Made by a program: the position numbers and the translations under genes. From positions 7,386,501 through 7,450,500 of the forward strand of contig NZ_AP024745.1 of NCBI RefSeq assembly GCF_019704555.1: DNA of 64,000 bases, given 5' to 3'. How positions within the stretch are numbered: position 1 is the first letter of the stretch; the number at the start of each line of letters is the position of its first letter. Under the pieces are notes generated by a model. That model saw only the letters and a program-made list of their open reading frames with translations. It did not search any database and was not told the DNA's origin. Origin of the DNA: Actinoplanes sp. L3-i22 (GTDB taxonomy: Bacteria > Actinomycetota > Actinomycetes > Mycobacteriales > Micromonosporaceae). Shown piece after piece: positions 1 to 64,000 of this stretch.

Positions 1-840
1 CGTACCCCGCTGGTGCAGGGCGTGGCCGCGGACGTCGGCGAGGCGGCGCGGGCCGTGCTGCCGCTGCTGCGCGAGCGGACCGACCGGTCGTTCCTGGACG
101 CGATGCTGCGCAAGACCGAACGCGATCTGCGGACCAGCGTGGACGCGTACCGTACGGCCCGCCACCAGCAGACCCCGATCCACCCGGAGTACCTGGCCGG
201 CCTGGTCGACGAGCTGGCCGACCCGGACGCGGTGTTCACCGTGGACACCGGCATGTGCTGCACGTGGGCGGCCCGCTACCTGACCCCGAACGGGCGGCGG
301 CGGATCCTCGGCTCGTTCGTGCACGGCTCGATGGCCAACGCGCTGCCGATGGCGATCGGCGCGCAGATCGCCGCACCGGGCCGGCAGGTGGTCACGTTCT
401 CCGGCGACGGCGGGCTGGCCATGCTGCTCGGCGAGCTGCTCACGGTCAAGACGCACCGGCTGCCGGTCAAGATCGTGGTGTTCAACAACTCCAGTCTCGG
501 CATGGTGCGCCTGGAGATGCTGGTGGCCGGCGACCCGCCGTTCGAGACCGATCACGACCCGGTCGACTACGCGGCGATCGCCGCGCCGATGGGTTTCCAC
601 ACCCGGCGGGTGACCGACCCGGGCGACCTGCGGGCGGCGATCACCGAGATGCTCGCCCACGACGGGCCCGCGCTGCTCGACGTGGTCACCACCAAGGACG
701 CCCTGGAGGTGCCGTCGCACGTGACCTTCGCCGAGGCGCGCGGCTTCGCGCTGGCCCTGGGCCGGACCGTGCTCTCCGGCGGGGTCGGTGACGTGCTGCG
801 CCTGGCCGAGACCAACGTCCGCAACATTCCGCGCCCCTGA
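1..840 (+). CDS. Pyruvate dehydrogenase (quinone)/pyruvate oxidase family, C-terminal part (5' end outside window)
   Basis: The frame is open from the first base, so the gene starts upstream of the window; about 280 C-terminal residues are present. The thiamine-diphosphate signature is clear: GDGG followed by about 25 residues and then NNSSLGMVR, the GDG-X(n)-NN motif that binds Mg and the pyrophosphate. The preceding stretch HGSMANALPMAIGAQ and the C-terminal tail resemble PoxB-type enzymes rather than acetolactate synthase. PoxB decarboxylates pyruvate to acetate and CO2 and passes electrons to the quinone pool at the membrane. The gene converges on the alpha/beta hydrolase at 895, with a strong hairpin between them. 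Family assignment is confident; the exact substrate is inferred. Confidence 0.85.
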   Translation, partial: RTPLVQGVAADVGEAARAVLPLLRERTDRSFLDAMLRKTERDLRTSVDAYRTARHQQTPIHPEYLAGLVDELADPDAVFTVDTGMCCTWAARYLTPNGRRRILGSFVHGSMANALPMAIGAQIAAPGRQVVTFSGDGGLAMLLGELLTVKTHRLPVKIVVFNNSSLGMVRLEMLVAGDPPFETDHDPVDYAAIAAPMGFHTRRVTDPGDLRAAITEMLAHDGPALLDVVTTKDALEVPSHVTFAEARGFALALGRTVLSGGVGDVLRLAETNVRNIPRP

Positions 841-847
841 GAAACGA

Positions 848-879
848 CCGTGCCCGCCGGTGGCGACCGGCGGGCACGG
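848..879. terminator. Bidirectional hairpin terminator
   Basis: A perfect 13-bp stem (848-860 pairs with 867-879) with a 6-nt loop lies 7 bases after the stop of the PoxB-like gene and 15 bases from the stop of the convergent hydrolase. No T-run follows, as is usual for high-GC actinobacteria. Confidence 0.7.
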
Positions 880-894
880 AGTCCTGCGACGTGC

Positions 895-1716
895 TCAGCT
901 CTTCCAGAACTCCAGAAGATCAAGATCCAATTCTTGCTGGTACGGGCCGGCGATACCGTGCGGGGCTCCCGGGTAGACCTTGAGCGTCCCGTTCTTGACC
1001 AGGTCGATCGACTTGAGCGCGGCGTCGGCGATCGGCACGATCTGGTCGTCGTCCCCCTGCGCGATGAAGATCGGCACGTCGAGGGCCTTGAGGTCCTCGG
1101 TGAAGTCGGTCTCCGAGAACGCCTTCACGCAGTCGTAGACCGAGGTGAACCCGGCCTGCATCCCGAGCCGCCAGAACTGGTCGCGCTGCCCCTGCGAGAT
1201 GGTCGAGCCGGGCCGGTTGGTGCCGAAGAACGGCCCGGACAGGTCCTGGAAGAACTGCGACCGGTCGGCGAGCACGCCGGCCCGGATGCCGTCGAAGACC
1301 TCGATCGGCGTGCCGTCCGGGTTGGTGTCCGACTTGACCATGACCGGCGGGACCGCGCCGACCGTGGCGACCTTCACGACCCGGCCGACGCCGTGCCGGG
1401 CCGCGAACCGGACCGCCTCGCCGCCGCCGGTCGAGTGCCCGACCAGGATGATGTCCCGCAGGTCCAGGGCGCGGACCAGGTCGTCCAGGTCGGCCGCGTA
1501 GGTGTCCATGTCGTTGCCGTGCCAGGTCGGCGTCGACCGGCCGTGGCCGCGCCGGTCGTGCGCGATGGCCCGGAAGCCGTTGTCGGCGGCGAGCTTCATC
1601 TCGACGTCCCAGGCGTCGCCGCTCAGCGGCCAGCCGTGACTGAAGATGATCGGCTGCCCGGTCCCCCAGTCCTTGTAGAAGATCTCGGTGCCGTCGGCGG
1701 TGGTGATGAAAGGCAT
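895..1716 (-). CDS. Alpha/beta hydrolase, non-heme chloroperoxidase-like
   Basis: A 273-residue single-domain alpha/beta hydrolase. The N-terminus (TTADGTEIFYKDWGTGQPI, then SHGWPLSGDAWD) is the hallmark of the cofactor-free haloperoxidase/perhydrolase-esterase group. The nucleophile elbow is GHSTGGG (about residues 96-102), a late Asp sits in GDDDQIVP, and the catalytic His is in PHGIAG near the C-terminus. No signal peptide is seen, so it is probably cytoplasmic. The start is supported by GAAGGA about 8 bases upstream. It lies 14 bp downstream of another alpha/beta hydrolase (1731-2447) on the same strand, so the two are probably one transcript. The physiological substrate cannot be read from sequence. 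Confidence 0.85.
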   Translation of the reverse strand: MPFITTADGTEIFYKDWGTGQPIIFSHGWPLSGDAWDVEMKLAADNGFRAIAHDRRGHGRSTPTWHGNDMDTYAADLDDLVRALDLRDIILVGHSTGGGEAVRFAARHGVGRVVKVATVGAVPPVMVKSDTNPDGTPIEVFDGIRAGVLADRSQFFQDLSGPFFGTNRPGSTISQGQRDQFWRLGMQAGFTSVYDCVKAFSETDFTEDLKALDVPIFIAQGDDDQIVPIADAALKSIDLVKNGTLKVYPGAPHGIAGPYQQELDLDLLEFWKS

Positions 1717-1730
1717 GGAGGTGGTCCTTC

Positions 1731-2447
1731 TCAGAGAGCGACGGTGGCGAGGGCCTCGCGGATGATGTCCGCGACCTCTTTCGGGTGCGACAGCATCACC
1801 AGGTGCGACGAGTCGATCTCGGTGACCTTCGCGCCGGCCCGCTGGTAGCCGAACCGCTCCACGTCCGGGTTGATGGTGTGGTCGGAGCTGGCGACGACAC
1901 CCCAGGACGGCTTGGTCCGCCAGGCCGCCACCGGCGCCGGCTCACCGAACGCGAGGCCGGTCAGCGGGCGCTGCGCGACGGCCAGCACCCGGGCCAGGGC
2001 CGGGTCGACGTCGTGGGCGAAGACGGCCGGGAACTTCTCGATGTCCACCGACACGTCGGTGCCGTCCTCGGCGCCGGGCACCGGGAACTTCGTGTAGACC
2101 AGCGCCTGCGCCAGGTCGGAGTCGGGGAACCCGCCCTGCAACTGCCCCAGGCTCTCGCCCTCGGCCAGCGCGTAACCGGCGAGGTAGACCAGGCCCGCGA
2201 CGTTCTCCTCGGCGCCGGCCACGGTGATCACCGCGCCGCCGTAGGAGTGCCCGACCAGCAGCACCGGCCCGTCGATCTGCCGGACCACCGAGGCGATGTA
2301 CTCCGCGTCGCCGGTCAGGCTGCGGTTCGGCACCGCCGGGGCGACGACCTTGACGCCGCTGTCCAGCAGCTCCGGAATCAGCTTCGCGAAACTGGACGCG
2401 TCCGCGAACGCGCCGTGCACGAGCACGAGCGTGGGTGTGGTGGACAT
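1731..2447 (-). CDS. Alpha/beta hydrolase (EstC-like esterase)
   Basis: A 238-residue compact hydrolase opening with TPTLVLVHGAFADASSF, typical of the EstC/salicylate-esterase-like group common in actinobacteria. The nucleophile elbow is GHSYGG near residue 82. The C-terminal SSHLVMLSHPKEVADII carries the probable catalytic His. A good ribosome site (AAGGAG, 7 bases before the ATG) fixes the start. It is the promoter-proximal gene of a two-hydrolase transcript with 895-1716. A perfect palindrome 13 bp upstream of the ATG suggests control by a repressor that is not encoded next door. Substrate unknown. Confidence 0.82.
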   Translation of the reverse strand: MSTTPTLVLVHGAFADASSFAKLIPELLDSGVKVVAPAVPNRSLTGDAEYIASVVRQIDGPVLLVGHSYGGAVITVAGAEENVAGLVYLAGYALAEGESLGQLQGGFPDSDLAQALVYTKFPVPGAEDGTDVSVDIEKFPAVFAHDVDPALARVLAVAQRPLTGLAFGEPAPVAAWRTKPSWGVVASSDHTINPDVERFGYQRAGAKVTEIDSSHLVMLSHPKEVADIIREALATVAL

Positions 2448-2459
2448 CTGGATGCTCCT

Positions 2460-2482
2460 TCGTCGTAGAACAACTACGACGA
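2460..2482. promoter_or_regulatory. Perfect palindrome, probable repressor operator
   Basis: TCGTCGTAG, 5-nt spacer, CTACGACGA: 9-bp arms ending 13 bp from the ATG of the EstC-like gene. The position and symmetry fit a dimeric repressor site overlapping the 5' untranslated region. The cognate regulator is not evident nearby. Confidence 0.55.
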
Positions 2483-2549
2483 GATCGTGTCCCGGAATCC
2501 GCCCGCTGCCGTCCGTCAGTCGACCGCTCCGCCGCTGCCGGCCGTCACA

Positions 2550-2963
2550 TCAGGAGAGCTTCACGCACGGTGCGCCACCCTGCTGGTCGTCCTTTTCCCA
2601 GAAGAAGCCGCACAACCGCGTGCCCCGCGGGAAGTCGTAACCCAATTTCTTCCAGTTGAACCACCCGCGCCCGACCGCACAGCTGCTTCGGCTCTTTTTC
2701 GGCTCGATCCAGGCACGCGTACCGTCCGGGAATCGGGCCTCCATCTGGGCGCTGTAGTGGCACACCAGATCCCAACTTCCCTTGTCCCGGGAGATCTCGA
2801 ATTCCCGGACGCGGGTCCGGGTCGCCCAGACGTGCACGCACACGATGCCGGCGGGGGCCGCGGTGCAGCCTTCCGTCCCGTGGGCCTGCGCCGGCGTGGC
2901 GGCGGAAATCGAAATCGAGACCCCGATGACCAACGCGGCGGCCACCGAGAGAGCACGCCTCAT
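2550..2963 (-). CDS. Small secreted protein of unknown function
   Basis: 137 residues from the ATG at 2963 (GGGG 5 bases upstream); an in-frame ATG ten codons earlier (2993) is possible but would place a charged tail before the signal peptide. The N-terminus MRRALSVAAALVIGVSIS leading to ATPAQAHG is a classical Sec signal peptide with an AxA cleavage site. The mature part of about 110 residues has six cysteines, consistent with disulfides outside the cell, and several Trp/Phe. No recognised domain. It stands alone upstream of the large regulators; 2994-3120 holds nothing else recognisable. Confidence 0.7.
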   Translation of the reverse strand: MRRALSVAAALVIGVSISISAATPAQAHGTEGCTAAPAGIVCVHVWATRTRVREFEISRDKGSWDLVCHYSAQMEARFPDGTRAWIEPKKSRSSCAVGRGWFNWKKLGYDFPRGTRLCGFFWEKDDQQGGAPCVKLS

Positions 2964-3120
2964 GATCCCCGATCCGGCGAGTTCTGCGCGCATTTCTGAA
3001 TCATCTCCAGACCTGATTTCCTGCCCCTACTTCTGCTCCGCAAGAGCATCACGGAAACCGGTGCACGACAAGCCATTTCCCTCGAACGGGAAGATCCAAT
3101 TCAATGCGCCGACACGCGTT

Positions 3121-5793
3121 TTATCCCGGCTGAATCAACGCTCGCAACTGGTGGCGATTTCCGACGCCCAGTTCCGCGTAGATCCGGTACAGGTGCGAGC
3201 CGACGGTCCGCGGTGACAGGCAGAAGCGGTCGGCGATGTCCCGGTTGCTCATCCCGGCCGCCGCCATCCGGGCGATCGTCTGCTTCTGCGCGGTCAGCGC
3301 GTGGAAGCCGGCCGTCTCCGGGGCCGGCTCACCGGCCGGGCGCAGCGCGACCGGCAGCGCGCGGTGCGCCTGGTCGGCGTGCCCCGCGGCGCCCACGCGC
3401 AGAAAGGTGTCCCGGGCCGCGAGCAGGTACGGCCGGGCGTCCAGCGGCCGCTTCCGCCGGCACAGCCAGATGCCCAGGTTGAGCTGCGCCTCGGCGAACT
3501 CCACCGGCCAGTGCAGCGCTCGTTGCGGATCGGCGAGCACGCGGCCGAACGACTCCTCGGCCCGGTCGGTGTCGTCCAGCAGCGCTTCGGCGTGCGCCAG
3601 CAGCATGATCATCCGCCCGGTCGGCTGGGTGCCGGCGGCCGTCCGGGCCCGCGCCAGGATCCGCGCGGCCTCCGGAACGTGCCCGGTACAAGCCGCGGTG
3701 AGGGCGAGTTGCGGCAGGCTGCGCGGCCCGAGGAAGTAGTGCCGGGGCTCGCCCTCGGCGTCGAAGAGCCCGCGGAAATGCCGGTAGGCCCGCTCATGGT
3801 CACCGGCGGCGAGCACCGACAGCCCGGCCGCGCGCAGCTGGACGCTGTCGGCGAACGCACTGGTACAGGACGGCGGCGGCAAGATGTCGAGGCCGGTGGC
3901 GTCGTGGCGCAGGGCCCGCACGGTGGCCCGCAGCGCCGGCACGAGGCTGTCCAGCAACGGGACCCGGCACACCGCCGCCAGCCGTTCGGCCCGGTCCAGC
4001 GTCCGATCGGCCTCGGCCCACCGGCCGCTGTCGATCAGGGCGAGCGCCAGCAGCGGGTACGCGGCCAGCGCGGAACCGGGCGCACCGGCCGCCCAGACCG
4101 CGCCCAGTCCGACCGCCGCCCTGGTCGACTCGTCCCGCAGGAACGCGACGGTTCCGGTGAGCAGCCCGGCCGCTCCCGGGGCCGCCGGCTCCGGGCCGCC
4201 GCCGGCCGGGTCGCCGATCGTCCGGACGACCCACCGGGCGAGACCGGCATCCGCGAGCGGGATCATGCTCGTCCCGAGCTCCCCCGCACCGCCCTCGCCG
4301 GCCGGCGCCAGCAACGCGGGCAGCTGCTCCCGGTGGGCCCGCACCCCGGACAGCAGCGCGGCCGACGCCGCGACCAGCACCGCGCTCAGCGTCACCAGCC
4401 CGTCCCGCGGCCCCCGCCGGACGGCCCGCGCGGCCGTCTCGAAGGCCCGCTCAGGTTGCTCGCGGTGCAGCAGGGCGAGCCCCGCGCTGCACGCGGCGAC
4501 GGCGGTCAGATCGGCGTCGCCGGTGGCGGCGGTGACCTTCGCGGACAGTTCGAGCGCCCATTGTGGCCGGCCACCTCGGTGGGCGGCCAGGGACGCCCGG
4601 GCGTAGCGGCGGGCGGCGTCGAGGTCGCCGATGCTGTGCTCGGCGGCGGACTGCAGCGCGGCGGCCTCGGCCAGGTGGCCGCCCGCACCTTCCGCGGCCA
4701 CCTCCAGTTCGGCGGCGACCCGCGCATCAGGGCCCGGGGTCACCGCCGCGCGATGCCACGCCCGGCGATACCGGTCGCCGGTGGCCGCGGCCAGGTCACG
4801 ATGGGCCCGGGCGATCGCCGCCGGGGTCGCGCCGGTCACGCACGCGGCCCGCGACAGCGGATGCCGGAAGTGCACGGAGCCGTCCCGTACGACGACGATC
4901 CCGGCCCGCTCGGCCTCGGCCCAGTCGGCCACCCCGGCGGCCCGGTTGAGGATCCCGGGGTGCTCGGCGTCCCCGGCCAGCGCCGCGTGCAGCAGCAGCC
5001 GGCGGGTCGGCGGCGACAGCGCCCGGACCTGGGCCTCGAACTCGTACGGCAGCCGCTGACCGGGATCGCCGAACACCCGCAGGGCCAGCGGGTTCCCGGC
5101 GGCCCGGCGCAGGATCTCGTCCCGGGCCCGGGCGTCGCCGGGCGGCCGGCGGGCGTCGAGGAGCCGGGCGGCCGCGTCCTCGGCGAGCGGCCCGACGTCG
5201 TACCGGGGAATGCCGTTGATGAGCGGGCCGGGCAGGTCGCCGTCGCGGGCGGCGAGCAGCAGCGCGATCCGTTCGGTCGAGGTGTGCCGCAGCGCGGCGA
5301 CGAGCAGCCGCAGCGACTGTTCGTCGGCGCGGTGCACGTCGTCGGCCACGATCAGCAGCGGTGCCCGGCGGGCCGGCCCGTCCAGCGCGAGCAGCAGCGC
5401 GGTCACCACCGCCGGCTCGTCGACCGTACGGCCCGGTGGCAGCGGCGCCCACAGCTCGGTCAGCCGTGGGCGCAGGTGCCCGGGGAGCCGGCCGAGGTCG
5501 GGCCCGAGCAGACGCCGGAGCAGGGCGAACGGGCGGGGACAGACCGGCGGGGTGGCGTGCCGGATCCGGTGGCCGCGGCGCCGAGCGTCGGCGGTGGCGG
5601 CGTCGAGCAGGGCGGTCCGGCCCACCCCGGCCGGGCCGCAGAGCAGCAGGGCGGCCGGGCCGAAGGCGGCGGCGTCCAGCACCGCGCCGAGGTCGGCCAG
5701 TTCCCGGGCCCGTCCGATGAGTGCCGTGTCCGCCGAGTTCACCACGCTCGGCAGTCCATCATCGGCGCCGGGGCGGCACCAGGAAGGAAGCAT
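3121..5793 (-). CDS. LAL-type LuxR transcriptional regulator (AAA ATPase + TPR-like + LuxR HTH)
   Basis: 890 residues, the usual size of large ATP-binding LuxR (MalT/LAL) regulators. In order: an AAA domain whose Walker A is GPAGVGRTALL (about residues 54-64) and Walker B is LLIVADDVH; a long alanine-rich helical middle; and a C-terminal LuxR helix-turn-helix with RDIADRFCLSPRTVGSHLYRIY. Such proteins are ATP-dependent activators that integrate a signal through the helical middle. It starts 9 bp after the stop of the XRE-NB-ARC gene 5803-8031, so the two are surely co-transcribed. It is the last gene of a four-gene array that repeats the same pair twice. The ATG lies inside a sequence shared with the other copy's junction. 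Confidence 0.9.
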   Translation of the reverse strand: MLPSWCRPGADDGLPSVVNSADTALIGRARELADLGAVLDAAAFGPAALLLCGPAGVGRTALLDAATADARRRGHRIRHATPPVCPRPFALLRRLLGPDLGRLPGHLRPRLTELWAPLPPGRTVDEPAVVTALLLALDGPARRAPLLIVADDVHRADEQSLRLLVAALRHTSTERIALLLAARDGDLPGPLINGIPRYDVGPLAEDAAARLLDARRPPGDARARDEILRRAAGNPLALRVFGDPGQRLPYEFEAQVRALSPPTRRLLLHAALAGDAEHPGILNRAAGVADWAEAERAGIVVVRDGSVHFRHPLSRAACVTGATPAAIARAHRDLAAATGDRYRRAWHRAAVTPGPDARVAAELEVAAEGAGGHLAEAAALQSAAEHSIGDLDAARRYARASLAAHRGGRPQWALELSAKVTAATGDADLTAVAACSAGLALLHREQPERAFETAARAVRRGPRDGLVTLSAVLVAASAALLSGVRAHREQLPALLAPAGEGGAGELGTSMIPLADAGLARWVVRTIGDPAGGGPEPAAPGAAGLLTGTVAFLRDESTRAAVGLGAVWAAGAPGSALAAYPLLALALIDSGRWAEADRTLDRAERLAAVCRVPLLDSLVPALRATVRALRHDATGLDILPPPSCTSAFADSVQLRAAGLSVLAAGDHERAYRHFRGLFDAEGEPRHYFLGPRSLPQLALTAACTGHVPEAARILARARTAAGTQPTGRMIMLLAHAEALLDDTDRAEESFGRVLADPQRALHWPVEFAEAQLNLGIWLCRRKRPLDARPYLLAARDTFLRVGAAGHADQAHRALPVALRPAGEPAPETAGFHALTAQKQTIARMAAAGMSNRDIADRFCLSPRTVGSHLYRIYAELGVGNRHQLRALIQPG

Positions 5794-5799
5794 GAAGTT
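5776..5799. repeat. Junction repeat copy 1 (paired with 10766-10789)
   Basis: 24 nt starting GCACCAGGAAGGA and ending CATGAAGTT, matching 10766-10789 at 22 of 24 positions. Here it spans the short gap and the first codons of the LAL gene. In the second copy it lies in the gap and in the fused C-terminus of the truncated XRE-NB-ARC gene. It marks homologous positions in the two duplicated modules. Confidence 0.7.
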
Positions 5800-5802
5800 C
5801 GG

Positions 5803-8031
5803 CTACCCGGCGAGCAGGCTCTCGGCCGTCTCGACCCGGTCCTGGATCGCGCCGTACAACCCGAACGCGCTGTCCCCGGCGTTCTTGCGGATCTCGGCCA
5901 GCGCGTCCAGGTCCGCCCGGGCCTCGGTCGACCGGCCGAGCCGGGCGTAGACCAGCGCCCGCCGTGACAGCGTGACGAGTTCCCGGGTCGGCGCGTAGGC
6001 CAGCGGCGCCGCGGCCCGCACCGACGCCTCGACGTGGCCGAGCGCCGCGGGCCAGTCCTCGGCGGTGATCGCGATGTCGGCCAGGATGGCGTACGCGGTC
6101 ACCTCGACGAACCGGGCGATGTGCTCGGGCGGCGCGGTCGCCGGGCCGGTCACCAGCTCGATGGCGTCGTGGAGCCCGGCCGCGGCCTCCTCGTCGCGGC
6201 CCAGGGTGTGCAGCATGATGGCGTGCAGGATGACCGCGTTCGGCCGCCCCTCGCGGTCGCCGGCCTGACGCATCAGGTCGGCCGCCGTCCGGGCGTAGGG
6301 CAGCGCCTCCACGTTGCGCCCGTCCTGCTCCAGGGCCCAGGCGAGGTAGTAGTTCGACCAGCCGGCCAGACCCGGATCCGCCGTCCGGCCGGCGAACTCG
6401 ATCGCCTGCCGCGCGTAGGTCACCGCGGTGGCCGGATCGGCCAGGCAGACCAGGTGCACCCAGGCGAGGTAGCCCAGATGCACGGCCTGCAGCCGGTCGT
6501 CGCCGAGCCGCCGCGCGGCCTGTGCCGACAGCGTGTACACGTCCTCCCAGTGCGGCCAGAACGACCAGTTGTCGGAGAACCAGTGCACGGCCTCGGCGAC
6601 GTCGATGACCCGCTGGTCCGATCCGTCAGCGGCCGCCTGCCGGAACGCCGGCAGCCAGTTCTCCGCCTCGGCGCGCAGCCAGGCGTCCGCGGCGGCCGGG
6701 GAGCTCAGCTCGGCCGGGACCGTCGCGCCCGGCGGTGGCGGGCCGTGGCCCGGCTCGAAGAACCGGCCGGCGAGGATCGCGGTGTCCAGCAGCCAGGCGT
6801 CGCGCCGGGCGGCGACCGCCGCCCGCTCCCCGGCGTCCTCGGCCCGCTCCAGTTCGGACGCCGCGTAGAGCCGCAGCAGGTCGTGGAACCGCAGCCGCCC
6901 GTCCGAGCCCTGCTGCAGCAGCCCCAGATCGACCAGTTCGTCGAGCGCGTCCTCGGTCGCCGGCAGCGGCTGCCGGACCAGGATCGCCGCCAGGCCGGCC
7001 CCGGTGGACGTGCCGGGGATCAGCGCCAGCCGCCGGAACAGCCGTTGCCCGGCGTCGGACAGCTGCTGGTAGGAGAGCGTGAACGCGGCCTTGATCTGCA
7101 GATCCTCGGTGGCCAGGGTGTCCAGCCGGCGTTCGTGCGAGGCGAGCCGGGCGATCAGGTCGTCGGCCGTCCACCGCGGGATGCTGACCAGCCGGTTGCC
7201 GGCGATCCGCAGCGCCAGCGGGACATGGACGCACAGGTCGGCGATGGCGCGCAGCCCGGCCGGGGCGATCGCCCGGTCGTCGACGATCGCGGCGAGCAGC
7301 GTCACCGCGTCCTCCGGCGGAAAAGCCGCCAACCGCAGCCGGCGTACGGACTCCAGCCCGCTGAGCGCCCGGCGACTGGTCACCAGCACGGCCGCCGGCC
7401 CCTCCCCCGGCAGCGCCGGGCGCACCTGGCCCTCGCTGATCGCGTTGTCCAGCACCACCACCACGGGCCGGTCGCGCACCAGCGAGCGCCACAGCGCGGA
7501 CGCCTCCTCGACGTCGCGGGGCAGCGCCTTGGCGGCCGGGTCGATCGCGCGGATCAGTTCACCGAGGACCGCCGACGGGGTCAGCGGCTCGTCGTCGAGG
7601 CCGCGCAGATCCACGAACAACCGCTGGTCGACCGGCCAGGCCGCGGCGGCCTGGACCGCGAGGGCGGTCTTGCCGAAGCCCGGCGAGCCACTGATCACCA
7701 CGACCGGGGACGGGGTGTGGGCGATCCACTCGCGGATCCGGGCGAGTTCCGGTGCGCGGCCGATGAAGTCGGCCAGCGGCACGAGCGCCGGCCGCCCGGC
7801 ACCCCCGGCCCGGCCGGCCCGGGCCGCGGCGAGGAAGGCGGCCTGGTCGGCGCCGGTCAGGCGCAGGCCGTCGGCGAGCGCCTGCACGGTGCGCGCCCGC
7901 GGCCGCTTGCTGATCTCCCGTTCCATGTCGCTGATCGCCCGGTCGCTCACCCCGGACGCCGCGCAGAGCCCTTCGAGTGTCAGCCCGGCGGCGAGACGAA
8001 AATGCCGCAGCAGCACGCCGAAGGAGTCCAT
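5803..8031 (-). CDS. XRE HTH - NB-ARC - TPR regulator (full-length copy)
   Basis: 742 residues from the ATG at 8031; an upstream GTG at 8052 adds seven residues, but homology with the paralogue at 10748 begins at this ATG (FGVLLRHFRLAAGLTL against FGALLRQLRVAADLTL). Order: an XRE helix-turn-helix (1-60); a STAND-type NB-ARC ATPase with P-loop ISGSPGFGKTAL (about 115-126) and a following VVVLDN Walker B; a winged-helix region; then about 300 residues of TPR-like repeats. It resembles an AfsR core without the SARP/BTAD domain, with XRE as the DNA-binding end. STAND proteins switch from ADP- to ATP-bound oligomers on signal binding. It is translationally close to both LuxR neighbours. Confidence 0.88.
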   Translation of the reverse strand: MDSFGVLLRHFRLAAGLTLEGLCAASGVSDRAISDMEREISKRPRARTVQALADGLRLTGADQAAFLAAARAGRAGGAGRPALVPLADFIGRAPELARIREWIAHTPSPVVVISGSPGFGKTALAVQAAAAWPVDQRLFVDLRGLDDEPLTPSAVLGELIRAIDPAAKALPRDVEEASALWRSLVRDRPVVVVLDNAISEGQVRPALPGEGPAAVLVTSRRALSGLESVRRLRLAAFPPEDAVTLLAAIVDDRAIAPAGLRAIADLCVHVPLALRIAGNRLVSIPRWTADDLIARLASHERRLDTLATEDLQIKAAFTLSYQQLSDAGQRLFRRLALIPGTSTGAGLAAILVRQPLPATEDALDELVDLGLLQQGSDGRLRFHDLLRLYAASELERAEDAGERAAVAARRDAWLLDTAILAGRFFEPGHGPPPPGATVPAELSSPAAADAWLRAEAENWLPAFRQAAADGSDQRVIDVAEAVHWFSDNWSFWPHWEDVYTLSAQAARRLGDDRLQAVHLGYLAWVHLVCLADPATAVTYARQAIEFAGRTADPGLAGWSNYYLAWALEQDGRNVEALPYARTAADLMRQAGDREGRPNAVILHAIMLHTLGRDEEAAAGLHDAIELVTGPATAPPEHIARFVEVTAYAILADIAITAEDWPAALGHVEASVRAAAPLAYAPTRELVTLSRRALVYARLGRSTEARADLDALAEIRKNAGDSAFGLYGAIQDRVETAESLLAG

Positions 8032-8071
8032 GCCCGCCAGCCTTGCACGCACGCTGGCCTGCGCGTTTCCT

Positions 8072-10735
8072 TCATGATGAAGCTCTCACCAGGTCGGCCC
8101 GCAGCTCGTGCCGGCCGGTGACGCCGATCTTGCGGTAGACCCGGGACAGGTGGGTGCCGACGGTCCGGGCCGAGAGGAACAGCCGCTCGGCGATCAGCCG
8201 GTTGTTCAGCCCGGCCGCGGCCAGCTCGGCCACCTGCCGCTCCTGGGCGGTCAGCGCGGTCACCGGCGTGTCAGGGCCGCCCGGCGCGCCGACGGCGATC
8301 TCCCGGTGGGCGAGCTCGGCGCTGCCGGTCGCACCGAGCCGGGTGAAGATCTCCGCGGCCGTGCTGAGCGCGGCCCGGGCGTCGCGGGTGCTGCGGTTGC
8401 GGCGCAGCCACACCCCGTGGTGCAGGTGGGCGAGCCCGTGCTCGTGCGGCCACCGCGCCCCGGCCGGGTCCCCGGCGGCCCGGCGGAACCCGTCCTCGTC
8501 CTCGCCCAGCAACGCCCCGCCGAGCGCCAGCAGGATCCGCATCCGAGGTCCGGGATCGGCCCCGGCCGCCCGCCGGACCTGGTCCAGCACGGGTCGTGCG
8601 TCGTCGTGCCGTCCGCTGCGCGCCGCCGCGGCCGCCAGGTCGGCCACGGCACGGGCGGACAGGTACGGATGCAACGGCCGCCCGTCCTGGCCGAACATCG
8701 ACCGCAGGTACCGGTAGCCGCTGTCGTGATCCCCGTCGTTCCCGCAGGCCAGGCCGCAGGCGCGGAGCAGCCGGACGTGCGCCGGCCGGTTGCTCTGCGG
8801 GTCCAGCCGCCGCCAGGTCTCCCGCGCCAGCCGCAGCGCCTGCCCATTCTCGCCGCGCAAGGCGTGCAGCAACGCCCGCAGCGCGGCCAGGCCGACCGCC
8901 ATGGTGGGCATCTCACCGGCCGTGGGCATACTGGCGTACCGGTGCGCGAGCTCCCACTCGCCGGTGTCGAGCAGCGCGTTGACCAGGGCGAGCTGCATCC
9001 CGAAGCCGGGCGACGGCGAGTCCTCGAACAGGTCGCCGGCGAGCGCGCGGCGCAACGCCGCGACGGCCGGCCGGCTGCGGTCCTCGGTCCAGGCGACCAT
9101 GCCGAACAGCGCCAGGCGGTACCGGTCCCGCCGGCTCAGCGGCGCGCCGTCCGGAGGCAGGCCGGCGGCGTCGCCGAGGACCCGGCCCGGGTGATCCTCC
9201 GGGGCGATGATCTGCCGGACGTACGCCGTGGCGATCGGATCCGGTTCCGGCGCGACGGCGGCGAGCAGCGGGATCAGGCCGAGCCGATGCTCCTCGTCGC
9301 CGGTCAGCCAGGCGGCGGTCGCGGCGAGCGCGGCCAGGTCGAGCGCGTTGCGCGGGCCCGGCCCGCCGGGGCGCGGCACACCGGCGAGGATGCCGTAGGC
9401 CTCGTGCGGCCGGCCGCTCCACAACGTGGCCGCGGCCGCCGGCCAGGCCGCCTCGGCGAGCAGGTCGGGGTCGCCGGTCAGGTCCCGCACCCGGGCGTAC
9501 AGCTCGGTGGCCCAGGCCGTGTCGCGCAGGTCGCGGGCGTCGGCGACGGCCCGGACCAGACGGCGCGCCGCCTCACCGGGCACCGGCGACCGGTCCGCCG
9601 ACTGCTGCATGGCCGCGGTGGCCCGGTAGAGCTCCCCGCGGTCGCGGAAGATCCCCGCGGCGGCCTCCAGCCCGGCCGCGACCTGTTCGTCCGCGCCGGA
9701 TCCGGCGGCGGCCAGCTGCCCGGCCCGCTGCTCCGGAACGGCGATCAGCACCGCCGCGAGGTCCCGGTGCGCCCGCACGCGCAGGTGGATCGACGCCGAC
9801 CGATAGGCCGCCTCGGACACCAACGGATGAGAAAAAACCATGTCCTTTCCGGTACGGGCGACGAGCCCCGCCGACAGCGCCGCACGCCACCCGCCGGCAT
9901 CGGTAACCCGCGCGGCACGGCCGATCAGCTCCGGGTCGGCCGGGACACCGGCGGCGGCCAGATACCGCAGCAGCACCCGGGCATCGGCCGGCAGCCGGCC
10001 GATCTCGGCGCCGAACACGGACAGCAGCCCACCCGCGAGCGAACCCGGATCGCCCAGCTCGATCAGCGCCGCCGGATTCCCGCCGGCCCGGTGCCGGACC
10101 GCCGCCCGGTCCGCAGCCGTCAGCGGGCGGCCACGCCCGGCGATCAGCCGGTCGGCGTCTTCGCGGCCCAGCGGCGACAACTCCAGGACCGGCAGGCCGG
10201 CCAGCGGACCCGGCAGCGGGGCCCGGCTCGCGGCCAGCACGGCCACCGACGGTACCGCCGACAACCGCGCCACCGTGGCGAGCACCCGCGGATCGAGGTG
10301 GTCCGCGTCGTCGACCACGATCAGCACCGGCGACCCGGCCGCGATCGCCGTGACGGCCGCCGCCACGACCGATGGCAGCTCGCTGTGGTGCGGCGCCCGG
10401 GTGCCCGGTTCGAGGCCGAGAAAGGCCAGCGCCGGCCCGCCGATCGCGGCCGGCAGCGCGGCGAGGTCGTGCCGCACCGCCAGGAGCAGGTGCAGATACG
10501 GCCGTTGCGCGGGGCCGGCCGACCCGGCCAGGGTGAGCACGCGATGCCGGCCGGCGCGACGGGCCGGCTGGATGCCGGCGGCGAGCAGACTCGACCGGCC
10601 GGAGCCACGGCCGCCGGTGATCACCAGCGCCGGGCGGTCACCGGGCGGGGCCGCCAGCAGGCGGGTGATCCTGGCGAGCTCGACATCGCGGCCGGTCAGC
10701 TGCTCGCCGGCCGATGACGACGTCATGGGGTGCAT
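8072..10735 (-). CDS. LAL-type LuxR transcriptional regulator (second copy)
   Basis: 887 residues with the same architecture as 3121-5793: an N-terminal RDVELARI lead-in, Walker A GGRGSGRSSLL, Walker B LIVVDDADHL, a long helical middle and a C-terminal LuxR domain with NNRLIAERLFLSARTVGTHLSRVY. Length and layout mark it as a paralogue of the first LAL gene. It begins 12 bp after the stop of the truncated XRE-NB-ARC gene and ends about 40 bp before the full-length one, so all four genes appear to be one operon on the minus strand. A start at 10726 (Met4) is possible. Confidence 0.88.
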   Translation of the reverse strand: MHPMTSSSAGEQLTGRDVELARITRLLAAPPGDRPALVITGGRGSGRSSLLAAGIQPARRAGRHRVLTLAGSAGPAQRPYLHLLLAVRHDLAALPAAIGGPALAFLGLEPGTRAPHHSELPSVVAAAVTAIAAGSPVLIVVDDADHLDPRVLATVARLSAVPSVAVLAASRAPLPGPLAGLPVLELSPLGREDADRLIAGRGRPLTAADRAAVRHRAGGNPAALIELGDPGSLAGGLLSVFGAEIGRLPADARVLLRYLAAAGVPADPELIGRAARVTDAGGWRAALSAGLVARTGKDMVFSHPLVSEAAYRSASIHLRVRAHRDLAAVLIAVPEQRAGQLAAAGSGADEQVAAGLEAAAGIFRDRGELYRATAAMQQSADRSPVPGEAARRLVRAVADARDLRDTAWATELYARVRDLTGDPDLLAEAAWPAAAATLWSGRPHEAYGILAGVPRPGGPGPRNALDLAALAATAAWLTGDEEHRLGLIPLLAAVAPEPDPIATAYVRQIIAPEDHPGRVLGDAAGLPPDGAPLSRRDRYRLALFGMVAWTEDRSRPAVAALRRALAGDLFEDSPSPGFGMQLALVNALLDTGEWELAHRYASMPTAGEMPTMAVGLAALRALLHALRGENGQALRLARETWRRLDPQSNRPAHVRLLRACGLACGNDGDHDSGYRYLRSMFGQDGRPLHPYLSARAVADLAAAAARSGRHDDARPVLDQVRRAAGADPGPRMRILLALGGALLGEDEDGFRRAAGDPAGARWPHEHGLAHLHHGVWLRRNRSTRDARAALSTAAEIFTRLGATGSAELAHREIAVGAPGGPDTPVTALTAQERQVAELAAAGLNNRLIAERLFLSARTVGTHLSRVYRKIGVTGRHELRADLVRASS

Positions 10736-10747
10736 GAGCCCAGTCGA

Positions 10748-11965
10748 TCACCAGGGCGGCAGGCCGCACCAGGAAGGAGCCATGAAGTTTCGTTGCGCGC
10801 GGGCGTGTTCGGCACCGGCGTACAGGCGCAGCAGCTCGGGAATCTCCAGGCGGCCGTCGGGCCGCCGGCGCACCAGGTTGAGCTCGGCCAACTCGTCCAC
10901 CGAGGTCCGCTCCGCCGTCGGCGCCGGGTCCGGTTCGCCGCTCATCGCCAGCCGGTGCAGCAGTCGTCGCGCGGGCCCGGTGGCCTGCCGGTAGGAGAGC
11001 CGGAACGCGGCCGTGAGTCCCAGGTCGCCCGCGACCAGCGTGTCGAGTCGCCGCTCCGGCGCCGCCAGCCGGTTCAGCAGGTCCCGCGGCGTCCAGCCCG
11101 GCCGGCTGAGCAGCCGGTTCCCGGCGATCCGCAGGGCCAGCGGGAGGTTGCCGCACAGCCCCGCGATCCGCCGCAGCACGTCGTCGGCGGTGGCCTCGTG
11201 GTCCTCGACGATGGCGGCGAGCAGCCGGACCGCGTCGTCGGCGGGCAGCGCGTCGACGGTCAGCCGGCGCACGCCGTCGAGCCCGCTCAGCCTCCGGCGG
11301 CTGGTGACCAGCACGACGGCCGAACCCGCCGGGGGCAGGAGCGGCCGGACCTGGCTCTCGCCGGCGGCGTTGTCGAGGACGACGACCCACCGCTGCCCGT
11401 CGAGCATGCGGTGCCACAGCGCCGCCGCTTCGGCCGGGTTCCCGGGCACCGCGCGGATCCCCGGGTCGGCCGCCCGCAGCAGCCGCCCGAGGACGGTCAC
11501 CGGCTCCGGCGGCGCGACGTCGAGGCCGTGCAGGTCGACGAAGAAGTACCGGTCGGCGGGGCAGGCCCGGGCGGCCCGGACGGCCAGCGTGGTCTTGCCC
11601 GTACCCGGCGCCCCGCTGATCAGTACGGCCGGCGCCGGCCGCTCCGCCGTCCAGCGGGCGAGCCGGTCGCGCTCGGCGGCGCGCCCGGTGAAGTCGAGGA
11701 CCTGCCGGGGCAGCGGAAGGCCACCGGCGACCGCCGGGCCGGCCCGGGCCGCGGCCCGCAGCGCCGAGCGATCGTCGCCCACCAGGCCCAGCCCGTCGGC
11801 GAGCACCTCCACCGTGCGGGCCCGGGGGCTGCGGCTCACCCCGCGTTCCAGGTCGCTGATCGCCCGGTCGCTGACCCCGGACGCCGCGGCCAGTTGCGGC
11901 AGGGTCAGGTCAGCGGCCACCCGCAGCTGCCGCAGCAGCGCCCCGAACGTCCGATCCCCGGCCAT
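10748..11965 (-). CDS. XRE HTH - NB-ARC protein, truncated copy lacking the TPR half
   Basis: 405 residues against 742 in the paralogue. The XRE domain (1-60) and NB-ARC (P-loop ISGAPGTGKTTL near 115, then WVVVLDN) are intact, and similarity runs to the winged-helix segment PELLRLYAGAEHARA. The expected 350 residues of TPR repeats are absent. The frame instead runs into about 14 residues translated from what is, in the other copy, the start of the downstream LuxR gene. I infer a deletion that removed the sensor half and fused the remainder to the spacer. It may be a remnant, or it may still act as a DNA-binding ATPase without its sensor. It is the promoter-proximal gene of the four-gene array. 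Confidence 0.85.
   Translation of the reverse strand: MAGDRTFGALLRQLRVAADLTLPQLAAASGVSDRAISDLERGVSRSPRARTVEVLADGLGLVGDDRSALRAAARAGPAVAGGLPLPRQVLDFTGRAAERDRLARWTAERPAPAVLISGAPGTGKTTLAVRAARACPADRYFFVDLHGLDVAPPEPVTVLGRLLRAADPGIRAVPGNPAEAAALWHRMLDGQRWVVVLDNAAGESQVRPLLPPAGSAVVLVTSRRRLSGLDGVRRLTVDALPADDAVRLLAAIVEDHEATADDVLRRIAGLCGNLPLALRIAGNRLLSRPGWTPRDLLNRLAAPERRLDTLVAGDLGLTAAFRLSYRQATGPARRLLHRLAMSGEPDPAPTAERTSVDELAELNLVRRRPDGRLEIPELLRLYAGAEHARAQRNFMAPSWCGLPPW
10766..10789. repeat. Junction repeat copy 2 (paired with 5776-5799)
   Basis: The same 24-nt sequence with two differences. Here it encodes the aberrant last residues (NFMAPSWCGL) of the truncated XRE-NB-ARC gene. In copy 1 the equivalent bases begin the next gene (MLPSWCRPG). 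Confidence 0.7.
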
Positions 11966-12020
11966 GTCCCAGCAGCCTGACAGGTCCGCGGCAGCCGGTC
12001 GTCGGGTCGTGACGCACGGC

Positions 12021-14120
12021 TCAGCCGAGGGTCTGTTCCAGGTCCAGCTGCCATCGGTACGGGTTGGGCCCGGTCGGCGCGCGCGGCGGCAGGGCGGCCC
12101 CGGGCAGCGTGAAACTGATCCGGGTGCCGGCCCCGGCCGGGTTGTCGGTGGCCGCGATCGTGCCGCCGTGGCGTTCCACGATCCGCTTGCAGATGGCCAG
12201 CCCCAGCCCGGTCCCGGTGTAGCCGGCGTCCCGGTGGGCGCGGTGGAAGTTGCCGAAGACCGCGTCGTGCTGGCCGGCCGGGATGCCGATGCCGTTGTCG
12301 GTGATCTCGACCCGGACCAGCCCCGGCTCGGCCGGATCGGCGCCGGTGGTGACGGTGATCGCCGGCGTGACGCCCGGGGCGGTGTACTTGATGGCGTTGC
12401 CGATCAGGTTCTCCAGCAGTTGCCGGATCAGCACCGGATCGCCGTCGACCGGGGCCAGCCCGCCGAACTCGAACGACGGCACGGCGACCCCGGCGCTCTG
12501 CGCGTGGTCGGCCCGCCCGGCGGTGATGTCCTCGACCAGCGCGTCGAGGTCGCAGGGCATCCGGATCAGGGTGGCGTCGCGCGCGGTGGTGTAGGCGAGC
12601 AGGTCGTCGATGAGGGCGCGCATCCGGGTCGAGGCCCGCTGGATGCGGGTGATGCCGTCGACCAGGGCGTCCGGGTCGTCGAGGTCCTGCAGCAGGGCCT
12701 CGCTCCAGCCCTCGACGGTGGCCAGCGGGTTGAGCAGGTCGTGCGCGACGACACCGGCGAAGTTCGCCAGCTCGTCGCGGTGCCGCCGGTCCGCGGTGAT
12801 GTCGTGCAGGGCCACCACGGCGTACTTGCGGTCGTAGATCTGCCCGGGCATCAGCACCGCGTTGACCTTGACGATCCGGCCCTCGGGGACGCCGTCGTTG
12901 CGGATCATGAGTTCGAGCGGGTCGAGGTGCTCCCCGGCGAGCACCCGCTTGTGCGGCAGGTCCTGCTCGGCGACCGGCGTGCCGTCCAGGTGGAAGACGC
13001 CGTAGTAGCTGGCCGCCTCGACGTGCGCGCCGGGGCTGGTGAAGCCGCCGAGCATCCGGGCGATGGCCGGGTTGCGCACCAGGAACTCGCCCTGCTCGTC
13101 GACGACGCCGATGCCCTCGCTGATCGACTCGATCACAGTGGTCAGCAGTTGCGCCTGTTCACGCAGCCGGGTGGTGAGGGCGTCGCGTTCCTCGCGCGAC
13201 ACCGCCAGCGCCAGGCCGACGACCGCGATGGTGCCGACGAACAACTGGGCGACCAGGGCCCGTACCGAATGGGAGGGAATTGATGCGAACGGACCGTCGC
13301 CGTTGAGCGTGAACAGCACCGCCACCGTGCCGAACACCAGGTCGTGCAGCACCACGAAGGTGACGCCCAGCCGCAGCCCGGCCCACACCGTCAGGGCGAT
13401 CAGCGCGAACGCCGCGGGCAGCGAGTCCGCGACACCGAACATCAGGTAGTAGGCGAGCACGGACGAGACGATCAGCGCCGCGTACTCGATCCGCCGCCCG
13501 GCCGGCAGCGCGGGCCAGGGCATCCGCCGGTGCTGCCACGCCCGCCGGACGAGGTCGCCGACCCGCCGGCTCGCGATCCCGATCAGCAGGATGCTGACCA
13601 CGTTGCGGATCAGCCAGATGACCGAGGCCAGCGCGGGCCAGCGCCCGTCGAGCAGCCACACCCCGGCCGGGCCGATCACCGCGCCGGGGCCGCTCGCGAC
13701 GGCGGCCGCGGCGATCAGCCGCCACAGCTGCCGGGACCGGGACCGCCCCTGGCCGTCGTCGCCGCCGGCCGCGTCCTCCGGCAGCCAGCGCCGGAACAGG
13801 GCGGTGAACAGGTAGGCCTGGGTCAGGTTGGCGGCCAGGAAGAACGCCGCCAGGCCCACGCCCGTACCGGTGGCGAGGTTGACCGCCATGGTGATCGCGG
13901 CCAGGCTGAGCAGGTCCAGCCACCGCCATCGGGAGTCCCGCTGCACGACGAACCAGACGGCCAGCAGCCCGGCGGCCGGCCAGACCAGACTGAAGTTCGT
14001 CCAGTCCATCATCGTCAGCCGGCTCAGGCACGTCGCCGCCACGAACAAGATCGAAAATCCGACGGTACGGGCGGACGAACGGCGCAACGTCAGGCCGGTG
14101 TCGCCCAGCGAACGCGCCAT
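12021..14120 (-). CDS. MASE1-PAS sensor histidine kinase
   Basis: 699 residues. The first 300 residues form about eight hydrophobic segments with the MASE1 feel (MDWTNFSLVWPAAGLLAVW near the start), an integral membrane sensor. A PAS segment follows (VIESISEGIGVVDEQGEFL). The HisKA box is FAGVVAHDLLNPLATVEGW with the phospho-accepting His near 455, and the HATPase_c domain carries NLIGNAIKYTAPG, DNGIGIP and GTGLGLAICKRIVERHGG. It autophosphorylates and passes phosphate to a response regulator, but no regulator gene is adjacent. The start has a strong ribosome site (GGGGAGAAG). The ligand is unknown. Confidence 0.92.
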   Translation of the reverse strand: MARSLGDTGLTLRRSSARTVGFSILFVAATCLSRLTMMDWTNFSLVWPAAGLLAVWFVVQRDSRWRWLDLLSLAAITMAVNLATGTGVGLAAFFLAANLTQAYLFTALFRRWLPEDAAGGDDGQGRSRSRQLWRLIAAAAVASGPGAVIGPAGVWLLDGRWPALASVIWLIRNVVSILLIGIASRRVGDLVRRAWQHRRMPWPALPAGRRIEYAALIVSSVLAYYLMFGVADSLPAAFALIALTVWAGLRLGVTFVVLHDLVFGTVAVLFTLNGDGPFASIPSHSVRALVAQLFVGTIAVVGLALAVSREERDALTTRLREQAQLLTTVIESISEGIGVVDEQGEFLVRNPAIARMLGGFTSPGAHVEAASYYGVFHLDGTPVAEQDLPHKRVLAGEHLDPLELMIRNDGVPEGRIVKVNAVLMPGQIYDRKYAVVALHDITADRRHRDELANFAGVVAHDLLNPLATVEGWSEALLQDLDDPDALVDGITRIQRASTRMRALIDDLLAYTTARDATLIRMPCDLDALVEDITAGRADHAQSAGVAVPSFEFGGLAPVDGDPVLIRQLLENLIGNAIKYTAPGVTPAITVTTGADPAEPGLVRVEITDNGIGIPAGQHDAVFGNFHRAHRDAGYTGTGLGLAICKRIVERHGGTIAATDNPAGAGTRISFTLPGAALPPRAPTGPNPYRWQLDLEQTLG

Positions 14121-14190
14121 CGCAGCTTCTCCCCTCGTCTGCCGTTCGGCCGCCCCCGCCCGAACCTGAGCGTTCCCGGCAACAAAACGA

Positions 14191-15291
14191 TCAGCCGCAG
14201 AGTGCGGCGACGATGAACCGGGCGCGGGCCGCGGCGATGCCGGGCGCGGTGTACTGGATCAGGTTCTCGTCCAGGGTGACCTGCCGGGTCCCGTCGGCCA
14301 GGTGGAAGGTGTAGGTACTGTGCCCGATCACGGTCCCGGTGTGCCCCCAGGCCGGGCCGCAGGGCAGTGCCGCGTACGAGAGACCGAGCCCGTTGGGCGT
14401 GCCCGTCGTCATCTCGGCGAGCTGCGCCGGCGGCAGCAGTCGCCCGGCCAGCAGCGCCCGGTAGAACACGTTCACGTCGTGCGGCGTGGACACCATCGCG
14501 CCGGCCGCCCAGCCCCAGGACATGTCGTAGTCGGTGAAGTCGCGCGGGAGCCCGTCGGCCATCTGGACGTAGGCGCGATCGTGCGGCCCGCGCAGGCCGG
14601 CCCGCGTACCGGGAAAATAGGTGTGTCCCAGCCGCAGCGGCCGCAGGATGCGCCGGTCGACCTCGGCGGCGACGGTGTGCCCGGTGACCTTCTCCACGAG
14701 CATCCCGGCGAGGATGTAGTCGGTGTTCGAGTAGTGGTAGGCCGCGCCGGGCTCACCGGTGCGCGGCTGCGCGAGCCCGATGGCGGCCAGCTCTGCCGGT
14801 CGGAACGTCCGGTGGCGGTTCGCCTCGAAGTCGGCCTCGGTGCGGAAGATCCCGTCCGGGTAGTCGCCGATCCCGCTGTAGTGCCCCAGCAGCATCCGCA
14901 CGGTCGTCCGGGCGCCCAGATCGGCCGGCAGGACACCGGGCAGGTAGTCGGCGACCGGCACGTCCAGCCCGACCCGGCGCTCGGCGACGAGTTGCAGCAC
15001 GGTCGTCGCGACGAACGTCTTGGTGACGCTGCCGATCCGGTGCTCCAGCCCCGGTCGCGCCGGCCGTCCGGTCCGCAGGTCGGCGACCCCGGCGGCGCCG
15101 CCCCAGACCGCGGAGCCGACCCGGACCTCGGCCACCAGCCCCGGCATCCCCGCGGCGTGCTCAGCCTCCAGCAGCCCCTGCAACTCGGCGAACGAGCTGG
15201 TCACGGCCGCGGCGGGCGCGATGGTCGCACCGGTCGCGAGAAGTCCGGCCACGGCCCCGGCCAGGAGCCGATTGATGATCGTCATAGACAT
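14191..15291 (-). CDS. Secreted serine hydrolase (class C beta-lactamase / D-Ala-D-Ala carboxypeptidase family)
   Basis: 366 residues with a Sec signal peptide (hydrophobic run LLAGAVAGLLATGATIAPAAA). Motifs: SVTK (nucleophile Ser and general-base Lys), YSN, and a terminal HTG in WGHTGTVIGHSTY. This is the penicillin-binding/beta-lactamase-like fold used by R61-type DD-peptidases and esterases. A -10-like TAGGGT 6 bases before the ATG and no ribosome site point to a leaderless transcript. It ends 70 bp from the start of the histidine kinase gene. The substrate (peptidoglycan stem peptide or ester) cannot be told. A paralogue sits at 56474. Confidence 0.87.
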   Translation of the reverse strand: MSMTIINRLLAGAVAGLLATGATIAPAAAVTSSFAELQGLLEAEHAAGMPGLVAEVRVGSAVWGGAAGVADLRTGRPARPGLEHRIGSVTKTFVATTVLQLVAERRVGLDVPVADYLPGVLPADLGARTTVRMLLGHYSGIGDYPDGIFRTEADFEANRHRTFRPAELAAIGLAQPRTGEPGAAYHYSNTDYILAGMLVEKVTGHTVAAEVDRRILRPLRLGHTYFPGTRAGLRGPHDRAYVQMADGLPRDFTDYDMSWGWAAGAMVSTPHDVNVFYRALLAGRLLPPAQLAEMTTGTPNGLGLSYAALPCGPAWGHTGTVIGHSTYTFHLADGTRQVTLDENLIQYTAPGIAAARARFIVAALCG

Positions 15292-15347
15292 GGCCCGACC
15301 CTAGAAAAGCAGGGCCCAGCCGGAATCCGGTGAATCCCCGACCACAC

Positions 15348-15420
15348 CCCCTAATGCCACTCCCCCGGGACGTGTCGATGACAGGCTGAGGAGAACCACT
15401 GTCCCGCTGATCATTAGGGG
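15348..15420. promoter_or_regulatory. Spaced inverted repeat in a divergent intergenic region
   Basis: CCCCTAATG (15348-15356) and CATTAGGGG (15412-15420) are perfect 9-bp inverted arms 55 bp apart. They lie between the serine hydrolase start (15291) and a possible small membrane ORF (15443). The pair may be an operator for a dimeric regulator of the NarL/LuxR type. Otherwise 15292-15663 holds only that small ORF. Confidence 0.4.
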
Positions 15421-15442
15421 TGACGGCATCGCCAAAGCCCTG

Positions 15443-15607
15443 GTGATCGTGGCCGCGGCGGTGATCCTCGGGATCCTCACCGCGCTCGCCAACCACCTGC
15501 TTCTCGACGACGACACCCCGAAAGCGATGCGGTCCGGGGTGGTGACGGCGGTGGTGGCCGCTCTGGTCCTCGTCTGGCAGGACCGCCGAGGAAAGAACAA
15601 GCGGTAA
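15443..15607 (+). CDS. Possible small two-helix membrane protein
   Basis: The frame is open from 15335 to the stop at 15605-15607. From the first usable GTG (15443) it encodes about 54 residues: a hydrophobic helix (AAAVILGILTALANHLLL), an acidic turn, a second hydrophobic stretch (VVTAVVAALVLVW) and a basic tail DRRGKNKR. The positive-inside pattern is convincing for a membrane protein. There is no ATG, and a GAGGAG sits further upstream (15388), so the true start is unsettled. It could be a chance open frame; function unknown. Confidence 0.38.
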   Translation: MIVAAAVILGILTALANHLLLDDDTPKAMRSGVVTAVVAALVLVWQDRRGKNKR

Positions 15608-15663
15608 CCGGCACACCACGTCCGGGCCAGACCGCGCGGCACGGACCTTCCGAGGTGCTGTGT

Positions 15664-15927
15664 TCAGCCCCGCGGACGGCTCGCCCTGCGCCGCCGCACC
15701 GCTTTCCGCGCTCGGAAGTAGACACTCACCGCGACCGCGAACATCACGCACCCGCCGATGGTCTCCCTGGTGAATGACCAGTCCCCGGTGCCAACCCCGT
15801 ACCCGACCGCCACGATCGAGACCAGGACCTGCGCGGCCAGCAGACTCTGCCAGGTGCCGTCGTCCTCCCCGGCGATCGCCGGCGGGTCCGCCGCGCCTGG
15901 AGCAGTTCCGGCCGGCTCCGCCGTCAT
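15664..15927 (-). CDS. Small predicted membrane protein
   Basis: 87 residues: a polar, proline/alanine-rich head, two hydrophobic segments (LLAAQVLVSIVAVGYGVG and TIGGCVMFAVAVSVYF) and an arginine-rich tail. GAAGGGC 7 bases upstream supports the ATG. No family recognised. It stands alone, facing the HEXXH protein gene at 16123. Confidence 0.6.
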   Translation of the reverse strand: MTAEPAGTAPGAADPPAIAGEDDGTWQSLLAAQVLVSIVAVGYGVGTGDWSFTRETIGGCVMFAVAVSVYFRARKAVRRRRASRPRG

Positions 15928-16122
15928 GGCATTTCGCCCTTCTGCCCAGCTCGTTGATCAGAGTCGTCGAAGTGTTGCGACCGGTTCACAAAGTATTTCA
16001 GCGCGGCCGGGCGAGCGCCTTCGCCCGATCGTGGCCGCCGGGCCTCATCGGACAGCGCGCCTCGTCCGTTCGGGCTGGTATCTCTGTCGACTGGTTTGGC
16101 GACACAGGTATGTACCAGCACG

Positions 16123-17532
16123 ATGGATCGCCATACATTCGGTGCCGTGACGGCGTGGCCCGTAGTGCCGCCCACCGCTCGCCTCGATCGTTCCCGCGCG
16201 ACGATCACGTTGTTGCGTGCCGAGATCGGCCAGTGGTTCGACACGCGTGCCGCCGACGAGCGCTTTGCACTGTTCAAGCAGCATTTCGTCATTCTCCGGC
16301 AGGTGTTCGGGACGATCGTCGACCGCGTCGACGAGCAGTTCGACGCGCTGGCCGGCTCCGGTGGCACGGCCGGTGAGATCCACGCCGCCTGCCGGGACCT
16401 GGACCGGCGCCGGGACCTGGTAGCCCGCACCTTCCGGTGGTACCGGGCGAAGTACGACCAGCGCGACCGCCAGGACCTGCCGGGGAAGGTGATCCGGGCC
16501 GCCGACCAGCTGGTCCGCAGCTGCTGGGAGGAGCCGTTCACGGTGGCCGGGGTGGACCGTCCGTCCGGCCCGCTGGCCTATCTGGACGACCGCTTCGACG
16601 CGGTCTCCACCCCGCGCGTGTCCGTCCCGTCGGACCTGCGGGCCCCCGACGACGAGCTGATCGGCGAGTTCGTCCGCCAGCTGCCGATCCCGGTGGTGGC
16701 CCTGCCCGCGACCAGTGTCCACGAGCCCTGGTGGCTGGTGCTGTGCGCGCACGAGGTCGGGCACCACGTGCAGTTCGACCTCGATCCGGGCCTGGTCGGC
16801 CGGACCCGGGAGGCGATCTCCGGCGCCGTCCTCGACCGGGACGAGGACGTCCGGACGCTCTGGCCGTCGTGGTCGCTCGAGGTGTTCGCGGACGCGTTCG
16901 CGGTGCTCAGCGTCGGGACCGCCGCGGCGTACGCGGTGACCGATCTGGAATACGGTCCACCGGCCACCCTGGCCTACTGGCCCGGGGACGGCGACCGGTA
17001 TCCGCCGCCGGCCGTCCGCCTCGCCCTGCACGGCGAGCTCGCCCGGGCGGCCGGGCTGAACGATCCCGGGCCGGGCGCCCAGGACGTCACCGGCTGGCTC
17101 GACCGGCTGCCGGCCGGTGGCGTGGTGCCGGCCGTCGCCGACCTGACCCGCCGGCTGCTCGCGGCCACCGCCGCGGTGGCCCGGGCCCTGCTCACGGTCG
17201 AGGTCGGCGGGCGCGACCTGCCCCGGCTCTGCGGCCTGTCGGCCGGGCAGTTCACCACCGCCGATCAGTGGCGGAACCTGCTCGTCCAGCAGCGGCCGGT
17301 CTTCGCCGGCCTCAAGACCCGGCCGGCCGCCCGGTCCGCGATCGCCGCCGGGGTCGCCGCGTTCGCCGGGGCCATCGACGATCCGGTACGCCGTGACCTG
17401 GCCGGCCGCAACCTCGTCGACCTGCTGGTCCGCTGCGGCCCGCCGGGCACCCTGGCCGCGAGCCGGGAGCCGGACCTCGTCGCGATCGGCGGCCGGCTCG
17501 CCGATCTCCTGGTCGGTGGGGTGCCGCGATGA
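16123..17532 (+). CDS. Uncharacterised protein with gluzincin-like HEXXH zinc-site
   Basis: 469 residues from the ATG at 16123 (a GTG at 16147 is an alternative; no clear ribosome site). The central CAHEVGHH motif (His210, Glu211, His214) followed 39 residues later by WSLEVFADAF (Glu253) fits a zinc metallopeptidase of the HEXXH...E type. The first 150 residues are helical with many charged residues and no signal peptide, so it is probably cytoplasmic. The C-terminal 150 residues are an alanine/arginine-rich helical region. The stop overlaps the ATG of a short downstream frame (ATGA at 17529), implying translational coupling. Proteins of this kind occur in actinobacterial conflict-type gene clusters, but I cannot name the family. 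Confidence 0.72.
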   Translation: MDRHTFGAVTAWPVVPPTARLDRSRATITLLRAEIGQWFDTRAADERFALFKQHFVILRQVFGTIVDRVDEQFDALAGSGGTAGEIHAACRDLDRRRDLVARTFRWYRAKYDQRDRQDLPGKVIRAADQLVRSCWEEPFTVAGVDRPSGPLAYLDDRFDAVSTPRVSVPSDLRAPDDELIGEFVRQLPIPVVALPATSVHEPWWLVLCAHEVGHHVQFDLDPGLVGRTREAISGAVLDRDEDVRTLWPSWSLEVFADAFAVLSVGTAAAYAVTDLEYGPPATLAYWPGDGDRYPPPAVRLALHGELARAAGLNDPGPGAQDVTGWLDRLPAGGVVPAVADLTRRLLAATAAVARALLTVEVGGRDLPRLCGLSAGQFTTADQWRNLLVQQRPVFAGLKTRPAARSAIAAGVAAFAGAIDDPVRRDLAGRNLVDLLVRCGPPGTLAASREPDLVAIGGRLADLLVGGVPR

Positions 17533-17693
17533 TCCGGGTGGTGGTCGAGGTCCGCCCGGCGGCGCCGGGGAGGAGCTCCGGGTACGCCTCGCCGAGCCCC
17601 CGATCGTCATCCGCCCGTTCTGACCGGGTGTCCCGCACCCCGGAAGGCGCGCCCTTCCCCGCCCTCGACCCGCCCGCCGAGCTCGGCGCATGA
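17529..17693 (+). CDS. Short coupled ORF, possibly frameshifted
   Basis: Its ATG overlaps the stop of the HEXXH gene (ATGA), and its stop overlaps the ATG at 17690 in the same way. As it stands it encodes about 54 residues starting MIRVVVEVRPAAPG and then turns arginine/serine-rich and unlike protein. Inserting one G in the GGGG at about 17569 would instead give a 31-residue protein ending AEPPIVIRPF at 17623, which looks far more natural. Either this is a sequencing or real frameshift in a tiny coupled gene, or the frame is not coding. Confidence 0.35.
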   Translation: MIRVVVEVRPAAPGRSSGYASPSPRSSSARSDRVSRTPEGAPFPALDPPAELGA

Positions 17694-17776
17694 GCATCTC
17701 CGAACAGCAGGTGACGGACTGGGTCAACGGGTACGTCACCGCGTGGCGCAGCACCGACCCGACGGACATCCGCCCC
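17690..17776 (+). pseudogene. SnoaL-like (NTF2-fold) gene fragment
   Basis: About 29 residues, MSISEQQVTDWVNGYVTAW followed by STDPTDI, match the standard N-terminus of actinobacterial SnoaL-like/nuclear-transport-factor-2 family proteins. The resemblance then stops abruptly, and the frame continues only as the antisense of a different gene relic. The rest of the gene (about 100 residues) is missing, so this is a truncated relic joined head-on to 17777-18285. Confidence 0.5.
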
Positions 17777-18285
17777 CACCTGCAACTGCTGACCGGGCGC
17801 ATCCCGTACGTCGAAGGTCTGATAGGTCAGATCGATGCGGCCGGCGTCCGGATGGTGGAAGGTCTTGTCCATCCGGGCGAGCGCGCCGACGCGCTGCCGC
17901 CCCCAGCGCTCGGCGAACTCCGGCTGGTCCGCGAGGCCGTCCAGCACGGCCAGCACCTCCGGGTCGGCCGGGAACAGCCCGGCGTTGAGGCGCAGCGCGT
18001 GCACCACGGCGTCGGCCGCCGCCGGCCAGTCGTCGAAGAACGTGCGGGCCCGCGGGTCGGTGAACACCACCCGCACCATGCTGGGCCGCGGCCCGAACGG
18101 GGCCAGCAGCGCCGCGCCGAGCGGGTTGGCCGCGAGCACGTCGAAGGCCGGGCCGAAGACATACGCCGCCGCCTGCGGGAAGCCGTCCATCAGGTCCCGC
18201 AGCGCCGGGTGCACGACGGCACCGGCCACGGCCGGGGTGCGGTCCGGATGGAGGCCCGCGAGCCGGTAGAGGTGCCCCCGGGTGT
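17777..18285 (-). pseudogene. Remnant of MmyB-type XRE regulator (ligand-binding domain only)
   Basis: Reading the minus strand from 18285, the frame gives HLYRLAGLHPDR, then FDVLAANPLGAALLAPFG, VRVVFTDPRARTFFDDW, MDKTFHHPDAGRIDLTYQTF and DAPGQQLQV. This parallels the MmyB-like ligand-binding domain of the intact regulator at 20416-21270 block by block. An in-frame TGA at 18286-18288 replaces the expected 80-residue helix-turn-helix, and the last 30 residues are lost where it meets the SnoaL fragment. It therefore lacks both ends and DNA binding. Confidence 0.65.
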
Positions 18286-18324
18286 CTCACCTCTGCCATC
18301 ACCCGATCCTGGAAAGCTCGTCCG

Positions 18325-18359
18325 GGTCCTGCCAGGGAGTGCCGCTCCCCGGCAGGACC
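18325..18359 (-). terminator. Hairpin terminator of the MazG-like gene
   Basis: GGTCCTGCC (18325-18333) pairs perfectly with GGCAGGACC (18351-18359); inner GGGA/TCCC pairs extend the stem. It lies 8 bases after the stop of 18367-18717. Confidence 0.6.
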
Positions 18360-18366
18360 GGCCCGA

Positions 18367-18717
18367 TCAGTCCGACGGGCCGGCGTTCCCGGTCAGCCCC
18401 TGCTCGATCTTGTGCATGGTGTGCACGTACGCCTCGTTGATGTCGATGCCGAGCTTGTCGGCGAGCACGAACGTCCACCACAGCGACTCGGCGAGCTTGT
18501 GCTCGAGTTCCGCGTCCACGTCACCGTCGATCGGCCAGGTGCCGTCCTTGGCCAGCAGCAGCCGGCCGAGGTAGCCGACGTCGTTCGAGAAGCCGATCAT
18601 GAGTTCGTGCATCGACCAGGTCTTGCCGTTGACGCGCTGCTCGATCGTCTCGTACAGCGCGCGGACGGCCAGCGCCTGCTTCCGTGCGTCGTCGAGGATG
18701 GGCCAGGCCTCTTTCAT
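18367..18717 (-). CDS. MazG-like nucleotide pyrophosphohydrolase-type protein
   Basis: 116 residues, all helical. The block ELEHKLAESLWWTFVLADKLGIDINEAY resembles the EExxE...D helices of all-alpha NTP pyrophosphatases (MazG/HisE superfamily), which coordinate Mg and cleave NTPs to NMP and PPi. The family is often annotated MazG-like in actinobacteria. AAAGGA 7 bases upstream supports the start. It follows the SnoaL-like gene by 42 bp and probably shares its transcript. Catalytic activity is not proven by these residues. Confidence 0.65.
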   Translation of the reverse strand: MKEAWPILDDARKQALAVRALYETIEQRVNGKTWSMHELMIGFSNDVGYLGRLLLAKDGTWPIDGDVDAELEHKLAESLWWTFVLADKLGIDINEAYVHTMHKIEQGLTGNAGPSD

Positions 18718-18759
18718 GGTGGTGTCCTTTCGCCGGTGTTCGCGCTGGATGGGGCGGGG

Positions 18760-19224
18760 TCAGACGCCGGCGAGCACGGACGGGTCGCCGTCCAGCCAGA
18801 CGTTGTCGACGGTGAGCCGGTGCAGCACCCAGACGTCGCCCTCGCGGATCAGTTCGGCGTCGTACCGGTTCGTCATGAGCAGGTGCCGCGAATGGTCGGC
18901 CTTCGGCAGGTGCTGCGCGGACACCACCGCCTCCAGGTGGGCCTTGTCCCCGTCGATGGTGACCCGCGGGTTCGACACCAGGTGGGTCGTGTCGAACGGG
19001 GCGAGCGAACCCAGCACCGCCGAGACGATCGTGTCCCGGCCGTGCATGGCCGGGTAGTCGAGACCGATCTTGGCCGTGGCCGGGCTGTTGTCGGAGATCG
19101 CGTCGACGGCGAGCGACGAGGCGAACAGCGACTCGTCCTTGAGGTCGACCCCGGCGGCGTACCGGTAGAGGGCCTCGGTCACGGCAAGCTGGTCCGCGAG
19201 CAGGTGGAGAACGGTGTCTGTCAT
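18760..19224 (-). CDS. SnoaL-like / NTF2-fold protein
   Basis: 154 residues from MTDTVLHLLADQLAVTEALY (an upstream in-frame start adds 12 poorly conserved residues). The helix-rich start, the RYAAGVDLKDESLFASSLA segment and the alternating strands ending WVLHRLTVDNVWLDGD fit the SnoaL_4-type cone barrel used by polyketide cyclases, dehydratases and many proteins of unknown role. It lies 55 bp after the LuxR gene and 42 bp before the MazG-like gene, all on the minus strand, so a regulator-enzyme operon is likely. The ligand is unknown. Confidence 0.72.
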   Translation of the reverse strand: MTDTVLHLLADQLAVTEALYRYAAGVDLKDESLFASSLAVDAISDNSPATAKIGLDYPAMHGRDTIVSAVLGSLAPFDTTHLVSNPRVTIDGDKAHLEAVVSAQHLPKADHSRHLLMTNRYDAELIREGDVWVLHRLTVDNVWLDGDPSVLAGV

Positions 19225-19279
19225 GCCTCGATCGTCGGCCGCCGGGCGCCCGGCGCCCATCCCGCGATCGCGGGGATTC

Positions 19280-20221
19280 CTAGAAAGCGGCCAGGCGGGC
19301 GGTGAGCTCGGGCCGCGTCCGCACCCCGACCTTGGCGTAGATCGCTTTGACGTGGTCCCGGACGGTGTGCAGCGACAGCGTCAGCTGCGTGGCCATCTCC
19401 TCCAGTGACCGGCCCTCGACGACCAGCTCGGCCACCGTCCGCTCCCGCGCCGTCAGGTCGTGCAACGCCAGCAGCAGCGGAAACAGCGACCGCGCGCCGG
19501 CCGGCTCCAGCGACATGACCACCTTCGGCGAGGCCGCCCCGTGCAGCGCCTCCGCCCGCACCGCGACCAGCCCGCCGGCCGTGGTGCCCAGCCGCGACCG
19601 GGCGGGCCGCTGAGCCCGGGCCGCGAGCGAGATCCACCGCAACGCGGTCGGCAGCGGCGCGCTCAGGTCGGCCATGCCCAGCCGGGCGAGCCAGGCCCGG
19701 GCCTCGGGCGTGTACCCCTCGATGGCATCGCCGTCACCCAGCACCAGCGTCCCGGCGCCCGGCGCGGACCGCCGATCGGCCTGTGCCGCCAGCGCCGTCC
19801 GCAGCAGATCGGCCCGCAGCGCGACGCCCACCTCCCGGGCGATGTCGCCCACGTAGCCGGCCTCCGCCGCGCTGAACGGCCGATCACCGGTGTCCCGGGT
19901 CAGGCACGCGGAACCCCAGGCGCTCTGCCCGCTGCGTGCCACCACCCGCAGATCATGCGGACCCGGCTGGTCCGGGTCGTCCAGACCGCGCAGCTCCCGC
20001 TCGACCGCTACCAGGTCGAAGTTCCCCGACTCGGTGGGCAGCATCGTCTCCGGATCAGAGGTCCACCAGGCGCCGAGGTCGAAGGAGATCACCCGCCGGA
20101 GCCGGGCCTCGACCGCGTCGAGCAGCTCCCGCGCCGGCGGCTCCTCGGCCGCCAGGTCACTGATCGCCCGGCGAACCGCCCGGGCCCGGGACCCGTGCAC
20201 CGACAAACCGGACTCCGCCAT
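19280..20221 (-). CDS. LuxR-family transcriptional regulator
   Basis: 313 residues from MAESGLSVHG (20221); the open frame extends 33 codons upstream but without protein-like composition. The first 200 residues resemble a GAF-like sensor, and the C-terminus is a LuxR helix-turn-helix: LTARERTVAELVVEGRSLEE, then LSLHTVRDHVKAIYAKVGV. No ATPase or receiver domain is present, so it is a one-component regulator. It is divergent from the MmyB-type XRE gene (20416) and upstream of the SnoaL-like and MazG-like genes it may control. Confidence 0.85.
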   Translation of the reverse strand: MAESGLSVHGSRARAVRRAISDLAAEEPPARELLDAVEARLRRVISFDLGAWWTSDPETMLPTESGNFDLVAVERELRGLDDPDQPGPHDLRVVARSGQSAWGSACLTRDTGDRPFSAAEAGYVGDIAREVGVALRADLLRTALAAQADRRSAPGAGTLVLGDGDAIEGYTPEARAWLARLGMADLSAPLPTALRWISLAARAQRPARSRLGTTAGGLVAVRAEALHGAASPKVVMSLEPAGARSLFPLLLALHDLTARERTVAELVVEGRSLEEMATQLTLSLHTVRDHVKAIYAKVGVRTRPELTARLAAF

Positions 20222-20415
20222 GCGCGCAACGGTACGTCGCCCCACCGGCCCGGTCAGCCGGACTTTCCCGACAAGGGCCAGACAAAGATCAAAACCTCGA
20301 TTACGGTACGACCGCAGCACCGTCCCCGCGCGGTCCCGAAGCCCCGGGGGCGAGCGTCCGGGGGGGACAAACTCAACCCCGCACCGCCCCTGGCCGGTGA
20401 CGTAGCGTCGTCGGC

Positions 20416-21270
20416 ATGGACCACCGAGCCGAGATCCGCGAGTTCCTCGCCACGAGGCGCGCCAAGATCACGCCGGAGCAGGTCGGCCTGCCCGCCGGCA
20501 CCGGCCTGCGCCGGGTCCCCGGCCTGCGCCGGGAGGAGGTCGCCGTGCTCGCCGGCGTCTCCACCGACTGGTACGTCCGCCTGGAGAAGGGCCACATCGA
20601 CGGCGTCTCCGACGACGTCCTGGACGCGGTCGCCCGGGCCCTGCGGCTCGACGACGCCGAGCGGCTGCACCTGTTCAACCTGGCCCGGACGGCGAAACCC
20701 CAGCGGGTGGCCCGCCGCCGCAAGGCCCCGCCCACGGTCCGCGACAGCGTGCGCCGGATCGTGGACTCGATGAGCACCCCGGCCTTCGTCCGCAACGGGC
20801 GCCTGGACGTGCTGGCCGTCAACCCGCTCGGCCGGGCGCTGTACGCGCCGGCCTTCGAGGACGCCGGCCGGCCGGTGAACATGGCCCGGTTCTGCTTCCT
20901 CGACCCGGCGGCGCAGACCTTCTACCCGGACTGGGCGGATGTCGCCCGGGCCACCGTCGCCGTGCTGCGCGCCGCGGCCGGGCGCGACCCGCACCACCGG
21001 GAGCTCACCGACCTGGTCGGCGAGCTGGCCACCCGCAGCGAGGTGTTCCGCACCGAGTGGGCCTCGCACAACGTCCTCCTGCACCAGCACGGCAGCAAGC
21101 ACTTCCAGCACCCGCTGGTCGGGCTGATCGACGTCACGTTCGACTCGATGGATCTACCCGCGGACCCGGGGCTGACGCTGACCGCGTACAGCACCGAGCC
21201 CGGTTCCCCGTCCGAGGACGCGCTCCGGCTGCTCGCCAGCTGGACCGCCGCCCCGGCCGATCACCACTGA
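20416..21270 (+). CDS. XRE regulator with MmyB-like ligand-binding domain
   Basis: 284 residues. An N-terminal helix-turn-helix with GLRRVPGLRREEVAVLAGVSTDWYVRLEKG is the signature of the MmyB-type XRE group. From about residue 105 the MmyB ligand-binding (PAS-like) domain follows (NPLGRALYAPAFED, FCFLDPAAQTFYPDW, KHFQHPLVGLIDVTFDSM). The group senses a small hydrophobic ligand, possibly a fatty acid, and usually controls the adjacent oxidoreductase. A TAGCGT hexamer 7 bases before the ATG and no ribosome site suggest leaderless expression. The aldo/keto reductase starts 9 bp after its stop. Confidence 0.9.
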   Translation: MDHRAEIREFLATRRAKITPEQVGLPAGTGLRRVPGLRREEVAVLAGVSTDWYVRLEKGHIDGVSDDVLDAVARALRLDDAERLHLFNLARTAKPQRVARRRKAPPTVRDSVRRIVDSMSTPAFVRNGRLDVLAVNPLGRALYAPAFEDAGRPVNMARFCFLDPAAQTFYPDWADVARATVAVLRAAAGRDPHHRELTDLVGELATRSEVFRTEWASHNVLLHQHGSKHFQHPLVGLIDVTFDSMDLPADPGLTLTAYSTEPGSPSEDALRLLASWTAAPADHH

Positions 21271-22286
<1,016 letters not shown>

Positions 22287-22290
<4 letters not shown>

Positions 22291-23900
22291 AAGCGGAACC
22301 GCTGGACCAGGTTCTGCAGGCCGGTGGCGGCCACCGCGAGCTCCTCGGTGGCGGCCCGGGCCTGACGCATGCCGGTGCTGGTGGTGGTCGCTCCGGCGGC
22401 GACCTGGCCGATGGTGCCGGCGATGTCGGTGGTGCCGGCCGCGGCGTGGGCGATGTTCCGGCTGATCTCACCGGTGGTCGCGGTCTGCTCCTCGACCGCG
22501 GCGGCGATCGTGGTCTGGTACTGGTTGATCTCCTCGATCACCCGGGCGATCTCGTTGATCGACGTCGCCGCGGCCTGGGCGTCGGCCTGGATGGCGGCGA
22601 CCCGCCCGGAGATGTCCTCGGTGGCCCGGGCGGTCTCCTGGGCCAGGTCCTTGACCTCGGAGGCGACCACCGCGAAGCCCTTGCCCATGTCGCCGGCCCG
22701 GGCCGCCTCGATGGTGGCGTTCAGGGCGAGCAGGTTGGTCTGCTCGGCGATCGAGGTGATCAGGTTCAGCACGTTGCCGATCTCGGCGCTGGACGTGTCG
22801 AGCTGGGCGACGGTGCGCGAGGCGCTGGTCGCGGCGGTGACGGCGGCCGCGGCGACCCGGGCGGCGTCGGACGCCGACTCGGCGATCTCGCGGATCGCGG
22901 CGGACATCTCCTCGGCGCCGGCGACGACCGACTGCACCCGCTCGGAGACGTCGGTCGCGGCGGCGGCGACCGTCTGGGTCTGCCCGGACGCCCCTTCGGC
23001 GGTGCCGGCGATCGTGATGGTGGTCTGCGCGAGCTCCGAGGCCGAGGTGGCGACGCCGGCCGCGGTCCGGGACACCTCCTGCACGGTGTCGCGCAGACTG
23101 GTCGTCGCCGTGTCGAGGGCGTCGGCCATCCGGCCGATCTCGTCGCGGGACCCGGTCGAGGCGACCCCGGTCAGGTCGCCGCCGGCCAGGCCGGTCAGCA
23201 CCGCGCCGACCTGCCGCAGCGGCCCGACGATCCGCCGCACGGTGTACGCGGCCACGACCGCGCCGATCAGCACGCCGAGGCCGACCAGCAGGATGACCTG
23301 CAGGCGGGCCCGATGGTACTGGGCCTGCGCGTCGGCGATCTTCCGGTGCGCGTCGGTGGTCTCCGCCTCGCGGGCCGTGTCCAGCGCGGCGAAGGCCTTG
23401 TTGACCAGCGGGACCAGGGTGTTGGTGGCGAGATCCTCGAACAGCACGAGGTTGTCGGCGCGCGCGGCCGGGATCTGCTTGGCGTCGCGGATGCTCAGGT
23501 ACTGCTGCCAGATCTGGCTGAACTCATCGATCGCGGCCGGATCGTTGGCGTGCGGCCGGTAGGTGGCGACCGCCGCGGTCACCGCGTCGTCGGCCTTCTG
23601 CAGCGCGGCCACCGCGGCCGCCTTGTCCGTCTTCAGGGCGACGTCCCGGACCGCGATCCGGGCCCCCAGCGCCGCGGTGTGCAGATCGGCCAGTTCCAGC
23701 GCGGGCGCCATGTTCTCCCGCACCACCGCCTCGCTGCTGGCGTACACCGTGGCCAGGCTGGCGACCGCCAGCACCCCGGCGGCGACGGCCGCCGCGGCGA
23801 CCACACCGACCGCGGTGAAGATCTTCGCCGCGACCGGAAGGTCGCCGAACCATCCTGAGGCGCGACCCCGGCGCGGCCGAGCGCTACTCGTTGCGGACAT
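22287..23900 (-). CDS. Methyl-accepting chemotaxis protein
   Basis: 537 residues from the ATG at 23900, chosen because GGGAGGA lies 8 bases upstream (an earlier in-frame start has no such site). Order: a TM helix ([20 protein letters not shown]); an extracytoplasmic four-helix-bundle region of about 150 residues; a second TM ([20 protein letters not shown]); a HAMP region beginning [10 protein letters not shown]; and a long cytoplasmic coiled coil with the conserved hairpin tip [20 protein letters not shown]. It would relay a signal to CheA/CheW; none is encoded here, so it is an orphan receptor. Confidence 0.92.
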
Positions 23901-23998
23901 CAGCACGGTCCTCCCGATCCCCGGCACCACGCCGAGGCCCTGCGATCACAGCGCCGACAGTCCTATCGGCCCGCGGCCGGAACTGCTGAACCCGTGGC

Positions 23999-26485
23999 TC
24001 ACCGGACGGCGTCGCGCAGTCCCTCGACCTGCAGCAGCCGTTCCAGCAGGTTGACCCGGAACGCCACGGTCAGCAGCGCGAACCACAGCACCAGCGTCGG
24101 CAGCACGGTGGTGAAGACGATCGGCCCGGGTCCGGTGAGCTCGAAGTAGTCCGACAGCGCCGGGGTGAACAGCACCGCGATGAAGGCGAGCAGCAGCACG
24201 ATCACGAGCAGCGCGGGCCGCCGGTCGGCGATCGGGGCCCGCCAGGCCGCGAAGAACCGGTTCGGCGGGGCGAGGAACAGCAGCAGGATGAACGAGGCCA
24301 GGCAGAAGAACGTGGTCAGGCCGGTCTGCGCGCCGATCGACGCGGCCGCCGCCACGAAGTCCGCGCCGCCGTAGGTCAGCCCGGTCAGGGCCTCGAAGTC
24401 GGCGATCCGGTCGGCCGGGGCGGTGCCGACGGTGAACAGCTGGGTGACCGATTCGTACAGAATGGCATAGATCGCCGTGCCGAACCCGGCGGTGACGATC
24501 GCGGCCGGCAGGACGAACCGGGCCAGGTTGGTCAGCGGGTGCCGGTCCGGCGGGGTGTCCGGGGCCCACATGGTGAGGAAGAACGTCGGCACGCCGACGG
24601 TCAGCAGGGTCAGGCCGACCTGCGCCGGGGCGTAGGGAAAGCCCAGGCCGAGCATGGTCACCGCGAGGATGACCAGCCCCTGCGAGGCGACCCGGGCGAG
24701 GAACACGTACATCGAGACGGTGATGCCGTTGACGATCCGCCGGCCCTCGTGCTGGGCGGGCAGCAGCGCGGCGAACGAGTCGTCGAGCAGCACGATGTCG
24801 GCGACGTCCCGGGTGACCGCGCTGCCGCTGCGCATCGCGACGCCGACGTGCGCGCCCTTGATCGCGCGGGCGTCGTTGACGCCGTCCCCGATCATCGCGA
24901 CGTAGTGGCCCTGCCGGCGCAGCGAGGCGACGACGCGTTCCTTCTGCTCCGGCGCGACCCGTCCGAACACGGCCGTGCCGGCGACGATCCGGTCGAGGGC
25001 GGCGTCGTCGAGGCCGTCCAGGGCCGGGCCGGCGACCGGATCACCGGCGTCGAGTCCGGCGCGGGCGGCGAGCGCGGCGACGGTCCGCGGGTCGTCGCCG
25101 GAGAGCACCTTCACCGCCACCCCGCCGGCCCGGAACCGGTGGATGCTGTCGGCGACCTCGGGCCGCAACTGATCAGCGAGCGCGACCAGCCCGACCACCT
25201 CCAGCGGCGACAGCGCGGGCCCGCCGGCACCGTCGCGCAGCCCGGCGTCCGGGACGCGAGCCAGCAGCAACACCCGCAGGCCGCGCGCCGCCAGGTCCGC
25301 GACCACTTCCGCGAAAACCGGATTGCCGACGTACGGCGTGAGCGCGTCCGGCGCACCGAGCACCCAGCTGCCGTCCGCGACGGTCACCCCCGACCAGCGC
25401 AGCGAGGACGAGAACGGCACCTCGTCCCGGACCCCCGGCCAGGCCGTGCCGGGCAGGCCGGCCGCCAGTGCGACGGTGGTCAGGTTCGCGCTGGTCACGG
25501 TGCGGGCGAACGCCCCGAGCAGCGCCTCGGCATCGCACTCCCCGAACGCCCGGACCCGCTCGACGGTGAGCCGCCCGGTGGTCAGCGTGCCGGTCTTGTC
25601 GGTGCACACCACGTCGACGTTGCTGACCGACTCGACCGCGTTCACCTGCTGGACCAGCGCGCCGCACTTGGCGATCCGGGCCGCGCCCCCGGTGTAGGCG
25701 ACCGCGATGAGCAGGAACAACCCGTACGGAATCAGCCCGGACAGCACCGCGGTGATCTGCACCGTCCGCAGCACGCTCAGCCCCTCGATCATCGCCTGGC
25801 CGAGGATCACGCCGCTCATCAGCACGGTCAGCGTGATCACCAGCCGGACGACGAACTCGACCCGCCGCTGCAGCGGGGTCCGGTCGGTGGTCGATCGGCG
25901 GGCCTCGGCGGTCAGCCGCCCGGCGTAGCTGTCCGCCCCGACGTCCCGGGCCAGCTGGTAGCCGTCCCCGGCCACGCAGAAGCTGCCCGAGCGCAGGTCG
26001 TCCCCGGGGTTCTTGAGCACCGGGTCGGACTCGCCGGTCAGCAGCGACTCGTCGGCCTCGACCCGGCCGCCGTCGAGCAGCGGGCCGTCCACCACGATCT
26101 GGTCGCCGGCCCGGACCCGCAGCAGGTCACCCCGGACCACCTCGGTCACGGCGGCCTCGACCTCCCGGCCGTCGCGGACCACCACCACGGCGGCCCGGTC
26201 CAGCAGTTGGAGCCGGTCCAGCTTGCGCTTGGCCCGGATCTCCTGAACGGCGCTGATCACCGCGTTGATCAGGCCGAGTCCGACACTGATCAGCGCGTCG
26301 CTGTACCGCCCGAGGGCCAGCAGCGCGGCGCCGATGACGAACAGAATCGTGTTGAAGAACGAGAAGACGTTGCTGCGCAGGATGTCGGCGTAACCGCGGG
26401 TACTCCCACCGGCGGCGACGTTGCCTTCCCCGCGCCGCCGCCGGGCCTCGGCCTCACCACTGGTCAGACCCGCTCGGACGTCCAT
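23999..26485 (-). CDS. P-type cation-transporting ATPase (CtpE-like)
   Basis: 828 residues from MDVRAGLTSGEAEARR (26485; GGGAG 10 bases upstream); an ATG at 26530 would add 15. Motifs: LLTGES in the actuator domain, the phosphorylation site VCTDKTGTLTTG, and the hinge GDGVNDARAIKGAHVGVAM. About ten hydrophobic helices are present, including a large C-terminal block. The layout, without an N-terminal metal-binding domain or CPx motif, is that of the actinobacterial CtpE group, reported to take up Ca2+ in mycobacteria. The ion here is inferred only from that resemblance. Standalone gene. Confidence 0.88.
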   Translation of the reverse strand: MDVRAGLTSGEAEARRRRGEGNVAAGGSTRGYADILRSNVFSFFNTILFVIGAALLALGRYSDALISVGLGLINAVISAVQEIRAKRKLDRLQLLDRAAVVVVRDGREVEAAVTEVVRGDLLRVRAGDQIVVDGPLLDGGRVEADESLLTGESDPVLKNPGDDLRSGSFCVAGDGYQLARDVGADSYAGRLTAEARRSTTDRTPLQRRVEFVVRLVITLTVLMSGVILGQAMIEGLSVLRTVQITAVLSGLIPYGLFLLIAVAYTGGAARIAKCGALVQQVNAVESVSNVDVVCTDKTGTLTTGRLTVERVRAFGECDAEALLGAFARTVTSANLTTVALAAGLPGTAWPGVRDEVPFSSSLRWSGVTVADGSWVLGAPDALTPYVGNPVFAEVVADLAARGLRVLLLARVPDAGLRDGAGGPALSPLEVVGLVALADQLRPEVADSIHRFRAGGVAVKVLSGDDPRTVAALAARAGLDAGDPVAGPALDGLDDAALDRIVAGTAVFGRVAPEQKERVVASLRRQGHYVAMIGDGVNDARAIKGAHVGVAMRSGSAVTRDVADIVLLDDSFAALLPAQHEGRRIVNGITVSMYVFLARVASQGLVILAVTMLGLGFPYAPAQVGLTLLTVGVPTFFLTMWAPDTPPDRHPLTNLARFVLPAAIVTAGFGTAIYAILYESVTQLFTVGTAPADRIADFEALTGLTYGGADFVAAAASIGAQTGLTTFFCLASFILLLFLAPPNRFFAAWRAPIADRRPALLVIVLLLAFIAVLFTPALSDYFELTGPGPIVFTTVLPTLVLWFALLTVAFRVNLLERLLQVEGLRDAVR

Positions 26486-26614
26486 TCGGCTCGCACTCCC
26501 GGGCTGCTCTCCGACACGCTGTAGGGCCATGGTCGCCCACCACCACCGCCCCCGGAGGTCATTTCCCCCGGCCCGGGGAGCGCGGCGTGCGGATCGGGGG
26601 CGCGGGCGTGGCGC

Positions 26615-27424
26615 TCAGTTCTTCTGCTCCAGGAAGGCCAGGGTGACTGCGGCGAACAGCGGTGAGTCGACGATGTTGTAGTGGGTCAGGCCGGGCAGGA
26701 TGGCCAGCGCGTGCCCGCCGGCGGGCCGGCCCTCGTTCATCCAGCCGCCGTCCCGGAGCCCGCCGTCGAGCAGCTTGAACACCTCGACGAAGTGGCTCGG
26801 CGGCGCCATGTCGGCGTCGGCGGCGACCACCAGGGTCGGCACCCGCAGGTTGCGGACCTCGTCGGTGAAGTCGAAGTCCTTGGCCATCCACTCGCCGGCC
26901 TTGTCGAGCAGCTTCGGGAAGTCCTCCGGGCGCGGGGCGACCCGCTGGTAGAGCTCGTACATCGGCGTTTCTTTCATGAAGTCGGCCGCCGCGGCGGTGA
27001 CCTGGCCCTGCTGCTGAAGGATCTCCGGATAGGTGGCGGCCCGGCTGATGTGCGCGGACGCCGCCACCAGCCGGCCCACCTTCGCCGGGTGCCGGAACGC
27101 GACGTGATAGGCCACCCCGCCGCCGAGCGAGAAACCGGCCACGGCCGGCTGGTCCAGGCCGAGGTGGTCGATCAGCGCGGCCACGTCGTCGGCCATCAGC
27201 CCGAGGTCCAGCGGCCGGTCGATGTCGGCGGTGCGGCCGTGCCCCTGCAGGTCGACCAGGATCACCCGGTGCTTCGCGGCCAGCGCGGGCAGGATCGGCC
27301 CGAACATCTCCCCCGAGCCGAGACCGCCGTGCAGCAGGACCAGCGGGCTGCCCTCGCCGTGCGTCTCGTAGTAGAGGTTGATGCCGTTGACCTCGGCGTA
27401 CTGACCCGAACCAAAGCTCGTCAT
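26615..27424 (-). CDS. Alpha/beta hydrolase
   Basis: 269 residues from MTSFGSGQYAEVNGINLYYE (GAGGGAG 8 bases upstream; a longer frame to 27490 has no such site). The nucleophile elbow is GFSLGGG near residue 95; the oxyanion region is LLHGGLGSGEMFGP; the late Asp lies in VAADADM and the His in LTHYNIV. It is of the soluble, cytoplasmic type close to 3-oxoadipate enol-lactonase/esterase-like proteins; substrate unknown. It is divergent from the ECF sigma factor at 27514, a pairing that suggests it belongs to that sigma's regulon. Confidence 0.82.
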   Translation of the reverse strand: MTSFGSGQYAEVNGINLYYETHGEGSPLVLLHGGLGSGEMFGPILPALAAKHRVILVDLQGHGRTADIDRPLDLGLMADDVAALIDHLGLDQPAVAGFSLGGGVAYHVAFRHPAKVGRLVAASAHISRAATYPEILQQQGQVTAAAADFMKETPMYELYQRVAPRPEDFPKLLDKAGEWMAKDFDFTDEVRNLRVPTLVVAADADMAPPSHFVEVFKLLDGGLRDGGWMNEGRPAGGHALAILPGLTHYNIVDSPLFAAVTLAFLEQKN

Positions 27425-27479
27425 GATGTCTCCCTCGTTGCTCACGATCGACTGTTGCCGGTTCAGACCGGGCGTGTGC

Positions 27480-27494
27480 CGCAAACTCATCGGC
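27480..27494. repeat. 15-bp repeat upstream of the sigma factor gene (copy at 28769-28783)
   Basis: CGCAAACTCATCGGC occurs here and, identically and in the same orientation, at 28769-28783. The two copies flank the ECF sigma gene; each lies upstream of, or at, the start of a minus-strand gene (hydrolase, STAS protein). A shared regulatory site is possible. Confidence 0.4.
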
Positions 27495-27513
27495 GCGCGC
27501 TAGGTTTTCTCGC

Positions 27514-28482
27514 GTGGCCGACACGACGATGCAATCGCGGCAGCTGGAGGCGTTCCGGCCGGAGCTGACCGGGCACTGCTACCGGATGCTCGGCTCGGCC
27601 TTCGAGGCCGAGGACGCGGTCCAGGAGACGATGGTCCGGGCCTGGAAAGGGCTGGACCGGTTCGAGGGGCGCTCCGCGCTGCGGTCCTGGCTGTACCGGA
27701 TCGCGACGAACGTCTGCCTGACCATGCTGACCAGCGCGCAGTTGCGGGTCCGGCCGATGGATCTCGGCCCGGCCGGGTCCGGGCACGCCACCGACCCGGG
27801 CGAGCCGCGGCCCGAGCAGATCTGGGTGGGCCCGGTGCCGGACGCCCGGGTGCTGGCCGCGGTCGCCGACCCGGCCGACGTGGTCGCCGGGCGGGAGTCG
27901 ATCCGGCTGGCGTTCATCGCCGCGCTGCAGCACCTGCCGCCCCAGCAGCGGGCGGTGCTGATCCTGCGGGAGGTGCTGGCCTGGTCGGCGCAGGAGGTGG
28001 CCGACCTGCTCGACACGTCGGTGGCCGGCGTCAACAGCGCCCTGCAGCGGGCCCGCGCCACGATCGCCACGGCCGAGGTCACCGCCGACGTGCACGATCC
28101 GCTGGACAAGGAGCAGCAGGCGCTGCTCAGCAGCTATGTGCGGGCGTTCGAGGCGTACGACCTCGACGCGCTGACCACGCTGCTGCACGACGACGCGAAA
28201 CTGTCGATGCCGCCGCTGCCGCTGTGGCTGCGCGGCCACGACGACATCTCGGCGTGGATGGCCGGCACCGGCAGCGGCTGCCGCGGCTCCCGGCTGGTGC
28301 CGGTGGTGGCCAGCGGCCTGCCGGCGTTCGGGCAGTACCGGCCGAGCCGGACCGGCGCCGGGCACGACCCGTGGGCGCTGATCGTGCTGGAGATCTCAGC
28401 CGGGCGCATCGCCGGGGTCAACAACTTCCTGGACACCGCCCGGCTGTTCCCGCTGTTCGGGCTCCCGGCCCACCTCGGGTAA
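27514..28482 (+). CDS. ECF RNA polymerase sigma factor with C-terminal SnoaL-like domain
   Basis: 322 residues. Region 2 is [22 protein letters not shown] and [16 protein letters not shown]; region 4 is [20 protein letters not shown] with [15 protein letters not shown]. After about residue 190 a SnoaL-like domain follows ([20 protein letters not shown]...), as in the SigG/SigJ-like ECF groups that carry this domain instead of a separate anti-sigma factor. In such sigmas the tail modulates activity. TAGGTT 7 bases before the GTG and no ribosome site imply a leaderless message. Its 3' end overlaps the convergent STAS gene by 87 bp. Confidence 0.9.
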
Positions 28483-28779
28483 CTCGCCGGCCAGCCCGAG
28501 CAGGCGGATCAGGCCGCGCAGGTCCGGGCGGGCGCCGGCGAGCAGCAGGCGCCGGCCGTGCCGGCGCGCGGTCAGCCGGAGCCGGGCCAGGGCCTCGACC
28601 GTCACGACGGTCGGCCGGGTCACGCCGGACACGTCGCAGAGCACTACTCCGCGGTCCCCGGCGTCCAGCAGCGCGGACAGGCCGGCGCACAGGCCGGGGA
28701 TGTCCGCTCGGGTGACCGTCGAACCGACGGCGAACAAGACCGCCACGTGATGAGGACCGACCGGGGCGCGCAAACTCAT
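28396..28779 (-). CDS. STAS-domain protein (anti-sigma factor antagonist-like)
   Basis: 127 residues. [21 protein letters not shown] followed by [19 protein letters not shown] and [12 protein letters not shown] is the strand-helix pattern of a STAS domain. The usual phosphorylatable Ser sits in a modified loop ([14 protein letters not shown]). STAS proteins bind anti-sigma kinases in partner-switching. It overlaps the 3' end of the ECF sigma gene on the opposite strand by 87 bp, so the two transcripts are antisense there. It begins 10 bp after the SDR gene stop and is probably co-transcribed with it. The C-terminal 25 residues look disordered. Confidence 0.7.
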
Positions 28780-28789
28780 CGGCACTGCG

Positions 28790-29557
28790 TCACCAGTCGA
28801 GGGCCGCGGGAGTGAACGGCTCGTCCTCCGGGGCCGCCTTCCGCGCGGCGAGCTGGGCGACGGCGGCGTCGCCGACCGGGATACGCAGCGGAGTCCGCTC
28901 GTCCTCCAGCGCCGCCGCGACCGCCCGCGCGACCTCCGCCACGGTGATCGGCGCCGACCGGAACCTCGGCAGCTGATCGAGCAGCGGACGGTACGGATTG
29001 TCGTCGTCGAGGTACATCCGGGCCCGCTCCGCCCCGCCGGAGGCGACCGCGCCCGGCTGGAACACCTGCACCGCGACGCCGAAGTGCCGCGCCTCGATCG
29101 CGAGCGTCTCCGCGAACGCCTCCAGCGCCCACTTGCTGGCCGCATAGGTGCCGATCAGCGGGATCACCAGGCGGCCCTGAATGCTGGAGACGAACAGGAT
29201 CCGCCCCGCCCCACGCTCGCGCATCCCGGGCAGGACGGCCTGCGCCACCCGGAGCGCGCCGAACGTGTTGAGCTCGAAGATCCGCTGGACCTCGGCCATC
29301 GGCACCGTCTCGACCGGGGCCCGGAGCGTGTCGCCGGCGTTGCTGATCAGCACGTCGACGCGGCCGGCGGCGGCCACGGCGGCCCCGACCGACTCCGGCA
29401 CGGTCACGTCCAGCGCCAGCCGCAGCACCGCCGGCACGCCGGTGAGCGCGGTGACGTCGCGGGCGGTGGCGATCACCTCGTGGCCGCGCTCGGTCAGCTC
29501 CTCGGCCAGGCCTTTCCCGATGCCCCTGGATGCTCCGGTGATCAGAATCCGGCTCAC
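28790..29557 (-). CDS. Short-chain dehydrogenase/reductase
   Basis: 255 residues, standard classical SDR. The cofactor motif is TGASRGIG near residue 7, NAG lies in LISNAGD, and the active site YAASK is near residue 150 with the preceding Ser in FVSSIQG. It oxidises or reduces an alcohol/carbonyl with NAD(P)(H). It is divergent from the HxlR regulator at 29638, which is the likely controller; a large inverted repeat lies between them. Substrate unknown. Confidence 0.87.
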   Translation of the reverse strand: MSRILITGASRGIGKGLAEELTERGHEVIATARDVTALTGVPAVLRLALDVTVPESVGAAVAAAGRVDVLISNAGDTLRAPVETVPMAEVQRIFELNTFGALRVAQAVLPGMRERGAGRILFVSSIQGRLVIPLIGTYAASKWALEAFAETLAIEARHFGVAVQVFQPGAVASGGAERARMYLDDDNPYRPLLDQLPRFRSAPITVAEVARAVAAALEDERTPLRIPVGDAAVAQLAARKAAPEDEPFTPAALDW

Positions 29558-29574
29558 GCTGTGCCCCGCCCTCT

Positions 29575-29661
29575 AGTCGGTTCGATTTCTGGACTCACCA
29601 TAGGCCGCCCGGGGCGGCCGCACGCTAGGGTTGCGGGGTGAGTCACAAAATCGAACCGACC
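29575..29661. promoter_or_regulatory. Long imperfect inverted repeat spanning the SDR/HxlR divergent promoter
   Basis: Arms 29575-29599 and 29637-29661 match at 21 of 25 positions as inverted copies (core GTCGGTTCGATTT / AAATCGAACCGAC). The right arm includes the first eight codons of the HxlR gene. The left arm read on the minus strand would encode nearly the same residues. A GGCCGCC/GGCGGCC palindrome and the HxlR -10 (TAGGGT, 29626-29631) lie between the arms. Probable HxlR operator. Confidence 0.6.
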
Positions 29662-29997
29662 AACCTGGGTGGCCCGCGGGTGTGTTCGATCGCCGACGCG
29701 CTGCAGATCCTCGGCGACCGCTGGAGCCTGCTCGTGATGCGCGAGATCAGCTTCGGCGTCCACCGCTTCAGCGACATCAAGACCAACACCGGCGCCCCGC
29801 GCGAGACGCTGACCCAGCGGCTGCGCCGGCTCGAGGACGCCGGACTGCTCCGGCGCCGGCCCTATCAGCAGCGGCCGCCGCGCGACGAATACCTGCTGAC
29901 GCCGGCCGGCGAGGACATCGTGCCGGTCCTGCAGGCGCTGCGGCGCTTCGGCGAGCGCCACGTCACGCCGCTGCTCCACACTCCCGCGGAGCGCTAG
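29638..29997 (+). CDS. HxlR-family transcriptional regulator
   Basis: 119 residues with the HxlR winged-helix pattern: VCSIADALQILGDRWSLLVM, REISFGVHRFSDIKTN, ETLTQRLRRLEDAGLLRRR, YLLTPAGEDIVPVLQAL. HxlR proteins are small dimeric regulators that often sense electrophiles or redox state and control a divergent oxidoreductase. The start is a GTG with TAGGGT 6 bases upstream, so probably leaderless. Its stop overlaps that of the convergent quinone oxidoreductase by 3 bases. Confidence 0.9.
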   Translation: MSHKIEPTNLGGPRVCSIADALQILGDRWSLLVMREISFGVHRFSDIKTNTGAPRETLTQRLRRLEDAGLLRRRPYQQRPPRDEYLLTPAGEDIVPVLQALRRFGERHVTPLLHTPAER

Positions 29998-30896
29998 CCG
30001 GCGAGCAGCACGAGCTTGCCGCTCGCCGCGCCGGCCTCGATGGCCCGGTGCGCATCAGCGACCTCGGCCAGCGGGAAGCCGCGGACGGGCGGGAGCTGGA
30101 AGCGTCCCGATGCGATCAGCGGGCCGATCTCGGTGAGCGCGTGCAGGGCGCGCCCGGAGTCGCCCCTGCTGAACCGCACGCCGTACTGCTGCGCGCCCAG
30201 GAAATCCGCGACCGTCAGCACCTGCTGCGGACCACCGGCCAGGCCGATCAGTTCGGGCAGGATGCCGCTGCCGGCCACATCCAGCGCGAAGTCGACGCCG
30301 CCCGGAGCCAGCTCCCGGACCCGCCCGGACAGGCCTTCGCCGTAGACGACGGGCTCGGCGCCCAGCAAACCCAACAGCTGCTGGTTCGCCGCGGCCGCGG
30401 TGCCGATCACGCGAGCGCCCCGGGCCACGGCAAGCTGGACCGCGGCGCTGCCGATGCTCCCGGACGCGCCGCTGATCAGCACGCTGCTGCCCGCGCTGAC
30501 GCCGAGCTGGTCGAGCGCCCGCATGGCCGTCTCGATCGCGGCCGGCAGCGCGGCGGCGGACGCGAAGCCGATCGACGACGGGATCGGCGCGTAGAACGAC
30601 AGCACCGCCGACTCGGCCTGGGCCGCCCCGGCGCCGCAGAACCCGAACACCTGGTCGCCGACCGCCACGTCGGTGACGCCCTCGCCGAGCTCGTCGACGA
30701 CGCCGGCCGCCTCGTAGCCCAGGGTCTGCGGTAGCTCCTGATCCATCAGCCCTTGGCGTTTGCGCGCGTCGCTGAGGCTGATGCCGGCCGCGCGCACCAC
30801 GATGCGAACCTCACCGCTCTCGGGATGCGGCTCCGGAAGATCCGCGAGCTCGAGGACCTCCGGACCGCCGAACCTGCTGAATCGCACTGCTCTCAT
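29994..30896 (-). CDS. Zinc-type alcohol dehydrogenase-like quinone oxidoreductase (MDR family)
   Basis: 300 residues from MRAVRFSRFGGPEVLELADL, a typical start for NADPH:quinone oxidoreductases of the MDR superfamily. The GroES-like half contains GYEAAGVVDELGEGV; the nucleotide-binding loop is ISGASGSIGSAAVQLA. Structural and catalytic zinc cysteines are absent, as in the quinone reductase branch. It reduces quinones or enones with NADPH. It is divergent from the TetR gene at 30957, with an operator-like palindrome between, so it is probably repressed by that protein. Confidence 0.87.
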   Translation of the reverse strand: MRAVRFSRFGGPEVLELADLPEPHPESGEVRIVVRAAGISLSDARKRQGLMDQELPQTLGYEAAGVVDELGEGVTDVAVGDQVFGFCGAGAAQAESAVLSFYAPIPSSIGFASAAALPAAIETAMRALDQLGVSAGSSVLISGASGSIGSAAVQLAVARGARVIGTAAAANQQLLGLLGAEPVVYGEGLSGRVRELAPGGVDFALDVAGSGILPELIGLAGGPQQVLTVADFLGAQQYGVRFSRGDSGRALHALTEIGPLIASGRFQLPPVRGFPLAEVADAHRAIEAGAASGKLVLLAG

Positions 30897-30916
30897 CGGG
30901 CGAGCATACCCATTTC

Positions 30917-30930
30917 TGGAGTGAGCTCCA
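30917..30930. promoter_or_regulatory. TetR-type operator candidate
   Basis: TGGAG TGAG CTCCA is a palindrome with 5-bp arms, centred between the divergent quinone reductase and TetR genes. A -10-like TACAGT (30945-30950) lies 6 bases before the TetR ATG. Confidence 0.45.
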
Positions 30931-30956
30931 AGTTTATGGTTTGCTACAGTTAACCG

Positions 30957-31571
30957 ATGCCTGAACCGGGACTTCGTGAGCTCAAGCGGGCGCGCACCCG
31001 CCGACTGATCGCCGACACCGCGGCGCGGCTCTTCGCCGAGCGCGGGTACGAGCAGGTGACGGTCAGCGAGATCGCCCGCGCGGCCGAGGTGGCGGAGCAG
31101 ACCCTCTACAACTACTTCCCTACCAAAGAGCAGTTGATCCTCGACCGCGAACAGGAGATCGAGCAGCGGCTGACCGACCTGATCCGCTCCCGGCCCGCGG
31201 GGGTCAGCCCGGCGGCCGCCATCCGCGACTACGTCCTGCAGACGGTGGCGAACATCCGCGACAGCCCGCCGGAGAGTGCCCGGGGAGCGCTCGGATATCT
31301 GGCCGCGATCAGCCCGGCGGTCAACCGGCTGGCCCTGGAGCTGACCGACCGTCAGGCCGGCGCCCTGGCCGCGGCGATCGCCGAGACCAGCCCGGTTCCC
31401 CCGGCGGTCGCCGGCTTGCAGGGCATCGCGGTGGCCGGCGTCTTCCGGCTGATCATGACCGAGGCGGGCCGGCGCACGCACGAGGGCCAGACCCCGGCCG
31501 CGATAGCCGACGCGCTGCAGCCCGAGATCGCGAACGTCCTCACCGAGCTCGACCGCTGGCTGACCCGATAG
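30957..31571 (+). CDS. TetR/AcrR-family regulator
   Basis: 204 residues. The N-terminal helix-turn-helix is canonical: RTRRLIADTAARLFAERGYE, QVTVSEIARAAEVAEQTLYNYFPTKEQL. The C-terminal ligand domain is unclassified. It is divergent from the quinone oxidoreductase gene (60 bp apart), which it presumably represses together with itself. The message looks leaderless. Confidence 0.9.
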   Translation: MPEPGLRELKRARTRRLIADTAARLFAERGYEQVTVSEIARAAEVAEQTLYNYFPTKEQLILDREQEIEQRLTDLIRSRPAGVSPAAAIRDYVLQTVANIRDSPPESARGALGYLAAISPAVNRLALELTDRQAGALAAAIAETSPVPPAVAGLQGIAVAGVFRLIMTEAGRRTHEGQTPAAIADALQPEIANVLTELDRWLTR

Positions 31572-31679
31572 GCGAACTCGTAGTCGCACGTGAGCAGCAC
31601 CAGCGAGCGTGCCGCACGGAACTCAACCGGCCTTGGCAGCGAACCGGCTCTCTCTGCCCTGCTCGGGTGTCGGGCCGAG

Positions 31680-31910
31680 TCACGGTGTTCGGTGGGCGAT
31701 GGCGAGCCGGGTCCGGTACTGCTTGGTGATCGCTCCGTCGTAGACGTCGTCGATCAGCTCATGCGCACGTCGGGGTCAAGCCAGTGGAAAGCGGTCGCGG
31801 AGAGGATCGCGCCGAAGGTTCCGTTCGAGGGCTGCCAGTCCTCGAAGGCCGCCGCGACGACGGTGACCTTCGGGAACTGCGCGAGGTTGCGCCGGGCGAT
31901 GGCGGCCTCG
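31680..31910 (-). pseudogene. SAM-dependent methyltransferase relic with internal deletion
   Basis: On the minus strand the first part reads EAAIARRNLAQFPKVTVVAA, FEDWQPSNGTFGAILSATAF and HWLDPDVRM, the middle of a class I methyltransferase of the common actinobacterial type. It then hits TGA at once. One frame over, directly at that point, the reading resumes as ELIDDVYDGAITKQYRTRLA and ends AHRTP-stop (31680-31682), the expected C-terminus of the same family. The N-terminal SAM-binding part and about 80 central residues are gone. It lies downstream of the universal stress gene; 31572-31679 holds nothing recognisable. Confidence 0.65.
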
Positions 31911-31934
31911 CCCGAGGATCGCTCCTCGGGCGAG
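31907..31934 (-). terminator. Strong hairpin terminator downstream of the universal stress protein gene
   Basis: A perfect 12-bp stem (31907-31918 with 31923-31934), 4-nt loop TCGC, beginning 16 bases after the stop of 31950-32372. It overlaps the start of the methyltransferase relic. Confidence 0.7.
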
Positions 31935-31949
31935 CCTGGGCGGCCGCGC

Positions 31950-32372
31950 CTACGGGACCACCGTGACCGGCCAGCGGCCGCAACGGACCAGGCGGTGCGC
32001 GACCGAGCCGGCGATGCGGTGCAGCGGGCTCCGCGAGCGGCCGACGATCACCGCGTCCGCCCACATCCGCGTCGCCACCTGGCACAACTGGGCGAACGGG
32101 TCGCCGTGCCGGGTGAAGATCTCGCAGTCCACCCCGAACCGGGACAGCTGCAGCGTGTCGTGCAGCTCGGCCGGCAGGGTGTCCCCGTTCGCGAAGGACG
32201 CCGCGATCGAGGCCGCGAACGGATCGGCGAACGACAGCATGCCGCCCGCCACCGGTCGCACGTGCACGCCGACCAGCCGCCAGCCCTGCCGCCGGGCCAT
32301 CCCGGCCGCGTAGGCGCCGGCGCGCATCGACGTCTCCGACTCGTCCAGACCCACGACGATCACGCCGGGCAT
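31950..32372 (-). CDS. Universal stress protein (UspA family)
   Basis: 140 residues from MPGVIVVGLDESETSMRAGA (32372); the open frame runs 32 codons further but without Usp similarity. The C-terminal ATP-binding motif is visible as IVGRSRSPLHRIAGSVAHRL followed by CGRWPVTVVP, close to the G-2x-G-9x-G-S/T pattern but with R in the first G-x-x-G step, so ATP binding is uncertain. Single Usp domain, cytoplasmic. It is a monocistronic gene with a hairpin terminator. Confidence 0.85.
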   Translation of the reverse strand: MPGVIVVGLDESETSMRAGAYAAGMARRQGWRLVGVHVRPVAGGMLSFADPFAASIAASFANGDTLPAELHDTLQLSRFGVDCEIFTRHGDPFAQLCQVATRMWADAVIVGRSRSPLHRIAGSVAHRLVRCGRWPVTVVP

Positions 32373-32532
32373 GTCAGCGGTTCTTGCACGTCGACTCCCG
32401 GGGGACGAGCCGCAACGACAGGTGAGCTTGCTGCCGGGGACTGTAATCTCGCGGAAATCGTTCGGCAATACGCAGAGCCGACCGATGCCGCCCCGGCCCG
32501 CTGGATTCGCGGGCGGGGCAGCGGCGAGCGGC

Positions 32533-33597
32533 TCACCGATACAGGTAGGCGTGCCCGTCCCGGTTGGTCAGGATGAGAATCGTGTCGGTGATCTGGACCG
32601 GGTCGTCACCGGCGGTGAAGCCCTGCTCGGTCAGGTCCCGGACCTGCCCCAGGCTGTCCCACGCCACCGGAACCTCGGCCGGATCATGGTCGGTCCGCGC
32701 ACGGCCGACGATCATGAAGCCGCCCGGCGAGACGTCACGGGCGATGCCCTGGGCACCACCGAGCACCGGCAGCTGGATCAGCGCGCCGTCATGCCAGAGG
32801 AACGGACGCGACGTGCCGCTCTGATCGATCGCCGCGGCGCCGACCACGTCACCGTCGTCGTTCGCACCCGACGGGCGGCTGACCGGATCCGGCACGCCGG
32901 TGACGAGCGCACCGAACGTGGTCACCGCCCCGTCGTGCAGGACGCCCGCCGAGACACCGCACTCGCACGGGTCGCCGGCCGGGACCGGGTACGTGCCGAG
33001 CACGTCACCGGCGTCGGTCAGCCCGGTCGTCTCGGTGCCGGGCGCACGGACACCCAGATCGGTGAACTCCCCGTCCTGCCAGAGGAATCGGTGGGTCTCC
33101 GTGCCGACCGGCCGCTCCACCAGGACCTGGCCAGGGTCGTTGACGGCGAACGCCACCCCAGGGCCGAGATCGGTCAGAAGGTGGTCGCGCCAGACGACGG
33201 CATGGCCCACCCCGGTCGCGTCGGTGCTGTTGCCGGCGATCAGCCCCGAGTCGTTGATGCCGACCGCCGCGGAGATGCCACCGTCGAGCGCGCCCAGGTC
33301 GACGATCCGGCCGTCCGACCAGCTGAAGGCATGCTCGCCGCTCGTGCCGACGACTGTTCCGCCGTCGTTGACCGCGACGCCCGTGGTGGCGGAGCCGTTC
33401 AGGCCGACGACCTCGGTCGGGGCGTATTGCACCTTCTGCGGAGTTCCCGGAGGTCCACCCGGGCCGGACGGCGCGGTGGGATGCACCGGCACGCCGGGCC
33501 CGCCGATCACCGGCGGATCATCGGCCAAAGCCGGCTCGGCGCCGGCGACCAGCACGGCACCAGCTATGACAGGCAGCAGGTAGTGATGGGATCTCAT
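32533..33597 (-). CDS. Secreted HAF-repeat protein
   Basis: 354 residues from MRSHHYLLPVIAGAVLVAGA (33597; GGGGGAG upstream), a Sec signal peptide cleaved near ALA-DD. The mature part consists of repeated units of the type AFSWSDGRIVDLGALDG, VVWRDHLLTDLG, FLWQDGEFTDLG and FLWHDGALIQLPVL, separated by GVAVNDGGTVVG / GINDSGLIAG segments. This is the HAF-repeat, probably a beta-propeller-like extracellular protein of unknown role. It has a proline-rich linker after the signal peptide. It is divergent from a second secreted protein (33816), with 218 bp between them. Confidence 0.8.
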   Translation of the reverse strand: MRSHHYLLPVIAGAVLVAGAEPALADDPPVIGGPGVPVHPTAPSGPGGPPGTPQKVQYAPTEVVGLNGSATTGVAVNDGGTVVGTSGEHAFSWSDGRIVDLGALDGGISAAVGINDSGLIAGNSTDATGVGHAVVWRDHLLTDLGPGVAFAVNDPGQVLVERPVGTETHRFLWQDGEFTDLGVRAPGTETTGLTDAGDVLGTYPVPAGDPCECGVSAGVLHDGAVTTFGALVTGVPDPVSRPSGANDDGDVVGAAAIDQSGTSRPFLWHDGALIQLPVLGGAQGIARDVSPGGFMIVGRARTDHDPAEVPVAWDSLGQVRDLTEQGFTAGDDPVQITDTILILTNRDGHAYLYR

Positions 33598-33815
33598 CTG
33601 GTCTCCCCCGTTGTCCGGCAGTACATTGTGGACTTTAGAACACTTGTACGGCCGGCGGGAAGCCCGGAACCTACTGAGGTCACCGTCCACAGTCGATTTG
33701 ACGTGTCGATATCGGCTGGCGATTCATCGGTTTCCGGTGAGAAAGTCTCATCGATCGGTTCGATGATCTTGGATCTGGGCTGTTCTTGTCGATCGATCTT
33801 CACGGGGAAGGTTTC

Positions 33816-35363
33816 ATGATCAACAAAAGCTCGTGGTCCGGAACGGCCCGCCGATTCGCGCTGGGCCTGGTCCTGACCGGTACGACCGCTCTGCTCCCAC
33901 TCACTCCCGCCGCAGCCGCGGCGCCCGACATCGACCGGCTGACTCCCCCCTCGGCGAGGTGGCTGCTGCAGACGTTTCCCGGGATCGACCAGGCCGGGGC
34001 ACTGGCCGACTCGCAGCCGGCCATCAACGACACCCCGCTGACCGGCACCAACATCAGCTGGGAGAACGACGTCCGATTCCTCGGCGGCCAGGCGGTGGCC
34101 TTCAACGGCACCTCGTCGTCGCTGTCGGCGTCGCCCTCGGCCCTGAACACCGCCGGGACGTTCTCGCTGGCGGCCTGGGTGCGACTCACCGACACCAGCG
34201 TCAGCCGGGTCTTCGCCAGCAAGGCCGGCGCGGGCCGGTCCACGTTCTCGGTCGGCTACGACAAGGCCGGCAACCGCTGGCAGGTGCAGCTGCCGGCGAA
34301 GTTCGGCAAGGGCAACAAGGCGTCGATCGCGCGGTCGGCCTCCGCCCCCAAGATCGGACTGTGGACGCACCTGGCCGTCGTGCACGACGCCGGCACGCAG
34401 ACGCTCACGCTCCTGGTGAACGGGGTGGCCGAGGCCACCGTGCACAACGTGACCTCGATCGACGATCCGGCCGGCGAGGTCCGGCTGGGCCGCGGTGACA
34501 CGTCCTGGTGGAAGGGCAACCTGGCCGAGGTCCGGCTCTACGACCAGCCGCTGGTCGCCCGGGACTTCACCGGCATCCCCGGCGAGCCGGGGCTGCTGCG
34601 GCCGTGGCTGATCGGGTCGTGGGACTTCCAGGCCGCGAGCCCGTGCTACGAGGAGGACCTCGACCCGACGTTGTGCTCCGCGCCCGACTCCACCACCGGT
34701 TTCGGACGCCGGCTCGCCCTGACCAAGGGCAGCTACGTCGACTCCTCCTCCCGCGGGTCCCAGGCCCTCGTCCTCGACGGGACGCACTGGATCGACGACC
34801 CGTCCGACCCGCACTTCGGTGAGGCGACCCAGGAGTACGGCCGCAGCCAGATCAACGTGGGCCCATGGAACAACCCGGTGTGGCAGGACGGGCCGGTGCT
34901 GCTCACCACCCAGTCGTTCACCATCGCAACGTGGGTACGCCTCGACCCGGCGCACGGCGCGCAGACGGTCGTCTCCCAGGACGGCGCCGGCCGCAGCGCC
35001 TTCCGGGTGGCCTACGACCCGGCCGACGGCGGCCAGTGGGTGTTCGCCGTGAGCGCCGGCACCGACGACTCGGCCACCACCACCGCGACCGCGCCCGCGA
35101 CCGGCGCCGACCAGTGGCACTACGTCGTCGGCGTGCTCGACGCCACGAACCGTCAGACGCGGCTCTACGTCGACGGGACGTCGGCCGGGCCGGTGGCGCT
35201 CGACGCCACCTGGCAGCCCTACCAGACGTCCGGCGCCCTGCTCGTCGGCCGGGCGACCACCCCGGCCGGGCCGGCGGAATGGCTGTTCGGCCAGGTCGAC
35301 GAGGTCGACGCGTACCAGGGCGTACTGAGCGACGCGGACGTGCAGAGCCTGTTCACCGCGTAG
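33816..35363 (+). CDS. Secreted protein with two LamG/concanavalin A-like domains
   Basis: 515 residues from MINKSSWSGTARRFALG (GGGGAAGG 6 bases before the ATG). The signal peptide ends ...LTPAAAAAP. Two LamG-type jelly-roll domains follow, at about 95-255 and 320-510. Each has the diagnostic steps FSLAAWVRLTD / FTIATWVRLDP, SKAGAGRSTFSVGYD / SQDGAGRSAFRVAYD, WTHLAVVHDAG / WHYVVGVLDAT and a final EVRLYDQPL / DEVDAYQGVL. Such domains bind carbohydrate or protein outside the cell. No catalytic domain is attached. The 33598-33815 intergenic region is AT-richer than its surroundings and presumably holds both promoters. Confidence 0.85.
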   Translation: MINKSSWSGTARRFALGLVLTGTTALLPLTPAAAAAPDIDRLTPPSARWLLQTFPGIDQAGALADSQPAINDTPLTGTNISWENDVRFLGGQAVAFNGTSSSLSASPSALNTAGTFSLAAWVRLTDTSVSRVFASKAGAGRSTFSVGYDKAGNRWQVQLPAKFGKGNKASIARSASAPKIGLWTHLAVVHDAGTQTLTLLVNGVAEATVHNVTSIDDPAGEVRLGRGDTSWWKGNLAEVRLYDQPLVARDFTGIPGEPGLLRPWLIGSWDFQAASPCYEEDLDPTLCSAPDSTTGFGRRLALTKGSYVDSSSRGSQALVLDGTHWIDDPSDPHFGEATQEYGRSQINVGPWNNPVWQDGPVLLTTQSFTIATWVRLDPAHGAQTVVSQDGAGRSAFRVAYDPADGGQWVFAVSAGTDDSATTTATAPATGADQWHYVVGVLDATNRQTRLYVDGTSAGPVALDATWQPYQTSGALLVGRATTPAGPAEWLFGQVDEVDAYQGVLSDADVQSLFTA

Positions 35364-35456
35364 GCAGTGCGGTGACCGGCCCGTCCCGCCTCACCGGCGC
35401 GGCGGGCCGGTCGTCGTCATGGCGCCGAGCAGGGACAGCTTGCGTGAGGGGGCGGC

Positions 35457-35930
35457 TCACGGGTCGAGGTCGCGCACCGACCATCCTGGAGCGTCCAGCC
35501 GGATGGCCCCGTCGCCGACCAGGTTCTGCAGTGCGCCCTCGAGGCTCGCGACGACCCCCGCGCCCACCTGCCGCTCCCACTGGGCCCGCATCTCGTCGAA
35601 GATCGACTCCCCCTCGCGCAGCAGCGCCAGCCCCCGCTCGGTGACGATCAGCCGCATCCGCCGCCGGTCGACCGCGTCCGGCTCGCGGGCCACATAGCCG
35701 CGCTCCTCCAGGGTCGCGATCGTCTTGGCCGCCGACTGTTTGGTGACCGACATCCGCCGCCCGAGGTCCGAGGCGCTCTCCGCCCCGGACTGGATCGCCC
35801 GCATCGCGAAGTCGTGCACCGGCCGGAAGTCCTCGTACCCACGGTCGGCGAGTTCGGCGGTGGCGCGATCGGCCAGCGCACGAAACCCGCCGAGCAGCAA
35901 CAGGGCCAGGTCGGCGCCGGATCGGGACAC
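35457..35930 (-). CDS. MarR-family transcriptional regulator
   Basis: 157 residues from a GTG start. The winged helix reads ASDLGRRMSVTKQSAAKTIATLEERGYVAREPD and RRRMRLIVTERGLALL. It is divergent from the alpha/beta hydrolase at 36016 with two near-identical operators between, so it very probably represses that gene and itself. Confidence 0.88.
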   Translation of the reverse strand: MSRSGADLALLLLGGFRALADRATAELADRGYEDFRPVHDFAMRAIQSGAESASDLGRRMSVTKQSAAKTIATLEERGYVAREPDAVDRRRMRLIVTERGLALLREGESIFDEMRAQWERQVGAGVVASLEGALQNLVGDGAIRLDAPGWSVRDLDP

Positions 35931-35958
35931 CCGCTCAGCCTAGTCACACCTTGACTTC

Positions 35959-35998
35959 GACAACCAAGCTGTCTATCTTTTTGGACAACCAAGTTGTC
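35959..35998. promoter_or_regulatory. Two tandem MarR operators
   Basis: GACAACCAAGCTGTC (35959-35973) and GACAACCAAGTTGTC (35984-35998) are imperfect palindromes with identical left halves, 25 bp apart centre to centre. They lie between the MarR gene and the hydrolase. The right site ends 17 bp before the hydrolase ATG, positioned to block its promoter. Confidence 0.7.
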
Positions 35999-36015
35999 GA
36001 TTTCAGGAGCGCTCC

Positions 36016-36885
36016 ATGATCGCCACCATCCCCGAGGTCAGTCACCACACCGCGGACCTCGACGGCGCCCGGATCCACTACGTCACCGCCGGCGAGCAGG
36101 GATCCCCGATCCTGCTCGTGCACGGCTGGCCGGAGACCTGGTGGGCGTTCCGCAAGCTGATCCCGCTGCTCTCCCCCACGCACCGGGTCGTCGCGCTCGA
36201 CCTGCGCGGCTTCGGCGACTCGAGCAACGCCCCCGGCGACTACCACGAGGCCGCCTCGGCCGAGGACCTGCACCGGCTCGTCGAGCACCTCGGCCTCGGT
36301 CCCGTGCACGTCCTCTGCCAGGACATCAGCGGTGGCCTGACCTTCCGGTTCGCCGCCACGCACCCGGCGGACGTGCTGAGCTTCACCGCGGTCGAGTCGA
36401 CGATCGCCGGGTTCGGGCTCGAAGCCCTGGCCGACGTCAACCACGGCGGGTCCTGGCACGTCGGCTTCCTCGGCGCGCCGGGCATCCCGGAGATGCTGCT
36501 CCCCGGCCACGAGCGCGAACTGCTCGCCGGGTGGGCCTACCCGATGATGGGCGCGGCCGACGGCTCGGTCACCGACGCCGACTTCGACGAGCTCGTCCGC
36601 ACGTACGCGCGGCCCGACGCCTGGCGCGGAACCGCGGGGCTGTACCGATCGCTGTTCTCCGACGGCGGCACGACGCGGGCGCTCGCCGAGCAGTACCCGC
36701 TACGGGTCCCGGTCCTCACCGTCGACGCCGCCGCCCACCCGTTCACCCGGGAGACGTTCCGCCGGGTCACCACCGGCGAGGTCAGCTCGGTTCACCTGGA
36801 CGGGGTCGGGCACCTGGTCGCTCAGCAGGCGCCCGAGCGGCTGGCGGCGGCGCTCCTGCCGTTCGTCGACCGGCTCGATCGATGA
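36016..36885 (+). CDS. Alpha/beta hydrolase, epoxide hydrolase-like
   Basis: 289 residues. The oxyanion motif is HGWPETWWAF. The elbow is CQDISGG near residue 100, with Asp rather than Ser as nucleophile, as in epoxide hydrolases and haloalkane dehalogenases. The catalytic His is in GVGHLVAQQAPE near the C-terminus. The HGWP motif and Asp nucleophile favour epoxide hydrolase, which opens an epoxide by water through an ester intermediate. It is presumably MarR-controlled through the two operators upstream. No signal peptide. It converges on the desaturase with an intergenic repeat element between. Confidence 0.85.
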   Translation: MIATIPEVSHHTADLDGARIHYVTAGEQGSPILLVHGWPETWWAFRKLIPLLSPTHRVVALDLRGFGDSSNAPGDYHEAASAEDLHRLVEHLGLGPVHVLCQDISGGLTFRFAATHPADVLSFTAVESTIAGFGLEALADVNHGGSWHVGFLGAPGIPEMLLPGHERELLAGWAYPMMGAADGSVTDADFDELVRTYARPDAWRGTAGLYRSLFSDGGTTRALAEQYPLRVPVLTVDAAAHPFTRETFRRVTTGEVSSVHLDGVGHLVAQQAPERLAAALLPFVDRLDR

Positions 36886-36900
36886 GGCGGCGGGCGCCGG

Positions 36901-36942
36901 CACGCCGTACGCAAATCGTGGGTTGATCTTTGGGGTTGATCT
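36901..36942. repeat. Intergenic repeat element, copy B
   Basis: Contains CACGCCGTACG, AAATCG and two TTGATC(T) blocks exactly 13 bp apart, the same plan as 46832-46878. It fills the gap between convergent genes (epoxide hydrolase-like and desaturase). Possible terminator-like or regulatory element. Confidence 0.5.
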
Positions 36943-36952
36943 GGGCCGTGGC

Positions 36953-37987
36953 TCAGCGGGCCGCGTGCTCGGCGCGGGCTGGCTCGCCCACCTCGTGCAG
37001 GTACTGCAGCGCCTGCCGGTACGAGGTGACCAGGCTGGTCTGCTCGTACGAGACCCCGATCTCCGCGCAGTACGCCTGCACGATCGGCTGGGCCTTGCGC
37101 AGGCTGGGGGTCGGCATCCCGGGGAACAGGTGGTGCTCGATCTGGTAGTTCAGGCCGCCCAGCGCCACGTCGGTGAGCCAGCCACCGTGCACGTTGCGGG
37201 AGGTCAGCACCTGCTTGCGGAGGAAGTCCTCGTCGCCGGTCGGGTGCGGCATGCCCTTGTGGTTGGGGGCGAACGTCATGCCCAGGTAGACCCCGAACAG
37301 GCCCTGGTGCACCAGCACGAAGGCCAGCGCCTGCAGCGGCGAGAGCACAATCAGCAGCGCGGACAGATACGCCACGGCGTGCAGCACCAGCAGCGCGATC
37401 TCCACGCGGCGACGCTTGACGACCCCGTTGCGCAACGCCTTGATGCTGGAGACCTTCAGGTCGATGGCGAGCAGCGTGAGCAGCGGGAAGAACAGGCCGG
37501 CCTGGTGCCGGGTGATGAACCCCTTGAGGCCGCGCCGGCCCAGCGCCGACTCGGTGGCCCAGATGAGCACCTCGGGCGCGACGTCCGGGTCGAGGTCGTC
37601 GTGGTTCGGGTTGTTGTGGTGGCGGGTGTGCTTGTCCATCCACCAGCCGTAGCTCATGCCGACACCGACGTTGCCCGCGATCAGGCCGGCGATCTCGCTC
37701 GGCCGCTTGGTGCGGAAGACCTGGCGGTGGGCGAGGTCGTGGGCGACCAGGGCGAGCTGGGTGAAGGTGACCGACAGCAACACCGCCGTCAGCAGCTGCC
37801 ACCAGGACGAGCCGATCAGGAAGAACGCGGTCCAGCCGGCGACGAACATGGCCGCGACGACGCTCAGCCGGAGCAGGTAGTACGCCGGCCGGCGCTCCAT
37901 CAGTCCCTCGGCGGTGATCCTGCGGGACAGGACGGCGAAGTCGCTCCCGGCGGTCCGGGTCGGCACCTGTGCGTCGGTGATGGTCAT
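36953..37987 (-). CDS. Membrane fatty acid desaturase
   Basis: 344 residues from MTITDAQVP (37987; a GTG at 38011 is an alternative). The three His boxes of membrane di-iron desaturases are present: HDLAH, HTRHHNNPNH and QIEHHLFP. Four or more hydrophobic helices lie between them. The last box with Q as the first ligand is typical of acyl-CoA/acyl-lipid front-end-like desaturases such as actinobacterial DesA3-type enzymes. It introduces a double bond into membrane fatty acyl chains using O2 and reduced electron carrier. It is divergent from a two-component system at 38094; cold- or membrane-fluidity control by that system is conceivable but not shown. Confidence 0.9.
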   Translation of the reverse strand: MTITDAQVPTRTAGSDFAVLSRRITAEGLMERRPAYYLLRLSVVAAMFVAGWTAFFLIGSSWWQLLTAVLLSVTFTQLALVAHDLAHRQVFRTKRPSEIAGLIAGNVGVGMSYGWWMDKHTRHHNNPNHDDLDPDVAPEVLIWATESALGRRGLKGFITRHQAGLFFPLLTLLAIDLKVSSIKALRNGVVKRRRVEIALLVLHAVAYLSALLIVLSPLQALAFVLVHQGLFGVYLGMTFAPNHKGMPHPTGDEDFLRKQVLTSRNVHGGWLTDVALGGLNYQIEHHLFPGMPTPSLRKAQPIVQAYCAEIGVSYEQTSLVTSYRQALQYLHEVGEPARAEHAAR

Positions 37988-38093
37988 GCTATCCAGCAAA
38001 CCTCCGATCACCGGCCCTGTCAGGAGTGCTACCGCTTACGGCATGGTGGTGCTGGCACCACCATCGAATGGCGCACCGGGCACGATAGGAGGC

Positions 38094-39401
38094 GTGAAGG
38101 TCCACGAAAGCGTCCGATGGGTGGGCCGATGGCTCCGGCGGGGCGTGGCCGGCGTGCTGCGCGGTGGGGCCTCGATCGGCCTGGCCCTCACCAACATCGG
38201 TCTGCTGGCCATGACGCTGGTGGCGCTGGCCATGACGCCGGTGCCGTACCTCGGGCTGGCGCTGGTGCCCTGGACGATGACGCTGGTCCGGATGCGCACC
38301 GACCTGGAACGCCGGCGCGCCTCGACGATCGGGGTGCTGGTGTCCCGGCCGTACCATCCCCGGCCGCCCGGCCTCGTCGCCGGCGGATGGCAGCATTTCC
38401 GGTGGACCGTGACCGACCCGGCGACCTGGCGGGACCTGGCCTGGCTCGGGCCCGGCGCGCTGGTCGGCCTCGGTCTCGGCCTGATCGACACGCTGATCAC
38501 ACTGTACGGGCTGATGGGCGTCACGCTGATCCCGGTGTGGATCTGGCTCGGCACCGGTTGGTTCGGTTACGGCGTCACCTGGTCGGCCGGCAACTGGACG
38601 GACGCCCTGTTCTGTCTGCCGCAGGGCGCCGTGGTCCTGGCCGTCGCGCTGTCGGTGGCGCCGTGGCTGCGCCGGGTCGACGCCCTGTTCGCCCGGCTGT
38701 TCCTGGCCCCGACCCGGTCCACCCAGCTGCGGCTGCGGGTGACCCAGCTGACCGCCACGCGCGCCGACACCGTCGACGCCCAGGCCGCGGAGCTGCGCCG
38801 GATCGAACGGGACCTGCACGACGGCGTACAGGCGCGGCTGGTGTCGTTGAGTTTGATCATCGGGCTGGCCGACGAGCTCATCGACCACAACCCGGCCGGG
38901 GCGCACAAGCTGCTCGCCGAGGCCCGGGAGTCCAGCGGCACCGCGATGGTCGAGCTGCGGCACCTGGTCCGCGGCATCCACCCGCCGGTGCTGGCCGAAC
39001 GGGGCCTGGCCGGCGCGGTCCAGGCCCTGGTGCTCAGCCTGCCGCTGGCGCTCACCGTCGAGGTCGACCTGCCGGGGCGGCTCGACGCGCCGGTGGAGGC
39101 CGCGGCCTACTTCGCGGTCGCCGAGACGCTGACCAACATGATCCGGCACAGCCGCGCCCGGACCGGTTCGGTGTCCCTGCGGCACACGGCCGGATTGTTG
39201 ACGATGGTGGTCGCCGACGACGGCGCGGGGGCCGCCGATCCGGCCGCCGGCACCGGGCTCAGCGGCATCCAGCGACGTCTGGCAGCCTTCGATGGCACGA
39301 TCACGCTGTCGAGCCCGCCCGGAGGTCCGACCGTCATCACCATGGAGGTGCCGTGCGCGCTGTCATCGCCGAGGACCATGCCCTCCTCCGGGACGGGCTG
39401 A
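38094..39401 (+). CDS. Sensor histidine kinase (HisKA_3 / NarL-type partner)
   Basis: 435 residues from the GTG at 38094, where AGGAGG sits only one base upstream, so the exact start or a leaderless start is uncertain. Four hydrophobic segments in a sensor-type N-terminal half, then the dimerisation/phospho-acceptor helix ELRRIERDLHDGVQARLVSL (His near 245). HATPase follows, with the N-box AETLTNMIRHSRA and the G-box DDGAGAADPAAGTGLSGI. The 3' end overlaps the response regulator start by 49 bp, ensuring coupled expression. The ligand is unknown; the desaturase is divergent. Confidence 0.9.
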   Translation: MKVHESVRWVGRWLRRGVAGVLRGGASIGLALTNIGLLAMTLVALAMTPVPYLGLALVPWTMTLVRMRTDLERRRASTIGVLVSRPYHPRPPGLVAGGWQHFRWTVTDPATWRDLAWLGPGALVGLGLGLIDTLITLYGLMGVTLIPVWIWLGTGWFGYGVTWSAGNWTDALFCLPQGAVVLAVALSVAPWLRRVDALFARLFLAPTRSTQLRLRVTQLTATRADTVDAQAAELRRIERDLHDGVQARLVSLSLIIGLADELIDHNPAGAHKLLAEARESSGTAMVELRHLVRGIHPPVLAERGLAGAVQALVLSLPLALTVEVDLPGRLDAPVEAAAYFAVAETLTNMIRHSRARTGSVSLRHTAGLLTMVVADDGAGAADPAAGTGLSGIQRRLAAFDGTITLSSPPGGPTVITMEVPCALSSPRTMPSSGTG

Positions 39402-39988
39402 CCCGGCTGCTGCAGGCCTTCGAGTTCGAGGTGGTCGCCGTGGTCGACAACGGCCCGGCACTGCTGCCCGCGCTGACCGAGCACCGGCCGGACGTGGCCG
39501 TGCTCGACGTCCGGCTCCCGCCGACCTTCACCGACGAGGGCCTGCAGGCGGCGATCGCGGCGCGGGCGGTGATCCCCGGCCTGCCGGTGCTGATGCTCTC
39601 CCAGCACGTCGAGCCGCTGTATGCCCGGGAGCTGCTCAGCTCGCCGCACGGCGGGATCGGTTACCTGCTCAAGGACCGGGTGTCGCACGTCGGCGAGTTC
39701 GTCGACGCGGTCCGCCGGGTGGCGAGCGGCGGCACCGCGATGGATCCGGAGGTGATAACCCAACTGCTCGCCCGCCGGGAGCCGCTGGCCGTGCTCACCG
39801 CCCGGGAGCAGGAGGTGCTCGGCGAGATGGCGCAGGGCCGGTCGAACGCCGCGATCGCCACGAAGCTGTGCATCGCCGAGAAGTCGGTGAGCAAACACAT
39901 CAACAACATCCTCAACAAACTCGACCTGCCGCCGTCCGACGACGACAACCGGCGGGTCCTGGCCGTCCTCGCCTACCTCAATTCCTGA
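39353..39988 (+). CDS. NarL/FixJ-family response regulator
   Basis: 211 residues from the GTG at 39353 (GGAGG 4 bases upstream). The receiver has acidic residues in IAEDHALLRDGL, the phospho-Asp in VAVLDVRLPP, and Lys in YLLKDRVSH. The LuxR-type output is LTAREQEVLGEMAQGRSNAA followed by CIAEKSVSKHINNILNKL. It is the cognate partner of the kinase 38094-39401. It ends before a copy of the intergenic repeat element. Confidence 0.93.
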   Translation: MRAVIAEDHALLRDGLTRLLQAFEFEVVAVVDNGPALLPALTEHRPDVAVLDVRLPPTFTDEGLQAAIAARAVIPGLPVLMLSQHVEPLYARELLSSPHGGIGYLLKDRVSHVGEFVDAVRRVASGGTAMDPEVITQLLARREPLAVLTAREQEVLGEMAQGRSNAAIATKLCIAEKSVSKHINNILNKLDLPPSDDDNRRVLAVLAYLNS

Positions 39989-40020
39989 CCCAAAACCCGA
40001 TTTCGACGTACGGCGTCAGC
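39989..40020. repeat. Intergenic repeat element, copy C (reverse orientation)
   Basis: Read on the minus strand it gives GCTGACGCCGTACGTCGAAA followed by TCGGGTTTTGGG, almost identical to 46832-46858. It lies between convergent genes (response regulator and TetR). Confidence 0.5.
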
Positions 40021-40032
40021 CCCGCCACCGGC

Positions 40033-40572
40033 TCAGTGGGCATCGCCCCGGCCGGCCAGCCGGACGAACAGGTCGTGGGCCGCGTCCACCTCGCCGGGAT
40101 CGTCCCCGGCGAGCAGGTCGATCAGCAGGCCCCGGCTGACCGCGACCCCCAGCCGCAGCATCGCCGGGTCGGTCGTGACCCCGAGCCGCTCGCCCGCCTT
40201 CGCCGCGTCGGCCAGCCAGCCCGCGGTCAGTCCACCCGTCCCGGGCGCCGCCGGACGGGCGGCCAGCAGCTCGAAGAACAGCCGCACGAACGGCCGGGCC
40301 TCGGGACTGGAGACGGCCCGCCAGACCCCGGTCATCAGCTCGGCGGGCTCGGACACGGACTCGGCCAGCGCGGTCATCGCGGCCCGCTGCCGCTCTTCCA
40401 TCGCCCCGACCACGGCGGCGAGCAGCCCCTCCCGCGAGCCGAAGTGGTACAGCAGCATCCGGTGGCTGGTCCCGGCCCCGCTCGCGATCTCCCGCAAACT
40501 CCGATCGGCCAGCCCGTCGCGCGCCGCGAAGTCGAGGATCCGGGCCAGCAGCTCATCGCGAGGGTCGGCCAT
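40033..40572 (-). CDS. TetR-family transcriptional regulator
   Basis: 179 residues from MADPRDELLARILDFAARDG. The DNA-binding region GLADRSLREIASGAGTSHRM with LLYHFGSREGLLAAV is canonical TetR. The ATG lies inside a perfect palindrome, so the protein probably represses its own translation start region. The upstream gene on the same strand is the PilZ protein (ending 40601); no divergent target is evident, so the regulon is unknown. Confidence 0.87.
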   Translation of the reverse strand: MADPRDELLARILDFAARDGLADRSLREIASGAGTSHRMLLYHFGSREGLLAAVVGAMEERQRAAMTALAESVSEPAELMTGVWRAVSSPEARPFVRLFFELLAARPAAPGTGGLTAGWLADAAKAGERLGVTTDPAMLRLGVAVSRGLLIDLLAGDDPGEVDAAHDLFVRLAGRGDAH

Positions 40573-40588
40573 GTACCGCACGGTACAT
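40571..40588. promoter_or_regulatory. TetR operator overlapping the start codon
   Basis: ATGTACCG CA CGGTACAT: perfect 8-bp arms with 2-bp spacer, overlapping the ATG (40572) of the TetR gene. The position implies autorepression. Confidence 0.6.
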
Positions 40589-40600
40589 CGAAGCCGTACC

Positions 40601-41263
40601 TCACGGCCGCCCGGCGTCGGCCTCCTGCCGGCGGCGGCGCTCGTCGATCTCCCAGGTCATCACGTAGAGCCGGATCATCCGGGCCAGGCCTTCCCCGGTG
40701 TCGAAGGTGAGCACCACGTGCTGACCCGGGTCACCGTGCGGAGCCTCGCGAACCGTCAGGATCCGGCCGGTCACCTCGACCTCGCCGACCGCCCCGAGCG
40801 ACACCGCGGCCCGCAGCTCGTCGCCCGGGGTCAGCACCGCCGGCTCGTCGATCCAGCACCGCAGGCCACCCTCGCTGATGTCCAGCAGGGCGCCGTCGAT
40901 GCCCTGGTCGCCGCGGGTGAGGCGGACCGCGGCGCCACCGCCGCCACGGACGAACTCACGGCGGTTGCTCTGGCGCGCGGGCCCGGCCGGCGCCAGGACC
41001 CAGCGGAACGGGGCCTCGTCGGAGATCGCGACCAGCCGGGCAGGCAGCACGACGCGGGTCCGGGGCGGCGCCCAGAAGACGTCGAGCTGGTGGCCGGGGC
41101 CGGGCGCGGCCGGCCCGACGGTCTCGAGCGGAGCGGCAACCGTGAAGATGTCGCCGTCGACCGACTCCAGACGCGAGCGGACGTTCACTCCCGCATCGAG
41201 CACGAGGAACATCGGCGTGCCGGTGACGGGCAGGTCGGTGATGGCGGAGACCGCAGCGATCAT
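40601..41263 (-). CDS. PilZ-domain protein (probable c-di-GMP receptor)
   Basis: 220 residues from MIAAVSAITDLPVTGTPMFL (GAGGTG 8 bases upstream; MTSDRL at 41302 is an alternative start). An N-terminal YcgR-like beta domain (about 10-100) is followed by a PilZ domain with NRREFVR (RxxxR) and DISEGG (the D/N-x-S-x-x-G step), the residues that wrap c-di-GMP. It probably converts c-di-GMP level to an output by binding a partner. A CHASE-GGDEF protein is encoded at 46879. Single gene. Confidence 0.82.
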   Translation of the reverse strand: MIAAVSAITDLPVTGTPMFLVLDAGVNVRSRLESVDGDIFTVAAPLETVGPAAPGPGHQLDVFWAPPRTRVVLPARLVAISDEAPFRWVLAPAGPARQSNRREFVRGGGGAAVRLTRGDQGIDGALLDISEGGLRCWIDEPAVLTPGDELRAAVSLGAVGEVEVTGRILTVREAPHGDPGQHVVLTFDTGEGLARMIRLYVMTWEIDERRRRQEADAGRP

Positions 41264-41408
41264 TATGGGCACCTCGGGAAGGGAGAGACGGTCGCTGGTC
41301 ATGTTCGGCCGCCGGGGCGCGCAGGTGAGTATTTCGGTAGCGGCCCGGGAGTGATCCAGGTCGCGCCGGCCGCCGGGCACCACGCCGGCGGCTCCGGTGG
41401 CATCGGAC

Positions 41409-41440
41409 TTGCATCCGGTACCCAGGTACAGGCTTACCGT
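41409..41440 (+). promoter_or_regulatory. MerR-type promoter/operator with long spacer
   Basis: TTGCAT (-35) and TACCGT (-10) are separated by 20 bp, the overlong spacing that MerR proteins correct by untwisting. Within the spacer GTAC-CCAG-GTAC forms the dyad. The -10 ends 6 bases before the ATG at 41447, implying a leaderless message. Probable site of the MerR protein encoded two cistrons down. Confidence 0.6.
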
Positions 41441-41446
41441 CTTGTC

Positions 41447-41782
41447 ATGACCACCACCGAGGACGAAACCTGGGTGCCCGAGGCGTGCACCCTGCCGACC
41501 GCCGAGCGTCCGCTGCGGCTGGCCGAGTTCGACGACCTGTTCACCACCGCGCTGCGCGACCAGCGGCGGATGTCCGCCACGGCGCTGCGGTGGGACCTCG
41601 ATCCGGCGGCCGAGGCCCTGGCCCGGGACCTGACCCGGCGCGAGAGCGGCTGCTGCTCGTTCTTCACCTTCACCTTCCACCCCGGCGACGGGGTGCTGAG
41701 GCTGGACATCGAGGTCCCGGCGGCGCAGGTCGCGGTCCTCGACGCACTCGGCGCGCGCGCCGCCGCGGGGCTCCGGCCGTGA
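41447..41782 (+). CDS. Small protein with vicinal cysteines, first gene of a MerR operon
   Basis: 111 residues; function not recognised. It contains ESGCCSFFTFTF, a vicinal Cys pair followed by an aromatic strand, and LDIEVPAAQVAVLDAL. Cysteine pairs of this type bind soft metals. It is found at the head of a transcript with MerR (GTGA overlap at 41779) and a MerT-like membrane protein, so a role in binding or handing on Hg or a similar metal is inferred from context only. Confidence 0.7.
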   Translation: MTTTEDETWVPEACTLPTAERPLRLAEFDDLFTTALRDQRRMSATALRWDLDPAAEALARDLTRRESGCCSFFTFTFHPGDGVLRLDIEVPAAQVAVLDALGARAAAGLRP

Positions 41783-42294
41783 CCGGGCTCCGCAGCGGCC
41801 AGGTCGCCGACGCGGCCGGGGTGAACCTGCAGACCCTGCGCTACTACGAACGTCGCGGCCTGCTGGCCGAGCCGGACCGCAGCCTCGGCGGGCACCGGCT
41901 CTACCCGGCCGAGACGGTGACCGTCCTGAAGGTGATCAAGGCAGCGCAGCGGCTCGGGTTCACCCTGGACGAGGTCGCCGACCTGCTCACCGCCGGCGGC
42001 CATCGGCACGGCACCCCGGACGCCGGCCTCCAGCAACGGGCCCGGGAGAAACTCACCGAGGTGGAGACGAGGATCGCCGACCTCCAGGTGATCGCCGCAA
42101 CCCTGCGCGCCGCGGTCGCCGCGGGCTGCGACGACCTGATCACCTGCGCCGGCGAGCCCTGCTGCCCGATCCCGTTCGCCACCATCGCCTCGAACCCACC
42201 CGCCGCCTCCACCCCACCCGTCGCCTCCACCCCGCCTGTCGCCTCCACCCCGCCTGTCGCCGCCGAAGGAGCACCCGATGCCGACTCTCGCTGA
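41779..42294 (+). CDS. MerR-family heavy-metal regulator
   Basis: 171 residues. The winged helix is VADAAGVNLQTLRYYERRG followed by GGHRLYPAETVTVLKVIKAA. After the dimerisation coil come GCDDLITC and GEPCCPIPFATI; these C-terminal cysteines fit the actinobacterial mercury-type MerR metal site. The last 30 residues are an unusual ASTPPV tandem repeat encoded by 18-bp DNA repeats. It is translationally coupled to the gene before it and overlaps the next by 17 bp. It probably activates the MerR-type promoter at 41409. Confidence 0.88.
   Translation: MTGLRSGQVADAAGVNLQTLRYYERRGLLAEPDRSLGGHRLYPAETVTVLKVIKAAQRLGFTLDEVADLLTAGGHRHGTPDAGLQQRAREKLTEVETRIADLQVIAATLRAAVAAGCDDLITCAGEPCCPIPFATIASNPPAASTPPVASTPPVASTPPVAAEGAPDADSR
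42187..42258 (+). repeat. Four 18-bp tandem repeats in the MerR C-terminus
   Basis: Units at 42187, 42205, 42223 and 42241. The last two are identical, the second differs at two positions and the first is degenerate. They encode ASNPPA, ASTPPV, ASTPPV, ASTPPV. A length-variable, probably disordered tail. Confidence 0.8.
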
Positions 42295-42541
42295 CCGGTT
42301 ACGCCGCCTGCTGCCGTCCGGCCTGACCGGCCTGGCCGGGATCGCCTGCGCCGCCTGTTGCGTGCTGCCGATGCTGCTGGCCGCCGGGGCACTGTCCGGC
42401 GCGGGCTGGGCGGCGGCCGGAAACTGGATGCCCGGCATCGCCGTCGCCCTCGCGGCCGGAGCGGGTGCCGCCTGGTGGTGGGCGGCGCGCCGCCGGCACC
42501 GCACCGCCTGCGCGGGTGGTGGCTGCACCTGCGGCACCTGA
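42278..42541 (+). CDS. MerT-like small mercury-transport-type membrane protein
   Basis: 87 residues with two TM helices. The first helix has the vicinal pair ACAACCVLPMLLAAG, matching the Cys-Cys in TM1 of mercuric transport proteins (MerT/MerC). A second cysteine cluster, CAGGGCTC, ends the cytosolic tail. AAGGAG precedes the ATG. Such proteins carry Hg(II) inward for reduction by MerA, but no merA is seen here. The metal is inferred from the Cys pattern and the MerR neighbour. Confidence 0.72.
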   Translation: MPTLADRLRRLLPSGLTGLAGIACAACCVLPMLLAAGALSGAGWAAAGNWMPGIAVALAAGAGAAWWWAARRRHRTACAGGGCTCGT

Positions 42542-42600
42542 CCTCGGCAACGGCGGCCGACCCGGCGGCGGTTCGCGGGTGCACGTCAGGTGACTGAGTT

Positions 42601-44299
42601 GTTGGTCATTACTGGCCGCTGTCGAACGGATGTACTATTCGCCGGGTGACAACGAGGCGGCGGAGGAAGGCGTTGCGGCCGATCGCGGCGCCGTTCGTCG
42701 TCGCCCCGCCTGCGGGCACCCGCATCCGGACGAGGCTGCGGCCCAGCACCGGGGAGGCTGCTGTCCTGACACAGGTCGCAACCTTTTTGGGTGGGCTGTA
42801 CCGGGCTGATCTGGCCAGGCGTGTCCAGCTCGGCAACGTGTCCGGCAAGGACACCCAGCGCACGCGACGTAAGCGGGAGTTGACCGCGGTCACGACCTCC
42901 CGGTGGGCCGGCTCGATCACCCGGACCGCCGAAGACCAATACCAACTCGGGATCCGGGCGCTCAAAGCCGATGTGTCGAGCCTGGGCCAGGCCCTGATTA
43001 CCTTGGACGCGCGGATCGCCGCCCCGGTCGGCGGCCGGGCCGGCCGGACATCCGGTTATGCCAGCCGGCGCGAGCGGGCCGCCAAGCAGCAGCGCCGCCA
43101 AGTCCTCGCTGCCCGCCGGACCGCAGCACAAAACCGATTGGCTGCCGGTCGTCCGGCGATCGTTGCGGGCGGACGGCGGCTGGCCAAGACCCGCCACCGG
43201 CTCGGCAGCGCCGGGCTCACCCAGGCGCAGTGGCGGGCCCGGTGGGACGCGGCCCGCATGTTCCTGACCGCCGACGGCGAGACCGGTGCCCCGCACGGCA
43301 ACTACACGATCACCGTCACGCCCGACGGCATCGTGTCAATCGCCCTGCCCGCCCCGCTCACGCATCTGGCGAACGCCGGACGCGGGCGATACCGGCTCAC
43401 CGAACCGGTCGCGTTCACGCATCGGGCCGGGCAGTGGGCCGACCGGGTCGCCGCCGACCGGTCGGTGCGTTACGACATCAGCTTCGATGCGGTGCGGGGC
43501 CGCTGGTACCTGGACGCTTCCTGGACAGTTCCGGCCTACACGCCAGGCCTGGACGCGCTCGCCGGCGGCAGGCTACTGGGTATCGACCTGAACGCGGATC
43601 ATCTTGCCGCGCATGTCATCGACGCGCACGGCAACCCGGTCGGCACCCCGATCACCATCCCGCTCAACCTTTCCGGCCCGGCTTCGCAACGCGACGGACG
43701 GCTGCGTGCCGCGATCAGCCACGCTCTGCACCTGGCCGAACAGCATGACTGCCCGGCGATTGCGGTCGAGAACCTGGGCTTCGCCGACGCCCGTGCCACC
43801 GGCCGGGAGACCATGGGCCGCGGTGCGCGGGGCAAGCGGTTCCGGCGCGCGGTCGCCGGGATCCCCACCGCACAGTTCCGCGACCGTCTCGCCGGCATGG
43901 CCTCCACCGCCGGGATCGCGGTGATCGCTGTCGACCCGGCCTACACCTCCAGGTGGGGCGGGCAGCACTGGAAACCCGCCCTAGCAACGAAGACTTCCAC
44001 CGCGACCCGGCATCACGCCGCGGCGGTGGTGATCGCACGACGCGCCCACGGCTTCAAGGCGCGGCGACGGTCAGGTGTCACCCGGACACGACCAGCGGAT
44101 CGTGCCCGGGAAACTACCGGCCAGGCCGCACCCCACACCATGGGCGTCAGGGAACAACAGTTCGGGCTGGTCGAGACGGCACGCACCACACCCGTGGGCA
44201 AGACGCGCCCGGCCCCGACCAGAGACCCCGGCGTTCCCCGGCCTCGAAGACCGTTCGCGAGGCCCCCGACCCCCGGTCGGGACCAACGCATTGACCAAC
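42601..44299 (+). mobile_element. Putative TnpB-like element with imperfect terminal inverted repeats
   Basis: GTTGGTCATT (42601-42610) and its inverted copy ATTGACCAAC (44290-44299, 9 of 10) bracket the TnpB-like gene. Before the right end there is a perfect 7-bp hairpin (44265-44271 with 44275-44281, CCC loop), of the kind found at IS605-type right ends and omega-RNA scaffolds. No tnpA (Y1 transposase) is present, and no obvious target duplication. Boundaries are tentative. Confidence 0.4.
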
Positions 44300-44316
44300 T
44301 ATGGCCAATACGCTGA
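42646..44316 (+). CDS. TnpB-like RuvC-fold protein lacking the zinc finger
   Basis: 556 residues. RuvC-I is GGRLLGIDLNADHLAAHVID (first Asp), RuvC-II is CPAIAVENLGF (catalytic Glu), then VIAVDPAYTSRWGGQHW. Where TnpB has CxxC...CxxC and the third acidic motif DxNAA, this protein has no Cys pairs and reads TATRHHAAAVVIARRAHG: the RuvC-III Asp is not visible. N-terminal 200 residues are basic and helical; the last 90 residues are Arg/Pro-rich and may be non-coding overlap with a 3' RNA. TACTAT (42631-42636) lies 9 bases before the GTG start, suggesting leaderless expression. It is a transposon-encoded or domesticated RNA-guided-type protein; nuclease activity is doubtful. Confidence 0.75.
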   Translation: MTTRRRRKALRPIAAPFVVAPPAGTRIRTRLRPSTGEAAVLTQVATFLGGLYRADLARRVQLGNVSGKDTQRTRRKRELTAVTTSRWAGSITRTAEDQYQLGIRALKADVSSLGQALITLDARIAAPVGGRAGRTSGYASRRERAAKQQRRQVLAARRTAAQNRLAAGRPAIVAGGRRLAKTRHRLGSAGLTQAQWRARWDAARMFLTADGETGAPHGNYTITVTPDGIVSIALPAPLTHLANAGRGRYRLTEPVAFTHRAGQWADRVAADRSVRYDISFDAVRGRWYLDASWTVPAYTPGLDALAGGRLLGIDLNADHLAAHVIDAHGNPVGTPITIPLNLSGPASQRDGRLRAAISHALHLAEQHDCPAIAVENLGFADARATGRETMGRGARGKRFRRAVAGIPTAQFRDRLAGMASTAGIAVIAVDPAYTSRWGGQHWKPALATKTSTATRHHAAAVVIARRAHGFKARRRSGVTRTRPADRARETTGQAAPHTMGVREQQFGLVETARTTPVGKTRPAPTRDPGVPRPRRPFARPPTPGRDQRIDQLWPIR

Positions 44317-44323
44317 GGAACGG

Positions 44324-44761
44324 TCAGTCCGGGGTCATGTCGTATTCGTCGACGTCCAGGACCGCTCCGGTGGCCTGGAGGAAGTCGAGCACCGCACGCC
44401 CGAGATGCCAGCCGAACAGATTCGAGGTGTCGCCGCGACCGTCCTCGTTGAAGTAGCGCACGACTTCCAGGACGGCGCCGCCTCCGTCCTCCTCGGCGCC
44501 CAACCGGCCGACCAGCGCGGCGATCGCCGCGGTGTGCGGCCCGAGCCGTTCGACGATGTGGGCGACCTGCTCGTCGACGCTCAGCCCCGGCTCGCGGCAG
44601 ACCACCCGCCAACAGTGCCGGACCGGAACGACCTTGGGTTCGGTGCGACGGCTGCCACGGACGGTGATCTCGTCGGGCTCGATGCCGAGAACGGCCGCCA
44701 TCTCCGCCGCCGAGATGCCGCGACTGAACAGCCCGAAGTAGGCATACTGACTGACCTGCAC
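44324..44761 (-). CDS. DUF4279-family protein
   Basis: 145 residues from a GTG. QYAYFGLFSRGISAAEMAAV and LGIEPDEITVRGSRRTEP, with later LEVVRYFNEDG, fit DUF4279, a small family found near toxin or immunity genes but without known activity. A TATCCT hexamer just upstream and no ribosome site suggest leaderless expression. It converges on the TnpB-like gene, 7 bp away, and is divergent from the SMP-30-like gene. Confidence 0.72.
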   Translation of the reverse strand: MQVSQYAYFGLFSRGISAAEMAAVLGIEPDEITVRGSRRTEPKVVPVRHCWRVVCREPGLSVDEQVAHIVERLGPHTAAIAALVGRLGAEEDGGGAVLEVVRYFNEDGRGDTSNLFGWHLGRAVLDFLQATGAVLDVDEYDMTPD

Positions 44762-44830
44762 CGATGAAGGATAGAGGCGGTCCGGGTCGGAAGGATGCGC
44801 CGGTCGGCGGCGGCGGGCACACTCATCCGC

Positions 44831-45820
44831 ATGCCGCGCCGCCTCATCAAACCTCGCCGATGGACCCCGCCCGCCCTGATCGACTCCGGACAGACCGCTC
44901 CCCTGCAGGTCCGGCGGCGGCTGCCGACCGGCGGCCACGGCCCCGAGGACGTCAAGTTCGACCACCTCGGACAGATCGTCACCGGCACCGCCGACGGCCG
45001 GATCGTGCGGCTCGATCCGGCCACCGGGGAGCGCACGACGCTGGCCGAGACCGGCGGACGCCCGCTCGGCCTGCACCCGCGTGCGGACGGTGCCGTGCTG
45101 GTCTGCGATCAAATTCAAGGGCTGATCGAGGTACGCCCGGACGGCAGCACCCACGTCCTGGTGGACCGCGTCGACGGCGAGCCGCTCACCTTCCCCAGCA
45201 ACGTGGTGCAGGGGCGGGACGGCACGATCTGGTTCACCACGTCGACCAGCCGCTGGAGCCTGGCCGAGTACGAGGGCGACATCCTCGAGCACACCAGCAC
45301 CGGCCGGCTGCTGCGCCGTGACCCGGACGGCACGGTCACCACCGTGCTGGCCGACCTGAAGTTCGGCAACGGCCTGGTCCTGTCCCCCGACGAGTCGTTC
45401 CTGCTGGTGGCCGAGACCGCCGGGTACCGGATCCGCCGGCACCACCTGACCGGGCCGGCGGCCGGCCGCACCGACATGTTCGCCGAGAACCTGGCCGGGT
45501 TCCCGGACAACATGTCGCTGGGCAGCGACGGCCGGCTCTGGGTGGCGATCGCCGCGCCGCGCAACCCGCTGGTCGACCGGCTGCTGCCGCTGCCGGGCTG
45601 GCTGCGCCTGCTGGTGTGGAACCTGCCGGCGGCGGTCCGGCCCAAGGCCACGCCGATCGCCTGGGTGCTGGCGTTCGACCTGGACGGCCGCCTGGTGCAC
45701 GACCTGCGCGCCGCCGACGGCTCCTACGGCTTCGTCACCTCGGTCACCGAGCACGACGGCACGGTCGTCGCCGGCAGCCTCACCGAGAACGACGTGGCCG
45801 TCCTGACCACGCCGGAGTAA
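44831..45820 (+). CDS. SMP-30/gluconolactonase or strictosidine synthase-like beta-propeller
   Basis: 329 residues from MPRRLIKPRRW. A six-bladed propeller pattern: GPEDVKFDHLGQIVTGTADG, FPSNVVQGRDGTIWFTTSTS, FGNGLVLSPDESFLLVAETA, FPDNMSLGSDGRLWVAIAAP. The Asn and Asp/Glu positions that bind Ca or Zn in this superfamily are present (PSN, GNG, PDN). It probably hydrolyses a lactone, though strictosidine synthase-like members without that activity look the same. No signal peptide. The cyclase gene follows 29 bp later. Confidence 0.82.
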   Translation: MPRRLIKPRRWTPPALIDSGQTAPLQVRRRLPTGGHGPEDVKFDHLGQIVTGTADGRIVRLDPATGERTTLAETGGRPLGLHPRADGAVLVCDQIQGLIEVRPDGSTHVLVDRVDGEPLTFPSNVVQGRDGTIWFTTSTSRWSLAEYEGDILEHTSTGRLLRRDPDGTVTTVLADLKFGNGLVLSPDESFLLVAETAGYRIRRHHLTGPAAGRTDMFAENLAGFPDNMSLGSDGRLWVAIAAPRNPLVDRLLPLPGWLRLLVWNLPAAVRPKATPIAWVLAFDLDGRLVHDLRAADGSYGFVTSVTEHDGTVVAGSLTENDVAVLTTPE

Positions 45821-45849
45821 CGAGCCGCGGGCGGGATAGCCTGGCGGGC

Positions 45850-46818
45850 GTGACCGGACAAGCCGAAACGGCGGGGCGATCCAGGCCCACCCAGGACGAC
45901 GTGCTCGGCTACTTCGACACGCTGTCGAACTGGGGCCGCTGGGGTGACGACGACGAGCGCGGCACCCTGAACCTGATCACCGACGACGTCCGGCTGGCGG
46001 CGGCGCGGTCCGTGCGGCACGGCCGGAGCGTGTCGTGCGCGTGGGACGTCACCGTGCCGCAGGAGATGGAGCGGTCGACGACCTCGTGCCCGTGCGCCGC
46101 CGAGATGCCCGGCGCGGAGCACATGCCGGCCGCCTTCCACGCCGACCGGCGCTGGGGCTTCTCGAACGAGCGGCTCGGCCTGATGTTCCACGGCAACACC
46201 GTCACCCACGTCGACTCGCCGTGCCACCTGTTCTGGGACGGCGCGATGTACAACGGGCGGTCGCACGCGCTGGTCGACGCGGCGTCCGGGTCGGCCTGGG
46301 CGGCGGTCACCGCGGCGGCGGACGGGATCGTCACCCGGGGTGTGCTGCTGGACGTCGCCGGCGCCCGCGGGGTGCCGTGGCTGGAGCCGGGCCAGGGCGT
46401 GTTCCCCGAGGACCTCGAGGCGGCCGAGCGCCGCCAGGGTGTCCGGGTGCGGGCCGGCGACGCGGTGCTGCTGCGGACCGGGTACGGCCGGGCCCGGCGG
46501 GAGGGCGCCGAGAACCACGGCTTCACCCAGGCCGGCTGGCACGCGTCCTGCCTGCCCTGGCTGCGCGAGCGCGGCGTCGCGCTGATCGGCGCCGACACCC
46601 CGCAGGACGTGCAGCCGTCGGGCTACCCCGGCGTGCTGATGCCGGTGCACGCGGTGGGCCTGGTGGCGATGGGCCTGTGGCTGCTCGACAACTGTGACCT
46701 GGAGGCGTGCGTGCGCACCGCGGCCGAGCTGGGTCAGTGGGACTTCCAGCTCGCGGTCGCGCCGGTCCGGCTGGCCGGGACGTCCGGCAGCCCGGTCAAC
46801 CCGATCGCGACGTTCTGA
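45850..46818 (+). CDS. Cyclase-family (kynurenine formamidase-like) metal hydrolase
   Basis: 322 residues. The metal motif HVDSPCHLFW (HxDxPxH) is the signature of the cyclase/KynB family, where it binds Zn or Mn. HADRRWGFSNERLGLMFHGN, RAGDAVLLRTGYG and GADTPQDVQPSG are other family blocks. It probably hydrolyses an amide or lactone. The GTG start has TAGCCT 7 bases upstream and no ribosome site, so it may be leaderless and independent of the SMP-30-like gene before it. It converges on the GGDEF gene. Confidence 0.85.
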   Translation: MTGQAETAGRSRPTQDDVLGYFDTLSNWGRWGDDDERGTLNLITDDVRLAAARSVRHGRSVSCAWDVTVPQEMERSTTSCPCAAEMPGAEHMPAAFHADRRWGFSNERLGLMFHGNTVTHVDSPCHLFWDGAMYNGRSHALVDAASGSAWAAVTAAADGIVTRGVLLDVAGARGVPWLEPGQGVFPEDLEAAERRQGVRVRAGDAVLLRTGYGRARREGAENHGFTQAGWHASCLPWLRERGVALIGADTPQDVQPSGYPGVLMPVHAVGLVAMGLWLLDNCDLEACVRTAAELGQWDFQLAVAPVRLAGTSGSPVNPIATF

Positions 46819-46831
46819 CCCGGGCCGGCGC

Positions 46832-46878
46832 GCTGACGCCGTACGTCGCAATCGGCCTTTGATCCTCGCTCTTGATCT
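46832..46878. repeat. Intergenic repeat element, copy A
   Basis: GCTGACGCCGTACGTCG then CAATCGG and two TTGATC blocks 13 bp apart (46859 and 46872). It fills the gap between the convergent cyclase and GGDEF genes. It shares 5' sequence with copy C (39989) and the TTGATC pair with copy B (36901). Confidence 0.55.
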
Positions 46879-48459
46879 TCAGCGGGCCGAGCCGGCCAGC
46901 ACGAAGCGGCCCTTGCCGGCGGCTTTCGCCTGGTACATGGCCTCGTCGGCGCGGCGCACCACCTCGTCCACGTCGTCGCCGGACGTGCCGGCGGCGATGC
47001 CGACGCTCGCCCCGACCCGCAGGTCGACGCCGTCGAGCAGGATCGACTCGGCGACGGCCCGGACGATCCGGTCGGCGCAGTGACGCGCCTCGTCGACGTC
47101 GGCCAGGTGCTCGATCAGCACGGCGAACTCGTCGCCGCCGAGCCGGGCCACGGTGTCGCCGGCCCGGGTGCACCCGGTCAGCCGGGCGGCCACCGTCTGC
47201 AGCAGGCGGTCGCCGATGGCGTGCCCGAGCGCGTCGTTGATCTGCTTGAACCCGTCCAGGTCGATGAAGAGCGCGGCGTACGGCCCGGTCGCGGCCGCCC
47301 GGATCCGGTCGTAGAACAGCAGCCGGTTGGCCAGGCCGGTGAGCGGATCGTGGAAGGCCAGCCGCCGCAACTCCTGCTCCCGCTGCCGCAGCAGCGTCTC
47401 GGCCCGCTCGCGGCGCACGATGTCCTTGCGCAACGCGGCGGTCGCCTCGTCGACCCGGGCCAGGGCGCGGTCGCGGGCGAAGGCGAGCGTGCCGACCAGC
47501 GCCCCGATCAGCAGCGTGACCAGCACCCCGCACCACAGGGTGAGCTGAATCAGCCGGCGCCCGGCGGACTCCAGCGCGACCCGGGTCGGGCCGACGGTGA
47601 CCTGCCACTGCCGCCGGCCGGCGGTGACGCTCGTCGTGCGGTTCAGCGAGCTGCCGGCCAGCCGGGCGCCGTGCGGGACGGCGGCCACCTCGGTGCTGGT
47701 GCCGTCGTCGAGCCGGGCCTTGAGTCCGTAGCCGGAGGCGTTGCGCAGGGTACGGTCCAGGAAGTCGCCGCCGCGGACCCCCGCCACGATCCAGCCCAGG
47801 AACGCCCCCTTCCGGGTGCCGTGGTAGGTGTAGACCGGCACCGTGAAGGTGAACGAGAGCTGCTGCTTCCCCGGGGCGGTCTTGTCCCGGACCAGCACGT
47901 AGGGCGCGCTGACCACGAACTGGTCCGAGTCTCGCGACAACTGCAGCGCCGCGGCGGAGTAGGCCGCCTGGCTCACGTCCCGGCCACTGATCCGCGGCCC
48001 GCCGTCCAGCGGCCGGTCGAAGATCACGAACATGTGCTCGACGTTCGTCCCGACCGGCTGCAGCAGCAGGTCGGGGCTGCCCAGCGCCCGCCACCGCCGC
48101 TGCACCGCCGGGACCTGGCCGTCCGGCGCCGGCACCACGAAGGTCACGCCGCCGGCGCCGGGCAGCCGCTCGGTGGTCAGCCCGGACGTCAGGTTGTCGT
48201 AGTCGGCCAGGGTCAGCGTGGTCTGCGAGCCGACGGCCCGGCTGAGGTCGTCGAGGGAGTCCTGGAACTGACTGATCTCGTTGATGATCGTGCGGGTGAC
48301 GTCCTGGGAGCGGCGGTCCATGGTCTGCTCGGCGGCGTCGCTCTCGCCGTTGCTGAACACGGTCACCGTGGCCCAGGTGACGCCCGCGCCCAGGACCAGC
48401 GCGCAGAGCATGGCGGCGATGCCCGCCGAGAGCCGCCGACGCGGTGCGGTGGAGCGCAT
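46879..48459 (-). CDS. Membrane diguanylate cyclase (CHASE-GGDEF)
   Basis: 526 residues from MRSTAPRRRLSAGIAAMLCA (48459). TM1 is in that segment; an extracytoplasmic domain of about 270 residues with YDNLTSG and GGVTFVVPAPDGQVPAVQRR resembles CHASE; TM2 is LTLWCGVLVTLLIGALVGTL; a coil leads to the GGDEF domain (FHDPLTGLANRLLFYDR, FIDLDGFKQINDALGH, RLGGDEFAVL). The intact GGDEF motif predicts c-di-GMP synthesis from GTP on an external signal. A PilZ receptor lies 6 kb away. Confidence 0.9.
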   Translation of the reverse strand: MRSTAPRRRLSAGIAAMLCALVLGAGVTWATVTVFSNGESDAAEQTMDRRSQDVTRTIINEISQFQDSLDDLSRAVGSQTTLTLADYDNLTSGLTTERLPGAGGVTFVVPAPDGQVPAVQRRWRALGSPDLLLQPVGTNVEHMFVIFDRPLDGGPRISGRDVSQAAYSAAALQLSRDSDQFVVSAPYVLVRDKTAPGKQQLSFTFTVPVYTYHGTRKGAFLGWIVAGVRGGDFLDRTLRNASGYGLKARLDDGTSTEVAAVPHGARLAGSSLNRTTSVTAGRRQWQVTVGPTRVALESAGRRLIQLTLWCGVLVTLLIGALVGTLAFARDRALARVDEATAALRKDIVRRERAETLLRQREQELRRLAFHDPLTGLANRLLFYDRIRAAATGPYAALFIDLDGFKQINDALGHAIGDRLLQTVAARLTGCTRAGDTVARLGGDEFAVLIEHLADVDEARHCADRIVRAVAESILLDGVDLRVGASVGIAAGTSGDDVDEVVRRADEAMYQAKAAGKGRFVLAGSAR

Positions 48460-48518
48460 GCGCACACCGTTCGTATCGGCCCGGGTCAGGGTCGAATGAG
48501 CGATAAGGGACGGGCCTC

Positions 48519-48827
48519 CTACGGCGACCCGAGCAGGACGAGCCCGGCGACGCCGGCGACGACCAGGCCGGCGAGGGCGCCGACACCGGCCGCCGCGGGG
48601 GCCGGACACCCGGCGCGCCACACCAGGACCGCGAGCGCCGGCACCGCCACGACCAGCGACAACACCGTCGCGAGCACCGTGATCGTCGCCGCGAGCCAGA
48701 CGTGCAGCTCGGGACCGGGCCAGAAGCTCGCCGCGGCGATGCCCGCCACCACCACGTGCCAGGCCAGGAGGATGGCCAGTCCGCGCCCGAAGACGGGCCA
48801 TCGGCGGCTCGGCAGCGTCTGCGTCAT
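48519..48827 (-). CDS. Small membrane protein
   Basis: 102 residues with three hydrophobic helices (AILLAWHVVVAGIAAASF; TITVLATVLSLVVAVPALAV; GVGALAGLVVAGVAGLVLL). No family recognised. It lies between the BrkB gene (58 bp upstream) and the GGDEF gene on the same strand and could be co-transcribed with either. Confidence 0.65.
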   Translation of the reverse strand: MTQTLPSRRWPVFGRGLAILLAWHVVVAGIAAASFWPGPELHVWLAATITVLATVLSLVVAVPALAVLVWRAGCPAPAAAGVGALAGLVVAGVAGLVLLGSP

Positions 48828-48884
48828 CCGGGTGACGGTAGCCGTCGATGCCGGACCTGGGCTTCGGCGAAGCTCACGCCGAAC

Positions 48885-49811
48885 CTACAACCGATGAATC
48901 TTCGGCTCCTCGGGCTCGGTCTCCGGCTCCGGCTCGGCCGCGGACAGGTCGGACGGGGTGCCGGTGGTGCTCGTCGCGGTCAGGGCGGCCGCGAACAGCA
49001 GCACCTGGTTCACCGCGTTGAGGAAGACCAGCAGCCCGACCGACCCGGCGACCAGCTGATACACCGGATTGGCCTCGGTGGCCCGGACGTACAGGCCGCC
49101 GATCGTCTTGAGCAGCTCGATGGCGACCCCGGCCAGCACCGCCGGGCCGAGCAGGCGGGGCCACGCCATCCGCACCCGGGGCAGCCCGGCCAGCGCGCCG
49201 CAGGCCAGGGCGGTGTTCATGCCGGCGCCGACCAGGAAGCCGACCACCGAAAGCCCCAGCCGCGACAGGCTGTCCCCGACCCCCGCGACCTCGGAGACCC
49301 GGCTCGCGACGGTGTTCGTCGCATAGGCCGCGGCGAGCGAGGCGACCAGCAGCACGCCCAGGCCGAGCAGCACGAGCAGATCCGCCAGCACCCGGGCCGG
49401 CAGGCGGCCCGGATACTCGGGCAGCCGCCAGATCCGGCGGATCGAGGAGCGGAACGCGTCGGTCCAGAACCAGCCGGTGATCGGCAGCCCGATGAACGCG
49501 ATGACCCCGGCGGTGGTCCGGGCCTGGCGCAGCGCCTGCAGGTCGAGCCGGGGCAGGTCGAGCGCGAGATAGCGGGCCACCGCGCGCAGCACCTGCGGGT
49601 CGTCGAGCACGAACCCGAAGACCGCGAACCCCATCAGCCAGGCCGCGAACGTCCCGAAGAACGCGTAGTAGGTGATCGCGGCGGCCAGCCGGCCACCGTC
49701 GGCCTCGTCGTACCGCACGCCGGCCCGGGCCAGGTGATCGACCCAGCCGACCCGGTCCCGCAGGCGCTGCCAGCGCGCCCCGGTCCGCTCGGAGAAACGC
49801 CTGACCGCCAT
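48885..49811 (-). CDS. YihY/BrkB-family inner membrane protein
   Basis: 308 residues. AAAITYYAFFGTFAAWLMGF near residue 43 is the family's diagnostic first helix; five further hydrophobic helices follow, including LPARVLADLLVLLGLGVLLV and NPVYQLVAGSVGLLVFLNAV. The C-terminal tail is acidic (EPEPETEPEEP). The family was once called ribonuclease BN in error and is now treated as a transporter-like membrane protein of uncertain function. Standalone, with the small membrane protein downstream. Confidence 0.87.
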   Translation of the reverse strand: MAVRRFSERTGARWQRLRDRVGWVDHLARAGVRYDEADGGRLAAAITYYAFFGTFAAWLMGFAVFGFVLDDPQVLRAVARYLALDLPRLDLQALRQARTTAGVIAFIGLPITGWFWTDAFRSSIRRIWRLPEYPGRLPARVLADLLVLLGLGVLLVASLAAAYATNTVASRVSEVAGVGDSLSRLGLSVVGFLVGAGMNTALACGALAGLPRVRMAWPRLLGPAVLAGVAIELLKTIGGLYVRATEANPVYQLVAGSVGLLVFLNAVNQVLLFAAALTATSTTGTPSDLSAAEPEPETEPEEPKIHRL

Positions 49812-49863
49812 GAGCCGCGTCCCTACCCGCTCGGCTCGCCGGTTACGCCTACCGGTCCGCGGT

Positions 49864-50811
49864 TCACCGCAGTGCGCTCAGGGCCCCGCGCAGGGCGGCG
49901 TTCATTTCCGGATCGGTGCGCAGGTGGCCGGCATTGACCCAGTCCAGGCGCAGGCCGTCACCGTAGGCGCGGGCCAGTTCGTCGGCGCCGATCGGCGGGG
50001 TGCACATGTCGAACCGCCCCTGCACGACGACGCAGGGCACGTCGCGCAGCTTGGCGACCCCGTCGAGAATGTGGTTCTCCGGCAGGAAACAACCGTTGGT
50101 GAAGTAGTGGGTCTCCAGCCGCGCCACCGCGACGGTCGCCGGATCGGTGGTGACGTCGAGCTCGTTGCGGGCGGGATCGTATTCGATCGAGCAGAGCGCC
50201 GTCTCCCAGAGCGTCCATTCCACCGCATAGAGCCGGGCGACCTTCGGATCCACGTCGTCGAGCCGTTCCCGGTAATAGGCCGTCATGGTGCCCGGATCGG
50301 TGCGGTGCTCCACCGGAATCATCGCCAGGAACCGTTCCCATTCCCGGGGGAAGAAGAATCGGGGCGGCCCACCCAGCACCCATTCGTCATCGAACCGCCG
50401 AGCCAGATAAATACTCCAGAGCAACAGACTGAAAACCCGATTTGGGTACGACATGGCAAACAACAACCCGAGCGTCGACCCCCACGACCCGCCGACCACG
50501 TGGGCGGACTCCCAGCCCCGGAGCGCCAGCAGCGCCGCGATGTCGTCGACCAGGTCCGCGGTCGTGTTGTGCTCGGTGCCGGCGAACGGCGTGCTGAGCC
50601 CACACCCGCGCTGGTCGTGGAAGAGCACGTGATGCCGGGCCGGATCGAACAGCGCCTTGTGCGTGTCGTCGAAGCCCGCGCCCGGCCCGCCGTGCAGGAA
50701 GACGATCGGGACGCCGCCCGGCTTCCCCCAGTCCTGCCAGCGGATCCGATGACCGCCACCGACCTGCAGAAATCCTTCGTCGTTCACCGAGTCCGTCACC
50801 CGCGAAGTCAA
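49864..50811 (-). CDS. pip: Prolyl aminopeptidase
   Basis: 315 residues, standard length. HGGPGAGFDDTHKALFDP is the oxyanion loop; DQRGCGLSTP follows; the nucleophile elbow is GGSWGSTLGL near residue 112; the late Asp and His are in GRFDMCTPP and NAGHLRTD. These match proline iminopeptidases (S33), which remove N-terminal proline from peptides in the cytoplasm. The middle of the gene (50030-50470) uses more A/T-ending codons than its neighbours. Monocistronic. Confidence 0.9.
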   Translation of the reverse strand: MTSRVTDSVNDEGFLQVGGGHRIRWQDWGKPGGVPIVFLHGGPGAGFDDTHKALFDPARHHVLFHDQRGCGLSTPFAGTEHNTTADLVDDIAALLALRGWESAHVVGGSWGSTLGLLFAMSYPNRVFSLLLWSIYLARRFDDEWVLGGPPRFFFPREWERFLAMIPVEHRTDPGTMTAYYRERLDDVDPKVARLYAVEWTLWETALCSIEYDPARNELDVTTDPATVAVARLETHYFTNGCFLPENHILDGVAKLRDVPCVVVQGRFDMCTPPIGADELARAYGDGLRLDWVNAGHLRTDPEMNAALRGALSALR

Positions 50812-50874
50812 CCACCGCCCGGCGGTCGGCGGGGTGTCCGCGGCGTCGCGGCACCCCTGCGCGCCGGCAACCGG

Positions 50875-51315
50875 TCAGGAGGCGCGGACGACCAGCGTCT
50901 TCGCGGCCATGTCGCCGAGACGCCGGCGGCGCGACGAGTTGACCACGATGATCAGCGCCACCAGGTAGGCGAAGATCCCGTCGATCATCCGCAGCAGCGT
51001 GCGGACCAGCGCCGACACGAAGCCCGGCCGGTTGCCGTGCTCGTCGACCACCCGGATCCCGGTGACGAGCTTGCCGACCGTCCAGCCGAACCAGCCCTCG
51101 AGCACGATGTAGTAGGCGAGCACCACCACGGCGGTCAGCAGGCTGCCGCCGAACGACAGCGTGGTCAGGTCGAGGCTGCCGGTCGGCACCTCGACGTCGA
51201 AGATCCGTCCCAGGATGTTGAGCACCACGCTCAGGACGACGCCGTCGATCAGCGTCGCGAAGATGCGGCGCCGGGTGACGTGGACATTCAGCGAGTTCTG
51301 CTGCGCATTGATCAC
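50875..51315 (-). CDS. RDD-family membrane protein
   Basis: 146 residues from the GTG at 51315 (AGGATC 5 bases upstream). RRRIFATLIDGVVLSVVLNI opens the RDD domain, with the first Arg and Asp-like positions; further helices are LLTAVVVLAYYIVLEGW and FAYLVALIIVVN. GKLVTGIRVVDEHG is the usual cytosolic loop. RDD proteins are small multi-helix membrane proteins; some act as Na+/H+ antiporters, most are uncharacterised. Confidence 0.8.
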   Translation of the reverse strand: MINAQQNSLNVHVTRRRIFATLIDGVVLSVVLNILGRIFDVEVPTGSLDLTTLSFGGSLLTAVVVLAYYIVLEGWFGWTVGKLVTGIRVVDEHGNRPGFVSALVRTLLRMIDGIFAYLVALIIVVNSSRRRRLGDMAAKTLVVRAS

Positions 51316-51355
51316 GGCCGGGATCCTAGTGCGGCCGCGCACCCCCGGCCGCGCT

Positions 51356-52177
51356 CTACCCCGCCGCCCGGGCCGGGCTCGGGTCGTGCTTAGCCGGCTG
51401 CCCGGTGGCCGAGTGCTCCACCTCCATCAGGCTCATCTCGTGCCGCTCGGCCTCGTACGCCCGGTGCCCGCCCCGGATCCCGAACAGCCGCTTGGAGATC
51501 AGCAGGTAGAGCACCGCCGCCACGTTGATCACCAGGGCCGCGACCCGGAACCAGGTCAGCCGCTCGGTCAGCTCGTAGATCTCGATCGGCAGGCCGAGCG
51601 ACGTGGCGATCAGCGCGAAATACTCACCCCAGCGCTTCAGCAGCCACAGCCCGGCGCCCTCGGTGAGCTGCAGCGCCCCGTAGACGAGCAGCGCGATCCC
51701 GGCCCAGAGCAGCGTGCTGGCCTGCGCCTCGACGACCCGCCGGATGGTCTCCACCACCGCCGAGTTCTCCAGATTCCAGCCGATCTTGTCGGTGAACGGC
51801 TTGAGCAGCGGGACGTCCTCGTGGAAGGCCCGCTCGATGGCGTCCCGCCGCCCCCGGAACTGGATCACCCCGTAGCCGGCGGCGAGCACGAACACCCCCT
51901 TGACGAACCGCTCGACGGCCAGCAGCCGCAGAATGATCGCGTCGCGCAGCGCCCGCCCCCGCGGCACCAGCGGCGCGTCCGCGGCCGGCCCGGACATCCG
52001 CGGCTCCCCCAGCACGAAGTCGCCGCAGCGCAGGCACCGCCAGGCCACCCCCAGCGCCGTCGTCGCGTGCAGCCGGGCCCGAAGGTCCTCCTCGGCCGGC
52101 GCATACGTCAGGTGCCCACGACGCCCACACACCCACAGGTTCAGATCCACAGCACAGTTGATACAGCACGCAGTCAC
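51356..52177 (-). CDS. DUF2127-family membrane protein with N-terminal zinc-ribbon-like cysteines
   Basis: 273 residues from the GTG at 52177. The N-terminus has CCINC, VCGRRGH and CLRCG, a possible zinc ribbon. The body is DUF2127-like with four hydrophobic helices: ERFVKGVFVLAAGYGVIQF, LLWAGIALLVYGALQLTEGA, YFALIATSLGLPIEIYEL and AALVINVAAVLYLLISKR. The short acidic C-terminus is cytosolic. The role is unknown. The frame stays open upstream but without protein-like composition. Confidence 0.75.
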   Translation of the reverse strand: MTACCINCAVDLNLWVCGRRGHLTYAPAEEDLRARLHATTALGVAWRCLRCGDFVLGEPRMSGPAADAPLVPRGRALRDAIILRLLAVERFVKGVFVLAAGYGVIQFRGRRDAIERAFHEDVPLLKPFTDKIGWNLENSAVVETIRRVVEAQASTLLWAGIALLVYGALQLTEGAGLWLLKRWGEYFALIATSLGLPIEIYELTERLTWFRVAALVINVAAVLYLLISKRLFGIRGGHRAYEAERHEMSLMEVEHSATGQPAKHDPSPARAAG

Positions 52178-52313
52178 GCCCCGCGGCGCAGCACCCCGTT
52201 CCGGTGGCTCGCGACGACCGGCCGGGCAGCCGACCCTGGGCGGGTGAAGAACGACACCGGTCGCGCCCGGCATTTCCGGGCCACTCGAACGAGGTATTCG
52301 ACAGAACTGATCG

Positions 52314-52856
52314 ATGAATAGCATGAGCCGAATGACTGCTCTGCCGGCGGAACCGTTGATCGCCACGCGACCGCGGCGCCTCTCGGGATTTTCCGGCACC
52401 GTCTGGCTACTGCTGATCAGTGATCTGACAACCGCGCTGGGAATCGGCCTGACCCAGCCGTACATAATCGTGTTCTTGCATTCTGTCCGGGGTATTCCGC
52501 TCGCGGTGGCGACCGCGATGATGGCGGTGGCGGCCGTCGCCAGTCTGGTGGGCAGTCCGCTGGCCGGCGCGTTGATCGACCGGCGCGGCCCGGTGGTGGT
52601 GATGGTCGCCGGGCTCGGGCTGGCGGCCGGTGGGCTGCTGATGGTGGCGTTCGGCGCGGCGGCGGTCGGCGTCGCGGTCAACGGGCTGGGGCTCTCACTG
52701 TCCATTCCGGCGCTGACCGCCGGGATGGCCGCCGGGCCGCTGCTCACCGCGGGCGCCGCGGCCACCGGCGCGACCGTGGCGCTGTTGTGCACGGCGGTCG
52801 CGCTGACCGCGGTCGCGGGCGTGCTGTGCCGCCCGGCCCGGGCTATTCGCCCGTGA
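52314..52856 (+). pseudogene. MFS transporter with large internal deletion
   Basis: 180 residues where about 400 are expected. The first 115 match an MFS N-terminus: TM1 with DLTTALGIGLTQPYIIVFLH, TM2, the A-loop GSPLAGALIDRRGPVVVM and TM3. After VNGLGLSLSIPALTA, where TM4 should continue, the sequence goes straight to MAAGPLLTAGAAATGATVAL and a last helix, the style of TM11-12. The joint keeps the frame. With four to five helices it cannot work as a normal antiporter. Its stop overlaps that of the convergent MerR-methyltransferase gene by 14 bp. Confidence 0.65.
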
Positions 52857-53964
52857 CCAGCAGGCGCAGCCCCAGCTCCGCCGCGTCCAGGCCGACCAGT
52901 TCGCGGTTGCGCTCGGCCCACCGCCCCGAGGCGAGATCGGCGCGCAGTTCGTCCACCGCCCGCCGCTCGGCCGCCGTCCCGACCCGGGTCCACACCGACA
53001 CGGCCCGGCGGACCGGCTCGTCCAGGTACGCCTCGGGCCGCCGCCAGTACGCCTCGAAGAAGCCGTCCGCGCAGTCCCACGGGATGAGCACCGGCTCGAT
53101 CCGCGCCCCGATCGCCTCGGCCAGCCGGACCACCGACGGCCGGCCCGCCACGATGTCACCCACCTCCGGCAGGTAGTCCCGGGTCAGCCAGAACCGCTGC
53201 AACCAGCCGGACGCGCTGTCGTCGTGGGTGAACACCACCACCCGGCGGGCCACCCGGCGCATCTCGCGCAACCCGGCGATCGGATCCGCCCAGTGGTGGA
53301 CGGTGCTGAACGCCATCGCCGCGTCGAAGGACTGATCCTCGAACGGCAGGCTCTCCGCGCTGCCGGCCACGCACGGCGCCGCGCCCGCCGGCCGTTGTGC
53401 CCGCATGACCGCCGACGGCTCGACCGCCGTGACCGCCCGGTCGGCCGGCTCGTAGGAGCCGGTGCCGGCCCCGACGTTCAGCACCGTCCGCGCGTCGCCG
53501 AGCGCCGCCCAGACCCGCGCGGCGATCCGCGGCTCGGTGCGCCGCGTCGCCGGGTAGGCCGCTCCGATGTCGTCGTACAACCGTGCCCCGAACATGGTCA
53601 GCTTCTCCTCGGATGTCGTCCCGATCCCCATGGCCCGTGCCTCCAGTTCCCGGTCGATGGCCGTCACCATCACGCCGGCCCGATCACGCTGCTCCCGCAG
53701 CAGGCCGCGCAACCGGCGCAGGTGCGCGACCGCGTCGGTGGCCGGGTCGCCGACCAGGTCCGCGATCTCGCGCAGCCCGAAGCCCAGCCGCCGGTAGGCC
53801 AGCACCTCCCGCAGCCGCTCCACATCGGCCGCCGAATAGGCCCGATAGCCGCCCGCGGTCCGCCCGGACGGTCGCGCGAGCCCGATCTCGTCGTAGTGGT
53901 GCAGCGTTCGGACGCTCACGCCGGCCAGTTCGGCCACGCGCCCCACGGTCAGGTGCTCTGCCAC
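52843..53964 (-). CDS. MerR regulator fused to a SAM-dependent methyltransferase
   Basis: 373 residues from the GTG at 53964. Residues 1-110 are MerR: LTVGRVAELAGVSVRTLHHY, GGYRAYSAADVERLREVLAY, then a coiled coil. Residues 120-373 are a class I methyltransferase with motif I VLNVGAGTGSYEP, VTAVEPSAVM, and motif IV-like FEDQSFDAAMAFSTVHHW. A TipA-like arrangement with an enzyme in place of a ligand-binding domain; the protein may modify the inducer it senses or couple SAM binding to transcription. It is divergent from the MBL hydrolase. Confidence 0.88.
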   Translation of the reverse strand: MAEHLTVGRVAELAGVSVRTLHHYDEIGLARPSGRTAGGYRAYSAADVERLREVLAYRRLGFGLREIADLVGDPATDAVAHLRRLRGLLREQRDRAGVMVTAIDRELEARAMGIGTTSEEKLTMFGARLYDDIGAAYPATRRTEPRIAARVWAALGDARTVLNVGAGTGSYEPADRAVTAVEPSAVMRAQRPAGAAPCVAGSAESLPFEDQSFDAAMAFSTVHHWADPIAGLREMRRVARRVVVFTHDDSASGWLQRFWLTRDYLPEVGDIVAGRPSVVRLAEAIGARIEPVLIPWDCADGFFEAYWRRPEAYLDEPVRRAVSVWTRVGTAAERRAVDELRADLASGRWAERNRELVGLDAAELGLRLLVTGE

Positions 53965-54028
53965 GCCGTCGACTATGTCGCCTGACGCCGCGTGAGGGAC
54001 AAGTGCCCGGCTTTGGCATGATCGCCAT

Positions 54029-54937
54029 ATGATCGATTTCCGGACGCCGGCGCCGGTCCCGGGTTCCCTCGACGTCACCTGGAACCACGGCCGTCGCGGC
54101 GAGCCGCAGATCCAGACGCACGTCTACGACGAGCACACGGTGATCCTGCGGCAGAGCAAACGGCTCAACTACGAGGCGCCGTTCATGTTCCTGCTCTTCG
54201 GCAACGAGCGGGCGCTGCTGCTCGACACCGGCGCCACCGAGTCCTTCCCGTTGCGGGCCACCGTGGACACGCTCATTCAGGACTGGCTCAAGATCAACCC
54301 CCGATTGACGTACGAGCTGATCGTCGCCCACACGCACGGCCACGGCGACCACGTGGCCGCGGACCCCCAGTTCGCCGACCGTCCCGACACCACGACGGTG
54401 GCCCACGAGCCGGCGGCCGTCCGCACGTTCTTCGGCTTCGGCGACGAGTCGACCGGCGCGGTCCCGTTCGACCTGGGCGGCCGGGTCCTGGAGGTCCTCG
54501 GCACCCCGGGCCACCACCAGGCGTCGATCACGATCTACGACCCGTGGACCGGCCTGCTGCTCACCGGCGACACGATCCTGCCCGGCCGCCTCTACATCGA
54601 GGACCAGCAGGCGTTCCGGACGACGATGGACACGCTGGTCGCCTTCGCCGAGACGCACCCGGTCACCCACGTCCTCGGCTGCCACGTCGAGATGACCCGC
54701 CGCCCCGGTCGCGACTACGCCCTGGGCGCCCAGTTCCAGCCCCGCGAGCGCGCCCTGCAGATGCCCCCCACCGTCCTCACCGACATCCAGCGCGCCACCG
54801 CGAAGGCCGCCGGCAAACCCGGCATCCACCCTCACCCGGACTTCATCCTCTACCTGGAGCCGGGCCAACGCGAACAGCGCCACCTGCTGCGCCGCGCCCG
54901 AATCCGTCAGCTCCAAGAAAAATTCCTCAACCCCTGA
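54029..54937 (+). CDS. Metallo-beta-lactamase-fold hydrolase
   Basis: 302 residues. The metal motif AHTHGHGDHV (HxHxDH, near residue 98) plus GTPGHHQASITIYD and LLTGDTI complete a dinuclear zinc site of the glyoxalase II-like/MBL superfamily. No signal peptide. The 64-bp gap to the divergent MerR-methyltransferase gene suggests control by it. A CATGAT hexamer 7 bases before the ATG suggests a leaderless message. Substrate unknown. After its stop lies GACGTACGGCG, a short form of the intergenic repeat. Confidence 0.87.
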   Translation: MIDFRTPAPVPGSLDVTWNHGRRGEPQIQTHVYDEHTVILRQSKRLNYEAPFMFLLFGNERALLLDTGATESFPLRATVDTLIQDWLKINPRLTYELIVAHTHGHGDHVAADPQFADRPDTTTVAHEPAAVRTFFGFGDESTGAVPFDLGGRVLEVLGTPGHHQASITIYDPWTGLLLTGDTILPGRLYIEDQQAFRTTMDTLVAFAETHPVTHVLGCHVEMTRRPGRDYALGAQFQPRERALQMPPTVLTDIQRATAKAAGKPGIHPHPDFILYLEPGQREQRHLLRRARIRQLQEKFLNP

Positions 54938-55015
54938 CGACGTACGGCGGATTTGCCTCGTCGCGGCCTGCATCAACACACCTCAATCGACCCCGAGGTT
55001 GTTAGCCTTCAGATC

Positions 55016-55561
55016 ATGGAGCTGAATGAAAGCGCCATGATCGACCCGGACGCCGTTGGGCATGATTCCGTCTACGTTCCGGTCTGGCAGGCGACTCCGT
55101 TCGGACGGTTGAGCTCCGGGCTCTTCTGGGAAGCGCATCGTGCCTGTCTGCGGCACCGGCGGCTGGCTCGCGTCTGGATGTGGTTGCACTATCTCCTCGG
55201 CATCGCCGGGGTCACGCTGGCGGCTGTGTCCGGATTCGGCGGGCTGACCGAAGTCCTCGGCGTCACCCAGGCGGCCACGATCGCGATCCTGTCCGCTGTC
55301 GCCAGCGGTTTGGCCACGTTCCTCAAGACCGACGAGAAGCGCAGGGAGCATCTCGTCCTCGCCGCCGCCTGGGACAATCTGCGGGATGACATCAGCGTGG
55401 TCTACGAGACGCGGCCGCCTGGCCCCTCGGACGCCGATCCCGCCAGCTGGCGGGAGGTCGTGGACGCGTTGCAGGCAATCGCCCGGGCACTGCGAGCGTC
55501 CAACGCCGAGCACGGCGCGAAACCACCCCCATGGCCATCGGCCGGGCCCGAGCCGGCGTGA
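55016..55561 (+). CDS. SLATT-domain two-helix membrane protein (orphan)
   Basis: 181 residues from MELNESAMIDPDAVGHDSVY. The pattern FWEAHRACLRHRRLARVWMW, then TM1 LLGIAGVTLAAVSGFG, TM2 ATIAILSAVASGLATFL, then KTDEKRREHLVLAAAWDNLR, fits the SLATT fold (SMODS/SLOG-associating 2TM effector). SLATT proteins are thought to be pore-forming effectors in second-messenger immunity systems. No SMODS, SLOG, reverse transcriptase or sensor gene is next to it. TAGCCT 7 bases upstream suggests a leaderless transcript. The function is inferred from fold only. Confidence 0.72.
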   Translation: MELNESAMIDPDAVGHDSVYVPVWQATPFGRLSSGLFWEAHRACLRHRRLARVWMWLHYLLGIAGVTLAAVSGFGGLTEVLGVTQAATIAILSAVASGLATFLKTDEKRREHLVLAAAWDNLRDDISVVYETRPPGPSDADPASWREVVDALQAIARALRASNAEHGAKPPPWPSAGPEPA

Positions 55562-55670
55562 GGGTCCTGGCGCTGCCGCATGGACTGATCGAGCAGTACG
55601 GCGAACCGGCCGGCCCGACATTGCTGCGTCGGCAGCCCGCGGGACCGGCGGGTGCGTCCAGGCCGGCTTA

Positions 55671-56330
55671 CTACTCGTACCGGTACTTGAGCATGTCCAC
55701 CTCGGCCTGCTCGATCTCGGCGATCGTCAGCCCCGGCATCCGCAGCTGGGCCAGCGTCACCTCGGCCGAGGTCGGCTGGGCGTCGGCCGGCAGCCACTGA
55801 TCCGGCTTCCACGCCGACCCGCGCAGCAGCGACTTCGGGCAGTGCGGGTAGACCTCGTCGATCCCCAGCACCAGCGCACTGGCCGGCGGCTTGCCCACCG
55901 CGGTCAGCTGGGACAGCAGGTCCGGCCGGGTCGAGACGCAGGCCCGCCCGTTCATCCGCAGCGTCGTGGTCCGCCCCGGGATGACGAACAGCAGCCCGGC
56001 CCGGCCGGTCGCGACGACGTTCTGCAGGGTGTCCAGGCGCTTGTTGCCGGTCGCGTCCGGAATCGCCACGGTCCGGGAATCCAGCACGCTGACGAACCCG
56101 GCCGGCCCGCCACGCGGCGAGACGTCACAGTTCCCGTCGGCGTCCACGCTGGCCACGAAGACCAGCGACGAGCAGGCGATCAGTTGCCGGGTCTGCTCGG
56201 TGAGCTCGGTCATCTGCTTCCGCACCGCCCCGTCACCGGGACGTTCATAGATCAGCCGCAGCGCCTCCTGATCAGGCACGGCATCACAACGCAGCGCCTC
56301 GAAGACGCTGGCAGCCCGGGTTTGCGTCAT
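55671..56330 (-). CDS. Pyridoxamine 5'-phosphate oxidase-like flavoprotein
   Basis: 219 residues of the FMN-binding split barrel, closest to the MSMEG_1061-like group. LVFVASVDADGNCDVSPRGG and GNKRLDTLQNVVATGRAGLL, GRTTTLRMNGRACV are the conserved strands that hold FMN or F420. CPKSLLRGSAW is the family's C-terminal block. It likely reduces or oxidises a small molecule; the cofactor is not decided by sequence alone. Standalone gene. Confidence 0.85.
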   Translation of the reverse strand: MTQTRAASVFEALRCDAVPDQEALRLIYERPGDGAVRKQMTELTEQTRQLIACSSLVFVASVDADGNCDVSPRGGPAGFVSVLDSRTVAIPDATGNKRLDTLQNVVATGRAGLLFVIPGRTTTLRMNGRACVSTRPDLLSQLTAVGKPPASALVLGIDEVYPHCPKSLLRGSAWKPDQWLPADAQPTSAEVTLAQLRMPGLTIAEIEQAEVDMLKYRYE

Positions 56331-56473
56331 ACCGCCGACCCTAATCGACCAACCTGAATGCGGGAACGGTACATCGCGGGGATGAGGGCGCCCCCGGCTT
56401 GCATCCGCAGACGGATTCGCCGGCGCGTGGTCGCCCGTAGCTTTTCGGCATCCCTTTCGAATGGAGGCCGGAA

Positions 56474-57601
56474 ATGGTCACTCGCCGAGGAACGCTGAAG
56501 ATCGCCGGAGCGGCCGGGATCGCCACCGTACTCATCACCCCGGGCCGGGCCGTCGCGGCGCACCCGGCAGCCGGCACCTGGCAGGCCGCGCTGGACGCGA
56601 TGGTCACCGCCGGGGCGGTCGGCGTCCTCGCGGAGGTTCACGACCGGGCCGGTGTGTGGATCGGCAGCAGTGGCACCGCCCGCCTGGGATCAGAGCAACC
56701 GGTGCCACGCGCCGGCCTGGTGCGGGCCGGCAGCATCACGAAGTCCTTCGTCGCCACCGTGGTGCTGCAGCTGGCCGGGCACGGACGGCTCCACCTCGAC
56801 GACGCCGTACAGCGATATCTGCCCGGTCTTCTGCCGGACGGCGCCCGAATCACCCTGCGTGACCTGCTGCAACACACCAGTGGCCTGCACGACTACACCA
56901 GAACCGACGCGTTCGCGGCGCTCTACGAGGTCGAGGGCGGCGTCGAGCGGATGCGCTCGCACACCTGGCAGCCGCAGGACCTGATCGCGCTCGTCGCCGA
57001 CCGGCCGCTGCTGTTCGAGCCGGGCACCGACTGGCGCTACGTGAACACCAATTTCCTGCTGCTCGGCATGGTGATCGAGCGAGTCACCGGCTCCGACTAC
57101 CGCGCGGAGATCCGCCGCCGGGTGCTCCGCCCGCTCGGCCTGGACCGGACCGCCGTGCCCGGCACCGACCCGTACCTGCACGGTCCGCACCCCCACGGCT
57201 ACGTCCCCACCCCCGAGCCGATCGACGTCAGCGTCTACAACCCGTCGGTGGCCGGCGCCGCCGGCGAGCTGGTCTCCTGCCCGCACGACCTCAACGTCTT
57301 CTTCCGCGCCCTGGTCGGCGGCCGGTTGCTGCCACCAGCCGTACAGCAGCAGATGCTCGCCTACCGGACGACGCCGGTCGACTACGACTACGGACTGGGG
57401 GTGATGACCCGAGTCCTGCCGGGCGGCACCCGGCTGTGGGGCCACCGCGGCGACTTCCTCGGCGCCTACTGGACCGAGACCTGGGTGACCGAGCCGGGCG
57501 GACGCCAGCTGACCGTGTCGATGACCCCCTGGGGCGACGTCAACCCGAAGGCCGTGATCAGCGCGTTCGCCGCGACCGTCATCGAGGGGACGGAACGTTA
57601 G
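56474..57601 (+). CDS. Secreted serine hydrolase (beta-lactamase/DD-peptidase family)
   Basis: 375 residues. The N-terminus TRRGTLKIAGAAGIATVLIT has a twin-arginine-like start and cleavage near AVAA. Catalytic motifs: SITK near residue 93, YVN in DWRYVNTNFLL, and HRG in LWGHRGDFLGAY. A paralogue in plan of 14191-15291. It probably acts outside the membrane on peptidoglycan peptides or esters. ATGGAGG upstream supports the start. Confidence 0.88.
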   Translation: MVTRRGTLKIAGAAGIATVLITPGRAVAAHPAAGTWQAALDAMVTAGAVGVLAEVHDRAGVWIGSSGTARLGSEQPVPRAGLVRAGSITKSFVATVVLQLAGHGRLHLDDAVQRYLPGLLPDGARITLRDLLQHTSGLHDYTRTDAFAALYEVEGGVERMRSHTWQPQDLIALVADRPLLFEPGTDWRYVNTNFLLLGMVIERVTGSDYRAEIRRRVLRPLGLDRTAVPGTDPYLHGPHPHGYVPTPEPIDVSVYNPSVAGAAGELVSCPHDLNVFFRALVGGRLLPPAVQQQMLAYRTTPVDYDYGLGVMTRVLPGGTRLWGHRGDFLGAYWTETWVTEPGGRQLTVSMTPWGDVNPKAVISAFAATVIEGTER

Positions 57602-57621
57602 AGCGGGATCCGCCCCACCGA

Positions 57622-57638
57622 CTGACCGGTCCGGTCAG
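57622..57638. terminator. Hairpin between convergent genes
   Basis: CTGACCGG and CCGGTCAG separated by one T. It overlaps the ArsI-like stop codon and sits 20 bases after the serine hydrolase stop. Same stem as 22272-22290. Confidence 0.5.
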
Positions 57639-58057
57639 CAGCAGCCACTGACCGGCAGTTCGCTGCCGACGATGGGCTTGTCGCCGACCGCCGAGTCACC
57701 CTTGACCACGTACACCTCCCACGGCTCCTGCCCGGGACCACGCACCCACACCTTGTCCTGCAGCGCATAGCAGCACTCGGTGTCCCCCTCGGCCAGCGTG
57801 ACCAGGCCGGACCCGGTCAACCGGGCGGTCGCCGCGTCGACGTCTGCGCTGGTCCCGACCTCGACGCCGAGGTGATCCAGCGCCGTCGACCGGCCGGGCT
57901 CGCCCTCCAGCAGGACCAGTTTGAGCGGCGGCTCCGCGATCGCGAAGTTCGCGTAGCCGGGGCGGCGCTTGGCCGGTTCGGTGCCGAACAGCTTCGAGTA
58001 GAACTCCACCGAGGCTTCGAGATCGGAGACTCGCAACGCGAGCTGGACACGGGACAT
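57635..58057 (-). CDS. arsI: ArsI/CadI-family metalloenzyme (organoarsenical C-As lyase-like)
   Basis: 140 residues of the vicinal oxygen chelate fold. MSRVQLALRVSDLEASVEFY carries the first metal ligand region; LDHLGVEV and WEVYVV follow. The vicinal Cys pair in TECCYALQDKVWV is the feature that binds trivalent organoarsenicals in ArsI. The tail ends with a second CC. ArsI cleaves the carbon-arsenic bond using Fe(II) and O2. It is divergent from arsR, with an operator-like palindrome between, so induced by arsenic. CadI-type (cadmium) is the alternative reading. Confidence 0.85.
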   Translation of the reverse strand: MSRVQLALRVSDLEASVEFYSKLFGTEPAKRRPGYANFAIAEPPLKLVLLEGEPGRSTALDHLGVEVGTSADVDAATARLTGSGLVTLAEGDTECCYALQDKVWVRGPGQEPWEVYVVKGDSAVGDKPIVGSELPVSGCC

Positions 58058-58082
58058 CGTCGTACCTCCGCGATTTGGTGTT

Positions 58083-58096
58083 TAGAGAACTCTCTA
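58083..58096. promoter_or_regulatory. ArsR operator candidate
   Basis: TAGAGA AC TCTCTA is a perfect palindrome in the arsI/arsR divergent region. A second half-site group, CTAGAGAG and CTAGAGAC, follows up to the arsR start. Confidence 0.55.
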
Positions 58097-58138
58097 AGCA
58101 GAGTTGCGCACTATCTAGAGAGCTGTCAACCTAGAGAC

Positions 58139-58501
58139 GTGTCTAGTCAACCGCTTCCGCTGGTCGGGTGCTGCGAGCCGATGGTCAGCGAGGCCCTGAC
58201 CCCGGCCGGCGCGGCCGAGCTGGCCGGCGCGTTCAAGGTCCTCGGCGACCCGGTCCGCCTGCGCGTGCTGTCGCTGATCGCGGCCCGCCGGGGCGGCGAG
58301 GTCTGCGTCTGCGAGATCACCGACGCGTTCGACCTGACCGGCCCGACGATCTCCTACCACCTGCGGCAGCTGCGCGAGGCCGGCCTGGTCGACTGCCAGC
58401 GCCGCGGCACCTGGGTCTACTACTGGATCATCCCGGCGAAACTGACCTGGCTCTCCCGGTTCCTCGACCCGGCCGCCGCCCCCGCGACGGCGACCCCGTG
58501 A
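58139..58501 (+). CDS. arsR: ArsR-family arsenic-responsive repressor
   Basis: 120 residues from a GTG. The winged helix is LAGAFKVLGDPVRLRVLSLI, EVCVCEITDAFDLTGPTISY, HLRQLREAGLVDCQRRGTWV. The CVC in the recognition region and the N-terminal GCCEP pair are suitable As(III) ligands, as in actinobacterial ArsR. It releases DNA on binding As(III). Its stop overlaps the start of the aquaporin remnant by 4 bp. It heads the transcript arsR - aquaporin remnant - arsN-like - arsC. Confidence 0.9.
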   Translation: MSSQPLPLVGCCEPMVSEALTPAGAAELAGAFKVLGDPVRLRVLSLIAARRGGEVCVCEITDAFDLTGPTISYHLRQLREAGLVDCQRRGTWVYYWIIPAKLTWLSRFLDPAAAPATATP

Positions 58502-58689
58502 GCCTCGCCCGCCGCGCCGGCGCCGAGTTGACCGGCACCGGCCTGCTCGTCGCCGTGGTGATCGGGTCCGGCATCGCCGCGGCGCAACTGCTCGGCGCGA
58601 TCGTGGCCGTCGCCGCGATCGCCTGGTGGTTCCCGCTGCCCGCCCCGGCGACGGTCGCGGCCGCACCGACGCGGAAGGCGGTCCGATGA
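58498..58689 (+). pseudogene. Aquaporin (MIP family, AqpS-like) remnant, internally deleted
   Basis: 63 residues with the frame kept and both ends coupled (GTGA with arsR, ATGA with the acetyltransferase). The first part, LARRAGAELTGTGLLVAVVI, is the first helix of an MIP channel. The second, QLLGAIVAVAAIAWWFPLPA, is the last helix and tail. About 170 residues between them, including both NPA loops, are missing. Intact aquaporins of this kind export As(III) after ArsC reduces arsenate. The remnant cannot form a pore by itself. Confidence 0.6.
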
Positions 58690-59177
58690 CGACCATCCTG
58701 GCCATGACCGACGAGCACGCCGACCAGGTGCTCGACATTTACCGGCTCGGCATCGCGACCGGCGACGCCACCTTCGAGACCGAGCCGCCGGACTGGGCCG
58801 GGTTCACCGCGAGCCGCCTGCCCGAGCACCGGTTCGTCGCCCTCGACCCGGCCGGCGCGGTGGTCGGCTGGGTCGCCTGCAGCGCCGTGTCGGACCGGCG
58901 CGTGTACGCCGGCGTCGTCGAGCACTCGGTCTACGTCCACCCGGACGCCCGCGGCCGGGGCATCGGCCGGGCCCTGCTCGAAGCGTTGATCGCCGCCACC
59001 GAGGCGGCCGGGATCTGGACCATCCAATCCGGGATCTTCCCGGCGAACACCGCCAGCCTCGCCCTGCACACCGCCTGCGGCTTCCGGATCATCGGCACCC
59101 GCGAACGCGTCGGCCGGCACCACGGCACCTGGCGCGACGTCCTGCTCGTCGAACGCCGCAGCCCGATCATCACCTGA
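58686..59177 (+). CDS. GNAT acetyltransferase, ArsN1/phosphinothricin acetyltransferase-like
   Basis: 163 residues. IATGDATFETEPPDWAGF and VEHSVYVHPDARGRGIGRAL (acetyl-CoA loop RGRGIG) are typical of phosphinothricin N-acetyltransferases. ArsN1, which acetylates the arsenical antibiotic arsinothricin, belongs to the same group and lies in ars operons as here. Context favours ArsN1, but the sequence alone does not separate it from Pat. The ATG overlaps the stop of the aquaporin remnant. Confidence 0.8.
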   Translation: MTTILAMTDEHADQVLDIYRLGIATGDATFETEPPDWAGFTASRLPEHRFVALDPAGAVVGWVACSAVSDRRVYAGVVEHSVYVHPDARGRGIGRALLEALIAATEAAGIWTIQSGIFPANTASLALHTACGFRIIGTRERVGRHHGTWRDVLLVERRSPIIT

Positions 59178-59192
59178 CCGCGGAGACCACTC

Positions 59193-59606
59193 ATGACCAC
59201 CAAGCCCAGCGTGCTGTTCGTCTGCGTGCACAACGCCGGCCGCTCCCAGATGGCCGCCGGCTGGTTGCGCCACCTGGCCGGCGACACCGTCGAGGTCCGC
59301 TCGGCCGGCTCCGAGCCCGCCGAGACCATCAACCCGGCCGCGGTCGAGGCGATGCACGAGGTCGGCATCGACATCACCGACCAGACACCGGCCGAGCTCA
59401 CCTGGGACACCGCCCAGGACTCCGACGTGATCATCACGATGGGCTGCGGCGACGCCTGCCCGGTCTTCCCCGGCAAACGCTACGAGGACTGGAAACTCGA
59501 CGACCCGGCCGGCCAGGGCGTCGACACCGCCCGCCCGATCCGCGACGACATCCGCGCCCGAGTGGAGCAACTGCTCATTTCGCTGCCCCGCCCCGCCGGG
59601 AAATAG
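59193..59606 (+). CDS. arsC: Arsenate reductase ArsC, low-molecular-weight phosphatase type
   Basis: 137 residues. The P-loop CVHNAGRSQ (Cys11 to Arg17) binds arsenate. The later MGCGDACPVFPG provides the two cysteines of the redox relay, and KRYEDWKLDDPAGQ is the conserved tail. This thioredoxin- or mycothiol-linked enzyme reduces arsenate to arsenite. It is the last ars gene of the transcript; no ArsB or ACR3 efflux pump is seen in the window. Confidence 0.92.
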   Translation: MTTKPSVLFVCVHNAGRSQMAAGWLRHLAGDTVEVRSAGSEPAETINPAAVEAMHEVGIDITDQTPAELTWDTAQDSDVIITMGCGDACPVFPGKRYEDWKLDDPAGQGVDTARPIRDDIRARVEQLLISLPRPAGK

Positions 59607-59678
59607 CGCCGGGGGCCGCGGCGTTCAGCCCAGTGCGCGTGGCGGAAGTCAGCGCCGGCGCGGAAAGAGGTCACCATC

Positions 59679-59801
59679 ATGAAGGTTCGCAATTCTCTCC
59701 GCTCCCTGAAGAGCAAGCCGGGCAGCGTCGTCACCCGCCGCCGCGGCCGCCAGGTCGTCATCAACAAGAAGAACCCCCGCTGGAGCGGCCGCCAGGGCTG
59801 A
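59679..59801 (+). CDS. rpmJ: Ribosomal protein bL36, cysteine-free (C-) paralogue
   Basis: 40 residues: [20 protein letters not shown], then [20 protein letters not shown]. It has the bL36 length and basic pattern but none of the four zinc-binding cysteines, so it is the zinc-independent type B paralogue. Such copies replace the zinc form in 50S subunits under zinc limitation and are usually Zur-controlled; I see no clear Zur box here. GAAAGAGG precedes the ATG, and a strong hairpin follows. Confidence 0.88.
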
Positions 59802-59825
59802 CCGCCCCGGTCTCAGCTTTGCGTC

Positions 59826-59858
59826 GAGGAAGGCCGGGGCACGCCCTCGGCCTTCCTC
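59826..59858 (+). terminator. Hairpin terminator after bL36
   Basis: GAGGAAGGCCG (59826-59836) pairs perfectly with CGGCCTTCCTC (59848-59858), an 11-bp stem 24 bases after the bL36 stop. Confidence 0.7.
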
Positions 59859-59923
59859 AGGAAATCCACGAACCGCAAAAACCAACACCACAATTATTTG
59901 GTACGGCCTGAGCACCGCCCGTC

Positions 59924-60550
59924 CTATTCCGCCAGGCTGGGTGCCCGCCGCGACCATTCGTGGGCTTCGAGCTCACCGACGATGAAGCGCGCGACATCGG
60001 TGCGGGTGATACGCCAGCCGCCCTTCGGCGTGCTGTTGTCGACGGCCCGGTAGGCGCCGGTCGCGTCGCGGTCCTGCAGATAGGTGGGCCGGACAAAGGT
60101 CCAGTCGAGCCCGCTCTCCCGCACGATCTGCTCCATCCGCGCCATGTCGGCGTACAGGTCGGCGCCGATCGGCCGGATCAGCCCGCGATACCACCAGGCG
60201 TGATGCGGGTCGTCGTGCCGCACCCCGACCGACGTGATGGCCAGCAGCCGCTCCACCCCGGCGGCCCGCATCGCCGTCACGGTGGCCCGGGCACCGTCGG
60301 AGTAGAGGTCACCGGCCTTCCGACCGGACGGCCCGATGGCGCACACGACCGCGTCCTGGCCGGCGAACACGGCGCTCAGGCTGTCCGCGTCGCGGACGTC
60401 GGCACGCTCCACCCGCAGGCCGGGCGCCGCCGCGACGCTGTCCGGGTTGCGGACCGCGGCGGTCACGGAATGCCCGCTGCGCAGGGCCTCGGCGACGATC
60501 AGGCGGCCGGTCCGGCCGGCGGCTCCGAGAACTACGACGTTGCTGCTCAT
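59924..60550 (-). CDS. NAD(P)-binding oxidoreductase, NmrA-like atypical SDR
   Basis: 208 residues. The Rossmann start is VVVLGAAGRTGRLIVAEAL; DAVVCAIGPSG and LLAITSVGV follow; and WTFVRPTYLQD is the NmrA/YwnB-type block. The YxxxK catalytic pair of classical SDRs is absent. Such proteins reduce quinone-like substrates or serve as redox sensors. The ATG overlaps the stop of the MFS gene upstream (ATGA), so it belongs to the TetR-controlled pump operon. Confidence 0.82.
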   Translation of the reverse strand: MSSNVVVLGAAGRTGRLIVAEALRSGHSVTAAVRNPDSVAAAPGLRVERADVRDADSLSAVFAGQDAVVCAIGPSGRKAGDLYSDGARATVTAMRAAGVERLLAITSVGVRHDDPHHAWWYRGLIRPIGADLYADMARMEQIVRESGLDWTFVRPTYLQDRDATGAYRAVDNSTPKGGWRITRTDVARFIVGELEAHEWSRRAPSLAE

Positions 60551-61908
60551 GCTGCGTTCCTTTCGAGAGTGGGCAGGGCGAGGACGGCGATCGCACACAG
60601 GACGCAGGAGGCGGCCACCACCAGCGCCCCGGCGACCAGGGCGTGAGCGGGAACGCCACCCGCGAAGAAGACGGTGCCGAGGACGGCCACCCCCAGCGCG
60701 GTGGCGAGCTGCTGGACGGCGTTGATGGCTCCGGACGCGCTGCCGACCTCGTCGGCGGCGGCGACCGACAGCGTGCTCTGGATCAGTGGCCCGAACAGCA
60801 GCCCCAGCCCGAGCCCACTGACCAGGGCCGCGACGGCGAACGCCGGATCGCTCGGCCCGGTGGCCGCCATGACGGCGAACCCGAGCACCCCGAGCAGTTG
60901 CGTACCGAGCCCGACATGGAGCAGGCGCCGCCCCAGCCGCGGGAACAGGGCCGGGACCAGCAGCGAGGAAACCCCGATGCCCACCGCCAGCGGAGCCAGC
61001 GCCAGCCCGGTGTGCAGCGCCGAGTAGTGCAGGCCGAGCTGCAGGAACAGCGACAGGATGAGCATCAGCCCACCGGACCCGGCGAACAGCACCACGGCCA
61101 CCGACAGCCCGGCGACGAACGCCCGCTTGCGCAACAGACCCGGCGCCAGGATCGGATGCGGACTCGTCGACTGCCGCCGGGCCAGCGCGGCGAACGCGAG
61201 CACCGCCAGGCCCAGCAGCGCGAACGACCACCACGGCCAGCCCGCCTCGCGGCCCTGGATCAGCGGCAGGACCAGCGCCGCGGACCCGGCCGCGACCAGC
61301 AGCGCACCGAGCGGATCGAGGCGCGCCGCGGGGTCGCCCCGGTCGGCCGGCATCCAGGCGAGCGCGCCCAGCACGGCGAAGAGGCCCAGCGGCACGTTGA
61401 TCAGGAAGATCAGCCGCCAGTCGAGGCCGCCGAGATCCCAGGCGATCAGCACCCCGGCGAGGATCGGCCCGCCGATCCCGGCCAGTGCACTGACCGGCCC
61501 GAACAGCGAGAACGCCCGGCCGCGCTCCCGGTCCCCGGTGAAGACGGCCGACAGCACCCCGAAGCCCTGCGGAATCATCAGGGCGCCCAGCGCGCCCTGC
61601 GCCACCCGGGCCGCGATCAGCGTCGCCGGGGACCCGGCGAGCGCGCAGGCCAGCGACGCGAGCGTGAACCCGGTCGCGCCGATGAGGAACAGCCGGCGGC
61701 GTCCCCACCGGTCACCGAGCCGGGCACCGATCACCAGCAGCACCCCGAAGGCGAGCGCGTAGCCGGCCGTCAGCCACTGCAGCGTGGCCTGCGTCCCACC
61801 GAGCCCGGCCCGCACCGAGGGTCCCGCGACGGTCATCACCGTCGCGTCGAGCAGATCCATCACGGCACCCGTCAGCACTACGACGAGCACCCACCAGCGT
61901 CTTTCCAT
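60547..61908 (-). CDS. MFS drug/proton antiporter, DHA2-like
   Basis: 453 residues with 13-14 hydrophobic helices. Motif D-like VVVVLTGAVMDLLDATVMTV in TM1, motif A GARLGDRWGRRRLF, and motif C-like SLFGPVSALAGIGGPILAGV in TM5 define DHA2-type efflux pumps of the QacA/EmrB class. It exports drugs or toxic metabolites in exchange for protons. GGGAGG lies 5 bases before the ATG. It is divergent from TetR (61987), with three operators between, so expression depends on the inducing drug. Confidence 0.9.
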   Translation of the reverse strand: MERRWWVLVVVLTGAVMDLLDATVMTVAGPSVRAGLGGTQATLQWLTAGYALAFGVLLVIGARLGDRWGRRRLFLIGATGFTLASLACALAGSPATLIAARVAQGALGALMIPQGFGVLSAVFTGDRERGRAFSLFGPVSALAGIGGPILAGVLIAWDLGGLDWRLIFLINVPLGLFAVLGALAWMPADRGDPAARLDPLGALLVAAGSAALVLPLIQGREAGWPWWSFALLGLAVLAFAALARRQSTSPHPILAPGLLRKRAFVAGLSVAVVLFAGSGGLMLILSLFLQLGLHYSALHTGLALAPLAVGIGVSSLLVPALFPRLGRRLLHVGLGTQLLGVLGFAVMAATGPSDPAFAVAALVSGLGLGLLFGPLIQSTLSVAAADEVGSASGAINAVQQLATALGVAVLGTVFFAGGVPAHALVAGALVVAASCVLCAIAVLALPTLERNAA

Positions 61909-61921
61909 CAAAGCCTCCCGA

Positions 61922-61966
61922 CGAACGTTGTTCGTGACGAACTATGTTCGTTGCGAACCACGTTCG
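61922..61966. promoter_or_regulatory. Three tandem TetR operators with 16-bp period
   Basis: CGAACGTTGTTCG (61922-61934), CGAACTATGTTCG (61938-61950) and CGAACCACGTTCG (61954-61966): identical 5-bp arms (CGAAC/GTTCG) with a free 3-bp centre, spaced exactly 16 bp. They lie between the pump and TetR starts. The TetR -10 (TAGGCT, 61975-61980) lies just beside the third site. Confidence 0.8.
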
Positions 61967-61986
61967 TCAAGCGATAGGCTGGCGCA

Positions 61987-62733
61987 GTGACTGACAGCAC
62001 CGGCCGGGTCCGGGACACCCCGCGCACCCGCCCCGCCAAGGCCCCCCTGAGCCGCGCGGCCATCACCACCGCCGCCCTGGCACTCGTCGACGAGGTCGGC
62101 TACCCGGCGGTGACCATGCGCCGCGTCGCGCAGGCGCTGGACACCGGCCCCGCGTCGCTCTACGTCTACGTCGCCGACCGCGACGAGCTGATGGCCGAGG
62201 TCTACGACCAGGCGCTGGCCGGCGTCCGGCTGCCCGGCGCGGCCGACGGCGACTGGCGGGCCCGGCTGGAGCTGCTCGTCGGCCGGGTCATCACCACGCT
62301 CGGCGGCCACGACGACCTCGCCCTGGTCGCCATCACCCGGGTGCCGACCGGGCCGCACGCGCTGCGCATCCTCGAGGCGACCCTGGCCCTGCTGCGCACC
62401 GGCGGCATCGCCGACGAGCTGTGCCCGTGGGCCGCCGACCTGCTCGATCAGTACGTGACCTCGTCCGCCCTGGAACTCGCCGCCCGCCTGCGCGAGCAGC
62501 GGGCCGCGACCGCCACCAACGGCCCCGCCGCCGCGACCGAGCAGGCCCTGTCCGGCGCGGCCGGCTCCGAACTCGACGCCGTCTACGGCGAACTATCCGC
62601 CGACACCCACCCGACCATCCACGCCCTGCTCCCGGCCATGACCAGCGCCGGCCGCGACAGCAACACCTACGCCACCTGGAAACTCAACGTCCTCATCGAC
62701 GGCCTCCTCACCCACCGCCACAACCAGCCATAG
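61987..62733 (+). CDS. TetR-family regulator with TetR_C-type domain
   Basis: 248 residues. The DNA-binding region is SRAAITTAALALVDEVGYPA and VTMRRVAQALDTGPASLYVYVADRDELMAEVYD. The C-terminal domain follows the TetR-proper (TetR_C_1-like) pattern, which binds drug-like ligands. Leaderless start is likely (GTG 6 bases after TAGGCT). It represses the divergent MFS/NmrA operon and itself through three operators. Its 3' end is partially duplicated downstream. Confidence 0.9.
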   Translation: MTDSTGRVRDTPRTRPAKAPLSRAAITTAALALVDEVGYPAVTMRRVAQALDTGPASLYVYVADRDELMAEVYDQALAGVRLPGAADGDWRARLELLVGRVITTLGGHDDLALVAITRVPTGPHALRILEATLALLRTGGIADELCPWAADLLDQYVTSSALELAARLREQRAATATNGPAAATEQALSGAAGSELDAVYGELSADTHPTIHALLPAMTSAGRDSNTYATWKLNVLIDGLLTHRHNQP

Positions 62734-62929
62734 CCCCCGCCAGCCGCCCGCGCCTGCCGGCCGCCACGAGTCCAGCGCGTGCGGCTCGGCCCGCGCCCGT
62801 CACGCCGCTCGACGGCAAGATGCGGTCAGTGGACCGAACCGGCCGCCACCTCCGCCGCCACAAAGCCGGTCGGAGCACCGTCTGGGCGGTATCCGATCTG
62901 CACACCCACCGCCGCAGCCAGCCGTAGCC
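62709..62929 (+). repeat. 27-nt direct repeat of the TetR 3' end
   Basis: 62709-62735 (the last codons and stop of the TetR gene) recurs at 62903-62929 with three A/G differences. The second copy also ends in an in-frame-looking stop (SQP-stop against NQP-stop). Between them lies about 170 bp with no gene I can support. Confidence 0.5.
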
Positions 62930-62988
62930 GTTCGCGGCATGGTCGAATGCAGGTCCGAGGTCGGGTTCAGCGGCAGCCTGGAGGGCGC

Positions 62989-63654
62989 GTGTCCTACTCC
63001 CCCGATTTCACGGCGCTGCTGACGAGCGGTGGCCGTGTCGTCCGCGATGGCGTCGAGTACGTCATCGAAGACCGTGTCGTCGGCATCGTGACGGCACCGT
63101 CCGGGCAGATCGTCGGCTGTGATCCGCTGACGGATGCCCACGAGGCGCCGCCTTTCACCGCGACGGTGCCGCCCGGACGGTACGAGTTGCACGCGTGGGT
63201 CGCGACGATCCACCAGGGCTTCAGCGAACCGGATGTGCGCACTGTCGCGCTGCAACTCGTCGCCGGCGAGCAGCCGGCCGTCCGGTGGGAGCCTGCTCTG
63301 ACCGACGGCCGGAGTCCGGCCGGGTTGGGGGCGGACGGGTTCTTCGGCTATCCCGTCGACGCGGGGGTCGGCACTCTGGCGGACGTGGTGGCCGTGCGCG
63401 CGTTGGCCGACTGGGACTTCGACCGCTTGGACGACGTTTACATCCCCGCTCAGGTTCCGCCCGCCCCGGCGCCCATCGACGCGATCACCGATGAGGCCAC
63501 CGAGGCGAATGTGATTGTCGTCAGCTCCGGGTGGGGCGACGGCGTCTATCCCACCTTCGTCGGACGTGCTGCCGACGGGCAGGTCACCGTGTTCGTCACC
63601 GACTTCATGGTGATCCCGGAGGCGGCTGCGGGCGATCCGGCTCGCGCCGAGTGA
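62989..63654 (+). CDS. DUF4241-family protein
   Basis: 221 residues from the GTG at 62989 (GGAGGG upstream). IVGIVTAPSGQIVGCDPLTDAHEAPPFTA and PGRYELHAWVATI with VALQLVAGEQPAVRWEPAL, DAGVGTLADVVAVRAL and VSSGWGDGVYPTFVG are the DUF4241 blocks. The family often lies near toxin-immunity loci and is thought to act as an immunity-like protein; no activity is known. It converges on the partial kinase-like gene. Confidence 0.8.
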   Translation: MSYSPDFTALLTSGGRVVRDGVEYVIEDRVVGIVTAPSGQIVGCDPLTDAHEAPPFTATVPPGRYELHAWVATIHQGFSEPDVRTVALQLVAGEQPAVRWEPALTDGRSPAGLGADGFFGYPVDAGVGTLADVVAVRALADWDFDRLDDVYIPAQVPPAPAPIDAITDEATEANVIVVSSGWGDGVYPTFVGRAADGQVTVFVTDFMVIPEAAAGDPARAE

Positions 63655-63657
63655 GGT

Positions 63658-64000
63658 CTATCGGCCGGGGTATTCCGCGTGGAGGTCGCCGTCGTAGAGG
63701 CGGGCGCAGAACTCGTTCATGCGGGCGGCGGCGGGCGCGTGCCGCGCGACGATCTCCGCCACCGGCGGCGGCACGTCCGGTGGGATGTCGCCGGTCGCGC
63801 AGCGGCGCACGAGCCGGTCGCGGGCGACGGGACGGCCGCCGGCCGGCACGGTCACCCGGCACACCGCGGCGACCAGCCAGTTCACCAGCCGCATCGAGGC
63901 GTAGTCGGCATCGTGACCGGCGTTGCGGGCGACGAAGGCCCGCTCGGCGTCCGCCAGTTCGAAGCGCGGCGAGGTGGCAAGCCCGAAGTCGACCAGGTAG
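63658..64000 (-). CDS. Protein kinase-like protein, C-terminal part (continues beyond window)
   Basis: The frame is open to the end of the window, so the N-terminus is outside. The visible C-terminus begins YLVDFGLATSPRFELADAER, containing DFG of a protein-kinase-like Mg-binding site, then a helical tail to EYPGR-stop. The DFGLATSPRF form occurs in small actinobacterial kinase-like/phosphotransferase proteins. Too little is present to tell a functional kinase from an APH-like relative. Confidence 0.6.
   Translation of the reverse strand, partial: YLVDFGLATSPRFELADAERAFVARNAGHDADYASMRLVNWLVAAVCRVTVPAGGRPVARDRLVRRCATGDIPPDVPPPVAEIVARHAPAAARMNEFCARLYDGDLHAEYPGR

Follow-up and report, generated by a model that had tools for sequence, protein, structure and literature searches.

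The window, a 64,000-nucleotide stretch of the genome of Actinoplanes sp. L3-i22, carries what we take, with a probability of about 70%, to be an IS607-derived mobile element without tnpA, whose sole recognized gene encodes an RNA-guided TnpB nuclease with the active-site residues Asp-Glu-His (D-E-H) and belongs to an actinobacterial lineage lacking the zinc finger. The protein fold, the pattern of residues, the ends of the element, an empty site, and the structure of the guide-RNA scaffold are computational observations, whereas cleavage and mobilization are deduced from them; a working nuclease of an unusual lineage is more likely than a dead one. Table 1 gives the positions of the features.

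Table 1. Features of the element in the window
Feature	Position	Strand	Remark
GGGT at left junction, putative target-adjacent motif	42577..42580	+	its final two Gs probably form the IS607-type crossover dinucleotide
Left end (LE)	42580..42622	+	starts with the T of GGGT if crossover is at GG
tnpB-like ORF	42646..44316	+	556 aa, GTG start
RuvC-I Asp D314 (GIDLN)	43585..43587	+	D in 240/241 aligned proteins (best-120 lists)
RuvC-II Glu E375 (VENLGF)	43768..43770	+	E in 241/241 aligned proteins (best-120 lists)
H456 at the RuvC-III Asp position	44011..44013	+	by alignment and register test
Arg/Pro-rich disordered C-terminal tail, approximately residues 477–556	44074..44316	+	overlaps predicted guide-RNA scaffold
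Scaffold hairpin 1, GGCCTCG/CGAGGCC around AAG-ACCGTTC-G	44240..44264	+	two-sided changes in stem
Loop ACCGTTC, predicted pseudoknot 5' half	44250..44256	+	complementary to GAACGGT at 44318-44324
GAACGGT, right end (RE) and predicted pseudoknot 3' half	44318..44324	+	T at its end is the fixed base of the right flank
Predicted guide segment, host flank	44325..44344	+	unshared flank right after RE; length inferred

A TnpB-Like Protein Lacking the Zinc Finger

The folded part of the protein covers approximately residues 20–476, with the RuvC domain ending in TRHHAAAVVIARR, and the tail that follows is predicted with a pLDDT of 33–45 across most of its length. A sequence-only reading of the stretch had pointed out the ORF, the GIDLN and VENLGF motifs, and the missing Cys pairs, all of which are there as described. 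The window protein contains no Cys pair, none is conserved among the 241 aligned proteins of the best-120 lists, and the CCCC zinc finger between RuvC-II and RuvC-III is therefore lacking. The RuvC-III Asp, found in typical or Derived TnpB within DRDxN or NADxN (PMC10278001), is replaced by His.

Similarity to known families is faint at the level of single sequences. The protein scores 19.1 bits against PF07282 and 38.4 bits against NF040570, below the curated cut-offs of 26.3 and 100, and a phmmer search of the PDB sequences with the single protein gave no match up to E 1; a protein profile returned seven weak matches, the best at E 0.015, of which one bears an unrelated name. The predicted structure has the fold common to Cas12f and TnpB, and its RuvC domain was structurally aligned with RuvC enzymes over 136–141 residues. 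We regard the gene as TnpB-like and its product as probably an RNA-guided DNA cutter related to Cas12. By eye, the ORFs upstream of it in the window (41485-42541) resemble a MerR-type regulator and, after it, a small membrane protein that contains Cys.

A protein search recovered 4953 relatives among 7995 scored candidates. For the comparison at the DNA level, we assembled 92 loci, consisting of seven copies from the same genome (own copies), a more distant relative there (L012), the loci L020, L021, L023, and L024, and 80 further loci, the best 80 of 560 confirmed; the fragment L022 was excluded. A tree was inferred for 89 of the 92, as L014, L035, and L047 did not pass the length filter; in it L015, a broken copy, appears as a long-branch artifact. 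The alignments and the tree support a separate actinobacterial TnpB lineage without zinc finger and with an altered RuvC-III, one of the options raised by the sequence-only reading. Two members, L020 (genome G055) and L054 (Actinoplanes couchii), match exactly over the stretch compared and have a scaffold that differs from that of the rest of the family. Among viral contigs, 37 pattern matches contained zero relatives by tblastn.

Copies, Ends, and an Empty Site

The genome (12.0 Mb, single contig) contains five intact copies, the window copy included, the others being 91–93% identical to it in protein. L007 has a 2-base insertion close to the end of the tail, and L005 has an intact ORF and right end and a left end truncated or replaced near locus position 1475. 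L014 and L015 are broken by frameshifts between the RuvC motifs and retain intact right ends. The 48% relative L012, located at 8.42 Mb and carrying RHEAA at RuvC-III, belongs to a sister branch. Within the genus the element is patchy: a match was found in 4 of 60 genomes, this one included, and one of the matches is a fragment with two stops.

Among the seven near-copies, DNA identity extends from approximately the left GGGT to the end of GAACGGT, and the flanks beyond are unrelated. GGGT is present at the left junction in five of the six own copies with a usable left end, the sixth (L006) having CGGT; based on these few junctions, we consider it a putative motif. A left-end profile built on five own copies scored the relative L026 at –5.6 against a background of –4.6, while a second profile, built on the same five and four relatives picked after the first result, raised it to 32.0 bits, where the local background was 5.6. 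Scores more than 20 bits over background were reached in 3 of 81 loci (L026, L037, and L036), none used for building and all with GGG before the left end and T at its start. With 39 of the 81 loci above background at all, most loci have no recognized left end. In L026, the left end lies just upstream of a tnpA.

At the right end, GAACGG together with a pairing loop is found in 75 of the 92 loci (absent in 4 of the 48 H-type loci and 13 of the 44 others) and is followed by T in 72 of the 75, the bases after that being mixed.

The exact empty site of copy L015 exists in two relatives, L130 and L131, which are 94–96% identical over the join and read GCCGCC-GGGT-TCGGGG, that is, GGGT joined to the right flank. 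The more distant L142 and L146 (73–75%) are element-free at the same place and have a sequence other than GGGT. For the window copy, none of the matches spans the join, and the empty site is seen for one copy, L015.

A Predicted Guide-RNA Scaffold at the 3' End of the Gene

Several sequence patterns support the view that the 3' end of the gene carries a guide-RNA scaffold, as the sequence-only reading had suspected from a 7-bp hairpin overlapped by the Arg/Pro-rich tail; both hairpin and overlap are confirmed. Across the seven own copies, the variable sites in codons 1–476 are distributed over the codon positions as 56/41/140 and those in codons 477–556 as 7/9/9. The tail loses the excess at third positions (Fisher p 0.034) and has fewer variable sites overall (p 0.016). 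The 48 H-type loci, which come from several actinobacterial families, are conserved through the tail as far as AGGAACGGT, and in the 44 loci of other types conservation ends in the same way.

The hairpin, with the loop ACCGTTCG, was examined in an alignment of 41 of the 48 H-type loci, leaving out two duplicates and five without a recognized right end; L044, whose right end is probably wrong, was kept. Two-sided changes occur in five of the five tested stem pairs, and the number of two-sided cells (68) compares with a mean of 22.6 in shuffled alignments, none of the 500 shuffles being as high and slid controls reaching at most 11. Two further measures, the count of paired cells and the covariation score, likewise lie above every shuffle. 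The remaining two of the five fall within the shuffled range, 308 of 500 being as high for pairs with two-sided changes and 43 of 500 for further pair types.

The loop ACCGTTC can pair with the right end in 98.2% of the cells in the 41 sequences, a helix showing no covariation because both sides hardly vary. Of the 40 sequences that have letters at this place, 5 show a C–A mismatch, including four of the six distinct own copies entered; five of the seven own copies have one mismatch in the pseudoknot, the window copy none. The RNA of 44068-44346 folds moderately more stably than shuffled sequences (z –2.38) in a minimum-energy fold, which cannot represent a pseudoknot. In the Rfam search of 42400-44500, two matches were found up to E 1, both far under the gathering scores.

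Computationally, the scaffold ends at the right end of the element, and the guide would be taken from the flank. The first 16 nucleotides of the predicted guide have one exact site in the genome, their own flank, and two sites with one mismatch, neither preceded by GGGT.

A Histidine at the RuvC-III Position

Position 456 is His in all 241 aligned proteins of the best-120 lists, with a second alignment giving Arg in one row, and in 92 of 92 loci, while position 457 varies. As the protein lists are the best 120 and the 80 further loci the best of 560, this constancy applies, as far as the aligned sequences go, to the nearer relatives only. The sequence-only reading had seen the DxNAA motif replaced by RHHAAAVV and had proposed comparing homologs for conservation of RHHAA and the 3' flank. 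The Asp is indeed absent and the flank is conserved up to the right end, but RHHAA is not fixed, and the residue at the place of the Asp is H456, not R455.

This register comes from a local hhalign alignment of the profiles trimmed to the RuvC part (E 3.9e-6, probability 87%), in which the D of DxNAA falls on H456 with a per-column confidence at the last helix of 0–2 on the 0–9 scale of HH-suite; the global alignment of full-length profiles was a meaningless one of 4 columns. Because of the low per-column confidence, we added a register test, and the H456 register was the best of 18, with the catalytic column included or excluded. The range ends of the structural alignments point to 456 for Tth and Escherichia coli RuvC and, if read gap-free, place D371 of ISFba1 TnpB (PMC11061315) at 457.

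A His in this place has precedents. In Thermus and Deinococcus RuvC, the first three active-site residues are described as Asp-Glu-His, the Thermus enzyme being active and further activated by H143D (PMC3834835). In Cas9, H983 was modeled as a ligand of metal A, H983A was weakened, and D986 provides a further Asp (PMC8112549). By analogy, H456 may be a metal ligand, and the protein would most likely be a nuclease that is active, though perhaps slowed. These precedents fit only in part because the further Asp, which is D146 in Tth RuvC, would correspond here to A459.

The main competitor of an active nuclease is a TnpB, catalytically weakened or dead, that is guided by RNA to its target and binds without cutting, in the manner of TldR or Cas12m, with the His holding one metal or else the non-target strand. 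Such a protein would agree with the loss of the canonical Asp, and the gain of activity in Tth RuvC H143D suggests that His may be the slower residue (PMC3834835). The His-Asp-Asp site of Cas12m2 is reported to give metal-dependent DNA binding and no cleavage of double-stranded DNA, but in that protein both the first Asp and the Glu are replaced (PMC10442227), whereas the large mobile family studied here, with its multiple and patchily distributed copies, retains D314, E375, and H456. A guide drawn from an arbitrary flank would, moreover, give no stable regulatory target, and the sites of the window guide, one exact in its own flank and the one-mismatch sites without GGGT, do not suggest one. 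We therefore consider a noncutting protein unlikely. The more specific proposal of the sequence-only reading, a nuclease-dead domesticated repressor, finds no support, since the Asp and Glu are retained (counts in Table 1), the His is invariant, and the element is multicopy with sharp ends and an empty site.

It is far less probable still that the site remains D-E-D with a moved Asp, the third ligand being D430 (VDPAYTS) or another conserved acidic residue. Among the aligned proteins, D430 is nearly constant (D in 120/121 and 119/120), as is E388 (E in 120/121 and 120/120), but E388 sits in a low-confidence loop of the model (383–389) and D430 follows a strand end, off the last helix. Two loci (L048 and L089) have Asn in place of D430 and yet keep H456, and AsCas12f, which has its own canonical third Asp, shares the residue (DPqYTSQ in the alignment); for these reasons we rate D430 low.

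Transposition Type

No tnpA adjoins the gene, as had been noted from the sequence, and no serine-recombinase TnpA is present inside the window element. The genome contains four matches to IS607-type TnpA, three of them weak and one over the cut-off (114.9 bits), at 4.164-4.166 Mb (L003/L016) and close to another TnpB that has Cys pairs and a DRDFSAA motif; we see this TnpA as a candidate to mobilize the window element in trans. Using one query and E up to 1e-3, 16 of the 92 loci, none of the seven own copies among them, gave a match to an IS607-type serine recombinase that lies upstream and on the same strand. These TnpAs occur in both main branches of the tree, and some are short remnants. 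The sequence-only reading had named abundant near-identical copies with tnpA in related genomes as evidence against itself. This is borne out in part: near-identical copies do exist in the own genome, but they lack tnpA, and some of the more distant relatives have one.

The junctions fit insertion at GG: the dinucleotide stands at each end of the element, and the base flanking the right end is fixed. For ISXfa1, crossover at GG, a fixed right-flanking base belonging to the scaffold, and depletion of GGG motifs have been described (PMC10711439), and by comparison with that description the junction pattern matches. An IS200/IS605 element whose ends are processed as single strands by a Y1 (HUH) transposase, which the naming of many relatives as IS200/IS605 accessory proteins by the sources and palindromic stretches seen by eye near both ends would suit, is the least probable of the alternatives, given that a genome-wide search gave no Y1 transposase (PF01797) and that the upstream serine recombinases, the GG at both junctions, and the fixed T speak against it.

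Discussion

An RNA-guided D-E-H nuclease could maintain its element as follows. The 3' end of its own transcript would, once transcribed and processed, form the scaffold, with the guide read from the right flank. If the element is lost or an empty allele is present, the restored target next to GGGT would be cut, and repair from an element-bearing copy would keep the element in the population. The occupied site may mostly be spared because CGGT, the end of GAACGGT, precedes the target there, in place of the GGGT of the empty site, in five of six copies; L006, with CGGT at its left junction, does not fit, as its occupied site would be unspared under that logic. Mobilization may take place in trans by a serine recombinase.

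A bolder version, which we put forward as doubtful, is that a large actinobacterial TnpB branch swapped the third Asp for His and so recreated the Asp-Glu-His metal site of Deinococcus–Thermus RuvC without the fourth carboxylate. The RNA-guided nuclease would then be slow on purpose, or biased to one strand (nicking), in the service of element retention.

If the protein is active, the RuvC site of TnpB and Cas12 accepts His in third place and does not depend on the zinc finger, the lineage points to a target motif rich in GG, and the constant 456 beside a free 457 offers a natural series for the effect of the third residue on cutting rate and strand choice. If it is inactive, an abundant RNA-guided binder is kept on mobile DNA, which is harder to explain.

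Among known systems, the TnpBs of ISDra2 and ISFba1 (OMEGA) differ from the window protein, which is without the CCCC zinc finger and has His as third residue. For ISDra2 TnpB, the CCCC zinc finger and a pseudoknot adjoining the guide are described (PMC10097598). ISXfa1, with an IS607 TnpB, resembles the window element in the GG crossover, the fixed right-flanking scaffold nucleotide, the GGG motif, and the pseudoknot, the last reported as required for its activity (PMC10711439); unlike ISXfa1, the window copy has no tnpA, and its triad is D-E-H. RIII-r4 is a major TnpB clade presented as "RuvC-III rearranged," whose authors a priori do not expect inactivity, and the 59 orthologs sampled in that study from all clades measure 353–550 aa (PMC10278001). 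The window family shares an atypical RuvC-III with RIII-r4, the two being likened through the published description of the clade only; if the grouping is true, the clade is already known.

The window protein also differs from RNA-guided proteins and resolvases beyond the TnpB transposons. AsCas12f1 is a CRISPR effector outside transposons, with a DED site and a zinc finger. The RuvCs of Thermus thermophilus and Deinococcus radiodurans share Asp-Glu-His as the first three residues with the window protein, have a fourth acidic residue, and are Holliday-junction resolvases using no guide RNA. The fourth acidic residue of E. coli RuvC is given as D141 (PMC3834835). TldR and Cas12m, noncutting RNA-guided relatives of TnpB, resemble the window protein in having an altered RuvC site. 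As described, Cas12m2 carries His at RuvC-I and Asp at RuvC-II, where the window protein has D314 and E375. TldR has lost the RuvC catalytic residues and mobility, whereas this family keeps the Asp and Glu with a constant His, on a multicopy element with an empty site. In the titles, abstract openings, and passages of the open-licence literature, we found no description of a D-E-H TnpB. TnpB, its 3' scaffold, and the IS607 types are already known, and the specific addition made here is the D-E-H assignment, with residue 456 constant and residue 457 free.
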